Source: a virus
IMG/VR virus record: IMGVR_UViG_3300042463_001151
Span: 1 to 36,442 of that record
DNA: 36,442 bases
Direction: 5' to 3' (one strand)
Positions 1 to 36,442 of the stretch are shown piece after piece. Position 1 is the stretch's first letter, and every line of letters starts with the position of its first letter. The position numbers and the translations under genes are program-made. Below the pieces are notes generated by a model. It had not been told where the DNA came from. It saw nothing but the letters and a program-made list of their open reading frames with translations, and searched no databases.

Positions 1-3000
1 GCTTTTTCTGCACCACCTAATGGCCCCGCACCTTTTAAAAACTTATCAAGTTCATCGGACCTTCTTAATTGAGAAGCAAGATCTTTAAGTTGCTTTGATT
101 TCTTTTGTTTTTCTTCAGGTGTAGCAGATTTCATTCCTTCTTGGAAACCTTCTTTTTTACCTTCAGCACGAGCTTTTTCTAAAGCTGCATTTATTTCTTG
201 ATCATTTAATATAGATATATTTTTATTTACTTCTTTTTCAATAGCTTCAAAATTAGCTTTTGCTTTTTCAATTTTCTCAACATAAGGTCTTACTGTTTTC
301 TTTTGTTCTGCTGTTAAATTGCTTTTATTTAATTCAGCAATTGTTTCAGGTACCTCTGCAACTTTAAGAACTTTTTTAAGATAATCTCTAGTTAGTTTTA
401 CTTGACTTCTATCTGTTTCTTGGAATACTAAATTAAATAAACCTAAGTTTCTACCTGCTTTATTACCTAATGTTCTTAAAACAGATAAAACTTCATTTCT
501 TTGTTCATTTAGGCTTTCTACTTCAGCTAAATTACCAGTTTCTTGTGCCTTTATTATTTTAGAATCAATATTTAATAAATGAGATCCCGCTGTTATGATA
601 TTATATTCAGTTGGTTCTGGCGTGCCTTTTGACATCAAACCAACTTCAATAGCTCTTTGAGTAGGAACATCAACACCATTTTTTTCTGCTCTTTTTGTAA
701 CTTCAGTTAATACATCTGTAGCTACAACATCTCCTCCTCTAACATCAAATTCTTTGCTAAAGTTATAGTTATCTCCTAATGCTTTTTTAGAAATTTGAAT
801 TTCTTTAGGAGTTTTAGAAGGTTTGACTTCTTCAACTATTGGTTCTACTACTTTAGGAGCTGTTTCAAGTGGTTTCTTTTTTTCAGAATATTTAGTCCAA
901 TCGCTAAATTCTTCCGGCATTAAAGCCACTTTTTGTTCTGCAAATTTAAATTCAGATTGGCCTTCTTTAATTAATTTATTACCTTCTGTTACTTTACCTT
1001 CTTTTATAAGTTGATTACCTTCTTGCATTTTAGCAATCGCAGCATCATTAACTCCAGAAAAATTAACCCAAGAATTTTGACCTCTGGTTTCAGTTGTAAT
1101 AGCTCTTTGAGCCTCTGGGCTAAACATTTTGCTATGATCTACCCATGCTGCTTCTTCCCCTACTTTACCAAATTGATTTCTTCCTACAAAATGACCAAAA
1201 TAATCATGTATTGCACGAAGCTTTTCGTTTGCTGTAAAACCATTTGCATCTTTTGTAGATTCTCCTAAGAAAGGATGAGGTTCACCACCTTGATATATTT
1301 TAAGTTTTTTGTTATTAACAATATCTTCAAACATTTCATCTGAATTTTTATAAGGATCATCCTTAATAAATTCAACCTCAATGCCTAAATCTTTTGTTAA
1401 ATATTCAAACTGTTTATCAATTTCTTTTGCAGCTTTTTCATAAGCAGCTTTTACTTCTGGATTGCTACTGTCATCTACAGGCAAAGCATCATAAGCATCT
1501 TTAACACGCTTAGACAATTCTGGATCAACCTTTTTAACAGATGTTTTTTCTACATCAGGCAGTCCTAACTCTTCTTTATTTTTATTTATGTAATCTTGAG
1601 TAGCTTTTTCAGCTTCTATTTTCGCCTGTTCAGATTTCTGACCATAGTCGCTACCGAATCGTCTTGCTCGTTCTTTTGCAAGCTGGATGGCATCAAGGAT
1701 GTTTTGCCTAGATTCTGCTGAGTATTGTTTACCGATTTTATCCCCATACTGTTCAAGTATTCTACTATACTCCCCCTGTGATAAGAATCTTGTGTTGATG
1801 CTGTTTTCTTCGTGTCCTGTAACTTGTTTTCCATAATCTTTTGTTAAATTTATAAGATCAAAACCATTTTTATCTGAAGCAATAAACATTACCGAATTAC
1901 CATCAGGTGTCAAAGATAGATCTTGAACACCATATTTCCCAGCATTTTTATAAAAATCTTGTGCGGCCTCTTTATTTGCAAATGTAAACACATGTTCAAA
2001 ATCTTTGCCTTTTACATCATATTTATTCATCATTACGCTATACTGACCTTCTGGAGCTAATGTACCTATTAAAGCAGCAAATAACTCTACTTGTTGGTCT
2101 GTACCTTTAACCTTTGGAGTAGAACTTGCTTCTCCTAATTCGCTAGTTGCACCATATTTACCTACAACATTTGGATCACTAAATACCTCTAAACCAATAT
2201 CTTGTGCAAATTTGCTTGCCATTTTTTTGAAAGATTGATAAGTTTTATTTTCAAAAGCTTTATCTGCTTGAGAAATATCTGTTATTTTACCTTCTCTAAA
2301 TGGAGCATATCCTAATTTAAATTCACTTACAGTGGGAGATACAATTTCTTTAGTTGGTTTAACTGCAACTTCAGGAGCTATATTGGCTTCTGGCATAATT
2401 ACAGCAGCACCTTTGCCTTGTTGCTCTGGTCCTACAACTATTGTTTCAGCCGCAATATTTTCCTCTGGCATTATAACGGCAGCACCCTTGCTTGGCTCTA
2501 CTATTTGAGGAGCTATGTTTTCTTCTGGCATTATAACAACAGGCTTTGTTTCTTCTGCCTTTGCTTTTAATGCTTTTTCAATTTCTGTCTTGTTATTTTC
2601 GTAGAATTGCAAATCTTCAGGAGATTCCATTTTTTCACCTTTTGCAATCCTATTAGCAAATTCACCAATTGCTTCAGATGGCTTTACTTTAACTTCTTCA
2701 CCTACTTTATAACCAGTAATATCATCTACTTCTTCTGTTATACCTGTTGGGTCTTTTGATTCTAATACTTTTTTTATTTGATTATCATAAAAATTAATTT
2801 CTTTATTTTTATCAGCAATTTCTAAATCAATTTGTTTAGCTATTGCAGATGTAACCCCTTTTTTCTTTTCCTCTAAAGCAATTATATCAGCTTTTAAATT
2901 ATCTGTTTTTTCTGTTAATCCAGTAACTGCTGCCACTTTTTCTTCCGGCACAAAGTCTTGTACTTTTGCTTTAGTTTCGGCAAACTTTGGTAATTCTTCA

Positions 3001-4421
3001 AGTGTTCTTTTCCCATCAGGATAATTTTCGGCTGCTACCTCTACTATTTCTTTAGGTAATTCAGATAATAAATTTTTAGCAGCAGAAGATATGTATTTTG
3101 GGCCTGCATGAGCAAGCTTAAATGCAGCATCCATGATAGCATAATCGCCTGCGCCTCTTAATCCGTTTTCAATAGCTTCCGCATCAGTTATATCATAACC
3201 TTGAGCTTGTTGCATTTTTGATCTGCCAAATTCAGCGGTTCCACCTATAGCTGATACTTTAGCTACACCTTTCAATCTCCCTCCAACGGCCTTTAAAAAA
3301 GATTCTTTTGCTGCACCTGTAATCATTTTAGAACCACCCCCGCCAACACCCCTAGCCATTGCTGCTGCGACTACCGCATCAGGTATTGCTGTAAGAGGAG
3401 CATTTTTCATAGCATTTTCAGCAGAAGTAACTCTATCCATACCATCTGCTAACCCTTTTTCGTATAAAAATCTTCTTTGATTTGCAAGGGCATTGTAATA
3501 CATCTCTCCTACCATTGCTTGTTCACCTACATAAGGTATAGATAATAAGGCCATCATTTTTGGTAATCCCCCACCTAGCTCACCAAGATACCCCGCAAAC
3601 CTTGAAGGTGCGCCTTCAGGAATATTTGGTTCTTTTTTTATTTTTTCATCTAACAAATCCGCTAATTCATTGGCATCATTTGTCATATTAATATTAGTAG
3701 ATTCAATTGGGTCAGTAATGCTTCTTTTTAATGCATTACCAGCAGATTCCCAAAACCCTTCACTTCTAACTAAATATTGTTTTCCATCTTTTATACCAAC
3801 TACTCTAGTAAGATCGTTATCTCTTTCTTTTGTTATGTATTCTTGTATTTGTTTTTGAGCAGCAGGTTTTGAAGGATCAAATATCAATCCTTTTTTCTTG
3901 TATATATCCGAAAGCGTGTTTATAGCAGCTTCGTTTGTTTTAAGCTGTCTTTCATAAGCAGCTACTTCTTGCTTTGGTAAATTCGTAGGTATATTTAACT
4001 TGCCAATAGATGCTTTACCACTTGGCTTAGGCGGTTCAACGCCTTTTTGAAGTAAATTAAGCTGCTCTTGACTAAACCCTTGTAATGGTAATTTTGATTC
4101 TGATTGGGCAGATCCGGTTCCACCAGTCGCGCCAAGATTTTTTTTTTCAGGGTCAGTAGAAAAATTAATACTAAATGTTTTAAAATCAGGCACTTCACTT
4201 GCGCCATATGCATCAACTAAGTTTTCATGAATTAATTTAGCATATGCAGGATCTTTTATTTTTTTAGTAAAAGTAACCTCGTCAGGAACTTCGTTTACCC
4301 CAAATGCCTCAACCAAGTTTTCATGTATTTTTTTTACATAATTTTTTGGCTTTGGTTGTGGGTCACCATAAGTAACTGTTTCTACAGGTACAATCTCTTC
4401 ATTAATTATCTCTTCTGCCAT
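1..4421 (-). CDS. Giant polyvalent (ejected) virion protein, 3' end outside window
   Basis: An uninterrupted leftward frame begins at the ATG at 4421 and is still open at base 1, so at least 1473 residues are encoded and the C-terminus is missing. The N-terminus has two copies of a short helical motif (IHENLV-D/E-A, about residues 32-51 and 64-83). A Gly/Ala-rich, possibly membrane-active stretch follows, then long Lys/Glu-rich coiled segments. Three copies of a VIMPEENIA peptide lie near residues 625-685. A conserved block at about 1072-1125 has HDYFGH, GEEAAW and TETRGQNS. Size, domain mosaic and position at the end of the late block fit the large polyvalent proteins that Bacteroidota phages package and inject. 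The enzymatic activity of the HDYFGH block is not known to me. The start overlaps the stop of the preceding gene as TAATG. Role by inference; reading frame certain. Confidence 0.75.
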   Translation of the reverse strand, partial: MAEEIINEEIVPVETVTYGDPQPKPKNYVKKIHENLVEAFGVNEVPDEVTFTKKIKDPAYAKLIHENLVDAYGASEVPDFKTFSINFSTDPEKKNLGATGGTGSAQSESKLPLQGFSQEQLNLLQKGVEPPKPSGKASIGKLNIPTNLPKQEVAAYERQLKTNEAAINTLSDIYKKKGLIFDPSKPAAQKQIQEYITKERDNDLTRVVGIKDGKQYLVRSEGFWESAGNALKRSITDPIESTNINMTNDANELADLLDEKIKKEPNIPEGAPSRFAGYLGELGGGLPKMMALLSIPYVGEQAMVGEMYYNALANQRRFLYEKGLADGMDRVTSAENAMKNAPLTAIPDAVVAAAMARGVGGGGSKMITGAAKESFLKAVGGRLKGVAKVSAIGGTAEFGRSKMQQAQGYDITDAEAIENGLRGAGDYAIMDAAFKLAHAGPKYISSAAKNLLSELPKEIVEVAAENYPDGKRTLEELPKFAETKAKVQDFVPEEKVAAVTGLTEKTDNLKADIIALEEKKKGVTSAIAKQIDLEIADKNKEINFYDNQIKKVLESKDPTGITEEVDDITGYKVGEEVKVKPSEAIGEFANRIAKGEKMESPEDLQFYENNKTEIEKALKAKAEETKPVVIMPEENIAPQIVEPSKGAAVIMPEENIAAETIVVGPEQQGKGAAVIMPEANIAPEVAVKPTKEIVSPTVSEFKLGYAPFREGKITDISQADKAFENKTYQSFKKMASKFAQDIGLEVFSDPNVVGKYGATSELGEASSTPKVKGTDQQVELFAALIGTLAPEGQYSVMMNKYDVKGKDFEHVFTFANKEAAQDFYKNAGKYGVQDLSLTPDGNSVMFIASDKNGFDLINLTKDYGKQVTGHEENSINTRFLSQGEYSRILEQYGDKIGKQYSAESRQNILDAIQLAKERARRFGSDYGQKSEQAKIEAEKATQDYINKNKEELGLPDVEKTSVKKVDPELSKRVKDAYDALPVDDSSNPEVKAAYEKAAKEIDKQFEYLTKDLGIEVEFIKDDPYKNSDEMFEDIVNNKKLKIYQGGEPHPFLGESTKDANGFTANEKLRAIHDYFGHFVGRNQFGKVGEEAAWVDHSKMFSPEAQRAITTETRGQNSWVNFSGVNDAAIAKMQEGNQLIKEGKVTEGNKLIKEGQSEFKFAEQKVALMPEEFSDWTKYSEKKKPLETAPKVVEPIVEEVKPSKTPKEIQISKKALGDNYNFSKEFDVRGGDVVATDVLTEVTKRAEKNGVDVPTQRAIEVGLMSKGTPEPTEYNIITAGSHLLNIDSKIIKAQETGNLAEVESLNEQRNEVLSVLRTLGNKAGRNLGLFNLVFQETDRSQVKLTRDYLKKVLKVAEVPETIAELNKSNLTAEQKKTVRPYVEKIEKAKANFEAIEKEVNKNISILNDQEINAALEKARAEGKKEGFQEGMKSATPEEKQKKSKQLKDLASQLRRSDELDKFLKGAGPLGGAEK

Positions 4422-5845
4422 TAGTCTTTCATTTTATTTTTTGGTTTCTTTGACCCTCCTATAATTTCTGATGTTCTTGCACTTCCAGCTGTTTTATCAG
4501 CAATTGTATTTTGAATGTCATATGTAACATCAACTGCATTTTTCCAATCATATTGACCAGTTAAAATATTGCCTTTATCATCAAGTTTTGGATAAGCATA
4601 TAATATTTTTCCATTAGCATCCTCACCAAATACTGGAGTCAAACTAGATTTCTCATATTTAAATCCTTTATCTTTTAATTTTTTCTGCACTCCTAATGCA
4701 GCTTCTTTATCAATATAAGGATCAACAATTGTTCTAGGTAAATTCAATTTTGTAACTCCTTTGTTATCAGAAAAAACTTCATTTGTTCTATAGCCTCCCA
4801 TTGCCTTATTAAATATCTGTTGACTTCCTTGTAATGCTAATGCTTTAATTAATGCATTATTATTAGTAGCAGCATTTGCAGCTGTAATTTTATTTCTTCT
4901 TAGCCACTCTTGGAATTTACCTTCATTATTTAATTCTGCAGCAGATTCAGATACTATTCTTTCTTTTGGTATTTTTGCAATACCAATTGCTCTAGCAAAA
5001 TCTTCTACGCTTTTAATAGTTGGTATAAATTCCTTTCCTGTAATAGGATCAACTGATTTATATACTTCCCCAAATCTAGCATTTAATTTCTTTACATTTT
5101 CAGGATCTTTATATAATTCAGTAAACCATTCTTTTGTACCTTCATTTGTTCTAAAATCAGTTAAAGAATTTTCACCAAGTTTTTGAACTTGATCATCAGT
5201 TAAAATAGATTTTTTTATTTTTTTACTAAAGCCTGTTTCTTGTTTTGTTATTGGATCAAATATTACTTCTTCTTTTTCCATAATCATTGGAGTTAAATTA
5301 GTAGTAATATTAGATTCGTATTTTTTATCATTAAAAGGATCGTATATTCTTATTTGATCTAATGCTGGAGCTACATAACCAGCACCAAAGGGCTTCATCG
5401 CATTACCCCATATTTCTATAAAATTAGGAGATACATGCTTCCCTTCAGCTATCGCTTTATCATGAATAGTCTTAAAAGCTTTTCTTTCCCCTGCCGCTTG
5501 TTTGGCTCCCCCAATGAAATTTGATAACTCTCTAAATCCAGCATCTACGGTTGCTTGAGTATCATACCCATATTTTGATGGATTTGTGAGTTTTTCTTTA
5601 TTTTTAATTGCAAAACCTTTTACTTCATTTAATTTATTAGTAAATATTTTTTGTTCTTCAGGTGTTAATCCTGCTGAATTTAAAGTTTTTTCATAATCTT
5701 TATAATATTTATCAATAGCTTCAGCCTTAGCTTGTTGCTTTTGCTGCATTTGCAAAAATACTTGAAGTGGCTTAGATGTAAAATCTACTGCAACATTACC
5801 CCCTCTATATGGGTTAACACCCGATAATAATCCTGTAGATGCCAT
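4421..5845 (-). CDS. Putative internal virion protein, 474 aa
   Basis: The protein starts MASTGLLSGVNPYRGG and is rich in Lys, Asn and charged helical segments. A probable coiled coil lies near residues 30-75 (many Gln/Lys/Glu, including the run MQQKQQAKAEA). I see no signal peptide, membrane helix or catalytic motif. It lies between a glycine-zipper-like protein and the giant polyvalent protein, joined to both by TAATG overlaps, so the three are probably translated together in similar amounts. In short-tailed Bacteroidota phages this place is taken by cargo or ejection proteins, which is the inferred role here. I do not recognise a named family. The ATG at 5845 is the only sensible start because it overlaps the upstream stop. 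Confidence 0.7.
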   Translation of the reverse strand: MASTGLLSGVNPYRGGNVAVDFTSKPLQVFLQMQQKQQAKAEAIDKYYKDYEKTLNSAGLTPEEQKIFTNKLNEVKGFAIKNKEKLTNPSKYGYDTQATVDAGFRELSNFIGGAKQAAGERKAFKTIHDKAIAEGKHVSPNFIEIWGNAMKPFGAGYVAPALDQIRIYDPFNDKKYESNITTNLTPMIMEKEEVIFDPITKQETGFSKKIKKSILTDDQVQKLGENSLTDFRTNEGTKEWFTELYKDPENVKKLNARFGEVYKSVDPITGKEFIPTIKSVEDFARAIGIAKIPKERIVSESAAELNNEGKFQEWLRRNKITAANAATNNNALIKALALQGSQQIFNKAMGGYRTNEVFSDNKGVTKLNLPRTIVDPYIDKEAALGVQKKLKDKGFKYEKSSLTPVFGEDANGKILYAYPKLDDKGNILTGQYDWKNAVDVTYDIQNTIADKTAGSARTSEIIGGSKKPKNKMKD

Positions 5846-6495
5846 TATTTAGATTTTTTTGTTGGTTTCGTATTTGCAAATGCGCCAGATGCTGCAAGAC
5901 TACCAATAGCACTTACACCTTGACCTACCATTTGCATGCCAGTATTATATCTTTCCCCAGCTGCTTGAGCTTTCATTTGCTCTAATTGCAATTGACGATT
6001 ATACGGTGTCATTTGGTTTATATCAAATTGTCTTTGATAATCAACTGATTTAAGTTGAGTAGCTTGACCAAGTTGTCCTAATCTTTGTTGCCTTGAAGCT
6101 TCGGCTTGTGCGCCTAAATTTTGCATAGCTCCCATTTGGTTAGCCTGCAAACGACCTATACCACCAATGGCTGATCTTCTATCTTGTAATGCACTAATAC
6201 CCTGTGCAGTTGCTCTTTGAATATTTCTTTGACCTACTTGATATTGCTGAGATTGATATGGATTTTCTCTATATCTATTCATTGCTTCTTGATAATATGC
6301 ATCAATAGACTTATCTGGCTTATATAAAGGACTGCTTTGCGCTTGTCTTTCAAGAGCTTCTTGCGCTCTCTTTTGTTGTTTTCTACCACCAATCATGGAT
6401 GCTGCCCCCATGCCAGCTCCTGCTAATGCAGATGCCCCTGCTATGGCTGTTGCTGCCGATACTGTGCCTGTTACACCTAATGCTATAAAACTCAT
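5845..6495 (-). CDS. Gly/Ala-rich internal virion (ejection-type) protein, 216 aa
   Basis: Residues 1-40 form a small-residue hydrophobic segment (Ala/Gly every third or fourth position), as in glycine-zipper membrane helices. The middle is a Gln/Arg-rich helical region of about 130 residues (QAQSSPLYKP, then many Gln, Tyr and Arg). A second short hydrophobic stretch lies near 190-207 before a Lys-rich end. This resembles T7 gp14-like and other podoviral internal core proteins that insert into the host membrane during genome entry. The assignment rests on composition and location, not on a recognised domain. It overlaps the cupin gene by ATGA and the next gene by TAATG. Confidence 0.65.
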   Translation of the reverse strand: MSFIALGVTGTVSAATAIAGASALAGAGMGAASMIGGRKQQKRAQEALERQAQSSPLYKPDKSIDAYYQEAMNRYRENPYQSQQYQVGQRNIQRATAQGISALQDRRSAIGGIGRLQANQMGAMQNLGAQAEASRQQRLGQLGQATQLKSVDYQRQFDINQMTPYNRQLQLEQMKAQAAGERYNTGMQMVGQGVSAIGSLAASGAFANTKPTKKSK

Positions 6496-6986
6496 AACTC
6501 AATTTTTTTAGTTTCTTCTAATGCTTTTAAATATTCAGTTTTAATATCAGTACCAGTTAAATAATTAACATGTGGTTCTAATATTTTTTCTTCAATTTTT
6601 TTTACAATATTTTCTTTATCTTCATCGTTTAAATCATTATATTCAGATTTCATTCCTTCTATTTTGTGAAATGTAGTCCAAATACAATCTTCCAATATAT
6701 ATAAAACTCTTCTTGTTCCCGGCTTTGTAATGCCAGTGTAAGGAGCTGTTATTTCATGCCATTCATCAGAATCAATAGATACAGCTACTTTACCATAAGA
6801 AACAATATACGGATGCTCTGTTTTATGAATCTTACTTGTTATTAAAGACCCAGCAGGCATAAATATTTCCCTAATATACATACCATCGGTAAATTTATGA
6901 GTAGTAAGACAGTGAACTGGTTCAAAATTTTCTAACATAGCCACTTCTAACTCATCTAACCTATCATCATTTTCCCTAATAATCAT
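6492..6986 (-). CDS. Cupin-fold phage protein, 164 aa
   Basis: Residues about 35-115 have the rhythm of a single cupin barrel: an entry strand with PAGSLITSKIHKTEHPYIV, then a Gly-Lys-Val strand (SYGKVAVSI), a Glu/His segment (WHEITAPYTGITKPGTRR) and a closing strand (VLYILEDCIWTTFH). The His residues in KIHKTEHP could be metal ligands. The last 50 residues are helical and charged. Small cupin proteins occur in many phage structural operons, but their role is not established; decoration or sugar binding is possible. It overlaps both neighbours by one to four bases, so it is translated with the tail-end virion genes. Fold fairly likely; function unknown. Confidence 0.65.
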   Translation of the reverse strand: MIIRENDDRLDELEVAMLENFEPVHCLTTHKFTDGMYIREIFMPAGSLITSKIHKTEHPYIVSYGKVAVSIDSDEWHEITAPYTGITKPGTRRVLYILEDCIWTTFHKIEGMKSEYNDLNDEDKENIVKKIEEKILEPHVNYLTGTDIKTEYLKALEETKKIEL

Positions 6987-7534
6987 TATCTATTATTCAA
7001 TGGTGAATTAATATACTTAGTCGTTGCGCTGTTCAAATATACGAAAGAATTTGCACTTGCTTTCTCAAATTTTATAACCATATAATTCCCCTTTAAACTA
7101 TCCCCCTCTATTAGCCCTCCCGGACTGCTAGAATCCCTTAAAAACGATGCTTGATACTCAGATTCCAAAGATACAAAATCAGACTCTAAAAGCTGACTTG
7201 TTTGCTTTATACTTGCACTACCCCCTGTATCCATTTGGGTGTATATAACTGGGCAAGCCCATGTCGTATTACCCGTTTCCATTACTGAAATCCATGTCTT
7301 TTTATCCAATGAATTTGAGTTAAATACGTTGGTTATTGAGGCATTATATTGAGTGCCATAGAAATTACAGAATGGGGCTGTTCCATGCTCCCAAATTTGA
7401 CCATTTTTAAAGGTAAACGTGGTAATATTAACAACACCCATAAATTCAGGGAAATATGAATAAAAAGCCTCAAATGCATTAGCATTTTCATCAAATGATA
7501 TTGTATAAGGGTCTTGGTGAAATTCTAGTGCCAT
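6986..7534 (-). CDS. Separate C-terminal piece of a gp10/muzzle-like tail protein, 182 aa
   Basis: The sequence opens HQDPYTISFDENANAFEAFY and continues with PEFMGVV, TFTFKNGQIWEHG and NFYGTQYNASI. As I remember them, P22 gp10-type stabilisation and crAss muzzle proteins carry the order 'SF-NE-x-W-SFYS-PxFM ... TFKNGxLYxHN ... NFYG' near the C-terminus of one long chain, after a 'YDxxxxxYV' strand. Here the block is its own gene, 19 bases downstream of the 2053-aa gene and in another frame, with its own ATG after an A-rich leader. It probably completes the beta-structure of the big protein in trans. No signal peptide or membrane helix is visible. Coding certainty is high; the split-gene reading is inference. 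Confidence 0.7.
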   Translation of the reverse strand: MALEFHQDPYTISFDENANAFEAFYSYFPEFMGVVNITTFTFKNGQIWEHGTAPFCNFYGTQYNASITNVFNSNSLDKKTWISVMETGNTTWACPVIYTQMDTGGSASIKQTSQLLESDFVSLESEYQASFLRDSSSPGGLIEGDSLKGNYMVIKFEKASANSFVYLNSATTKYINSPLNNR

Positions 7535-7553
7535 TTTTTATATATTTTATGTT

Positions 7554-10500
7554 TTAGCATGATCCATCAAACATTGAAATTGTTGCTGTACCTCCATCGG
7601 CTATAATTAATCCACCAAATATTCTACTTGTTCCAGTTGCACTTATACATGTAATATTAGTTGCAGTATCTATAACCTCAACAGAGTCATTACTTACGTT
7701 AGTATAAGATACAACTATTGTTTGAGATGAGCCAGTTTGATTAGTTGTAGCAGATGCTCCATCTCCTGCAAATATAGGGAATACCGCTCCAGATACTTGT
7801 ACTCCATTTACTGTAATATTTGTAATATTTGTACCAGCCGTTACGTTACTAATATCTACAAAAGCATAACCAAGCGTTGTTGTGGTTGTTGTAGGTGCAA
7901 CAGTTGTTGTTGTAGGACTTAAAGTTGTGGTTGTTGGAACAGCAGTTGTTGTTGTAGTTGTCGGAGCAGCAGTTGTTGTTGTAGCTGCACATCCAAATAC
8001 GCCTTGTGAAGTTAATGTATATAAAGTTCCACCAGGTAATGTTGTTGTACTACCTATAATGATTACTGTTCTTGTTGGGAAACCACTTGCAACTGCGGTA
8101 CATCTTTCACTAGATGCGAATGTTCCCGGAGCATATGCTATTGAGTATGCAGTAGAACTATTTGCACAATCTAAGATATTATAATATACAGGTGCTGGTG
8201 TGGTTGTCGTAGTTGTTGGAGCAGCAGTCGTTGTGCTTGTAGTAGGTACAGCAGTTGTTGTGCTTGTAGTTGGCACAGCAGTTGTTGTACTTGTAGTTGG
8301 CACAGCAGTTGTAGTTGTAGTTGTCGGAGCAGCAGTCGTAGTTGTAGTAGTTGGAGAACAATTAGAGCAATTACTAGATATAGTACAAGTTGTTCCACAG
8401 CTATATTCTCCTAATAATCCACCAATTGGGCTATTTACTACAATTATAGAACCACCTTGAATACAATGATTTCTTGTAGCTCCAGCTAATAAGTTTGGAG
8501 ATTGAGTTGTTCCATCACAATTAGTTACTGTATAATTAATCGTTACAGAATCTTCATTTACCACTGTCCAACACTCACAAGGTAATGTAGTAGTGGTTGT
8601 AGTCGGAGTAGCAGTTGTTGTAGTGGTAGTAGGTACAGCAGTTGTTGTACTTGTAGTAGGAACAACAGTTGTTGTACTCGTAGTAGGAGCAAGAGTCGTT
8701 GTAGGTACAGCAGTCGTTGTACTCGTAGTAGGTACCACAGTTGTTGTACTTGTAGTAGGAGCAGCAGTTGTAGTAGTTGTTGGATTACAAGATGCACCAA
8801 TATCTGCAAAAATGTAAGGCGAAGCAGAATCAACAGAATCTAGTTGCGCACAAATAATAAGTGCCGCACCTCTATTTATACGACTACTATTAACTAAAAC
8901 ACCTGCACAAGTAAGATATGAGAAATCATAAGAATCTCTATTGTCCGTACCATCGTCAGCATAAACTGTATATGTAAAGCATGCTGGCGAAGCAGTTGTT
9001 GTACTTGTTGTCGGAGCAGCAGTGGTTGTCGTTGTCGGAGCAGCAGTGGTTGTCGTTGTCGGAGCAGCAGTGGTTGTCGTTGTTGTTGGCGCAGCAGTTG
9101 TAGTTGTAGAAGTTGTTGGAGCAGCAGTTGTGGTTGTTGTTGGCGCAACAGTTGTTGTTGTTGTTGTTGGATTACACGCTGCACCAATATCCGCAAAAAT
9201 GTAAGGAGAAGAAGAAGAAACACTATCCAATTGCGCACAAATCACAAGTGCCGCTCCCCTATTTATACGACTGCTTTCAATTAAAACACCTGCACAAGTA
9301 AGATATGAGAAAGGATAAGAATCCCTATTATCTGTACCATCGTCTGCATAAACAGTATAGGTAAAGCAAGCTATTGCAGCAGTTGTCGTACTTGTTGTAG
9401 GTCCGCTAGTTGTGGTTGTAGTAGGTGCAATTGTTGTTGTTGTAGTTGGATTACAAGATGCACCAATATCTGCAAAAATGTAAGGCGAAGGAGATGTAAC
9501 ACTGTCTAATTGCGCACATATTACAATTGCTGCCCCCCTATTTACACGACTACTATTAACTAAAACACCTGCACAAGTAAGATATGAGAAAGGGTAAGAA
9601 TCCCTATTATCTGTTCCGTCATCAGCATAAACTGTATAAGTAAAGCAAGATACTGGAACAGTTGTAGTACTTGTTGTAGGAGCTGCAGTTGTAGTTGTAG
9701 TTGTAGTTGGATTACAAGATGCACCAATATCTGCGAAAATGTAAGGAGAAGTAGAAGCAACGGTATCTAATCTCGCACAAACAGTAATTCCGGGACCTTT
9801 ATTTACACGACTGCTTTCAACTAAAACTCCAGCGCAATTGATATATGAGAAAGGATAAGAATCTCTATCCTCTGTTCCATCATCTGCATAAACAAAATAA
9901 TTAAAACAAGATACTGCTAAAGTCGTTGTACTTGTAGTTGGAGCAACTGGAGGACAAGGTCCTGTTTTACAATCTCCAACAGGCGTTAAAGTACCAGTAC
10001 CTGCTACAATTTCAGCTTGCAATAACCCCCCAACCACAGACGCACAAATATACCTAATCCCTGCTGAAGGATAAGCATAGTTTTCATTTACACCGAAACA
10101 ATTTAATGTAGCTACCTCTCCACCTGCTGATGTAATATTAACTTCAACACAATTACAAGGTTCAGGACTAAATGTTGTAGTAGACGTTGTAGGACTAAAT
10201 GTAGTTGTAGTAGTACGAGCAACTGTGGTGGTAGTTGTAGTAGGAGCAATTGTTGTAGTAGTAGGAATTGAATATCTATTAATCTCCTCCATAGCAATAA
10301 TGTATTTATTAGTATTTGCATCAAATACACCATAAATACATGGATCACCAGTATAAACACCTCCATCAGAAACACCATTATTTAAATCTTTTCTGTATGC
10401 AGCTGTTTTACCAACAAAAAAAGAATTTGTTTTATAAAGAATACTAATTGGTTCAATTCCATTTTGGCTTAATCTACAAACCACACCTCTATAATTATCT

Positions 10501-13500
10501 ACAAAGTAGTCTGCGAAGTTATTCCATGCAAGACTTGTTGCAGCATCTCCAATACCATAATCACCTGCGTAATATTGTATTTTATTAATTAATTGGTCAC
10601 TATTTGCTTGCAATGGGTTGCCTGTTACATCTTTTACAATTTGAGTCAAAATAGGCACATTACCTACTTTAAATTGCTGATAAACTTTCAAATACCTATC
10701 TCTAACATGCAATCTCAATACATCTCCAAATGTTCTATCATATTCATCAAAATCTTCGTAAAGAAATCTATTAGTGGCGTTAAGGTTGGTGTTTGATTGA
10801 TATGCTTGTCCAAATCTAATTACAGTTGGGAAATAAGTTTGTCTTGCGTTTTCGTCAATAACAGATGGTCTGCCATTGCTATTTGTAACTAAATTATATG
10901 TATCGTTAAAACTTTGCTCAATAATCCCAATTGTTTTTTCTTTTACAACTTGAAAATCAAATCTAAATGGTTGAACAATTATATTATTAGAACCAGTGTT
11001 GTCATTTGTAGATTTAGCTACTATCCATACTTTTCCTGTTGCAGGTACAGTAAATCTTTTATTAATTGTAAATGTAGTAGACGTATTTTGAATTATATTA
11101 TTAATCTCTATTGGTAATAAATTAATTGTATATTTTGCAGCAGGCGAACCTGTTGAAGTACAAATAACAGCATATACTGAAAAAGTAGAAGTGCCATCAG
11201 ATGACATATTAAAAGATCCATTAACTGATAAAATAGTTTCAGCAGAACTTGATTTATTATAGAAAAAATAACCCACACTTGTCCAAATAGGGTATCCAGT
11301 TCCGGTTAAATTTATAAGTGCATTTGGTTGAGTTTGTATTCTATATGCAGCATTTTCTATTGATCTCTCTATAAAAATAGGGAACGATTCAGTTCTTGAT
11401 ACAAAAGATCCGGTAGTCCCAATATCAAATCCACTAGATGAAAAATTAAAATTGTCACTGTATGGTACTGTTCTGAGTCTATAAAACAAATCACCATTTG
11501 TTACAGGTACAACAGCACCTCCATTTGGTAATTGCGACATCCCAAAATGATACCTATCTAACGTACCCGGATTACCTATCCCATATTGTTTACCAAATTC
11601 ATAAAAAAACCTCTGAGTTTCATTTGCATTACTGGTATAATTATATAATAATATTTCATAATGTTGAAAATCAGCCGTACCCGGAAAACGAAAATCAATA
11701 CTTATATCATTACTAGGATATCTTATTTTTAAGAAATTTCCGTTAGCTGTGTATGTATTGTTGTCTATAGCTATTGGAGCAGGCCAGCTAATATTATATT
11801 CAAATGTAGATACTGTACCAACTATCTCATAATCATATTGAGCTGGAATAGGTCTTACATTATTCTCTGAATCATATCTTTGTATAAATCTAATTCTATC
11901 ACCTTCTGTATAATTATAAGAAACAACATTTTGTGTAGAACTTATGGTTTCATTATATGCAGCTATATTATCAATCCCAATATAAAAAAATCTTGAACTA
12001 TCTACATTATTACTTATTCCAGCAAAAGCAGAATCGCTTATCCAACATAATCTTTTATTATAAGTAGTATTATTTGATCTTAATACTTGATAATATGTAG
12101 CATATAATGGTGGTCTATTAAGAATATTTAATCTTATTTCAGGGAAATCTGTTGTGGATACTCTTGAAGGAGTATTAATTGTAGCATTAATAGATGTTTG
12201 TGCGCCAATGGTTCTCCCTTGTGCATCAAAATATTGAATAGCATATTGATAACCAGAATCCCATACATTGGCAAATCGGGTATTATCTGAATCATATAAA
12301 GGGATTGTTTTAAAACCTACTGAGGTTAAAACAAATCCATTTGCATAATTCATAACTAACTTATTGCCTACTAATGATACTTGAGTATAACCTTTTAATA
12401 CCATTGCAGCCGAAATACCAGCTAAAATTGTATTAACTGCTAAAGAAATTGAAAATGTTGAAAAATCCGCACTTAAATTTGTACCATCTGAAGCAAATGA
12501 ATTAATAAAATAAGATCCAGCTGCATTATTTAATGTTACAACTTCTCCATTTACTCCATTAGTTCCAGTACCATAAAGGTAAATACTCATCTGTGTCCCA
12601 GTACCGCTATCTGTTCCATTCACCGTAGCTAGCAATAAAATACCAGCTTGGTCATAAAAAAAACTAGAAGAAGCACCAGTAAATTGATCAACAGATAAGT
12701 CCATTGCTGTTTTATCATAACCTTCTAATATACCAGCATATAATAAAACATTCCCATTAGCTAATTCGGCTGCGTTAGCCCTTTGAGGAACCCAATCTTG
12801 CAATTGGTCAGATTCTATAATATCTATTTGAGTATAAATAGAGTCGTTAAAAAACTTTGTAACGTAAATATCATTATCAATATTTGATACATTAAAAGAT
12901 TCTATTAAAAACCAATCGCTAGTTACACCATTTGTAGTTTCTCTAAAACAAAGTTCTACAGCTTTTACATCTGGACCACCAGTTGAAAATAATACAGCTA
13001 TTCTTGAATTATTTTTTGGATTATCATCTGTAAGTGTTAAAGAAGGCTGTTGAGGTAACGGAACAATACTTTTTGAACTCCATACAGACTTTTCATTGTT
13101 ATCATAAACATATCTGTATGAAAATTGAAACAACTTGTTTCTTAAATTGTTAATAGTTATAGTAGTATCATTTTCGTAAACTACTTTTGGTGGCATTACT
13201 GGAGGAGCTTTTGCAACTAGCAAATACTCTAATTTCCAATTATTACCGTATAAGTTAATTACATTTAAACTTTTTGGCGGATTATAACCATCGTTAAAAA
13301 ATAAAATATCACCTTCATCATCTCTATAAAATATATTTACCGATAATACTTTATAAGATGGGTTAAAATTTAATATATCAATACCATTACTTTGCGTTTT
13401 ACTTATTAAAACAGGTACTACTGCATTTGTATTTAAGTCATAATACAATATTGTATTAAAACCATTGCTATTCCATAAAAAATAATAAGCTCTATTTCTT

Positions 13501-13715
13501 ACTTTGTCAGAATAAAAACCTATAACTTTATTTGTACCATTAGGTGCTGTATAAGGTATTAATGTATTTCCTTCTATGTTAGAAACTACTTTGTCAGCAG
13601 CTGCGCCTAAAGCATCTTTTGTTATATTTAAAGCGTCAATATAGTCATTATTACTAATTCTATAATCAGCATCATCTAAGTTTAGCTTTCCACTAAAAGG
13701 AGTATTTATTATCAT
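7554..13715 (-). CDS. P22 gp10-like stabilisation / muzzle protein with Thr-rich modular C-terminal extension, 2053 aa
   Basis: Residues 1 to about 1150 look like the stabilisation protein of short-tailed phages: the start NTPFSGKLNLDDADYRI, then YIDALNITKD, followed by many beta-strand repeats (for example FYSDKVRNRAYYFLW) typical of gp10-like propellers. The family part ends with GVFDANTNKYIIAMEEI. From about 1150 the chain becomes an array of Thr-rich linkers (TTTTTTAAP and variants) separating small Cys-containing domains. These are one at about 1187, four nearly identical 67-residue modules between 1270 and 1645, one at about 1712 (CECW), one at about 1841 and a final domain at about 1951-2053. 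It should sit at the distal tail and could expose receptor-binding modules. It lies between a ring protein (4-base gap) and the 182-aa protein that resembles its missing C-terminus. Confidence 0.8.
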   Translation of the reverse strand: MIINTPFSGKLNLDDADYRISNNDYIDALNITKDALGAAADKVVSNIEGNTLIPYTAPNGTNKVIGFYSDKVRNRAYYFLWNSNGFNTILYYDLNTNAVVPVLISKTQSNGIDILNFNPSYKVLSVNIFYRDDEGDILFFNDGYNPPKSLNVINLYGNNWKLEYLLVAKAPPVMPPKVVYENDTTITINNLRNKLFQFSYRYVYDNNEKSVWSSKSIVPLPQQPSLTLTDDNPKNNSRIAVLFSTGGPDVKAVELCFRETTNGVTSDWFLIESFNVSNIDNDIYVTKFFNDSIYTQIDIIESDQLQDWVPQRANAAELANGNVLLYAGILEGYDKTAMDLSVDQFTGASSSFFYDQAGILLLATVNGTDSGTGTQMSIYLYGTGTNGVNGEVVTLNNAAGSYFINSFASDGTNLSADFSTFSISLAVNTILAGISAAMVLKGYTQVSLVGNKLVMNYANGFVLTSVGFKTIPLYDSDNTRFANVWDSGYQYAIQYFDAQGRTIGAQTSINATINTPSRVSTTDFPEIRLNILNRPPLYATYYQVLRSNNTTYNKRLCWISDSAFAGISNNVDSSRFFYIGIDNIAAYNETISSTQNVVSYNYTEGDRIRFIQRYDSENNVRPIPAQYDYEIVGTVSTFEYNISWPAPIAIDNNTYTANGNFLKIRYPSNDISIDFRFPGTADFQHYEILLYNYTSNANETQRFFYEFGKQYGIGNPGTLDRYHFGMSQLPNGGAVVPVTNGDLFYRLRTVPYSDNFNFSSSGFDIGTTGSFVSRTESFPIFIERSIENAAYRIQTQPNALINLTGTGYPIWTSVGYFFYNKSSSAETILSVNGSFNMSSDGTSTFSVYAVICTSTGSPAAKYTINLLPIEINNIIQNTSTTFTINKRFTVPATGKVWIVAKSTNDNTGSNNIIVQPFRFDFQVVKEKTIGIIEQSFNDTYNLVTNSNGRPSVIDENARQTYFPTVIRFGQAYQSNTNLNATNRFLYEDFDEYDRTFGDVLRLHVRDRYLKVYQQFKVGNVPILTQIVKDVTGNPLQANSDQLINKIQYYAGDYGIGDAATSLAWNNFADYFVDNYRGVVCRLSQNGIEPISILYKTNSFFVGKTAAYRKDLNNGVSDGGVYTGDPCIYGVFDANTNKYIIAMEEINRYSIPTTTTIAPTTTTTTVARTTTTTFSPTTSTTTFSPEPCNCVEVNITSAGGEVATLNCFGVNENYAYPSAGIRYICASVVGGLLQAEIVAGTGTLTPVGDCKTGPCPPVAPTTSTTTLAVSCFNYFVYADDGTEDRDSYPFSYINCAGVLVESSRVNKGPGITVCARLDTVASTSPYIFADIGASCNPTTTTTTTAAPTTSTTTVPVSCFTYTVYADDGTDNRDSYPFSYLTCAGVLVNSSRVNRGAAIVICAQLDSVTSPSPYIFADIGASCNPTTTTTIAPTTTTTSGPTTSTTTAAIACFTYTVYADDGTDNRDSYPFSYLTCAGVLIESSRINRGAALVICAQLDSVSSSSPYIFADIGAACNPTTTTTTVAPTTTTTAAPTTSTTTTAAPTTTTTTAAPTTTTTAAPTTTTTAAPTTSTTTASPACFTYTVYADDGTDNRDSYDFSYLTCAGVLVNSSRINRGAALIICAQLDSVDSASPYIFADIGASCNPTTTTTAAPTTSTTTVVPTTSTTTAVPTTTLAPTTSTTTVVPTTSTTTAVPTTTTTTATPTTTTTTLPCECWTVVNEDSVTINYTVTNCDGTTQSPNLLAGATRNHCIQGGSIIVVNSPIGGLLGEYSCGTTCTISSNCSNCSPTTTTTTAAPTTTTTTAVPTTSTTTAVPTTSTTTAVPTTSTTTAAPTTTTTTPAPVYYNILDCANSSTAYSIAYAPGTFASSERCTAVASGFPTRTVIIIGSTTTLPGGTLYTLTSQGVFGCAATTTTAAPTTTTTTAVPTTTTLSPTTTTVAPTTTTTTLGYAFVDISNVTAGTNITNITVNGVQVSGAVFPIFAGDGASATTNQTGSSQTIVVSYTNVSNDSVEVIDTATNITCISATGTSRIFGGLIIADGGTATISMFDGSC
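7879..10263 (-). repeat. Thr-rich low-complexity linkers in the tail gene
   Basis: At least eight tracts built from TTTTTTAAP, TTSTTTAVP and similar units lie approximately at 7879-7989, 8199-8352, 8584-8780, 8992-9167, 9378-9446, 9657-9707, 9919-9945 and 10164-10263. At DNA level they are GTTGTT/GTAGTT arrays on the plus strand. They join the small C-terminal domains. Because the repeats lack stop codons, the opposite strand and other frames also stay open here. Confidence 0.9.
8781..9908 (-). repeat. Four in-frame copies of a 67-residue Cys module
   Basis: Copies lie at 9708-9908, 9447-9647, 9168-9368 and 8781-8981, each exactly 201 bases. Each runs from a CF-x-Y start to a CNP end, has four conserved Cys and an acidic loop (YADDGTDNRDSY), and ends SPYIFADIGA-S/A-CNP. 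The last three are almost identical; the first is more diverged (EDRDSY, VNKGPG). Thr-rich linkers of 60, 78 and 186 bases separate them. This indicates tandem duplication inside the tail gene. Confidence 0.92.
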
Positions 13716-13718
13716 TTT

Positions 13719-14489
13719 TTATGCCTTAACAGTCATTCTTTGAGTGTCTAAATTTTGTTCGTAAGCTTGCATTAAGTACAATGGCTTAAATTGAGCATTA
13801 GCAATTCTTCTTTGATTATAAAATTCTTGCTTTCTATCTCTTTTATCTCCTAAGTTACCTTTTCTTGTGCTTGGCATACTAGCAATATCTCTCCAAGCCA
13901 ACCATGAAATCAATGCTTCTCTAAATTGAATTGGTATAGAATATGTTTCCTCTGGATTACCACTAGATAAATATTCTATCATTAAATAAGAATAATAAAA
14001 ATATTGATTTAAAAGAACCACACCATTTGAATCATCAATATTAAATTGACCTACAAATGGAGAGCCACTAGGTAACCCATAAATATTTTGGAATCCATAA
14101 CCATCCCAATAATTAAACCATAATGGTATATCTTGTTGATACCATGCAGCTAGGGTATCATCTTGAGTCAAGGCCAATCTATCTGGTTGCTGATCTGCAT
14201 AATATGTCATTTTGTTATTAAACTTCAATGGAATAATTTCTCCTACTGAATTTAATACACCTATTTTAGTATAACTAATATAATCATTAGGCAATTGAGC
14301 CGTATAATTTGTTGTATCAATAGGTACTTTTACTGTTTTTATTTTGTAAAAAAAGTCAAGCCCTAATTTCTCCATACCCCTTACAGCTATATTGTATAAT
14401 TTAGCGTATTTGTGTACGGATTGCTCACTTTCATCAATATAATCATTGATTACAGAGTCTATTGTTATATAATTTCTAACTTGTGACAT
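13719..14489 (-). CDS. Ring / head-tail adaptor protein, 256 aa
   Basis: A virion protein of the size and place of the ring (adaptor/nozzle) proteins between portal and muzzle in crAss-like phages. It starts MSQVRNYITIDSVINDYIDE. A helical N-terminal third (about 1-45) is followed by a beta-rich middle with VPIDTTNYTAQLPNDYISY, a pattern shared with the two other ring candidates in this operon, in which 'P-x-D-Y' ends a strand. Residues about 185-256 are helical and basic (RKGNLGDKRDRKQEFYNQRR). It lies two bases downstream of the GroES-like gene and four bases before the giant tail gene. Identification is from context and fold-like pattern. Confidence 0.65.
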   Translation of the reverse strand: MSQVRNYITIDSVINDYIDESEQSVHKYAKLYNIAVRGMEKLGLDFFYKIKTVKVPIDTTNYTAQLPNDYISYTKIGVLNSVGEIIPLKFNNKMTYYADQQPDRLALTQDDTLAAWYQQDIPLWFNYWDGYGFQNIYGLPSGSPFVGQFNIDDSNGVVLLNQYFYYSYLMIEYLSSGNPEETYSIPIQFREALISWLAWRDIASMPSTRKGNLGDKRDRKQEFYNQRRIANAQFKPLYLMQAYEQNLDTQRMTVKA

Positions 14490-14491
14490 AT

Positions 14492-14764
14492 TTAATTATT
14501 TGATGCGTAAGCTAATATATCATTTTGACGAATCAAGAAAACAAGTTCATTATTTAAAATAACTGGTTCCCCTGCTCCTTTTACATGAAAAATAACATCG
14601 TCTTTTTTTGCTTCCATTTTTATTTTAGCTGTACCATTACCAACTGAAATTACCTTAGCCTTACAATTTCTTTCTCTGTAACCTTCTGGCAATAACAAAC
14701 CACCTTCGGTAACTTCCTCTGGTGCAAATGGTTTTACTAAAACAAAATCTCTAATTGGTTTCAT
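14492..14764 (-). CDS. GroES-like co-chaperonin (cpn10), 90 aa
   Basis: Full-length cpn10: KPIRDFVLVKPFAPEEVTEGGLLLPE matches the GroES opening (RPLxDRVLVK ... TxGGIxLP), with a mobile-loop region at about residues 15-25. KAKVISVGNGT is the next core strand and turn; DVIFHVKGAGEPVILNNELVFLIRQNDILAY matches the closing strands (VLF-x-YGG-x-E-x-Y-DILA). It lacks the usual YGG, having KGAGE. The partner would be host GroEL, and clients would most likely be capsid or tail subunits, as T4 gp31 serves gp23. It sits inside the ring-protein operon, two bases upstream of one ring gene and seven after another, so it is made with late structural proteins. High confidence in family; client by inference. 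Confidence 0.9.
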   Translation of the reverse strand: MKPIRDFVLVKPFAPEEVTEGGLLLPEGYRERNCKAKVISVGNGTAKIKMEAKKDDVIFHVKGAGEPVILNNELVFLIRQNDILAYASNN

Positions 14765-14771
14765 ATATTAT

Positions 14772-15398
14772 TTAGTTGTTGTTATCTACTCCATCATTAC
14801 TTGTATCTATTGGTCTTGATCTTTCAAATGCTAATTGAGCTTTGATATATTCAATCATCATTGGGACGTAATCATCTGGTATAATTAATGTAGATTGTAA
14901 ATTAGTAGAATCACCCCCACTAATCATTCTTACATTTGCCGTATATTGAGATAACAATATAGATGATCTTACATATATATTTTTACCTTCAATCCAATAT
15001 AATAATTTATTCTGAATTGGTCTAATGCTATCTATATAGCCAACTTGATTTGTGCTTAATGGTATAGCTGTTTGAGAAATCTTCCCTTCACCTACAAATT
15101 GTAAAGTTGCAACACCTTCGTTTTGACCTAATGCAACTGGTATTACAGGCAATGAAATAGCATATGTTGTAACGTTTTCATTAACAACTGGCAATGCCTT
15201 AAATGTAGTATAAAATGAATTATTGACATAAGATATGCCATCCATTTGTATGTTATCTGTATAATTCTTTCTAGCCGCTAATGCAATTGCATCATTTAAC
15301 CATTGATTAACTTGATTATATGTAATACTTGAATCATCGGATGGTTGTCCGTTGTATATCTGTCTTAATATTCTTTCTATAAATGCGTATCTAGTCAT
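14772..15398 (-). CDS. Ring / head-tail adaptor protein, 208 aa
   Basis: It starts MTRYAFIERILRQIYNGQPS, a helical opening with a DDSSITYNQVNQWLNDAIA segment, like adaptor proteins that pack helices on the portal. The middle (about 60-165) is beta-rich with SLPVIPVALGQNEG, and the end returns to helix: LIIPDDYVPMMIEYIKAQLAFERSRP. The 'IPDDYVPMMIEYI' pattern is typical of tail tubular/adaptor proteins, where a strand is followed by a helix. A TAATG overlap couples it to the upstream 229-aa protein. The role is inferred from position between capsid and muzzle genes; the family is not certain. Confidence 0.65.
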   Translation of the reverse strand: MTRYAFIERILRQIYNGQPSDDSSITYNQVNQWLNDAIALAARKNYTDNIQMDGISYVNNSFYTTFKALPVVNENVTTYAISLPVIPVALGQNEGVATLQFVGEGKISQTAIPLSTNQVGYIDSIRPIQNKLLYWIEGKNIYVRSSILLSQYTANVRMISGGDSTNLQSTLIIPDDYVPMMIEYIKAQLAFERSRPIDTSNDGVDNNN

Positions 15399-16087
15399 TA
15401 TTGCCCAGTTTGTGTTACTTGATTAGCATATTGCTGTACTTGTCCGTCTTGTAAATTTAAGCCAATTAATTTTAATGCCCTAGCGATTATTTCTAATAAA
15501 TCTACATTATCCCAAACAGGCTGTTGACTTCCCGTAGGTTGTGTACTTGGATTATATGTAGTTGGATTATATACTGGTCTGCCACTAACAGTGTTATAAC
15601 CCCAAATAATTTCAGGTGCATCTTTTACATAAGTTAAAATTGCACTGCCAAGTGTTACAGGATAAAATTGGAATCCAGTAGGTTCTAATAAATAAATAGG
15701 GTTAGTTGCAATTGGATCAATTTGGCTATTATAATAAGAATATAAAGTATCTTGCTGCGCAAATCTAACTCTATTAAAAGCTGTTGTTATTACCGTATCA
15801 GCTTGCACATAATCAGCAGGATAAACTGCTTCACCAGACCCATTAATAGTTAATGTAGCACTTGTAATTAATGGAGATAATCTTTGTCTAATATTTTCGT
15901 TTTGGCTATAATTAATCCTAGCCTGTGGTCTGCCATATTGATATTGCTGAAACTCTCCCAACAAATAATCTTGATAAGAAACTTGTGCTTGATTTATAGT
16001 CAAATTAAATTCAGATGGAGTCAAATAGCCATTTTGCGCCTTATTAACTGCAAACTGACAAATACGATACATATCATTAACATTCAT
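15398..16087 (-). CDS. Ring / head-tail adaptor protein, 229 aa
   Basis: MNVNDMYRICQFAVNKAQNG begins a helical domain, with GYLTPSEFNLTINQAQ leading into a second helix. SATLTINGSGEAVYPADYVQ is the strand-plus-turn pattern also present in its two ring neighbours. The segment from about 120 to 165 is beta-rich (ILTYVKDAPEIIWGY). A Pro/Thr/Gln-rich loop (about 170-193) precedes a final helix, DNVDLLEIIARALKLIGLNL. It is the first gene after a Bacteroidota-type promoter (16105-16112), so it heads the distal late operon. It probably forms one of the stacked rings below the portal. Confidence is good that it is a virion protein, moderate for the ring role. Confidence 0.65.
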   Translation of the reverse strand: MNVNDMYRICQFAVNKAQNGYLTPSEFNLTINQAQVSYQDYLLGEFQQYQYGRPQARINYSQNENIRQRLSPLITSATLTINGSGEAVYPADYVQADTVITTAFNRVRFAQQDTLYSYYNSQIDPIATNPIYLLEPTGFQFYPVTLGSAILTYVKDAPEIIWGYNTVSGRPVYNPTTYNPSTQPTGSQQPVWDNVDLLEIIARALKLIGLNLQDGQVQQYANQVTQTGQ

Positions 16088-16104
16088 TGGAATAAGTTAT
16101 ACAA

Positions 16105-16112
16105 CAAATATA
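16105..16112 (-). promoter_or_regulatory. Leftward Bacteroidota-type -7 box
   Basis: Reading leftward the sequence is TATATTTG, an exact TAnnTTTG, 17 bases before the ATG at 16087. No good TTTG -33 element is seen because a terminator occupies that space. It would start the ring/tail operon. Confidence 0.6.
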
Positions 16113-16123
16113 CGAAAAAGTAA

Positions 16124-16157
16124 CAAAAAAACCCCGTAATTTTTAGGTTACAGGGCT
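16124..16157 (-). terminator. Leftward rho-independent terminator
   Basis: Reading leftward, CCCTGTAA pairs with TTACGGGG across one mismatch around an eight-base loop, followed by a run of seven T (16125-16131). It lies just after the 299-aa gene and directly before the next promoter, separating the capsid and tail transcription units. Confidence 0.75.
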
Positions 16158-16180
16158 TCTTTTATTTAGAGGGGAAAGAA

Positions 16181-17080
16181 CTACATCAATTTCTTTAATT
16201 GCTCTAAAAATGCTTTACTCTCATCTTGAGGGAACATTGCGAAATCAACCAAATAATTCTGTGCTTTTTTGTCTGCTGGTATTTTGCAGATAAACCCACC
16301 GTTATTTGACCAATAAGCCGAACCCGCTTTTGTAGTAGTGTCAATTTTATTATCAATTAAAGCTTTTTTAACTATAAATGCTATTTCAACTTCTTTAGTA
16401 CCAGCACTTTGCATAAATTTATTAGGCTGCGCTTCTGCATAAAGTTCATAGTCATTTCTTAATGCTTCCATAGACTTAGGCATACCTAAATCATCTACAA
16501 ATGAAATTCCCAAGAAATTGCAATGTTTGCGCATTTCCTCGTCACTAGCTAATGAAGCATATTTAATAGCTTCAACTTTAGCAACTCGTTTTGCTCTCTC
16601 AAGCTCTGCAGTTCTTTGTGGATTCCATTGGAAGAATGTGATTTTTCTAGTTCCTTTTCTATTTGCATTATCTAAATTAGCATTACAAAGACTCAAAAAT
16701 TCAAGTGCTTCTACATCATAATCAGCTACTCTTAATACTCTACGATCAAAAATTAAGCTTCTTCTATTTTGTTCTACAAATGTTTTTTCAAGACCTTTTT
16801 GATCTTCTACCCAAATGCTTGGATAGCCCCTCAAAAGCCTAATTCTTTCCATTCTGCCTTTCTTTTCATTCCATACATCATCAATACCTTCCATATGGTA
16901 TTTACCATTCTTTTTAGTATCTGATAATTTAAAAATCTTGAAAGTAGTTCCATTATTAGATGAAGGAGCTAATTCAATAGCTTGAGCTGCTTCTTCATAC
17001 TGTCTTTGTACCTTTATTTCACCTTGTTGTGAATAGTTGGCTTCTGATATACCAACTGATCTTGCCTTTAACTTAGCCAT
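16181..17080 (-). CDS. Conserved virion-region protein of unknown function, 299 aa
   Basis: Encoded directly after the major capsid gene. I start it at the ATG at 17080 (MAKLKARSVGISEANYSQQG): a longer reading from 17116 would draw its first 12 residues from the arm and T-run of a transcription terminator. The protein is mixed alpha/beta: a flexible N-terminus, FKIFKLSDTKKNGKYH and DDVWNEKKGRMERIRLLRGY in the first third, a basic helical region (ELERAKRVAKVEAIKYASLA) and a C-terminal beta segment (GSAYWSNNGGFICKIPADKK). No known catalytic motif is visible. It is conserved in this genomic place in my impression of similar phages, but I cannot name it. It could be packaged or bind DNA. Confidence 0.65.
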   Translation of the reverse strand: MAKLKARSVGISEANYSQQGEIKVQRQYEEAAQAIELAPSSNNGTTFKIFKLSDTKKNGKYHMEGIDDVWNEKKGRMERIRLLRGYPSIWVEDQKGLEKTFVEQNRRSLIFDRRVLRVADYDVEALEFLSLCNANLDNANRKGTRKITFFQWNPQRTAELERAKRVAKVEAIKYASLASDEEMRKHCNFLGISFVDDLGMPKSMEALRNDYELYAEAQPNKFMQSAGTKEVEIAFIVKKALIDNKIDTTTKAGSAYWSNNGGFICKIPADKKAQNYLVDFAMFPQDESKAFLEQLKKLM

Positions 17081-17097
17081 AAAATGGTTTTTAAATG

Positions 17098-17136
17098 TTA
17101 AAAAAGGTAGAGGCAATCAATAAAGTTGCCCCTACC
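17098..17136 (-). terminator. Strong rho-independent terminator after the capsid gene
   Basis: Leftward, an 11-bp stem (GGTAGGGGCAA with TTGCCTCTACC, one G-T pair) closes a nine-base loop and runs into at least five T. It starts 22 bases after the capsid stop. It should limit transcription of the downstream gene relative to the capsid gene. Confidence 0.85.
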
Positions 17137-17158
17137 CGATAAATATTCAAATAACTAA

Positions 17159-18571
17159 TTAGTTACCTTGAACGATAATGAACTGGTTTGCTGCACAAAC
17201 ACGAGTACCACGATAAGTGATCATCGCAATTTGATTAGTCATTGTACCATCTGTTGGATTAGGAGATCCACCACCAAATTGCCATACACGAATACCATTA
17301 CCAACAGTACCACCTTGAGGAGGTTGTTGATACATAATAGTGATGTTCTTGTAAGCTTGAGCAGTTTTTGCATCCTTAGTTTCACCCATTGGATAGATTA
17401 AACCGAAATTACGGAAGTAATCAACGTTTGGAGTTAAACCAGTTGTAACCTCAGTGTTGAATTGAGAGTACTTCTTAACAGACAATAAATATCCATCAAT
17501 GAAGATTTCTTGGAAACCATAAGCAACAGAAGCTTCTTTAGACTTCTCGCCTTGTCCATAAACGAAAGCACCAGCTGGGTAAGCAGCGAAGATACCATCA
17601 GAGAAATCTTGTCTTTGGAAGATATCAGTTAACCATGCAGATTGTTTAGCACAACCATTAACATCCATGATACGAGTAATCTCGTGTAATTTTTGGATAT
17701 CTAAAGTACCCGGAGTGTAACCAACTGTTTCACCGTCAGCAACTACTTTAGGGATGATACCTACAGAACCTTGAGAATTAGAATCAATTGCAGAGTTATT
17801 TTGTAAATCACCACGCATTAATTTTGCTTCTACGTTGTTCTTGAAACGAACAAGAGTCTTATACATACCCTTGTAAGTGAAAGCGGTAACGCCATTAGCA
17901 GCCATATCTGGAGATACTGGGAACTCATAAAAAGTATCAGCCATTTGCGCTAAGTCAGTGTTAGACCAACCATCACGAATTTCAGTTACATAGTTATCAT
18001 ATCTTTGATCCAATTGGATTAAAGGATTGATTTGTTGAGAAGCTTCACCAGCATCTGCATCACCACCGAATAATAAAACCTCACCTGCTAACAATGAGTT
18101 TACACCAGCAGAAGCAAATCTTTGAGATGTTTGCTTAGGTGCAACTTGGAAAGTCCATGCATAAGCTACGCTATCGTCAATTGAGATGATAACACCCTCA
18201 ATGTTAGAAGAAGCCACACGCAATGTTTCGTTAACTCTTAATGGAGTTTGAGTACCATTGTTGTAGTAAGCTTCTTGTCCTAAAGTTAAAGTTAAAGTAG
18301 AACCAACGCCTGCAGCAACTGTAGATTCGTTAGTAACACCCGGCATTAATTTACCTCTGTTTTCAAACCAGAAGTAATTTAAGTTTTTAACTTCTTCCAT
18401 GCCGCTATGAGCAGCTAACCACCAAGTAAAATCTTCATTGCCATACTTTTGAGTGTATTGCTTGTAATACTGTGGAGTTAATAATTGTAGATCAACCATA
18501 AGTTGTCTATTCTGGGTTTGCAACGATATATTACCCGGTTGCAAAATATTTGAGGTAGGTATTCCTGCCAT
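17159..18571 (-). CDS. Major capsid protein, 470 aa
   Basis: Length, Gly/Ala/Asn-rich composition and position just after a scaffold-like gene fit an HK97-fold major capsid protein. It starts MAGIPTSNILQPGNISLQTQ, then an N-arm helix (LMVDLQLLTPQYYKQYTQKY). The middle has DMAANGVTAFTYKGMYKTLV and a long-helix candidate (FKNNVEAKLMRG). The C-terminal part alternates strands, with VTTGLTPNVDYFRNFG and MITYRGTRVCAANQFII. The gene uses a noticeably more GC-rich, uniform codon set than its neighbours (many GCA, CCA, AAC, CGT), as expected for the most expressed protein. A strong terminator follows at once, isolating high capsid output. No protease or delta-domain is seen. Confidence is high from context although the fold is not proven by motif. 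Confidence 0.85.
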   Translation of the reverse strand: MAGIPTSNILQPGNISLQTQNRQLMVDLQLLTPQYYKQYTQKYGNEDFTWWLAAHSGMEEVKNLNYFWFENRGKLMPGVTNESTVAAGVGSTLTLTLGQEAYYNNGTQTPLRVNETLRVASSNIEGVIISIDDSVAYAWTFQVAPKQTSQRFASAGVNSLLAGEVLLFGGDADAGEASQQINPLIQLDQRYDNYVTEIRDGWSNTDLAQMADTFYEFPVSPDMAANGVTAFTYKGMYKTLVRFKNNVEAKLMRGDLQNNSAIDSNSQGSVGIIPKVVADGETVGYTPGTLDIQKLHEITRIMDVNGCAKQSAWLTDIFQRQDFSDGIFAAYPAGAFVYGQGEKSKEASVAYGFQEIFIDGYLLSVKKYSQFNTEVTTGLTPNVDYFRNFGLIYPMGETKDAKTAQAYKNITIMYQQPPQGGTVGNGIRVWQFGGGSPNPTDGTMTNQIAMITYRGTRVCAANQFIIVQGN

Positions 18572-18618
18572 AATATTTAATTTTGTTTTTTAACGCCTCC
18601 TCCAAAGGCAATAACAAG

Positions 18619-19794
18619 TTACGAACTAAATGCCCATTCTGCCATTCTTAGCCTTTCAGCTTCTATGCTATTAAGATCTGGTTTCGCTCCTTGTGGAGTT
18701 GGTGTTTGGTTGATATTAATATTTCCGTTCTTTTTTAAATGAGCTAACAATCTTTGGGATGCAGCTTCATTTGCTATTTTTGAAAAGATTTTTTCACGAT
18801 TTTCAAGCAGATATTTATCTGCCATTATTTGTTGAACATTTGGTTTCCCTTCCTTGTTAAACCACCTATTCTCAAAATATAAATCTGTATCAAAATCCTC
18901 CAAATCATTCTTTATTGCCAATCTTTCTTCTTCAGCTACATTAAATGAAATCGGTATTTCAACATCCTCGTCTTTTACCGAAACATTAAATCCATTGAAG
19001 GACTGGAATTCAGAATCTAAAGTTCTTTCATAAATTGATCTAGCTTCTTGCATTATCTCAAATTCTTCTTGAGATTGAGCTTCTCTAGCACTTTCATTAT
19101 AAATATCAGGCAAAGTAATTTCGCTTCTTAATTTTTCAATTTCTGGCTTTAAAACTTTTGCCTCTATCATCAATCTTCTTTCAGTGTAATCAACTTGTGA
19201 TTGCCATTGATTTACTTTTGCAGCATAATCATCATCTGATTCATCATAACCTTGTTCAGGTTTTAAAGGTACGAAAAATTGATCATAAAACAAAAGCTCA
19301 ACATCTTCATCAGATAAACTTTTATGTTTATTTTTGATATTTGTTTTTACAATCTCAGCAGCTATTTCAGTGTTTAATTCTGAATTTACCAATTTTTCTA
19401 ACCTTTTTTGTTGATTCAGAACTTCATAAACATCATCTGCCTTACCCTCTTTAATTGCATCAAATAATGTTTTGCTTACATCATCTTTAAATTGAAATTG
19501 AGTATTTCTTTCGTTTTCTTCAATTAATCTAGAAAATGCCTCTTCAGCTTCATCTACAGTATCAAATCCAAATCTTTCTTTTATAAAAGAATTTGGATCA
19601 AAAGCTGAAGGTTGACTAACTAAATTTTGATCTTCTTGATTAATTTGGGCCGATTGTTGTTCATTATTCGGCTCATTTGTTGCAGTAGGGGCTACTTCTA
19701 CTTGCTGTTGCACTTGTGGTGCATTTTCATCCGAAAACGGATTGTAACCTTCTGCCAGCGAAATTGGCGCTGACATGTCTTGATTTTCTAGCAT
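18619..19794 (-). CDS. Putative scaffold (assembly) protein, 391 aa
   Basis: Acidic, helix-rich protein directly upstream of the capsid gene, the usual place for a scaffold. The N-terminus (about 1-60) is Gln/Asn/Pro-rich and disordered (QQQVEVAPTATNEPNNEQQS). A long coiled-coil-like region follows, rich in Glu and Lys (RLIEENERNTQFQFKDD, then QKRLEKLVNSELNTEIAAEI). The C-terminus ends in a short helix (EAERLRMAEWAFSS) that could contact the capsid protein. No enzymatic motif is present. The intergenic space before the capsid ATG is 47 bases, A/T-rich close to the start. A minor internal protein is the alternative. Confidence 0.7.
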   Translation of the reverse strand: MLENQDMSAPISLAEGYNPFSDENAPQVQQQVEVAPTATNEPNNEQQSAQINQEDQNLVSQPSAFDPNSFIKERFGFDTVDEAEEAFSRLIEENERNTQFQFKDDVSKTLFDAIKEGKADDVYEVLNQQKRLEKLVNSELNTEIAAEIVKTNIKNKHKSLSDEDVELLFYDQFFVPLKPEQGYDESDDDYAAKVNQWQSQVDYTERRLMIEAKVLKPEIEKLRSEITLPDIYNESAREAQSQEEFEIMQEARSIYERTLDSEFQSFNGFNVSVKDEDVEIPISFNVAEEERLAIKNDLEDFDTDLYFENRWFNKEGKPNVQQIMADKYLLENREKIFSKIANEAASQRLLAHLKKNGNININQTPTPQGAKPDLNSIEAERLRMAEWAFSS

Positions 19795-19818
19795 AAATGC
19801 TTATTTTGGGTTTTGTTA

Positions 19819-20085
19819 TTAATCTATAACTACATCGCCAGTACTATCTATTGTAATGGCGTATTTTACTCCTGTATTAGTCAATAATTGAACACCAAAC
19901 CAATTTGTTCCATCTCCATAAACTGGTTGTGTTAATCTACTATTAGCGTAAAGAATACTAGATCCTGTCAAAGTTGAAGTTGTAGTATAAACTATTCTAG
20001 TTCCTTGCTTAACTCCAACATTGTCTGCTTCTAGAGCTGTTGGATATGTATTTTGTGATAATACATATGCTATTGAATTTGCCAT
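19819..20085 (-). CDS. Small beta-rich virion protein, 88 aa
   Basis: The sequence MANSIAYVLSQNTYPTALEA is followed by Thr/Ser/Gly-rich beta-strand residues (RIVYTTTSTLTGSSILYANS) and GTNWFGVQLLTN. No Cys, signal peptide or membrane helix. It is encoded between portal/126-aa protein and scaffold. Composition fits a decoration or capsid-associated protein. It shares a general style with the paired small proteins at 26175-26847 (short, MA-start, Thr-rich, many Asn/Gly) but I cannot align them convincingly. I do not recognise a family. Confidence 0.6.
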   Translation of the reverse strand: MANSIAYVLSQNTYPTALEADNVGVKQGTRIVYTTTSTLTGSSILYANSRLTQPVYGDGTNWFGVQLLTNTGVKYAITIDSTGDVVID

Positions 20086-20104
20086 TTTATTTCTATTTTA
20101 AATT

Positions 20105-20485
20105 TTAAGGTGCAGCCGTTGTTGTTGTAGTTGCAGAACCTTGTAATAATAAATAATTACCAATAATACCAAATGCAACAATACCACTTGCTGCAATTGA
20201 TGTAACATCAGCTTTTGATGTTAAATTAACGCCAGCAACAGATACCCAGTTAATAGGCACTTCTGGTGCTGGTAATAATTGTCCTGTAATAGAACCATTA
20301 TCATTTGTAGTACTAAAACTAATTGTTCCAGATGTTCCTACAAATTGAACTACCGCTGAATCCCATCCAGATAAATCTTGATAAAAAGAATTATTTGTGT
20401 TAAATGATTCAGTCGCATCTACAGTTGTACTAATTTTTGAACTGAATTTTTGTAGTCTTATTAAAAGCTTACTTACCGTTGCCAT
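20105..20485 (-). CDS. Small virion protein ending in a Thr-rich tail, 126 aa
   Basis: Residues 1-115 are beta-rich (SGWDSAVVQFVGTSGTISFS, then PAPEVPINWVSVAGVNLTS), like small capsid decoration proteins. The last residues are GSATTTTTAAP and then stop, which is one unit of the linker that is used many times in the giant tail protein and in the protein at 26175. Having a linker at the very end with no following domain is odd. The gene sits 25 bases after the portal gene. Decoration protein is the best guess, from composition and neighbours only. Confidence 0.65.
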   Translation of the reverse strand: MATVSKLLIRLQKFSSKISTTVDATESFNTNNSFYQDLSGWDSAVVQFVGTSGTISFSTTNDNGSITGQLLPAPEVPINWVSVAGVNLTSKADVTSIAASGIVAFGIIGNYLLLQGSATTTTTAAP

Positions 20486-20510
20486 TTTTTTTTATTTTAA
20501 TTTTTTATAA

Positions 20511-22910
20511 TTATTGTTGTTGCATTTCTTGTTCCATCATCATTTGTTCTTCTTCAGTTGGTCCTTGCTGACCTTGCTGCATTTGTTCCTGTTCCATCTG
20601 TTGCTGCTGTTGCTGCGCTTGTTGTTCTAGAGCTTGTTGCTGTTGTTGATTTTGAACTTCAATTGGCACAGTTACATTTTGCAACATTCCATTTACTAAT
20701 TGCTGTAATTGTGGTGGAATAGGTATATTAGCTTTAGCAAGATCAAATACTCCTTGTAATATAATTTCTTTTTCTTTTACCAATGATTGCTGTTGAGCTA
20801 ATGAAGTGTCTGCTTGCATTTTTGCTTGAATACTAGCTTGTTGCGCTTGAGCATTTTGCTCACTATTCATTTGAGCTTTTTCTTGTTCCGTTTTAATGTA
20901 TCTTTTTTGAGCCTGTCTAAAATACAATTCCCCTAACTCAACATTCTCTTTTGCAATTCTCATTGCTTTAAACGGATCTAGATATACAATTAATTGAGGG
21001 TTAGATGCTATTGCATTGTTCATCATTGCTTGTAAATTTGCTACTTGCATATCACTAGGCAACATTTTTACAGTAGCAAGAAAGTTTCTATTTACAACAT
21101 CTTTTTCTTTTAATAAATCTCTATATTTTTTAGAACCGTATGTAACACTTTTATTAATTAAACAAGATATTTTTTTAGCTGTTTCTTCCATTACATAAAT
21201 ATATGCATCATACATATATTCTGTAGCATTATTTGCTAAAATTCTTGAAGCTTCAATATTTGAGGCAGCAACTCTTGGTTGTGCGGCTTGATTCATTAAA
21301 TTAGGATCTTCTCCTAACTCATCTTTTAAAACTTGATAATGGAATTGATACAATTGAATTAAAGCTTGTAATTGAGGAGCAAAACCAGTATTAGCTAATT
21401 CAGTAATTGGAACTGGAATTCTATTACCTTCGGCATCTCTACCACGATAATAAAGCTTACCTGTTTGTTCCCAAATCTTTTGTACTTCTAATGGCTTTAC
21501 AGAATCCCCTAAACCTAAATCTAACTCTTGTAATGCATCTACATCAATTGAAGCACCAGCTGGTACCATTTTAGCTACCATTTGCTGTATCTTTAATCTA
21601 GCTAAAATCATCTGCTCAATAGGCTCTTCTATTTTTTCAGGTACAGCCACATTACGCATATCGTAAGGGTCGTACATATAAAAGCTGTAAGAAAACTCTG
21701 CATTACCTATTTCTTTTGGATCTTGTGGGCGAATCATATTTTTTTTAATACCCCACTTAATCATTGTTTGAGTAACCGGACAATATACACCTTCGTATAT
21801 ATTCCATTTTTTCTCTTCTATATATTGTTGATTTTCGTCTAATTTTTCAGGTTTCCCTTTTTTAATTATAGTGCTACCATTTTTCTTTGTTTTAGTAACA
21901 GTATAACCATCAGAATCTAATGTTCTAATTTCAAATTGCATTAAGTCAATATTCCATTCATCATAAGGCCTTAACCAAGCAACATTCCAATCTTGCATCC
22001 ACTTAATCTTATCTGTTCTTTGATATTCCTTTGATGATTCCGCCAATCTAAAAATATCTTCTTCTGTTAAAGTTCCTCCAGCTGCAATACTATATCTTGC
22101 CCTTATTTCACTAACTTTCATTGACAAAATATGTCCTCTATAAGTAGTATCTCTAAAATCAGGGAAATCAGAATAAGAATAAATTGCATTTTCAGGTCTA
22201 ATCCATTGAACATGAACTTCACCTTCTTCATCCATCCAAGTATAAGTACAAACTAATCCAACTTCAGCAGAATCATGTAATAATCTTTGTTTTAAAACAT
22301 CATTCCATCCATTAGCTTCTAATACATTATTGCAACCAATACTATATAAAATTTCTTCTGGTAAATGGTTAAATTCCATTATCCATTGATCTAATTCATC
22401 TTTATCTTCTGCAACAAATTGATCTTTTGGTATAAGTTCTATACCAGATTGTTGTTGTAATGCAGCTAAATTTTCTTTATTCCTATATACAAACTCCATT
22501 TCATCAGCAGCTGCTTTTTTCATCATTGCTGATGCTGTATCATTAGCAACTACACTAATCTTTTCTTTACGACTCATCCATGATCCAACTAATCTTGCAA
22601 CAATGGTATTACCAATAATAATTGATTTCCAATTAATATTTACAAAGTTAGCTTTACTATTCATTTCCAAACGATCCATAAACACACTCATGTCTATTTT
22701 ACCGTTTGCAATTTGTCTATTTTTTTTAAATCTATTATTTCTTAACCAAAAATAAGTTTGGTTTCCGTAAATTGTAGAATAGATGCTTTGTGCAACATTT
22801 TTACCATATGCATAATCTTTTTTAGATGATACATCTGTAGTAATTTGAAACTTTTTTAAGGCTTCGCCATTGCTATTTGCTGCTGATATGAATAACGGAC
22901 TATCTGCCAA
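20511..22910 (-). CDS. Portal protein, 799 aa
   Basis: Placed after TerL and of the long class (about 800 residues) used by crAss-like phages. The core contains FVNINWKSIIIGNTIVARLV and SRKEKISVVAND, then a wing/stem region with VHVQWIRPENAIYSYSDFPD, a strand pattern common in portals. The region near 520-600 (GDSVKPLEVQKIWEQTG, then FHYQVLKDELGEDP) fits the stem and crown helices. From about 680 it becomes a Gln-rich coiled tail (QQQQALEQQAQQQQQQMEQE) that would line the interior crown. The start follows a TAnnTTTG promoter by about 19 bases, so portal heads the capsid operon. Assignment from order, size and motifs is strong. Confidence 0.87.
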   Translation of the reverse strand: MADSPLFISAANSNGEALKKFQITTDVSSKKDYAYGKNVAQSIYSTIYGNQTYFWLRNNRFKKNRQIANGKIDMSVFMDRLEMNSKANFVNINWKSIIIGNTIVARLVGSWMSRKEKISVVANDTASAMMKKAAADEMEFVYRNKENLAALQQQSGIELIPKDQFVAEDKDELDQWIMEFNHLPEEILYSIGCNNVLEANGWNDVLKQRLLHDSAEVGLVCTYTWMDEEGEVHVQWIRPENAIYSYSDFPDFRDTTYRGHILSMKVSEIRARYSIAAGGTLTEEDIFRLAESSKEYQRTDKIKWMQDWNVAWLRPYDEWNIDLMQFEIRTLDSDGYTVTKTKKNGSTIIKKGKPEKLDENQQYIEEKKWNIYEGVYCPVTQTMIKWGIKKNMIRPQDPKEIGNAEFSYSFYMYDPYDMRNVAVPEKIEEPIEQMILARLKIQQMVAKMVPAGASIDVDALQELDLGLGDSVKPLEVQKIWEQTGKLYYRGRDAEGNRIPVPITELANTGFAPQLQALIQLYQFHYQVLKDELGEDPNLMNQAAQPRVAASNIEASRILANNATEYMYDAYIYVMEETAKKISCLINKSVTYGSKKYRDLLKEKDVVNRNFLATVKMLPSDMQVANLQAMMNNAIASNPQLIVYLDPFKAMRIAKENVELGELYFRQAQKRYIKTEQEKAQMNSEQNAQAQQASIQAKMQADTSLAQQQSLVKEKEIILQGVFDLAKANIPIPPQLQQLVNGMLQNVTVPIEVQNQQQQQALEQQAQQQQQQMEQEQMQQGQQGPTEEEQMMMEQEMQQQ

Positions 22911-22928
22911 TGTGATTGTATTTTACGT

Positions 22929-22936
22929 CAAATATA
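22929..22936 (-). promoter_or_regulatory. Leftward Bacteroidota-type -7 box before portal
   Basis: Reads TATATTTG leftward, an exact TAnnTTTG, in the 57-base gap between the terminase and portal genes. The ATG of portal is at 22910, giving a leader of roughly a dozen bases. The -33 side is AT-rich without a clear TTTG. Confidence 0.6.
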
Positions 22937-22967
22937 CTAAATATTAAGAATTTAGTAAAATTTTTAA

Positions 22968-25016
22968 TTAATTGAACTCTGGCTTATAGCTTCTAACCAA
23001 TGGTTCCCGTTTAATTTGTTTTTGAACTGGTTCCATAAGACATACAATTAACATTAAAAATGATACCGTTTGGTCAAAATCAGTTCTATTGTTTGGATCA
23101 AACTTTTTGGCATCTTCTAACAAGTTTTCAAAATCTATGGAATCTATATGTGATTCAAAATACATAATTCCAACATCTGTCTGCTTAGTTAAGCTAAACG
23201 GAGTTGTTGGGAAACCTTTATGTCTTTCTGCTGATTCTCGTTTAGAAGGATCAATTGTTGAAAGTGGGTAAGAGCCTAAATAACCAACCCTACCTCTATC
23301 TCTAAAATATGATAAATAATCATCACTATTATGCTCATACCAAGCTTGATAACCATAAAATTCAGCCGCTAAAAGAACTTGCTCATGCAATGTTTCTTTA
23401 ATTTGTGGTCTACCGTACAAATGACCTATTGCCTTACCTGTATTACCCGGATCTAATAAATCATATCTTCTACCAATCCAAGCTGATGCTTTTGAACCGT
23501 ACTTACCACCTTGACTATTGCTGTAACCGTCAATTGCAATTGCGCCATCTGATACCCTACCCGGCTTTCTAGTTTTAACATCAAATGTATGCTTATTCTC
23601 TTCGCCCGGTTTTGGGAATTGAGTTATAACCCAATGAAAATCTTCTTCTTTATCATTAATATTTCTCCATCTTACTGTTTGATCAATATCTCGGTAAAAA
23701 ATAATATGCCTTTTTAATACAGGGTTTTCTTTTAAATATTGCTCCCTTGCTCCTATATTCATTACATTAAAAATACATTTATCGGAGTCTGTGCTAAACG
23801 CTTCATCAATTGTCAATGGTTCTTTTCTAACACGAGCAGACAATGCTCTTGGGTTATTTTTAACCGTTTCTCTATCTGCTAGAATTTGGTCTAAAGTTTT
23901 ATTTTCATCAGGGAATCCAAAGTCGTCAAAGTTTCTAGTTCGCTTTGCAGACATAAAAAATCTATAAAGACCGCTTGAAGTCGTTCCATTATCTTGCCTT
24001 TTGTCTTGATTACTTTCCTCCCATAATAATTTAAACGCATCTTGAACACCATCTTTTTCTGTAGTTAATTTCTCTACTGTTGTAGTATATAAAGCCTTTC
24101 CAATAATCTTACCTTCATCATCTAGCAAACAATAACGCACAACTTCGTGTCTGTCATAGACATTAACCTCTGTTGTTTTACCGCACTCATCCGCCACATA
24201 CCTATGAAGCTTTTGTCCATCATAAGCAACTGTATCTGCCGATTGATGGTCAATAATTGAACCTAATTCATCTTTGTCAACACTATCTTCTGCTTTCTTA
24301 CCCCTTACGTTTGTCTTTTGGAATCTCATTTCTGTTTTAGGATTAACACCCAAAGACATATCATATTCTGGTCTAAAAAACTTAGGTAATCTTCTAAATG
24401 GATTTACTACAGTCTTAGCAAAGAATTTTTTGGCATCAGATCCTGTTTTAGACTGAATACCTCCGTTTGTCATCTTAGTTCTAGTAATGTATTCAGAAAC
24501 AAATAAACCAGCCACAAATGATTTACCAAAACGTCTTTTAGTTACTTCAAGCATCCCCATACACAATGGATCTTGAATACAATAGTCCATAAAATAGAAC
24601 TTTTCTAAATCTGGAATACGAAACTTAGGATAACCAATATCTATAGGCCACCACTGTAAATATAAATAGTGTAAACCAGTTAAAAATAATGGCTTCCCAT
24701 TGTTCATGTACCAAAAGCCATTTAACCTTCTATCCCACTCTTGTTTCTTATATTCTTCTAGCCTCTCATCATAAAACTCGGCTTCATCATCTTTTTTCTT
24801 TTTGTCAAATTCATCCCACTTCTTCATCGTATCTTGATACCAATCTGGCAAAGCAATCCTTTTCCAATATTGCTCTGATTCAGTTTCAGATCTTTTATAT
24901 ACACCCCTAAATTCAACTTGTTTTGTAATTATATTATAAACATATCCCTCTGGAGGTAAATTACACTTTAACCCCTGAATGTCTATAATACTACCACCTT
25001 CAATTTTTTCGTACAT
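22968..25016 (-). CDS. Terminase large subunit, 682 aa
   Basis: ATPase plus nuclease motor that packages DNA. The N-terminal ATPase has a Walker A-like VTKRRFGKS near residue 160 and a Walker B-like RYVADECGK near residue 270 (Asp-Glu pair), with the arginine-rich FRRLPKFFRPEY between. The nuclease part has GAIAIDGYSNSQGG near 495 (first catalytic Asp) and a later EHNSDDYLSYFRDRGRVGYL segment (second acidic cluster), with FDPNNRTDFDQTVSFLMLI near the end. Length is slightly above the usual 450-700 range. It lies between a coiled-coil protein (two-base gap) and the portal promoter. The family is clear; whether it cuts at pac or cos sites cannot be told. Confidence 0.93.
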   Translation of the reverse strand: MYEKIEGGSIIDIQGLKCNLPPEGYVYNIITKQVEFRGVYKRSETESEQYWKRIALPDWYQDTMKKWDEFDKKKKDDEAEFYDERLEEYKKQEWDRRLNGFWYMNNGKPLFLTGLHYLYLQWWPIDIGYPKFRIPDLEKFYFMDYCIQDPLCMGMLEVTKRRFGKSFVAGLFVSEYITRTKMTNGGIQSKTGSDAKKFFAKTVVNPFRRLPKFFRPEYDMSLGVNPKTEMRFQKTNVRGKKAEDSVDKDELGSIIDHQSADTVAYDGQKLHRYVADECGKTTEVNVYDRHEVVRYCLLDDEGKIIGKALYTTTVEKLTTEKDGVQDAFKLLWEESNQDKRQDNGTTSSGLYRFFMSAKRTRNFDDFGFPDENKTLDQILADRETVKNNPRALSARVRKEPLTIDEAFSTDSDKCIFNVMNIGAREQYLKENPVLKRHIIFYRDIDQTVRWRNINDKEEDFHWVITQFPKPGEENKHTFDVKTRKPGRVSDGAIAIDGYSNSQGGKYGSKASAWIGRRYDLLDPGNTGKAIGHLYGRPQIKETLHEQVLLAAEFYGYQAWYEHNSDDYLSYFRDRGRVGYLGSYPLSTIDPSKRESAERHKGFPTTPFSLTKQTDVGIMYFESHIDSIDFENLLEDAKKFDPNNRTDFDQTVSFLMLIVCLMEPVQKQIKREPLVRSYKPEFN

Positions 25017-25018
25017 AA

Positions 25019-25405
25019 TTAATATCTTTTGCCAGCTAATTCGCCTACTGCATCGGCCATGTTTTCTGGAGAAAATGGCTTTCTATTAACTTGAACTACT
25101 TCTTTTTTATCGTTAGTTTCTTGATTAATACCAGCTAATACTTCTAAAGCCTTAATTGAAGCTGAAATTGTTCCAGCATCTACCCATATTTTTTGTAATC
25201 TTTCAAATGTCTTAATTTTAGGATCATCAATATCAATTGCAGTAAGACTTGTTTTATTTAACAATTCAGCCATTTCATTAGCTTTTCTATTAAGTGCATG
25301 ATATAGTTTACCTATCCCATCTTGTTGATAATAAGCATTTTTACCTTCTAAATAAGCTATTTGTTTTTCTAAATCCTTAATCTTATTTTCTAATTCTGCT
25401 GACAT
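25019..25405 (-). CDS. Coiled-coil protein beside TerL, small terminase candidate, 128 aa
   Basis: Residues 1-50 form a heptad-rich coiled coil (LENKIKDLEKQIAYLEGKNA). A second helical part has IKTFERLQKIWVDAGTISAS and IKALEVLAGINQE. The C-terminal 40 residues look flexible and basic. Position two bases upstream of TerL, size, and a helical multimer-like architecture suit a small terminase subunit, but no helix-turn-helix is obvious, so the call is tentative. It overlaps the upstream 221-aa gene by TAATG. Confidence 0.55.
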   Translation of the reverse strand: MSAELENKIKDLEKQIAYLEGKNAYYQQDGIGKLYHALNRKANEMAELLNKTSLTAIDIDDPKIKTFERLQKIWVDAGTISASIKALEVLAGINQETNDKKEVVQVNRKPFSPENMADAVGELAGKRY

Positions 25406-26070
25406 TAATTTAATTTTTTAGCATCTGAAATATTATAACCAATCAATAAATCTCCTTTTACAACTTTTTCAGTCAATTCATGCTCAACCGAAATTACTTC
25501 GTTTCTATCGTTGCCTTCTGGATAATATCTTAATCTTATAATTTTACCTTCTGTCCCATCATCATTTTGATATATAATTTCATAATCACTTGATATTACA
25601 GTACCTACAACATTGCCTGCTAAATCTCCGCTTGTAACGTAAATTTTATTTTTAACCAATTTAGGTTCAATTCCTTCTAAGAAACCAGTGTATGGTTCAA
25701 AAATCCTTAACCCAGTAATAAAATTATTTAAAGCGTTCCATGTGGAACCTTTTTCCTTTCTCCACATAAAGCACTCTTCAATTGGTATTGAAAAATATTG
25801 CATGTCAGAAGATGCTTCAGCTGTTGGTTTTTGATAGTTGAAAATTTTATAAGTGTCATGAGTAGCATTATGGTGAATTAAAATTTCAGAACCAACAGGT
25901 ATTCCGACAGCATCAACTACTTCCGCGTTTACTGGCTTAACATAACGCATGTTAAAATTATCATATACTCTTTCTAGTTTAATCTTTGTGCCATCTTTAA
26001 ACGTATGGCTGTTTTTACTTTCTAAATCAACCTTAATGATTACTCTATTACTTGGAGCTTTCAATTTCAT
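25405..26070 (-). CDS. Conserved phage protein with possible cpn10-like barrel, 221 aa
   Basis: Begins MKLKAPSNRVIIKVDLESKN, then IKLERVYDNFNMRYVKPVNA, AEVVDAVGIPVGSEILIHHN. The first 85 residues recall the GroES barrel in order (RVIIKVD, then PVxAEVVxVG, then GSEILIHH). Other strands follow (GLRIFEPYTGFLEGIEP, IIRLRYYPEGNDRNE), ending TEKVVKGDLLIGYNISDAKK. Proteins like this are frequent beside terminase genes in Bacteroidota phages and prophages, with no function that I know of. It is the first gene of the leftward late block. The A/T-rich leader holds a TTTAATTAAATTAATT motif just before the ATG. Confidence 0.6.
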   Translation of the reverse strand: MKLKAPSNRVIIKVDLESKNSHTFKDGTKIKLERVYDNFNMRYVKPVNAEVVDAVGIPVGSEILIHHNATHDTYKIFNYQKPTAEASSDMQYFSIPIEECFMWRKEKGSTWNALNNFITGLRIFEPYTGFLEGIEPKLVKNKIYVTSGDLAGNVVGTVISSDYEIIYQNDDGTEGKIIRLRYYPEGNDRNEVISVEHELTEKVVKGDLLIGYNISDAKKLN

Positions 26071-26123
26071 AATTAATTAATTTAATTAAAATTACACGAT
26101 TTTTTATATCTACCAAAATTTAT

Positions 26124-26131
26124 TATATTTG
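26124..26131 (+). promoter_or_regulatory. Rightward Bacteroidota-type promoter of the paralogue pair
   Basis: TATATTTG at 26124-26131 is an exact TAnnTTTG -7 box. A T-run lies about 19-20 bases upstream (26101-26105) in place of TTTG. The leader to the ATG at 26175 is about 35-40 bases and A-rich. Confidence 0.7.
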
Positions 26132-26174
26132 TATTGCCCAAAAAAAAATTTATAACAAAAAAAACAATTAAAAA

Positions 26175-26546
26175 ATGGCAAATCATGTAGCAGTTTATGT
26201 TTATCGTAGAAACCAATACGATTTAACGAACCCTAATGGAACACCTGCAACTAGCGGTGTATTATTTTCATTACCAACCGTTGGATTACAAGTTCAACCT
26301 ACTACTGTAGTAGCAAATGGCGTACAAATGAATTCATTAATTCTTATGTATCCAAGTGGTCTTAATCAACCAGCTGAAAAATTATATAGCGATGCATCAG
26401 TTGCTACTTTAATTACAGCTATCAATGGTGGTGGTACTGTACCAACAACAACTACGACTACAGCAGCTCCAACTACGACTACAGCAGCTCCAACAACTTC
26501 AACAACTACAGCAGCTCCAACAACTTCAACAACTACAGCAGCTTAA
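26175..26546 (+). CDS. Small beta-rich protein with Thr-rich C-tail (paralogue 1), 123 aa
   Basis: The body (about 1-90) has MANHVAVYVYRRNQYDLTNP, then GTPATSGVLFSLPTVG and VVANGVQMNSLILMYPSGLN. The tail from about 91 is only linker: TTTTTTAAPTTTTAAPTTST and so on, ending TTAA. The same body is repeated in the next gene without the tail. The pair is transcribed against the surrounding genes from its own promoter and ends in its own terminator, so strong separate expression is likely. A virion decoration or host-surface-contact role is possible, judged from the tail shared with the tail protein and the protein at 20105. No known family recognised. Confidence 0.7.
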   Translation: MANHVAVYVYRRNQYDLTNPNGTPATSGVLFSLPTVGLQVQPTTVVANGVQMNSLILMYPSGLNQPAEKLYSDASVATLITAINGGGTVPTTTTTTAAPTTTTAAPTTSTTTAAPTTSTTTAA

Positions 26547-26583
26547 TTTAAAAAAATTTAAAAACAATCAAAAATATTAAAAA

Positions 26584-26847
26584 ATGGCAAGTATAGTATC
26601 AATTACAGCATATCAAAGAAATCAATATGCTTTATTAAACCCTAACGGCACTCCTGCAACTTCTGGTATTTCTTACGGATTCCCAGTAAGCACAATTACA
26701 GCTTACCCAGCTCCTTCAGGAACAGTGGCAAACGGAGTGGTTATGAATTCAATAGTTGAAGTAGCACCTACTGGTTTAAACCAAGTACCGGTATTATTTT
26801 ATACGAATTCTACTGTATCTCAAATTAATGCAGCAGCAAACGCTTAG
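26584..26847 (+). CDS. Small beta-rich protein without tail (paralogue 2), 87 aa
   Basis: Paralogue of the preceding gene: RNQYALLNPNGTPATSG here against RNQYDLTNPNGTPATSG, and TVANGVVMNSIVEVAPTGLN against VVANGVQMNSLILMYPSGLN. It stops where the Thr tail begins in paralogue 1. The leader between them is A-rich and 37 bases long. A terminator follows 19 bases after the stop. Function unknown; the duplication suggests that two versions, with and without the flexible tail, are useful to the phage. Confidence 0.7.
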   Translation: MASIVSITAYQRNQYALLNPNGTPATSGISYGFPVSTITAYPAPSGTVANGVVMNSIVEVAPTGLNQVPVLFYTNSTVSQINAAANA

Positions 26848-26866
26848 TCTTAAAAAAACGTAAATT

Positions 26867-26896
26867 AGCCCCTTTTTAACGAGGGGCTTTTTTATT
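26867..26896 (+). terminator. Rho-independent terminator, partly bidirectional
   Basis: A perfect 7-bp stem, AGCCCCT with AGGGGCT, around an eight-base loop is followed by six T. It ends the rightward pair. The stop codon of the leftward 46-aa gene lies in the loop, so the same hairpin may also end the replication operon, although its leftward T-run is weak. Confidence 0.85.
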
Positions 26897-27016
26897 TTCT
26901 TTATGTACTGTTTTTAGGTTTTTGTATATCCTTTTAGCATCTTCTAATGTTTTACCAGCACCTGCTGCCATAAATACAGATAATCTTCTTAATTTTTTAG
27001 CTGCTTTATTATTCAT
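26876..27016 (-). CDS. Conserved small basic phage protein, 46 aa
   Basis: Short gene: MNNKAAKKLRRLSVFMAAGA, then GKTLEDAKRIYKNLKTVHKE and a basic end. The N-terminal AAKKLRRL plus the IYKNLKTVH helix recalls a tiny protein widespread in Bacteroidota phages ('KAAKKLRK ... Y-K-x-LKK-x-H'). It forms a pair with the 40-aa gene just upstream. Its stop codon sits in the loop of the terminator. Function unknown; nucleic-acid contact is plausible from the charge. Confidence 0.65.
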   Translation of the reverse strand: MNNKAAKKLRRLSVFMAAGAGKTLEDAKRIYKNLKTVHKENKKAPR

Positions 27017-27025
27017 AATTTAATT

Positions 27026-27148
27026 TTACCTCCCTTGACCGCGATATTGCTTGGGTTTTGGAGAATGTTTGTTATAAGATTTCTTTGCACTGCCTGTTTT
27101 TCTACTACCAAATGTTACCTTTCTTGAATCTGTTTTAACTTTTGCCAT
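27026..27148 (-). CDS. Conserved small basic phage protein, 40 aa
   Basis: Forty residues, strongly basic: starts MAKVKTDSRKVTFGSRKTGS and ends SYNKHSPKPKQYRGQGR. The end SYNKHSPKPKxYRGQGR is a pattern I recall from many Bacteroidota phages. The ATG at 27148 lies just after the stop region of the winged-helix gene (1-base gap), so it is the next operon gene. The role is unknown. Its charge suggests RNA or DNA binding. Confidence 0.65.
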   Translation of the reverse strand: MAKVKTDSRKVTFGSRKTGSAKKSYNKHSPKPKQYRGQGR

Positions 27149-27149
27149 T

Positions 27150-27422
27150 TTATGTGTTATTTAGGATTAATTGGTACGAATATAAGCCATTTTCTAAATA
27201 ATTTTTATTTAGGGTATGCCTACCAAATTTTTCTTTCCTAAAATCACGCAAACCTGCCGATACTGATGCTTCTGGAATATGAGTAATGGCTGAAATTTCA
27301 CTAAGGGTTCTAAACCTTTGATCTTGCATAAGTTCCTTTAATTTAAAATGGTTTTTAGCTAATCTTTTACCATCTCTTTCATGAACATAATCAGTTCCGT
27401 CAAATACTAATTCTTGTTGCAT
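27150..27422 (-). CDS. Winged-helix DNA-binding protein, 90 aa
   Basis: Residues about 27-65 form a helix-turn-helix with wing: FKLKELMQDQRFRTLSEISA, THIPEASVSAGLRDFRKEKF, then RHTLNKNY and ENGLYSYQLIL as wing strands. It is the type found in MarR-like and phage replication-block regulators. It sits in the operon downstream of SSB and a 73-aa protein. It may regulate the phage's own genes, possibly the late block, but no target is visible. Fold fairly confident, role inference. Confidence 0.65.
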   Translation of the reverse strand: MQQELVFDGTDYVHERDGKRLAKNHFKLKELMQDQRFRTLSEISAITHIPEASVSAGLRDFRKEKFGRHTLNKNYLENGLYSYQLILNNT

Positions 27423-27423
27423 A

Positions 27424-27645
27424 TTATTGGGTTTTAAAATACTTTAAATCTATGTCCCCACCGTCCATTTTATTTGGGTAGATGAGTATGTCTTTATCGT
27501 AAAAGTTCCGCACCATACCATTGTGGTAAAATACGACTTTCCAAACGGTGTTGACTTCTGATCCGTAGTCAATCCAAGCAATTGCTTTTCCTCTTCCAAG
27601 TGGTGTTTCAACTTCTATAGGATTTATTAATTCATGAATATACAT
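27424..27645 (-). CDS. Small phage protein of unknown function, 73 aa
   Basis: Sequence pattern: PIEVETPLGRGKAIAWIDYG, then NTVWKVVFYHNGMVRNFYDK and DILIYPNK. This looks like a small SH3-like or five-stranded barrel in which 'TPLGRGKAI' is the first hairpin. Small proteins of this type accompany replication genes in Bacteroidota phages. It overlaps the SSB gene by TAATG, implying coupled translation with SSB. No catalytic residues are seen. Confidence 0.6.
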   Translation of the reverse strand: MYIHELINPIEVETPLGRGKAIAWIDYGSEVNTVWKVVFYHNGMVRNFYDKDILIYPNKMDGGDIDLKYFKTQ

Positions 27646-27983
27646 TATGCATTATTTTCGTCTTGTTTACCGGATAAAAGCTGTAAAGATGTAACTCTAG
27701 CATGCAACTGCGCAATCACTTCTTTTGTTTTATCGTTATTGTAAGTCTTTGCTTCTGGCTTACCTTCCATGTAAATCATTGTACCTTTTTTTAAGTAGTT
27801 AGATACATTTAATTTGTCTGTCCAATAAGCACATGAAACCCATGTAGTTTTATCTACATCTTCACCTTGTTGGTTTTTGAACTTTTCACTGTAAGCCATT
27901 GAAAAATTAATCACTGTTTTACCATTCACTGTGTTTACTACTGCATCTTGTCCTAATCTTCCGATTACTGAAATTCTGATCAT
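27645..27983 (-). CDS. ssb: Single-stranded DNA-binding protein, 112 aa
   Basis: OB-fold SSB: IRISVIGRLGQDAVVNTVNG, KTVINFSMAYSEKF, TTWVSCAYWTDKLNVSNYLK and KGTMIYMEGKPEAKTYNN are the canonical strands, with the W of TTWV and the Y/W pair as aromatic ssDNA contacts. At 112 residues it is shorter than cellular SSB and lacks the acidic DDDIPF tip; it ends GKQDENNA. It lies 18 bases downstream of the primase-helicase gene, fitting a replication operon. The family is certain. Confidence 0.95.
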   Translation of the reverse strand: MIRISVIGRLGQDAVVNTVNGKTVINFSMAYSEKFKNQQGEDVDKTTWVSCAYWTDKLNVSNYLKKGTMIYMEGKPEAKTYNNDKTKEVIAQLHARVTSLQLLSGKQDENNA

Positions 27984-28001
27984 TTTTTTGTTTTTTAATT
28001 A

Positions 28002-29867
28002 TTAAAATATTACTTCTCCACCATCTTCATCTTTATATGGAAGCCATGATTGATTAGCTTCTTTTCTCTTCCAAAAATCAAGTCCTTTTTTATTCAACAT
28101 CTCTTGTATAAAATCCCTTCCTTCAATAAAAAATCTTCTTCTATCCCAAATATACTCAACCATTACAAATCCTTTTCTACCAACGCTTTTCTTTTTAATT
28201 TTCTTAGAATGAAATTCTGCAACAGGACTTTTTGGATCTGTCTGTGCAAATGGTCTATGGTAAACGGTAATATTGTCCATTTTATTGTTCCACATAGCAC
28301 CATCATTTATATCAAATACATCAGGACATTTGTAGTTACCACTCCTATCCCTTTCCATTAATTTTGGATGCGCAATAACCCAAAAATACACATCATTCTT
28401 CTTCGCAAATCTTGAAAAGTCAGCTAATAATGTTTCCAAATACTTATCAGTTCTACCACCAAAACCTTTGTAATCATTGGTCATTTGGTTAAATGGATCA
28501 ATACAACAAAAGTCAACTTTCTCTTGCACAATCAATTCAAGAAACTTTTCTTTGATATACTGTGGGGTAGGCGAAAGCATCTCTGCGCTAATATAAAAAA
28601 TATGTTTAGAAATAAAATCATATGCAGCCTCGTAAATATCATTAGCTGGTCTATTTGGGTTAAAAGGAGTACACTCGCATCCCAAAAGCATCTCTACAAA
28701 GTCATGAAAATATTCTTCCGCAGGCGTATCTTCAGGAGAGAATGTAGCAATCTTTTCGCCATACATGATGATTCTACTTAGCAATTGCGACTTTTGCCAA
28801 GCTGTTTTACCGTAGTTACCAATACCAGTAAGCAATGTAATTTCGCCTCTTTTTGGCTTAAAAATATAATCAAGCTCTGGAACGCCAACTCCCATAACCT
28901 TGTCAAAACCATTTTGATTGATAAGCAAAGCTTTATCCTTTACATCAATTCCATAAACCACATCTTCAACCCTGTAATTATCCCCTTTCTCATCTACAAA
29001 TTCTTTCTTAACATCAATCTCATAGTTAGTAGTTTTATTAACCAACTTCTCCTTTTGTAAGATAGCCGAACCAGCAATAGCCCTATTTGCCCTATATCCG
29101 CTCTTTACAGCCCCTCTCATCTCTGACATAGTAAAGTCATTACTCACTAAATATTCGGCTGAAATGAGGCTTAAAGCGGCCTCCTCGTTGATTCCAAACC
29201 TACAACACGCAGATGCCAACTTAAAAATGTAAGTATTTCGCTCTCCAGTGACAAAAGCATCGTTTTTATTCGTAAGCCACTTTAGTATTCTACGAAAGTT
29301 TTCAGAATCGTCAATTGTTTCAATTTCGTTGACTACAACTTTTTCTATTTTTTTTGCTTTTGTAAAGACAAGAGCTTTTTCGTTTATGTAAATATCTGGA
29401 TCAAAACTTTCGTAACAAACCCTGCTTACATTAATTCCGCTTCGGTCAATTTCCGGAAAAACCTCTTGTAATGATTGGAAATGCTCTCTGTGCTTTTTTC
29501 CATCTGCTATTTTAACCAATGCTTTTAATCCATTACCAGAAGGGCTAACCCAACAAGCGTACACAAAATCCTTTTGAATAATTTCAGTCTGCTTATCCCT
29601 TAAATCAGAAATATCATCAAAATCTAAAACTATAAATCCGCTATGTGAAACCAATTGTTCATCCTTTCTATCTGCCCCGAACTTACCACTAAAGCAAATT
29701 GAAGGCAAATTGAGCTTTAGCTTATTAGCTTTTTCCTTATCCAAAGCCAACCTAATATCTAAGACCAAAGCCTTACTTGCACCTAGTTTAATCCTTTCAA
29801 GTGCTTTTTCAACGGTTATGAAATGTGGTTCCTTGCTAAAAATGTTTTTAAAAATAGTAACTTGCAT
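28002..29867 (-). CDS. VirE-N/BT4734-type primase fused to DnaB/RecA-like helicase, 621 aa
   Basis: N-terminal part (about 1-180) has the BT4734/VirE-N pattern: FSGKFGADRKDEQLVSHSGF, IVLDFDDISDLRD (acidic primase-like motif) and VSPSGNGLKALVKI, RSGINVSRVCYESFDPDIYI. The C-terminal part (about 330-600) is a P-loop ATPase: GIGNYGKTAW is the Walker A, CCIDPFNQM the Walker B, and VIAHPKLMERD a sensor region (H-x-R-type). The product should prime and unwind at the phage fork. Five bases separate it from the initiator gene. The combination is common in Bacteroidota mobile elements and phages. High confidence in architecture. Confidence 0.88.
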   Translation of the reverse strand: MQVTIFKNIFSKEPHFITVEKALERIKLGASKALVLDIRLALDKEKANKLKLNLPSICFSGKFGADRKDEQLVSHSGFIVLDFDDISDLRDKQTEIIQKDFVYACWVSPSGNGLKALVKIADGKKHREHFQSLQEVFPEIDRSGINVSRVCYESFDPDIYINEKALVFTKAKKIEKVVVNEIETIDDSENFRRILKWLTNKNDAFVTGERNTYIFKLASACCRFGINEEAALSLISAEYLVSNDFTMSEMRGAVKSGYRANRAIAGSAILQKEKLVNKTTNYEIDVKKEFVDEKGDNYRVEDVVYGIDVKDKALLINQNGFDKVMGVGVPELDYIFKPKRGEITLLTGIGNYGKTAWQKSQLLSRIIMYGEKIATFSPEDTPAEEYFHDFVEMLLGCECTPFNPNRPANDIYEAAYDFISKHIFYISAEMLSPTPQYIKEKFLELIVQEKVDFCCIDPFNQMTNDYKGFGGRTDKYLETLLADFSRFAKKNDVYFWVIAHPKLMERDRSGNYKCPDVFDINDGAMWNNKMDNITVYHRPFAQTDPKSPVAEFHSKKIKKKSVGRKGFVMVEYIWDRRRFFIEGRDFIQEMLNKKGLDFWKRKEANQSWLPYKDEDGGEVIF

Positions 29868-29871
29868 CGTT

Positions 29872-30645
29872 TTATTTGTTTAGTTGTTCAATCCTTTTTG
29901 AGTAATTTATGAAATCTTGATTTTGATGTAATGAACCGCTTTTTGGTGGCTCTGAATTTGATTTATAAGTTTTTTTTAGGTGGGGAAGTGTATTTTTTAT
30001 TTTAGTTTTCCAAACTTTAATCTTCTTGCCATACCCATCATTCCAACCAGCATCTACCCAAGTTTGATATTTAGCTTTTAAAGAAAATTCATATTCAGAA
30101 TAAACAGCCTTTAAATCATTCTCAACTACTTCCTTGCAATATGCTAAAAAATCATTTTCACTAGGTATATATTCTTTTATTTCTTTTACTTTACTTTCTT
30201 TTACTTTACTTTGCGGATTTTCTGGAGCAGAAACTCCGTCAGATACGGTATTATTAGTAGCGAATTTACCGTTTATGCGGAGTTGTTTCTTACTTTTATC
30301 TTTATTTGTACCTCTTTTTTCATAGACAGGTTTTAGCCTTTCATCTAGCGAATCTGAATTAATAAAGCCATTATTTAAGAATATCATCTCCAGTTTGATA
30401 CAGTAATCCACCACATCCCGTATTTCTGTAGCAGAAACTCCAAAATCACCCGCCATTAGTTCAAATTCCACATCTGAATACTCAAATACATTACCATCAA
30501 TACCAGTTAAATATTCTAAAGTCATTGACCAAATAGCATAACCTATTGCTCCAAACTTTGTACGAATGGCTTTAACCTTTCTATGGTTTCTCATATCCCT
30601 ATCATGAGGGAAGTAATCGCAATAATTCTTTTTAGGGCGAGCCAT
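29872..30645 (-). CDS. Replication initiator / loader, Lin1244/Lin1753 N-domain type, 257 aa
   Basis: MARPKKNYCDYFPHDRDMRN and KVKAIRTKFGAIGYAIWSMT match the Lin1244/Lin1753-like N-terminal domain (DUF4373), a winged-helix domain of DnaD/replication-initiator type proteins. FEYSDVEFELMAGDFGVSAT is the recognition-helix part. The middle is a basic linker (KRGTNKDKSKKQLRINGKF), followed by a Ser/Lys-rich region and a helical C-terminal domain (KYQTWVDAGWNDGYGKKIKV). Placed directly upstream of the primase-helicase, it likely recruits it to the origin. No iterated binding sites could be identified inside the gene. Confidence 0.8.
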   Translation of the reverse strand: MARPKKNYCDYFPHDRDMRNHRKVKAIRTKFGAIGYAIWSMTLEYLTGIDGNVFEYSDVEFELMAGDFGVSATEIRDVVDYCIKLEMIFLNNGFINSDSLDERLKPVYEKRGTNKDKSKKQLRINGKFATNNTVSDGVSAPENPQSKVKESKVKEIKEYIPSENDFLAYCKEVVENDLKAVYSEYEFSLKAKYQTWVDAGWNDGYGKKIKVWKTKIKNTLPHLKKTYKSNSEPPKSGSLHQNQDFINYSKRIEQLNK

Positions 30646-30655
30646 TTTTTTATAA

Positions 30656-30853
30656 TTAGTCGTTAGTTAAATCGGTTTTCAATGCCTCGTTAATACGAGT
30701 TATTTCTGCATCGGTAAATAATAATTTACCCTGCATCTTTCGTGATAATTCCGATTCTGGTATTTTTGCATTAAGTGACAGCCACCTTTGTGTACGGCCA
30801 TCTAAAGCCTCTTTTATCCTTTCGTGAAGCCTTAATTCAGTTTTGATTTCCAT
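30656..30853 (-). CDS. Cro-like helix-turn-helix regulator, 65 aa
   Basis: I start at the ATG at 30853 because an upstream TTG reading would overlap the -7 box at 30878-30885. The protein MEIKTELRLHERIKEALDGR contains a Cro/C1-type HTH: RTQRWLSLNAKIPESELSRK (second and third helices, Ser-Glu-Leu-Ser recognition start) and KMQGKLLFTDAEITRINEAL. It is the first gene of the leftward replication operon and faces an early rightward operon, so it probably binds the shared intergenic region as a switch or autoregulator. The exact binding site is not determined. Confidence 0.75.
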   Translation of the reverse strand: MEIKTELRLHERIKEALDGRTQRWLSLNAKIPESELSRKMQGKLLFTDAEITRINEALKTDLTND

Positions 30854-30877
30854 AAATTTGTTTTGATTATTGGATGA

Positions 30878-30908
30878 CAAAAATAGTGTTATTTTTTAAA
30901 TACCCAAA
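30878..30908 (-). promoter_or_regulatory. Leftward replication-operon promoter
   Basis: Reading leftward, TTTG (30908-30905) and TATTTTTG (30885-30878) are separated by 19 bases, an excellent match to the Bacteroidota -33/-7 consensus. Leader to the ATG at 30853 is about 18 bases. The best promoter in the window. Confidence 0.82.
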
Positions 30909-30934
30909 TATTTTTAACTTTTTTTTAAATTTAT

Positions 30935-30964
30935 TTTGTGGTTTAATTAAATTAATTATCTTTG
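30935..30964 (+). promoter_or_regulatory. Rightward early promoter
   Basis: TTTG at 30935-30938 and TATCTTTG at 30957-30964 are 18 bases apart. The spacer is the sequence TTTAATTAAATTAATT (30942-30957), which recurs at other promoters in this window. The ATG of the first early gene is only 13 bases after the -7 box, so the leader is very short. Confidence 0.8.
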
Positions 30965-30977
30965 TTAAAATATTACT

Positions 30978-31229
30978 ATGAAAACAGCAATGCAAGAATT
31001 AATTTCTACTTTTCATTTATACCAAAATAGTGCATCTACTTATGAAGAGCAGGAACTATTGTCATTTTATATAAAATGTGTGGAAGATTTGTTGAAAAAA
31101 GAAAAAGAGCAGATAATAGAAGCACACGCATTTGGTGCTGATGATGTTGATTCTAATGGCGGTTTACTTTTGAGAGGTGTTAAAAATGCAATTTATTACT
31201 ACAACCAAACCTATAACCAAAACAAATAA
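30978..31229 (+). CDS. Small conserved early phage protein, 83 aa
   Basis: MKTAMQELISTFHLYQNSAS begins a helical protein; CVEDLLKKEKEQIIEAHAFG and NGGLLLRGVKNAIYYYNQTY follow. The 'EKxQIIxAxxxG ... YYNxTY' ending is a pattern I recall from small proteins near phage/prophage early genes in Bacteroidota. It is the first gene after the rightward promoter and stands five bases before the next gene. Function unknown; no catalytic motif. Confidence 0.65.
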   Translation: MKTAMQELISTFHLYQNSASTYEEQELLSFYIKCVEDLLKKEKEQIIEAHAFGADDVDSNGGLLLRGVKNAIYYYNQTYNQNK

Positions 31230-31233
31230 CTTT

Positions 31234-31428
31234 ATGAAATTAGTAAAAAGAAAATATTCTAACCCTGCATCGTCTATGCCCGTTTTTGGTATTCCGGTTA
31301 TATCTTATATAATACAAAAGTCAATTGGGATGATTAGTAATGGCAGAGATTGGTATTGGTTCATTTGTATTTCATTGACATTTTTAGGATGGTTAATAAT
31401 AAATTTTAAATTAACTAAAAACAAATAA
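31234..31428 (+). CDS. Small membrane protein, 64 aa
   Basis: I start at the ATG at 31234 (MKLVKRKYSNPASSMPVFGI) because it directly follows the previous stop with an A/T-rich leader; a longer reading from 31177 would overlap that gene by 53 bases. Two hydrophobic stretches (about 18-33, PVFGIPVISYIIQKSIGMI, and about 40-57, WYWFICISLTFLGWLIINF) predict two membrane helices with basic N- and C-termini. Possible roles are host membrane modification or superinfection exclusion, but nothing specific supports either. Confidence 0.6.
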   Translation: MKLVKRKYSNPASSMPVFGIPVISYIIQKSIGMISNGRDWYWFICISLTFLGWLIINFKLTKNK

Positions 31429-31431
31429 TTT

Positions 31432-31614
31432 ATGAATAGTTATCAAAAATTAAAATCAAGAATAAGAGAACTAGAAACAAAGTTGATGATAGTTTGTACT
31501 GATCCTAATAGTATGAATTCAATCTATATAAAGGCAGAGCAAAAATTAAAAGCTAGTTTAGAAAAATCTATGTGGGCAGGTAATGCAATTACAAAAGAAA
31601 CTTATGGAAAATAG
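31432..31614 (+). CDS. Small phage protein of unknown function, 60 aa
   Basis: Sequence MNSYQKLKSRIRELETKLMI starts a coiled-coil-like helix, followed by DPNSMNSIYIKAEQKLKASL. No recognisable family. Three bases separate it from the membrane-protein gene, and its end overlaps the next gene's start. It is probably a real operon member given the tight packing, but the function cannot be stated. Confidence 0.5.
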   Translation: MNSYQKLKSRIRELETKLMIVCTDPNSMNSIYIKAEQKLKASLEKSMWAGNAITKETYGK

Positions 31615-31774
31615 AGAATTGATATACGATTTAGCCAAAAGGTTAGACATGATTATAGAGGTTACAAAAGAAGGTAAATACATAGGCAAATACAGATTCA
31701 TAAATGATAAACTACATAAACTAAAAGAAGATGAGAAATTCAACAATAATAGTGAAGAAAAAAAGGTGCGTTAG
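31604..31774 (+). CDS. Small charged phage protein, 56 aa
   Basis: I use the ATG at 31604 (MENRELIYDLAKRLDMIIEV), which overlaps the upstream stop by 11 bases; an ATG at 31583 would add seven residues with a larger overlap. The protein is charged and helical (KYIGKYRFINDKLHKLKEDE), with no motif seen. It overlaps the NinG reading frame by 44 bases at its end. Function unknown. Confidence 0.45.
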   Translation: MENRELIYDLAKRLDMIIEVTKEGKYIGKYRFINDKLHKLKEDEKFNNNSEEKKVR

Positions 31775-32267
31775 TTGCGGGAATATTGATTATCATTTTT
31801 CTAAAAAGATGTGCAAGCAATGTGCTACAGTGGTTTCTACGCAAAAGAGAATGGAAGAATTTGAAGATGATTCAGAAAGTTTTCAAAACTTAGTTGCAGA
31901 TCTTGACCATGTATTTAGCCAGTATCTAAGAAATAAATATGCAGATAAAACAGGTATGGTAGAGTGTTATACTTGTGGTAATAAACATACTATAGCAGAA
32001 ATACAATGCGGTCATTTTATGGGTAGATCAAATCTTGGAACTAGATGGATGGATGAAAATTGCAGACCTCAATGTATGGAGTGTAATTATTTCAAAACTG
32101 GGAATATTGAAGAATTTGAATATAAATTACATAAAGAAAATGGGGCATTAGTTGAATACCTTAGAGAAATAGCAAGACAAGCAGTAAGACCAACAAGAGA
32201 TGAGCTTAAATCTTTGATCCTAGAATACAGGGCAAAGCTGAACTTAGTAAAAAAGAAATTTATTTAA
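31731..32267 (+). CDS. ninG: NinG/Rap-like recombination nuclease, 178 aa
   Basis: A Cys-rich N-terminus (CVSCGNIDYHFSKKMCKQC) forms a zinc knuckle. The second zinc site, CYTCGNKHTIAEIQCGHFMG, then NCRPQCMECNYFKTGNIEEF, matches the lambda NinG (Rap) family, whose Cys/His pattern resembles HNH-type nucleases. Lambda Rap resolves branched recombination intermediates. It lies a few genes upstream of a RecB/YqaJ-like exonuclease, which suits a phage recombination module. The start overlaps the preceding small gene. Start uncertain within a few codons; family confident. Confidence 0.85.
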   Translation: MRNSTIIVKKKRCVSCGNIDYHFSKKMCKQCATVVSTQKRMEEFEDDSESFQNLVADLDHVFSQYLRNKYADKTGMVECYTCGNKHTIAEIQCGHFMGRSNLGTRWMDENCRPQCMECNYFKTGNIEEFEYKLHKENGALVEYLREIARQAVRPTRDELKSLILEYRAKLNLVKKKFI

Positions 32268-32309
32268 TTTTACAGAAGTAATTGTAGATTGGTGGTTTTA
32301 AGCAAATAT

Positions 32310-32342
32310 ACCCTCCTGTATTTCTATACTGGGAGGGTTTTT
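32310..32342 (+). terminator. Rightward rho-independent terminator after ninG
   Basis: A 7-bp stem, ACCCTCC with GGAGGGT, has an inner GTA/TAC extension in the loop and is followed by five T. It ends the first early unit and precedes the promoter-like repeats at 32340-32385. Confidence 0.8.
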
Positions 32343-32385
32343 AATTAAATTAATTTTGGTTATTATATTTAATTAAATTAATTTT
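32340..32385 (+). promoter_or_regulatory. Duplicated AT-rich motif with a -7 box
   Basis: The 18-base sequence TTTAATTAAATTAATTTT occurs twice, at 32340-32357 and 32368-32385. The first copy ends in TAATTTTG (32351-32358), a TAnnTTTG match; the second ends in TAC instead. This would transcribe the recombination genes. The copies are 28 bases apart. A -33 TTTG is not clear. Confidence 0.55.
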
Positions 32386-32400
32386 ACAAAAAAATATAAA

Positions 32401-32598
32401 ATGGCAAGAAAAATAGATCCAGAATCAGTTTCAAGTAAGGTAGCTGATTTAAAATTAAGCGAAAGTATTAGATTAAATAATCCATATACTTCAGTTATGG
32501 TTATGGTTTCAAATCTTAAAAAGAAAAAAGGACACGAAAGTAAAATGTTTAAAATTAAGTTTATTGAAGAAAAAACAATTGTAACAAGAATAAAATAA
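32401..32598 (+). CDS. Small phage protein of unknown function, 65 aa
   Basis: MARKIDPESVSSKVADLKLS opens with a basic/helical part. ESIRLNNPYTSVMVMVSNLK and MFKIKFIEEKTIVTRIK look like strands of a small DNA-binding or SH3-like fold. First gene after the repeated AT-rich motif, so first gene of the recombination unit. No family recognised. A-rich leader supports this start. Confidence 0.55.
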   Translation: MARKIDPESVSSKVADLKLSESIRLNNPYTSVMVMVSNLKKKKGHESKMFKIKFIEEKTIVTRIK

Positions 32599-32603
32599 GT
32601 ATT

Positions 32604-32981
32604 ATGCACATCCAAACCGTTAACTACACTAGAACATTTAATTTAGGCAATTACTCTTCTGAAAAAATTGGTGTTGAATTTTCTCTTAATCAAGGCGAGT
32701 CTGCAAACAAAGCTCTTGACATTGCAAGAGATTTAGTAGAACAATATCATTCTGAAAATGTAAAAAGATTAAAAGACCTTTCAGAGTTTTGTGGAGTTCC
32801 TTATGATGATAAAATTTATCAAGAAATAATTCCAACTCAATCAAAACAAACATTAGCTGAAAAAACAAAAGCATTTATTGACTCTTGCAAAACGAAAGAG
32901 GAATTAAAAGCTTGGGAGTTAATGAGCAAAAGCAATCCTGAACTATTAGAACATTATAACAACAAACTAAACACACTTTAA
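32604..32981 (+). CDS. Conserved recombination-unit protein, 125 aa
   Basis: The N-terminal 45 residues contain TVNYTRTFNLGNYSSEKIGV, then EFSLNQGESANKALDIARDL, a beta-alpha motif seen in many small phage proteins near exonuclease or ssDNA-binding genes. The rest is helical (KQTLAEKTKAFIDSCKTKEE, then MSKSNPELLEHYNNK). It is joined by TAATG to the PD-(D/E)XK nuclease, so a helper role in recombination or in loading that nuclease is likely, but this is inference. Confidence 0.6.
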   Translation: MHIQTVNYTRTFNLGNYSSEKIGVEFSLNQGESANKALDIARDLVEQYHSENVKRLKDLSEFCGVPYDDKIYQEIIPTQSKQTLAEKTKAFIDSCKTKEELKAWELMSKSNPELLEHYNNKLNTL

Positions 32982-33709
32982 TGAACTGGAACGAAACACT
33001 AATCAGAGCAAGCTCTGTCGGTTATTTAATGACCGAACCTGTAACTAAAGCAGATAAAGAAGCTGGAGTATTATCAAAGACTGCACAAAAACATTTAATT
33101 GAAGTTTATATCGCTGAAAAATACGGAAGAAAGCGAGATATACAAACAAAGCAAATGAAGAAAGGCATTGAAGCTGAACAAGATTCTATTGATTTATTAT
33201 CAATGTATCTTAAATTACCATTTAGCAAAAATGAAGAACGATTTAAAAATGATTTTATAACAGGATTGCCAGATATTATAAATGGCGATACAATTATTGA
33301 CATAAAGTCAAGTTATGATCTTTGGACATTCTTAGGTAATATACCAGACAAGTTAGATAACTTATACTATTGGCAAATGCAGTCTTATATGTGGCTTACA
33401 GGCACAAGAAAAGCTACTATTGCGTATTGTTTAGTCAATACACCAGAAAGCATTATTCAACAAGAGAAATATTATCTACTTAAAAAGATGGATGTAATTT
33501 CAGAAGAAAGTCCAGAATTTATCAAAGAAGCAATGAAGGTAGAATTCAATATGACATTTGATGATATATCAATTAATGAAAGAATACTTACGTTTAACGT
33601 AAATAGAAGTGAAGATGATATTTTACGCATTGAAAATAAAGTTCTAAAAGCTAGAACGTTTTTACAAGAATTAGAACAAACGCATTTAAACTTTAATAAT
33701 GAGTGCTAA
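32981..33709 (+). CDS. YqaJ/RecB-like PD-(D/E)XK exonuclease, 242 aa
   Basis: Catalytic core: the conserved E in KKGIEAEQDSIDLLSMYLKL (alpha-helix), then FITGLPDIINGDTIIDIKSS, which is the D-x(7)-D-x-K (G-x-P-D ... I-D-I-K) active site, followed by YYWQMQSYMWLTGTRKATIA (Q-x-x-x-Y motif of YqaJ/RecB). These are the hallmarks of the phage lambda-type exonuclease superfamily, which degrades one strand at double-strand ends for annealing. No annealase is recognised next to it. Overlaps the upstream gene as TAATG and the downstream gene by 11 bases. High confidence in family. Confidence 0.88.
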   Translation: MNWNETLIRASSVGYLMTEPVTKADKEAGVLSKTAQKHLIEVYIAEKYGRKRDIQTKQMKKGIEAEQDSIDLLSMYLKLPFSKNEERFKNDFITGLPDIINGDTIIDIKSSYDLWTFLGNIPDKLDNLYYWQMQSYMWLTGTRKATIAYCLVNTPESIIQQEKYYLLKKMDVISEESPEFIKEAMKVEFNMTFDDISINERILTFNVNRSEDDILRIENKVLKARTFLQELEQTHLNFNNEC

Positions 33710-34052
33710 TATCATAAGTGCTGTTCAAAATTTAAAATTAGCTCAAGAACAGTTTGAGGATTTTTGTAGGCAATATCCTGAAACAAAAGGAGAAAAATTA
33801 TTTAAAGTTTACGTTAGTAAAATTAATTGGATGTTTAATGATATTGTAACCCATCCATTTTTAACTGAAGAAGTAAGATCCGGTATTAAAAAAGAAATAA
33901 ATAGTGATATATTTGCTATACCAGCAATCCATGAAAAAGTTGCATTGTTAACCCCAGAGCAAAGAGAAATGATTGAGCTAACATTAGACGCAATGCTTGA
34001 CGGAGAGGAGGTAAAAATAGTAGATATAAAACATTTAAATGATGGAGGTTAG
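33699..34052 (+). CDS. Helical phage protein of unknown function, 117 aa
   Basis: MSANIISAVQNLKLAQEQFE begins a helical protein; KLFKVYVSKINWMFNDIVTH and VALLTPEQREMIELTLDAML follow. No motifs for an enzyme are evident. It overlaps the exonuclease gene (11 bases) and the zinc-ribbon gene (11 bases), so it is part of the recombination operon. Function unknown. Confidence 0.6.
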   Translation: MSANIISAVQNLKLAQEQFEDFCRQYPETKGEKLFKVYVSKINWMFNDIVTHPFLTEEVRSGIKKEINSDIFAIPAIHEKVALLTPEQREMIELTLDAMLDGEEVKIVDIKHLNDGG

Positions 34053-34218
34053 CGTTGTATATGAAGTAGCTGAAATAGTTTGTGACGCATGTTTAAATTA
34101 TCATGTAGCAGTTATAGAAACTGATATGATTAAATGGTTTGATGAAAGTGTTGAAGTAAGATATTTAGAAGAAATACAATGTCCGCATTGTGAAAAAATG
34201 ACAAAAATAAAAAGATAA
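34042..34218 (+). CDS. Zinc-ribbon microprotein, 58 aa
   Basis: The ATG at 34042 overlaps the end of the preceding gene; the stop TAA at 34216-34218 overlaps the next ATG as TAATG. The protein, MEVSVVYEVAEIVCDACLNY ... EEIQCPHCEKMTKIKR, has two Cys pairs (CDAC near 14-17 and CPHC near 47-50), the signature of a zinc ribbon. Such microproteins occur in phage operons and may bind DNA, RNA or host enzymes. Role not determined. Confidence 0.7.
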   Translation: MEVSVVYEVAEIVCDACLNYHVAVIETDMIKWFDESVEVRYLEEIQCPHCEKMTKIKR

Positions 34219-34481
34219 TGGCAAAGAAAAAAACAGAGATACCAAAAGAAATACAAGTTTATACAGAAGGATGTGATTTTTGTATGCAGTTTGATTATGA
34301 TGATCCTCATGTAATAGGGGCAAGCCCTGATGGTGATGGTGGATTAGAAATAGTATTAAAAGCATACCAAGATGCTGGTATTACTTTCGTGTGTCCAAAC
34401 ACTGGCAAAAAGCTTAGATTATTTTCAAGACCTTTGTCTGATGCAGGTAAAAAAATATTAGAAGATCAGCCCCCAGCTTAA
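34218..34481 (+). CDS. Small phage protein of unknown function, 87 aa
   Basis: MAKKKTEIPKEIQVYTEGCD, then FCMQFDYDDPHVIGASPDGD, and AGITFVCPNTGKKLRLFSRP. One CxxC-like pair (C19 and C22) plus a later C (VCP) suggest a partial zinc site. The middle DDPHVIGASPDGDGGLE resembles a loop often seen in metal-binding phage proteins. It is linked to the preceding zinc ribbon by TAATG. Function unknown. Confidence 0.55.
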   Translation: MAKKKTEIPKEIQVYTEGCDFCMQFDYDDPHVIGASPDGDGGLEIVLKAYQDAGITFVCPNTGKKLRLFSRPLSDAGKKILEDQPPA

Positions 34482-34485
34482 TAAA

Positions 34486-34557
34486 TGCTGGTTGGTGTAA
34501 TTGGCAACACTACAGATTTTGATTCTGTCATTCAAGGTTCAAATCCTTGACCAGTAA
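34486..34557 (+). tRNA. tRNA-Gln (anticodon UUG)
   Basis: Full cloverleaf in 72 bases: acceptor TGCTGGT with ACCAGTA (one G-T pair), D arm GTGT/ACAC, anticodon stem ACAGA/TCTGT with loop TTTTGAT (anticodon TTG at 34-36), a four-base variable loop and T arm CAAGG/CCTTG with loop TTCAAAT. The base after the acceptor is A (discriminator); no CCA is encoded. Gln codons are very frequent in the portal, scaffold and internal proteins, which may explain why the phage carries it. It sits between the 87-aa gene and the HNH gene in the rightward early unit. Confidence 0.93.
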
Positions 34558-34572
34558 CTAATAAATATTTTT

Positions 34573-34899
34573 ATGTCAGTTAATTTTAATAGTACAAGAT
34601 GTAGTTATTGTGAAAGAAGATTTACTGAAAGTAATTATAGAACAAAAGAACATATTGTTCCATTATCTAAAGGAGGGAATAATTATTTTGAGAACCTTGT
34701 ATGGATATGCAATGAGTGTAATAATTTTAGAGGCAATAAAGACTTGCCATATTTTTATAATCAAATAAATAATATACTTAATAACAATAGAACTATTAAG
34801 ATTAAAATTTACACTTATAATAGGCAAGATTTACAAAATATGGTTAAAAACTTATCCTATTATAAAACTAAAGAACTTATGATTTCTTATGAGCGTTAG
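34573..34899 (+). CDS. HNH endonuclease, 108 aa
   Basis: A single HNH domain: CSYCERRFTESNYRTKEHIV (zinc Cys pair, then EHIVPLSKGGNN as beta-hairpin and H-N core), followed by ENLVWICNECNNFRGNKDLP (second Cys pair, helix with N-x-x-R). It is the minimal free-standing form. HNH proteins serve as homing nucleases or host-DNA cleavage enzymes. The short size and place next to a tRNA suggest a mobile HNH. Its 3' end overlaps the convergent DUF6321-like gene by 23 bases. Confidence 0.85.
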   Translation: MSVNFNSTRCSYCERRFTESNYRTKEHIVPLSKGGNNYFENLVWICNECNNFRGNKDLPYFYNQINNILNNNRTIKIKIYTYNRQDLQNMVKNLSYYKTKELMISYER

Positions 34900-35161
34900 C
34901 AAACTTACGAGCTGCTTCAACACTACCAAATCCCCAAGCCTTAAGAGCTAATGCTTTACGAGTAGGTTCACCATTTGGTTTTTTCATAGCACCTAGCATA
35001 CCAGCAAAACGAGCTGCAAAAGAAACTCTACGAGGGTTAACGCCAGATTTAACAGGAGCTTTTAAATTACCACCTGTTTCTGCATTGTAAGATGCACGAC
35101 CTTTTGCATTTAAGCCACCTTTAGGATTTTTTCCTTCTTTTCTTTGCCAAGCTCCAGACAT
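34877..35161 (-). CDS. DUF6321-like small basic phage protein, 94 aa
   Basis: MSGAWQRKEGKNPKGGLNAK, then GRASYNAETGGNLKAPVKSG and NPRRVSFAARFAGMLGAMKK match the DUF6321 pattern I know from many phages ('GLNAKGRASYN ... GGNLKAPVxSG'). It is strongly basic. The C-terminal part ends KAWGFGSVEAARKFANAHKK. Function unknown; probably DNA-associated or a packaged protein. It is the last gene of the leftward operon, convergent with the HNH gene. Confidence 0.8.
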   Translation of the reverse strand: MSGAWQRKEGKNPKGGLNAKGRASYNAETGGNLKAPVKSGVNPRRVSFAARFAGMLGAMKKPNGEPTRKALALKAWGFGSVEAARKFANAHKKS

Positions 35162-35163
35162 AA

Positions 35164-35319
35164 TTATTTCTTTTCTTCTGATTTAATTTTCTTTTCTTGC
35201 TTTAGCATTTCAGGTGTTGGTTTTTTACCAGATCCAGCAGCTGCGCGGATGTTATCCCATAAACCTCTACGAGAATAAGAGCCATCTGCTCTTTTCATCA
35301 TTTTTAATTTACTTTTCAT
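35164..35319 (-). CDS. Conserved small basic phage protein, 51 aa
   Basis: Short gene whose ATG at 35319 forms TAATG with the upstream stop. MKSKLKMMKRADGSYSRRGL, then WDNIRAAAGSGKKPTPEMLK and a Lys/Glu end. 'RADGSYSxRGLWDNIRAxAGSGKKPT' is a motif I recall as widely conserved in phages together with the DUF6321 protein that follows here two bases later. Charge suggests a nucleic-acid-associated role; not proven. Confidence 0.75.
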   Translation of the reverse strand: MKSKLKMMKRADGSYSRRGLWDNIRAAAGSGKKPTPEMLKQEKKIKSEEKK

Positions 35320-35690
35320 TATTTTAAACTTAATAGGTATAATGTTGATGCAAACAACGCAGATATTTCATCTACTTGATTTTGAATCCAAGATTCTTGA
35401 TAAATATCTTTTCTTTCTTTTTCAATTAATTCATAAGCAGATTTAAAATATTTAACCACCTGTTCTGGATTTTTATAATCTACAGGGCTGTCAATTTGGT
35501 ATTTCATTGGTCTACCATGTATGCCACTTACGCTTTCTACTAAACCATCTGTTAAATCAAGAATACCATCATAAAACTTATTTAAAGCCTTATGTACTGC
35601 ATAAGAATCAGTTTGATGATGCCAAACGACAGCTTGATCAAAAGAATCTTTTAAATAAGATACAAAATATGAAAATTTTTCTTCAGACAT
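35319..35690 (-). CDS. Phage protein with possible ferritin/Dps-like fold (DUF5856-like), 123 aa
   Basis: The motif VVWHHQTDSYAVHKALNKFY (about 21-40), then DGILDLTDGLVESVSGIHGR, matches the phage DUF5856 pattern as I remember it ('HWQTKSYAxHKAxxxxYDxxDDLxDxxVE'). The His and acidic residues on consecutive helices recall ferritin-like Dps (W-x-x-x-G-x-x-F-x-x-L-H ... D-x-x-AE-R). If that holds, the two N-terminal helices carry metal or ferroxidase ligands and the role may be oxidative or DNA protection. This is inference from helical spacing. The protein is helical throughout, which fits. Confidence 0.65.
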   Translation of the reverse strand: MSEEKFSYFVSYLKDSFDQAVVWHHQTDSYAVHKALNKFYDGILDLTDGLVESVSGIHGRPMKYQIDSPVDYKNPEQVVKYFKSAYELIEKERKDIYQESWIQNQVDEISALFASTLYLLSLK

Positions 35691-35717
35691 GTTATAATAT
35701 TTTAGCTAAGATACGAA

Positions 35718-35996
35718 TTATTTCCAATTTTCAGACTTCCAAATAGCCAAATCTATTCCAGTTAGCCCATTAGGAGGCTCAGGATTGCCGTTTTTAAGCT
35801 CTTTTTGAGGCACTTGAATAAACTTGGCGCTAATTTTACCATCAAAAACTTTATGTGGCAAATTTGAGTCGGTTCTGTTGTAATTATCCATTAAATAATT
35901 CACCACTTGCTGAACAGATGTCAAATTTTGCTCTTTTTGAATCATATCCAACTTATATAAGTCAAATCTAACTCCAATTGGTTTACTTTTTGCCAT
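35718..35996 (-). CDS. Ribbon-helix-helix DNA-binding protein, 92 aa
   Basis: KPIGVRFDLYKLDMIQKEQN, then LTSVQQVVNYLMDNYNR, is the RHH plan: one beta-strand (IGVRFD), helix A (LYKLDMIQKEQN), turn and helix B (SVQQVVNYLMDNY). The C-terminal 45 residues look flexible (HKVFDGKISAKFIQVPQKEL, PEPPNGLTGID). RHH proteins bind short palindromes as dimers; the operon promoter carries TGTAGCTACA twice, so it is a good candidate autoregulator. No toxin gene is obvious beside it. Fold fairly confident; target inference. Confidence 0.7.
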   Translation of the reverse strand: MAKSKPIGVRFDLYKLDMIQKEQNLTSVQQVVNYLMDNYNRTDSNLPHKVFDGKISAKFIQVPQKELKNGNPEPPNGLTGIDLAIWKSENWK

Positions 35997-35999
35997 AAA

Positions 36000-36263
36000 T
36001 TAATAAGTATTTACATAAATAGGAGTTTGATCGCCAACATAAGCAGAAAAACAGTTGAATTCAAGAAATTCCCAAGCATCTTCTTCCGAAAGCTCTACAT
36101 CTACTTCCATTAAAAGTTTAACCATAATTTCTTTTGAGTAAACCAGTTGTCCATTATCGGTTAATCCAAGAATTGCTTTATCATACCCATTTGGGTTGTC
36201 TGATAAATTTGGTTTAAGGGCTAAACATTCTTCTGCTGTTTGTAAAATTAATTCTAAATCCAT
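36000..36263 (-). CDS. Small acidic phage protein of unknown function, 87 aa
   Basis: MDLELILQTAEECLALKPNL, then LGLTDNGQLVYSKEIMVKLL and VDVELSEEDAWEFLEFNCFS. It is acidic, helical and has no known motif. First gene after the palindrome pair and its promoter-like boxes, so it heads the leftward operon. It is three bases from the RHH gene. Function unknown. Confidence 0.6.
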   Translation of the reverse strand: MDLELILQTAEECLALKPNLSDNPNGYDKAILGLTDNGQLVYSKEIMVKLLMEVDVELSEEDAWEFLEFNCFSAYVGDQTPIYVNTY

Positions 36264-36286
36264 AGTGTTGTTTTTAAGTTTTTAAT

Positions 36287-36328
36287 TGTAGCTACAAAAT
36301 TAAGTTAATTATTCCAAATGTAGCTACA
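36287..36328. promoter_or_regulatory. Two palindromic operators
   Basis: TGTAGCTACA, a perfect 10-base palindrome, lies at 36287-36296 and 36319-36328, 32 bases apart (about three helical turns). Both are followed by AAATTAA-type sequence, so the larger repeat is about 27 bases. Candidate operators for the RHH protein at 35718. Confidence 0.6.
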
Positions 36329-36334
36329 AAATTA
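36295..36334 (-). promoter_or_regulatory. Leftward promoter boxes overlapping the operators
   Basis: Reading leftward, TAATTTTG occurs at 36334-36327 and 36302-36295, and TACATTTG at 36322-36315; all fit TAnnTTTG. Both TAATTTTG boxes are preceded by AATTAA-x-TTAAT sequence. The ATG of the first gene is 32 bases beyond the nearer box. The -33 elements are weak. Confidence 0.5.
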
Positions 36335-36386
36335 ATTTAATTTTCACCCATCCCTATCCTATAACCTACATACTTAATACCAATTG

Positions 36387-36442
36387 CTAGTCAAACCAAT
36401 GGCCATGATCCCATATAGATACAGGATAAATTGCACGACCAT
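36387..36442 (-). CDS. Possible C-terminal end of a leftward gene, truncated by the window edge
   Basis: From the right edge a leftward frame reads GRAIYPVSIWDHGHWFD and then stop at 36387-36389. The last residues look like a genuine protein end rather than random sequence, but 17 codons are too few for certainty. The gene would lie upstream of the operator region and its start is outside the window. Confidence 0.35.
   Translation of the reverse strand, partial: GRAIYPVSIWDHGHWFD

Follow-up and report, generated by a model that had tools for sequence, protein, structure and literature searches.

An inverted two-gene island in short-tailed phages of Bacteroidota type that probably encodes a swappable set of virion surface proteins

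T4 Hoc and phi29 gp8.5 are small surface modules that sit on the phage particle and can carry exposed domains. The island described here shares no homology with either in any search, and its slot is core rather than optional. In phi-crAss001, the head fibres gp21 (a trimer) and gp29 (a dimer) have N-terminal docking parts in different hexon pockets (PMC10172136). Our island, found in a 36,442-nucleotide stretch of viral DNA (IMG/VR record IMGVR_UViG_3300042463_001151; hereafter the window, meaning the whole stretch analyzed), resembles the crassvirus head fibres in comprising two proteins per system in short-tailed phages of Bacteroidota type. The docking parts of gp21 and gp29 span 38 and 58 residues, as compared to ∼85 residues for the domain shared by the two island proteins (the P domain), and no inverted, swappable cassette is described for crassvirus head fibres in PMC10172136. 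Short-tailed phages of the Pachyviridae/Elemovirus type (phi18:3, elemoE) have homologues of the TerL, the portal, the MCP, and the large tail protein, although these homologues are distant (∼20–30% identity; only 26–30% for TerL), and neither elemoE nor phi18:3, a relative annotated by MS, has a detectable P-family gene.

The island consists of two small genes, P1 and P2, that run rightward amid leftward genes: GroES-like, TerS, and TerL on one flank and o90, o73, SSB, and DnaB on the other (Table 1). A reading of the sequence alone had described the two genes as inverted paralogues, one with a Thr tail and the other ending where that tail starts, and this description held. P1 and P2 are 45% identical over 86 aa (E=2e-22, single comparison), and P2 stops at the point where the P1 tail begins. 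Among relatives, the P1 tail ranges from 18 to 44 residues, with T, A, P, and S accounting for >95%. In 40/40 distinct complete pair-type sets, P1 is tailed and P2 tailless; the difference is therefore not due to chance. Recent copying of the tail from the tail-protein gene was considered and set aside, the longest common DNA word being only 14 nt. Both cores are under purifying selection (dN/dS ∼0.11 for the P1 core and ∼0.21 for P2), identifying P1 and P2 as selected proteins and, together with their conservation, ruling out chance or noncoding ORFs. Two small basic ORFs lie on the minus strand next to the island (26878–27017, ∼46 aa, and 27028–27149, ∼40 aa), both shorter than the threshold of the ORF listing; the end of the first falls inside the island terminator.

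Table 1. Positions in the window of the island features and of the related genes discussed in the text.
Feature	Position	Strand	Remark
Large tail protein, many internal Thr linkers	7554..13715	-	
aux126, portal-adjacent, short Thr tail	20105..20485	-	
GroES-like protein, first gene of the TerS-TerL packaging operon	25405..26070	-	phrog_13932, E=8e-7
Predicted Bacteroidota -7 promoter element TATATTTG (TAHHTTTG)	26124..26131	+	conserved upstream
A-rich leader of P1	26132..26174	+	80% A in last 20 nt
P1, promoter-proximal copy: P domain plus Thr-rich tail	26175..26546	+	123 aa
P1 Thr/Ala/Pro tail, residues 89-123 (35 residues)	26439..26543	+	mixed Thr codons
P2, distal bare copy	26584..26847	+	87 aa in every pair-type relative
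Intrinsic terminator closing the island (predicted)	26867..26888	+	GC stem plus T-run

Sequence searches of Pfam, PHROGs, and the PDB with the P domain returned nothing or matches at chance level, and Foldseek gave no significant match (best E=0.012). Known decoration proteins did not match the P domain by sequence or by fold in any search, and cultured phages yielded no P homologue, only one chance-level match. PDB matches to PH/PTB domains were set aside (TM ∼0.3–0.4), as were the low-complexity matches between the tail and models of silk and mucin. AlphaFold2 produced a moderately confident small beta/alpha fold for P1 and P2 (pLDDT 79 and 83), in which the shared ∼85-residue domain is predicted to form a small beta sheet followed by a C-terminal helix. 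FlbD-like small phage proteins have a similar predicted topology by Foldseek (TM ∼0.6), but with E-values that are not significant and ∼10% sequence identity.

A dedicated promoter, A-rich leaders, and a terminator had been claimed for the island, and predicted elements of all three kinds were found. The TATATTTG element upstream of P1 agrees with TAHHTTTG, the -7 consensus reported for Flavobacterium johnsoniae (PMC6847099). Of 31 distinct upstream regions covering the slot promoter, 30 retain the element and one reads TATCTTTG (a 32nd entry, a coding stretch of the third gene copy in contig L054, was left out); the sequence around the box diverges between unlike types while the box stays. 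It is also present ahead of all single-copy alleles of close relatives, and the same motif lies upstream of the portal gene (51/51 loci) and of g229 in the window. One contig (L180:3381–4904) has a TATATTTG box ahead of each of its two copies, a fibre-bearing first and a bare second. The fraction of A in the last 20 nt of the island leaders is 0.80 and 0.70. Comparable values for MCP (0.70), aux126 (0.85), and SSB (0.80) indicate that A-rich leaders are not a specific mark of virion genes. The GC stem and T-run of the terminator are kept in other loci, single alleles included, and the region holds three terminator-type sites versus 0.7 expected from shuffles. Conservation of these motifs supports the view of the island as a putative self-contained unit with its own promoter and terminator.

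A scan of IMG/VR recovered 65 loci with relatives of the island genes, all metagenomic. The order TerL-, TerS-, GroES-, P1+, P2+ was observed in every locus with flanks in the data, followed by leftward o90, o73, SSB, and DnaB where recognizable. When loci were instead collected by the flanking GroES-like protein (n = 82), a family member occupied the inverted slot in 82/82, although many loci are near-copies and locus counts overstate the independent evidence. These comprised 56 pairs, namely 55 Thr-tailed plus bare (including a divergent pair in L225) and one fibre plus bare (L180), together with 26 single bare copies. Because every one of the 82 loci is filled, the slot is a core position. 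The sequence-only reading had proposed either a decoration protein or a moron; a moron, as an optional gene absent from relatives, is thus not supported, while the virion-surface role is the best-supported reading and the one we infer. The GC content of the island is 0.367, with values of 0.328 for the window, 0.383 for MCP, and 0.341 for TerL.

A second GroES-anchored scan reaching more distant phages found a family member in 15 of 20 new contigs. Two of the others (L355 and L356) have no member within 6 kb, and in three (L349, L362, and L369), likewise without a member, the flank ends early. In the family tree, P1 and P2 fall into one supported clade each, as does a distant single-copy group. 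The L225 pair (L225:4316–4887) is a very divergent tailed plus bare pair, ∼40% identical to P1/P2, in the same slot and order, and L054 has three copies, two of them tailed, the middle one with a P2-like N terminus. In the distant single-copy clade (L071–L073, L075–L081), some genes next to the slot resemble glycosyltransferases (matches to family 2 and family 9) and others read like methyltransferases and an epimerase, an arrangement that suggests a putative glycosylation cassette around a surface-protein gene. GTDB genomes gave no match to P; a search of them with the GroES-like protein found two contigs, one under the title Candidatus Taylorbacteria and one under Cyclobacteriaceae, which are not enough to identify a host.

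Alleles are exchanged at this slot. Close single-copy alleles encode 78–81 aa and are mostly 36–44% identical to P1/P2 (one 52%), and the phages that carry them reach 96% identity to the window in TerL, 91% in GroES, and 90% in portal. Contigs L175 and L238 differ only at the slot, one having a pair and the other a single copy; they share 98.3% identity across 5.8 kb of one flank and 97.8% across 4.2 kb of the opposite flank. The breakpoints fall in the conserved gene ends, within ∼46 nt of the start of the genes and ∼83 nt of their end. Ten changes between pair and single are needed on each of the GroES, SSB, and TerL trees, at least six, four, and seven of them, respectively, being forced by starred branches.

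The family occurs in four forms: bare, Thr-tailed, fibre-like, and Fib_succ_major. The 43 distinct sets that combine an extension with a bare copy (40 Thr plus bare, two fibre or lectin plus bare, and one Thr plus Thr plus bare) all have the extended copy in the promoter-proximal position, and none shows the reverse order of bare first and extended second. The earlier suggestion that the tailless copy acts as a spacer or competitor fits this rule of gene order. According to the tree, an extension was gained independently at least twice. The fibre-like and Fib_succ_major fusions come from one contig each. In the former (L180), the proximal copy has 401 aa; the part after the P domain matches the PHROGs tail-protein family phrog_4577 (E=2.4e-4), and the last ∼40 aa recur in proteins of Xanthomonas and Streptomyces phages, one of which is annotated as a tail fiber protein, and also match a solved hyaluronidase. 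In the latter (L427), the proximal copy carries Fib_succ_major (PF09603; Pfam E=1.9e-37, 129.8 bits against a cut-off of 33.9), a domain that also occurs, according to PMC4159848, among the variable proteins of diversity-generating retroelements. A role as the target of such an element was rejected, no reverse transcriptase or template repeat being found: RVT_1 was absent from six related contigs, most of them fragments, and L427 contains no repeat of at least 40 nt.

Runs of Thr were surveyed throughout the fetched genomes. Besides P1, they occurred in the large tail protein, in aux126, and in small proteins by the tail gene, as well as on a few unassigned small ORFs (L159, L347). Outside P1, most Thr runs in these genomes belong to virion proteins. 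A structural protein that was detected by MS in Cellulophaga phage phi18:3 is a homologue of the N-terminal part of the large tail protein. The large tail protein also contains four similar repeats (VYADDGT...YIFADIGASC) with Thr linkers between them. In L340 (6458–7096), aux126 and an aux88-like domain, encoded by separate genes in the window, are joined through a Thr run into one protein of 212 aa; Thr runs therefore behave as linkers of structural proteins. The possibility that aux88 and aux126 are a second paralogous pair was discarded, the two being unrelated. In an alternative reading, P1 and P2 act inside the cell, in counter-defence or host takeover, by binding a host target, and the Thr tail serves as a solubility or spacer element. 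Such proteins could well be small, insulated, and duplicated, with their own promoter, could lie between replication and packaging genes, and could be rapidly exchanged within an otherwise conserved backbone. However, the extensions are display modules, Thr runs elsewhere belong mostly to virion proteins, and occupancy of the slot in every one of the 82 close loci is not what typical accessory anti-defence genes show, and we regard this alternative as possible but unlikely.

As read from the sequence, the N termini of P1, P2, and the copies with other extensions have no obvious hydrophobic signal peptide, and no transmembrane segment is evident in P1 or P2. With no export signal, the modules would be exposed mainly via the virion. 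A virion-surface role is thus the most economical reading, given the Thr-run census, the promoter motif shared with the portal gene, the display-type extensions, and this absence of an export signal; against it, the island is not part of the head-tail operon and runs on the opposite strand. The island probably encodes virion surface proteins that can be swapped as a set, and by its position and exchange it may constitute a core, insulated, allelically exchangeable virion-surface locus of a Bacteroidota-type short-tailed phage group. The ∼85-residue domain would dock on the assembled virion, more likely on the head, with the promoter-proximal copy bearing an exposed C-terminal module, in the window a Thr-rich stalk. 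The bare distal copy would take the same or neighboring sites and so set the density of the displayed module. We favor, with some reserve, this division of labor, in which the first copy displays a module and the bare copy fills the remaining sites; the virion location, the docking, and the co-assembly of P1 and P2 are what we infer from the genes. Display would not be a universal function of the family, since many phages have a bare copy only.

A second alternative places the P domain on the tail rather than the head, as the base of a receptor-binding protein or tail fibre that governs host range. The fibre-like and lectin-type C-terminal domains, the tail label of phrog_4577, and allele swapping typical of host-range determinants are all consistent with such a role. 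However, most alleles lack any receptor-binding domain, a bare protein of 80 aa is unlikely as a fibre, and repeated domains are already present in the large tail protein of this group, making this assignment distinctly doubtful. A superinfection-exclusion or surface-masking protein released at lysis would account for allelic diversity and insulated expression but is very improbable for proteins with neither a signal peptide nor a transmembrane segment evident.

Returning to the virion-surface reading, we give about an even chance to its most specific form, in which the P domain serves as a virion-docking module not described before, one core locus exchanges display alleles (none, Thr stalk, fibre, or lectin-type) through conserved gene ends, and a co-expressed bare paralogue sets display density. 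None of the protein-family libraries searched contains the P family, and naming the family would therefore annotate a core gene of many metagenomic phages. If the virion-surface reading is true, a common group of uncultured phages varies its particle surface by swapping display alleles while the backbone stays constant, and co-expression of a bare copy points to an easy means of controlling how many copies of a displayed domain a virus particle bears.
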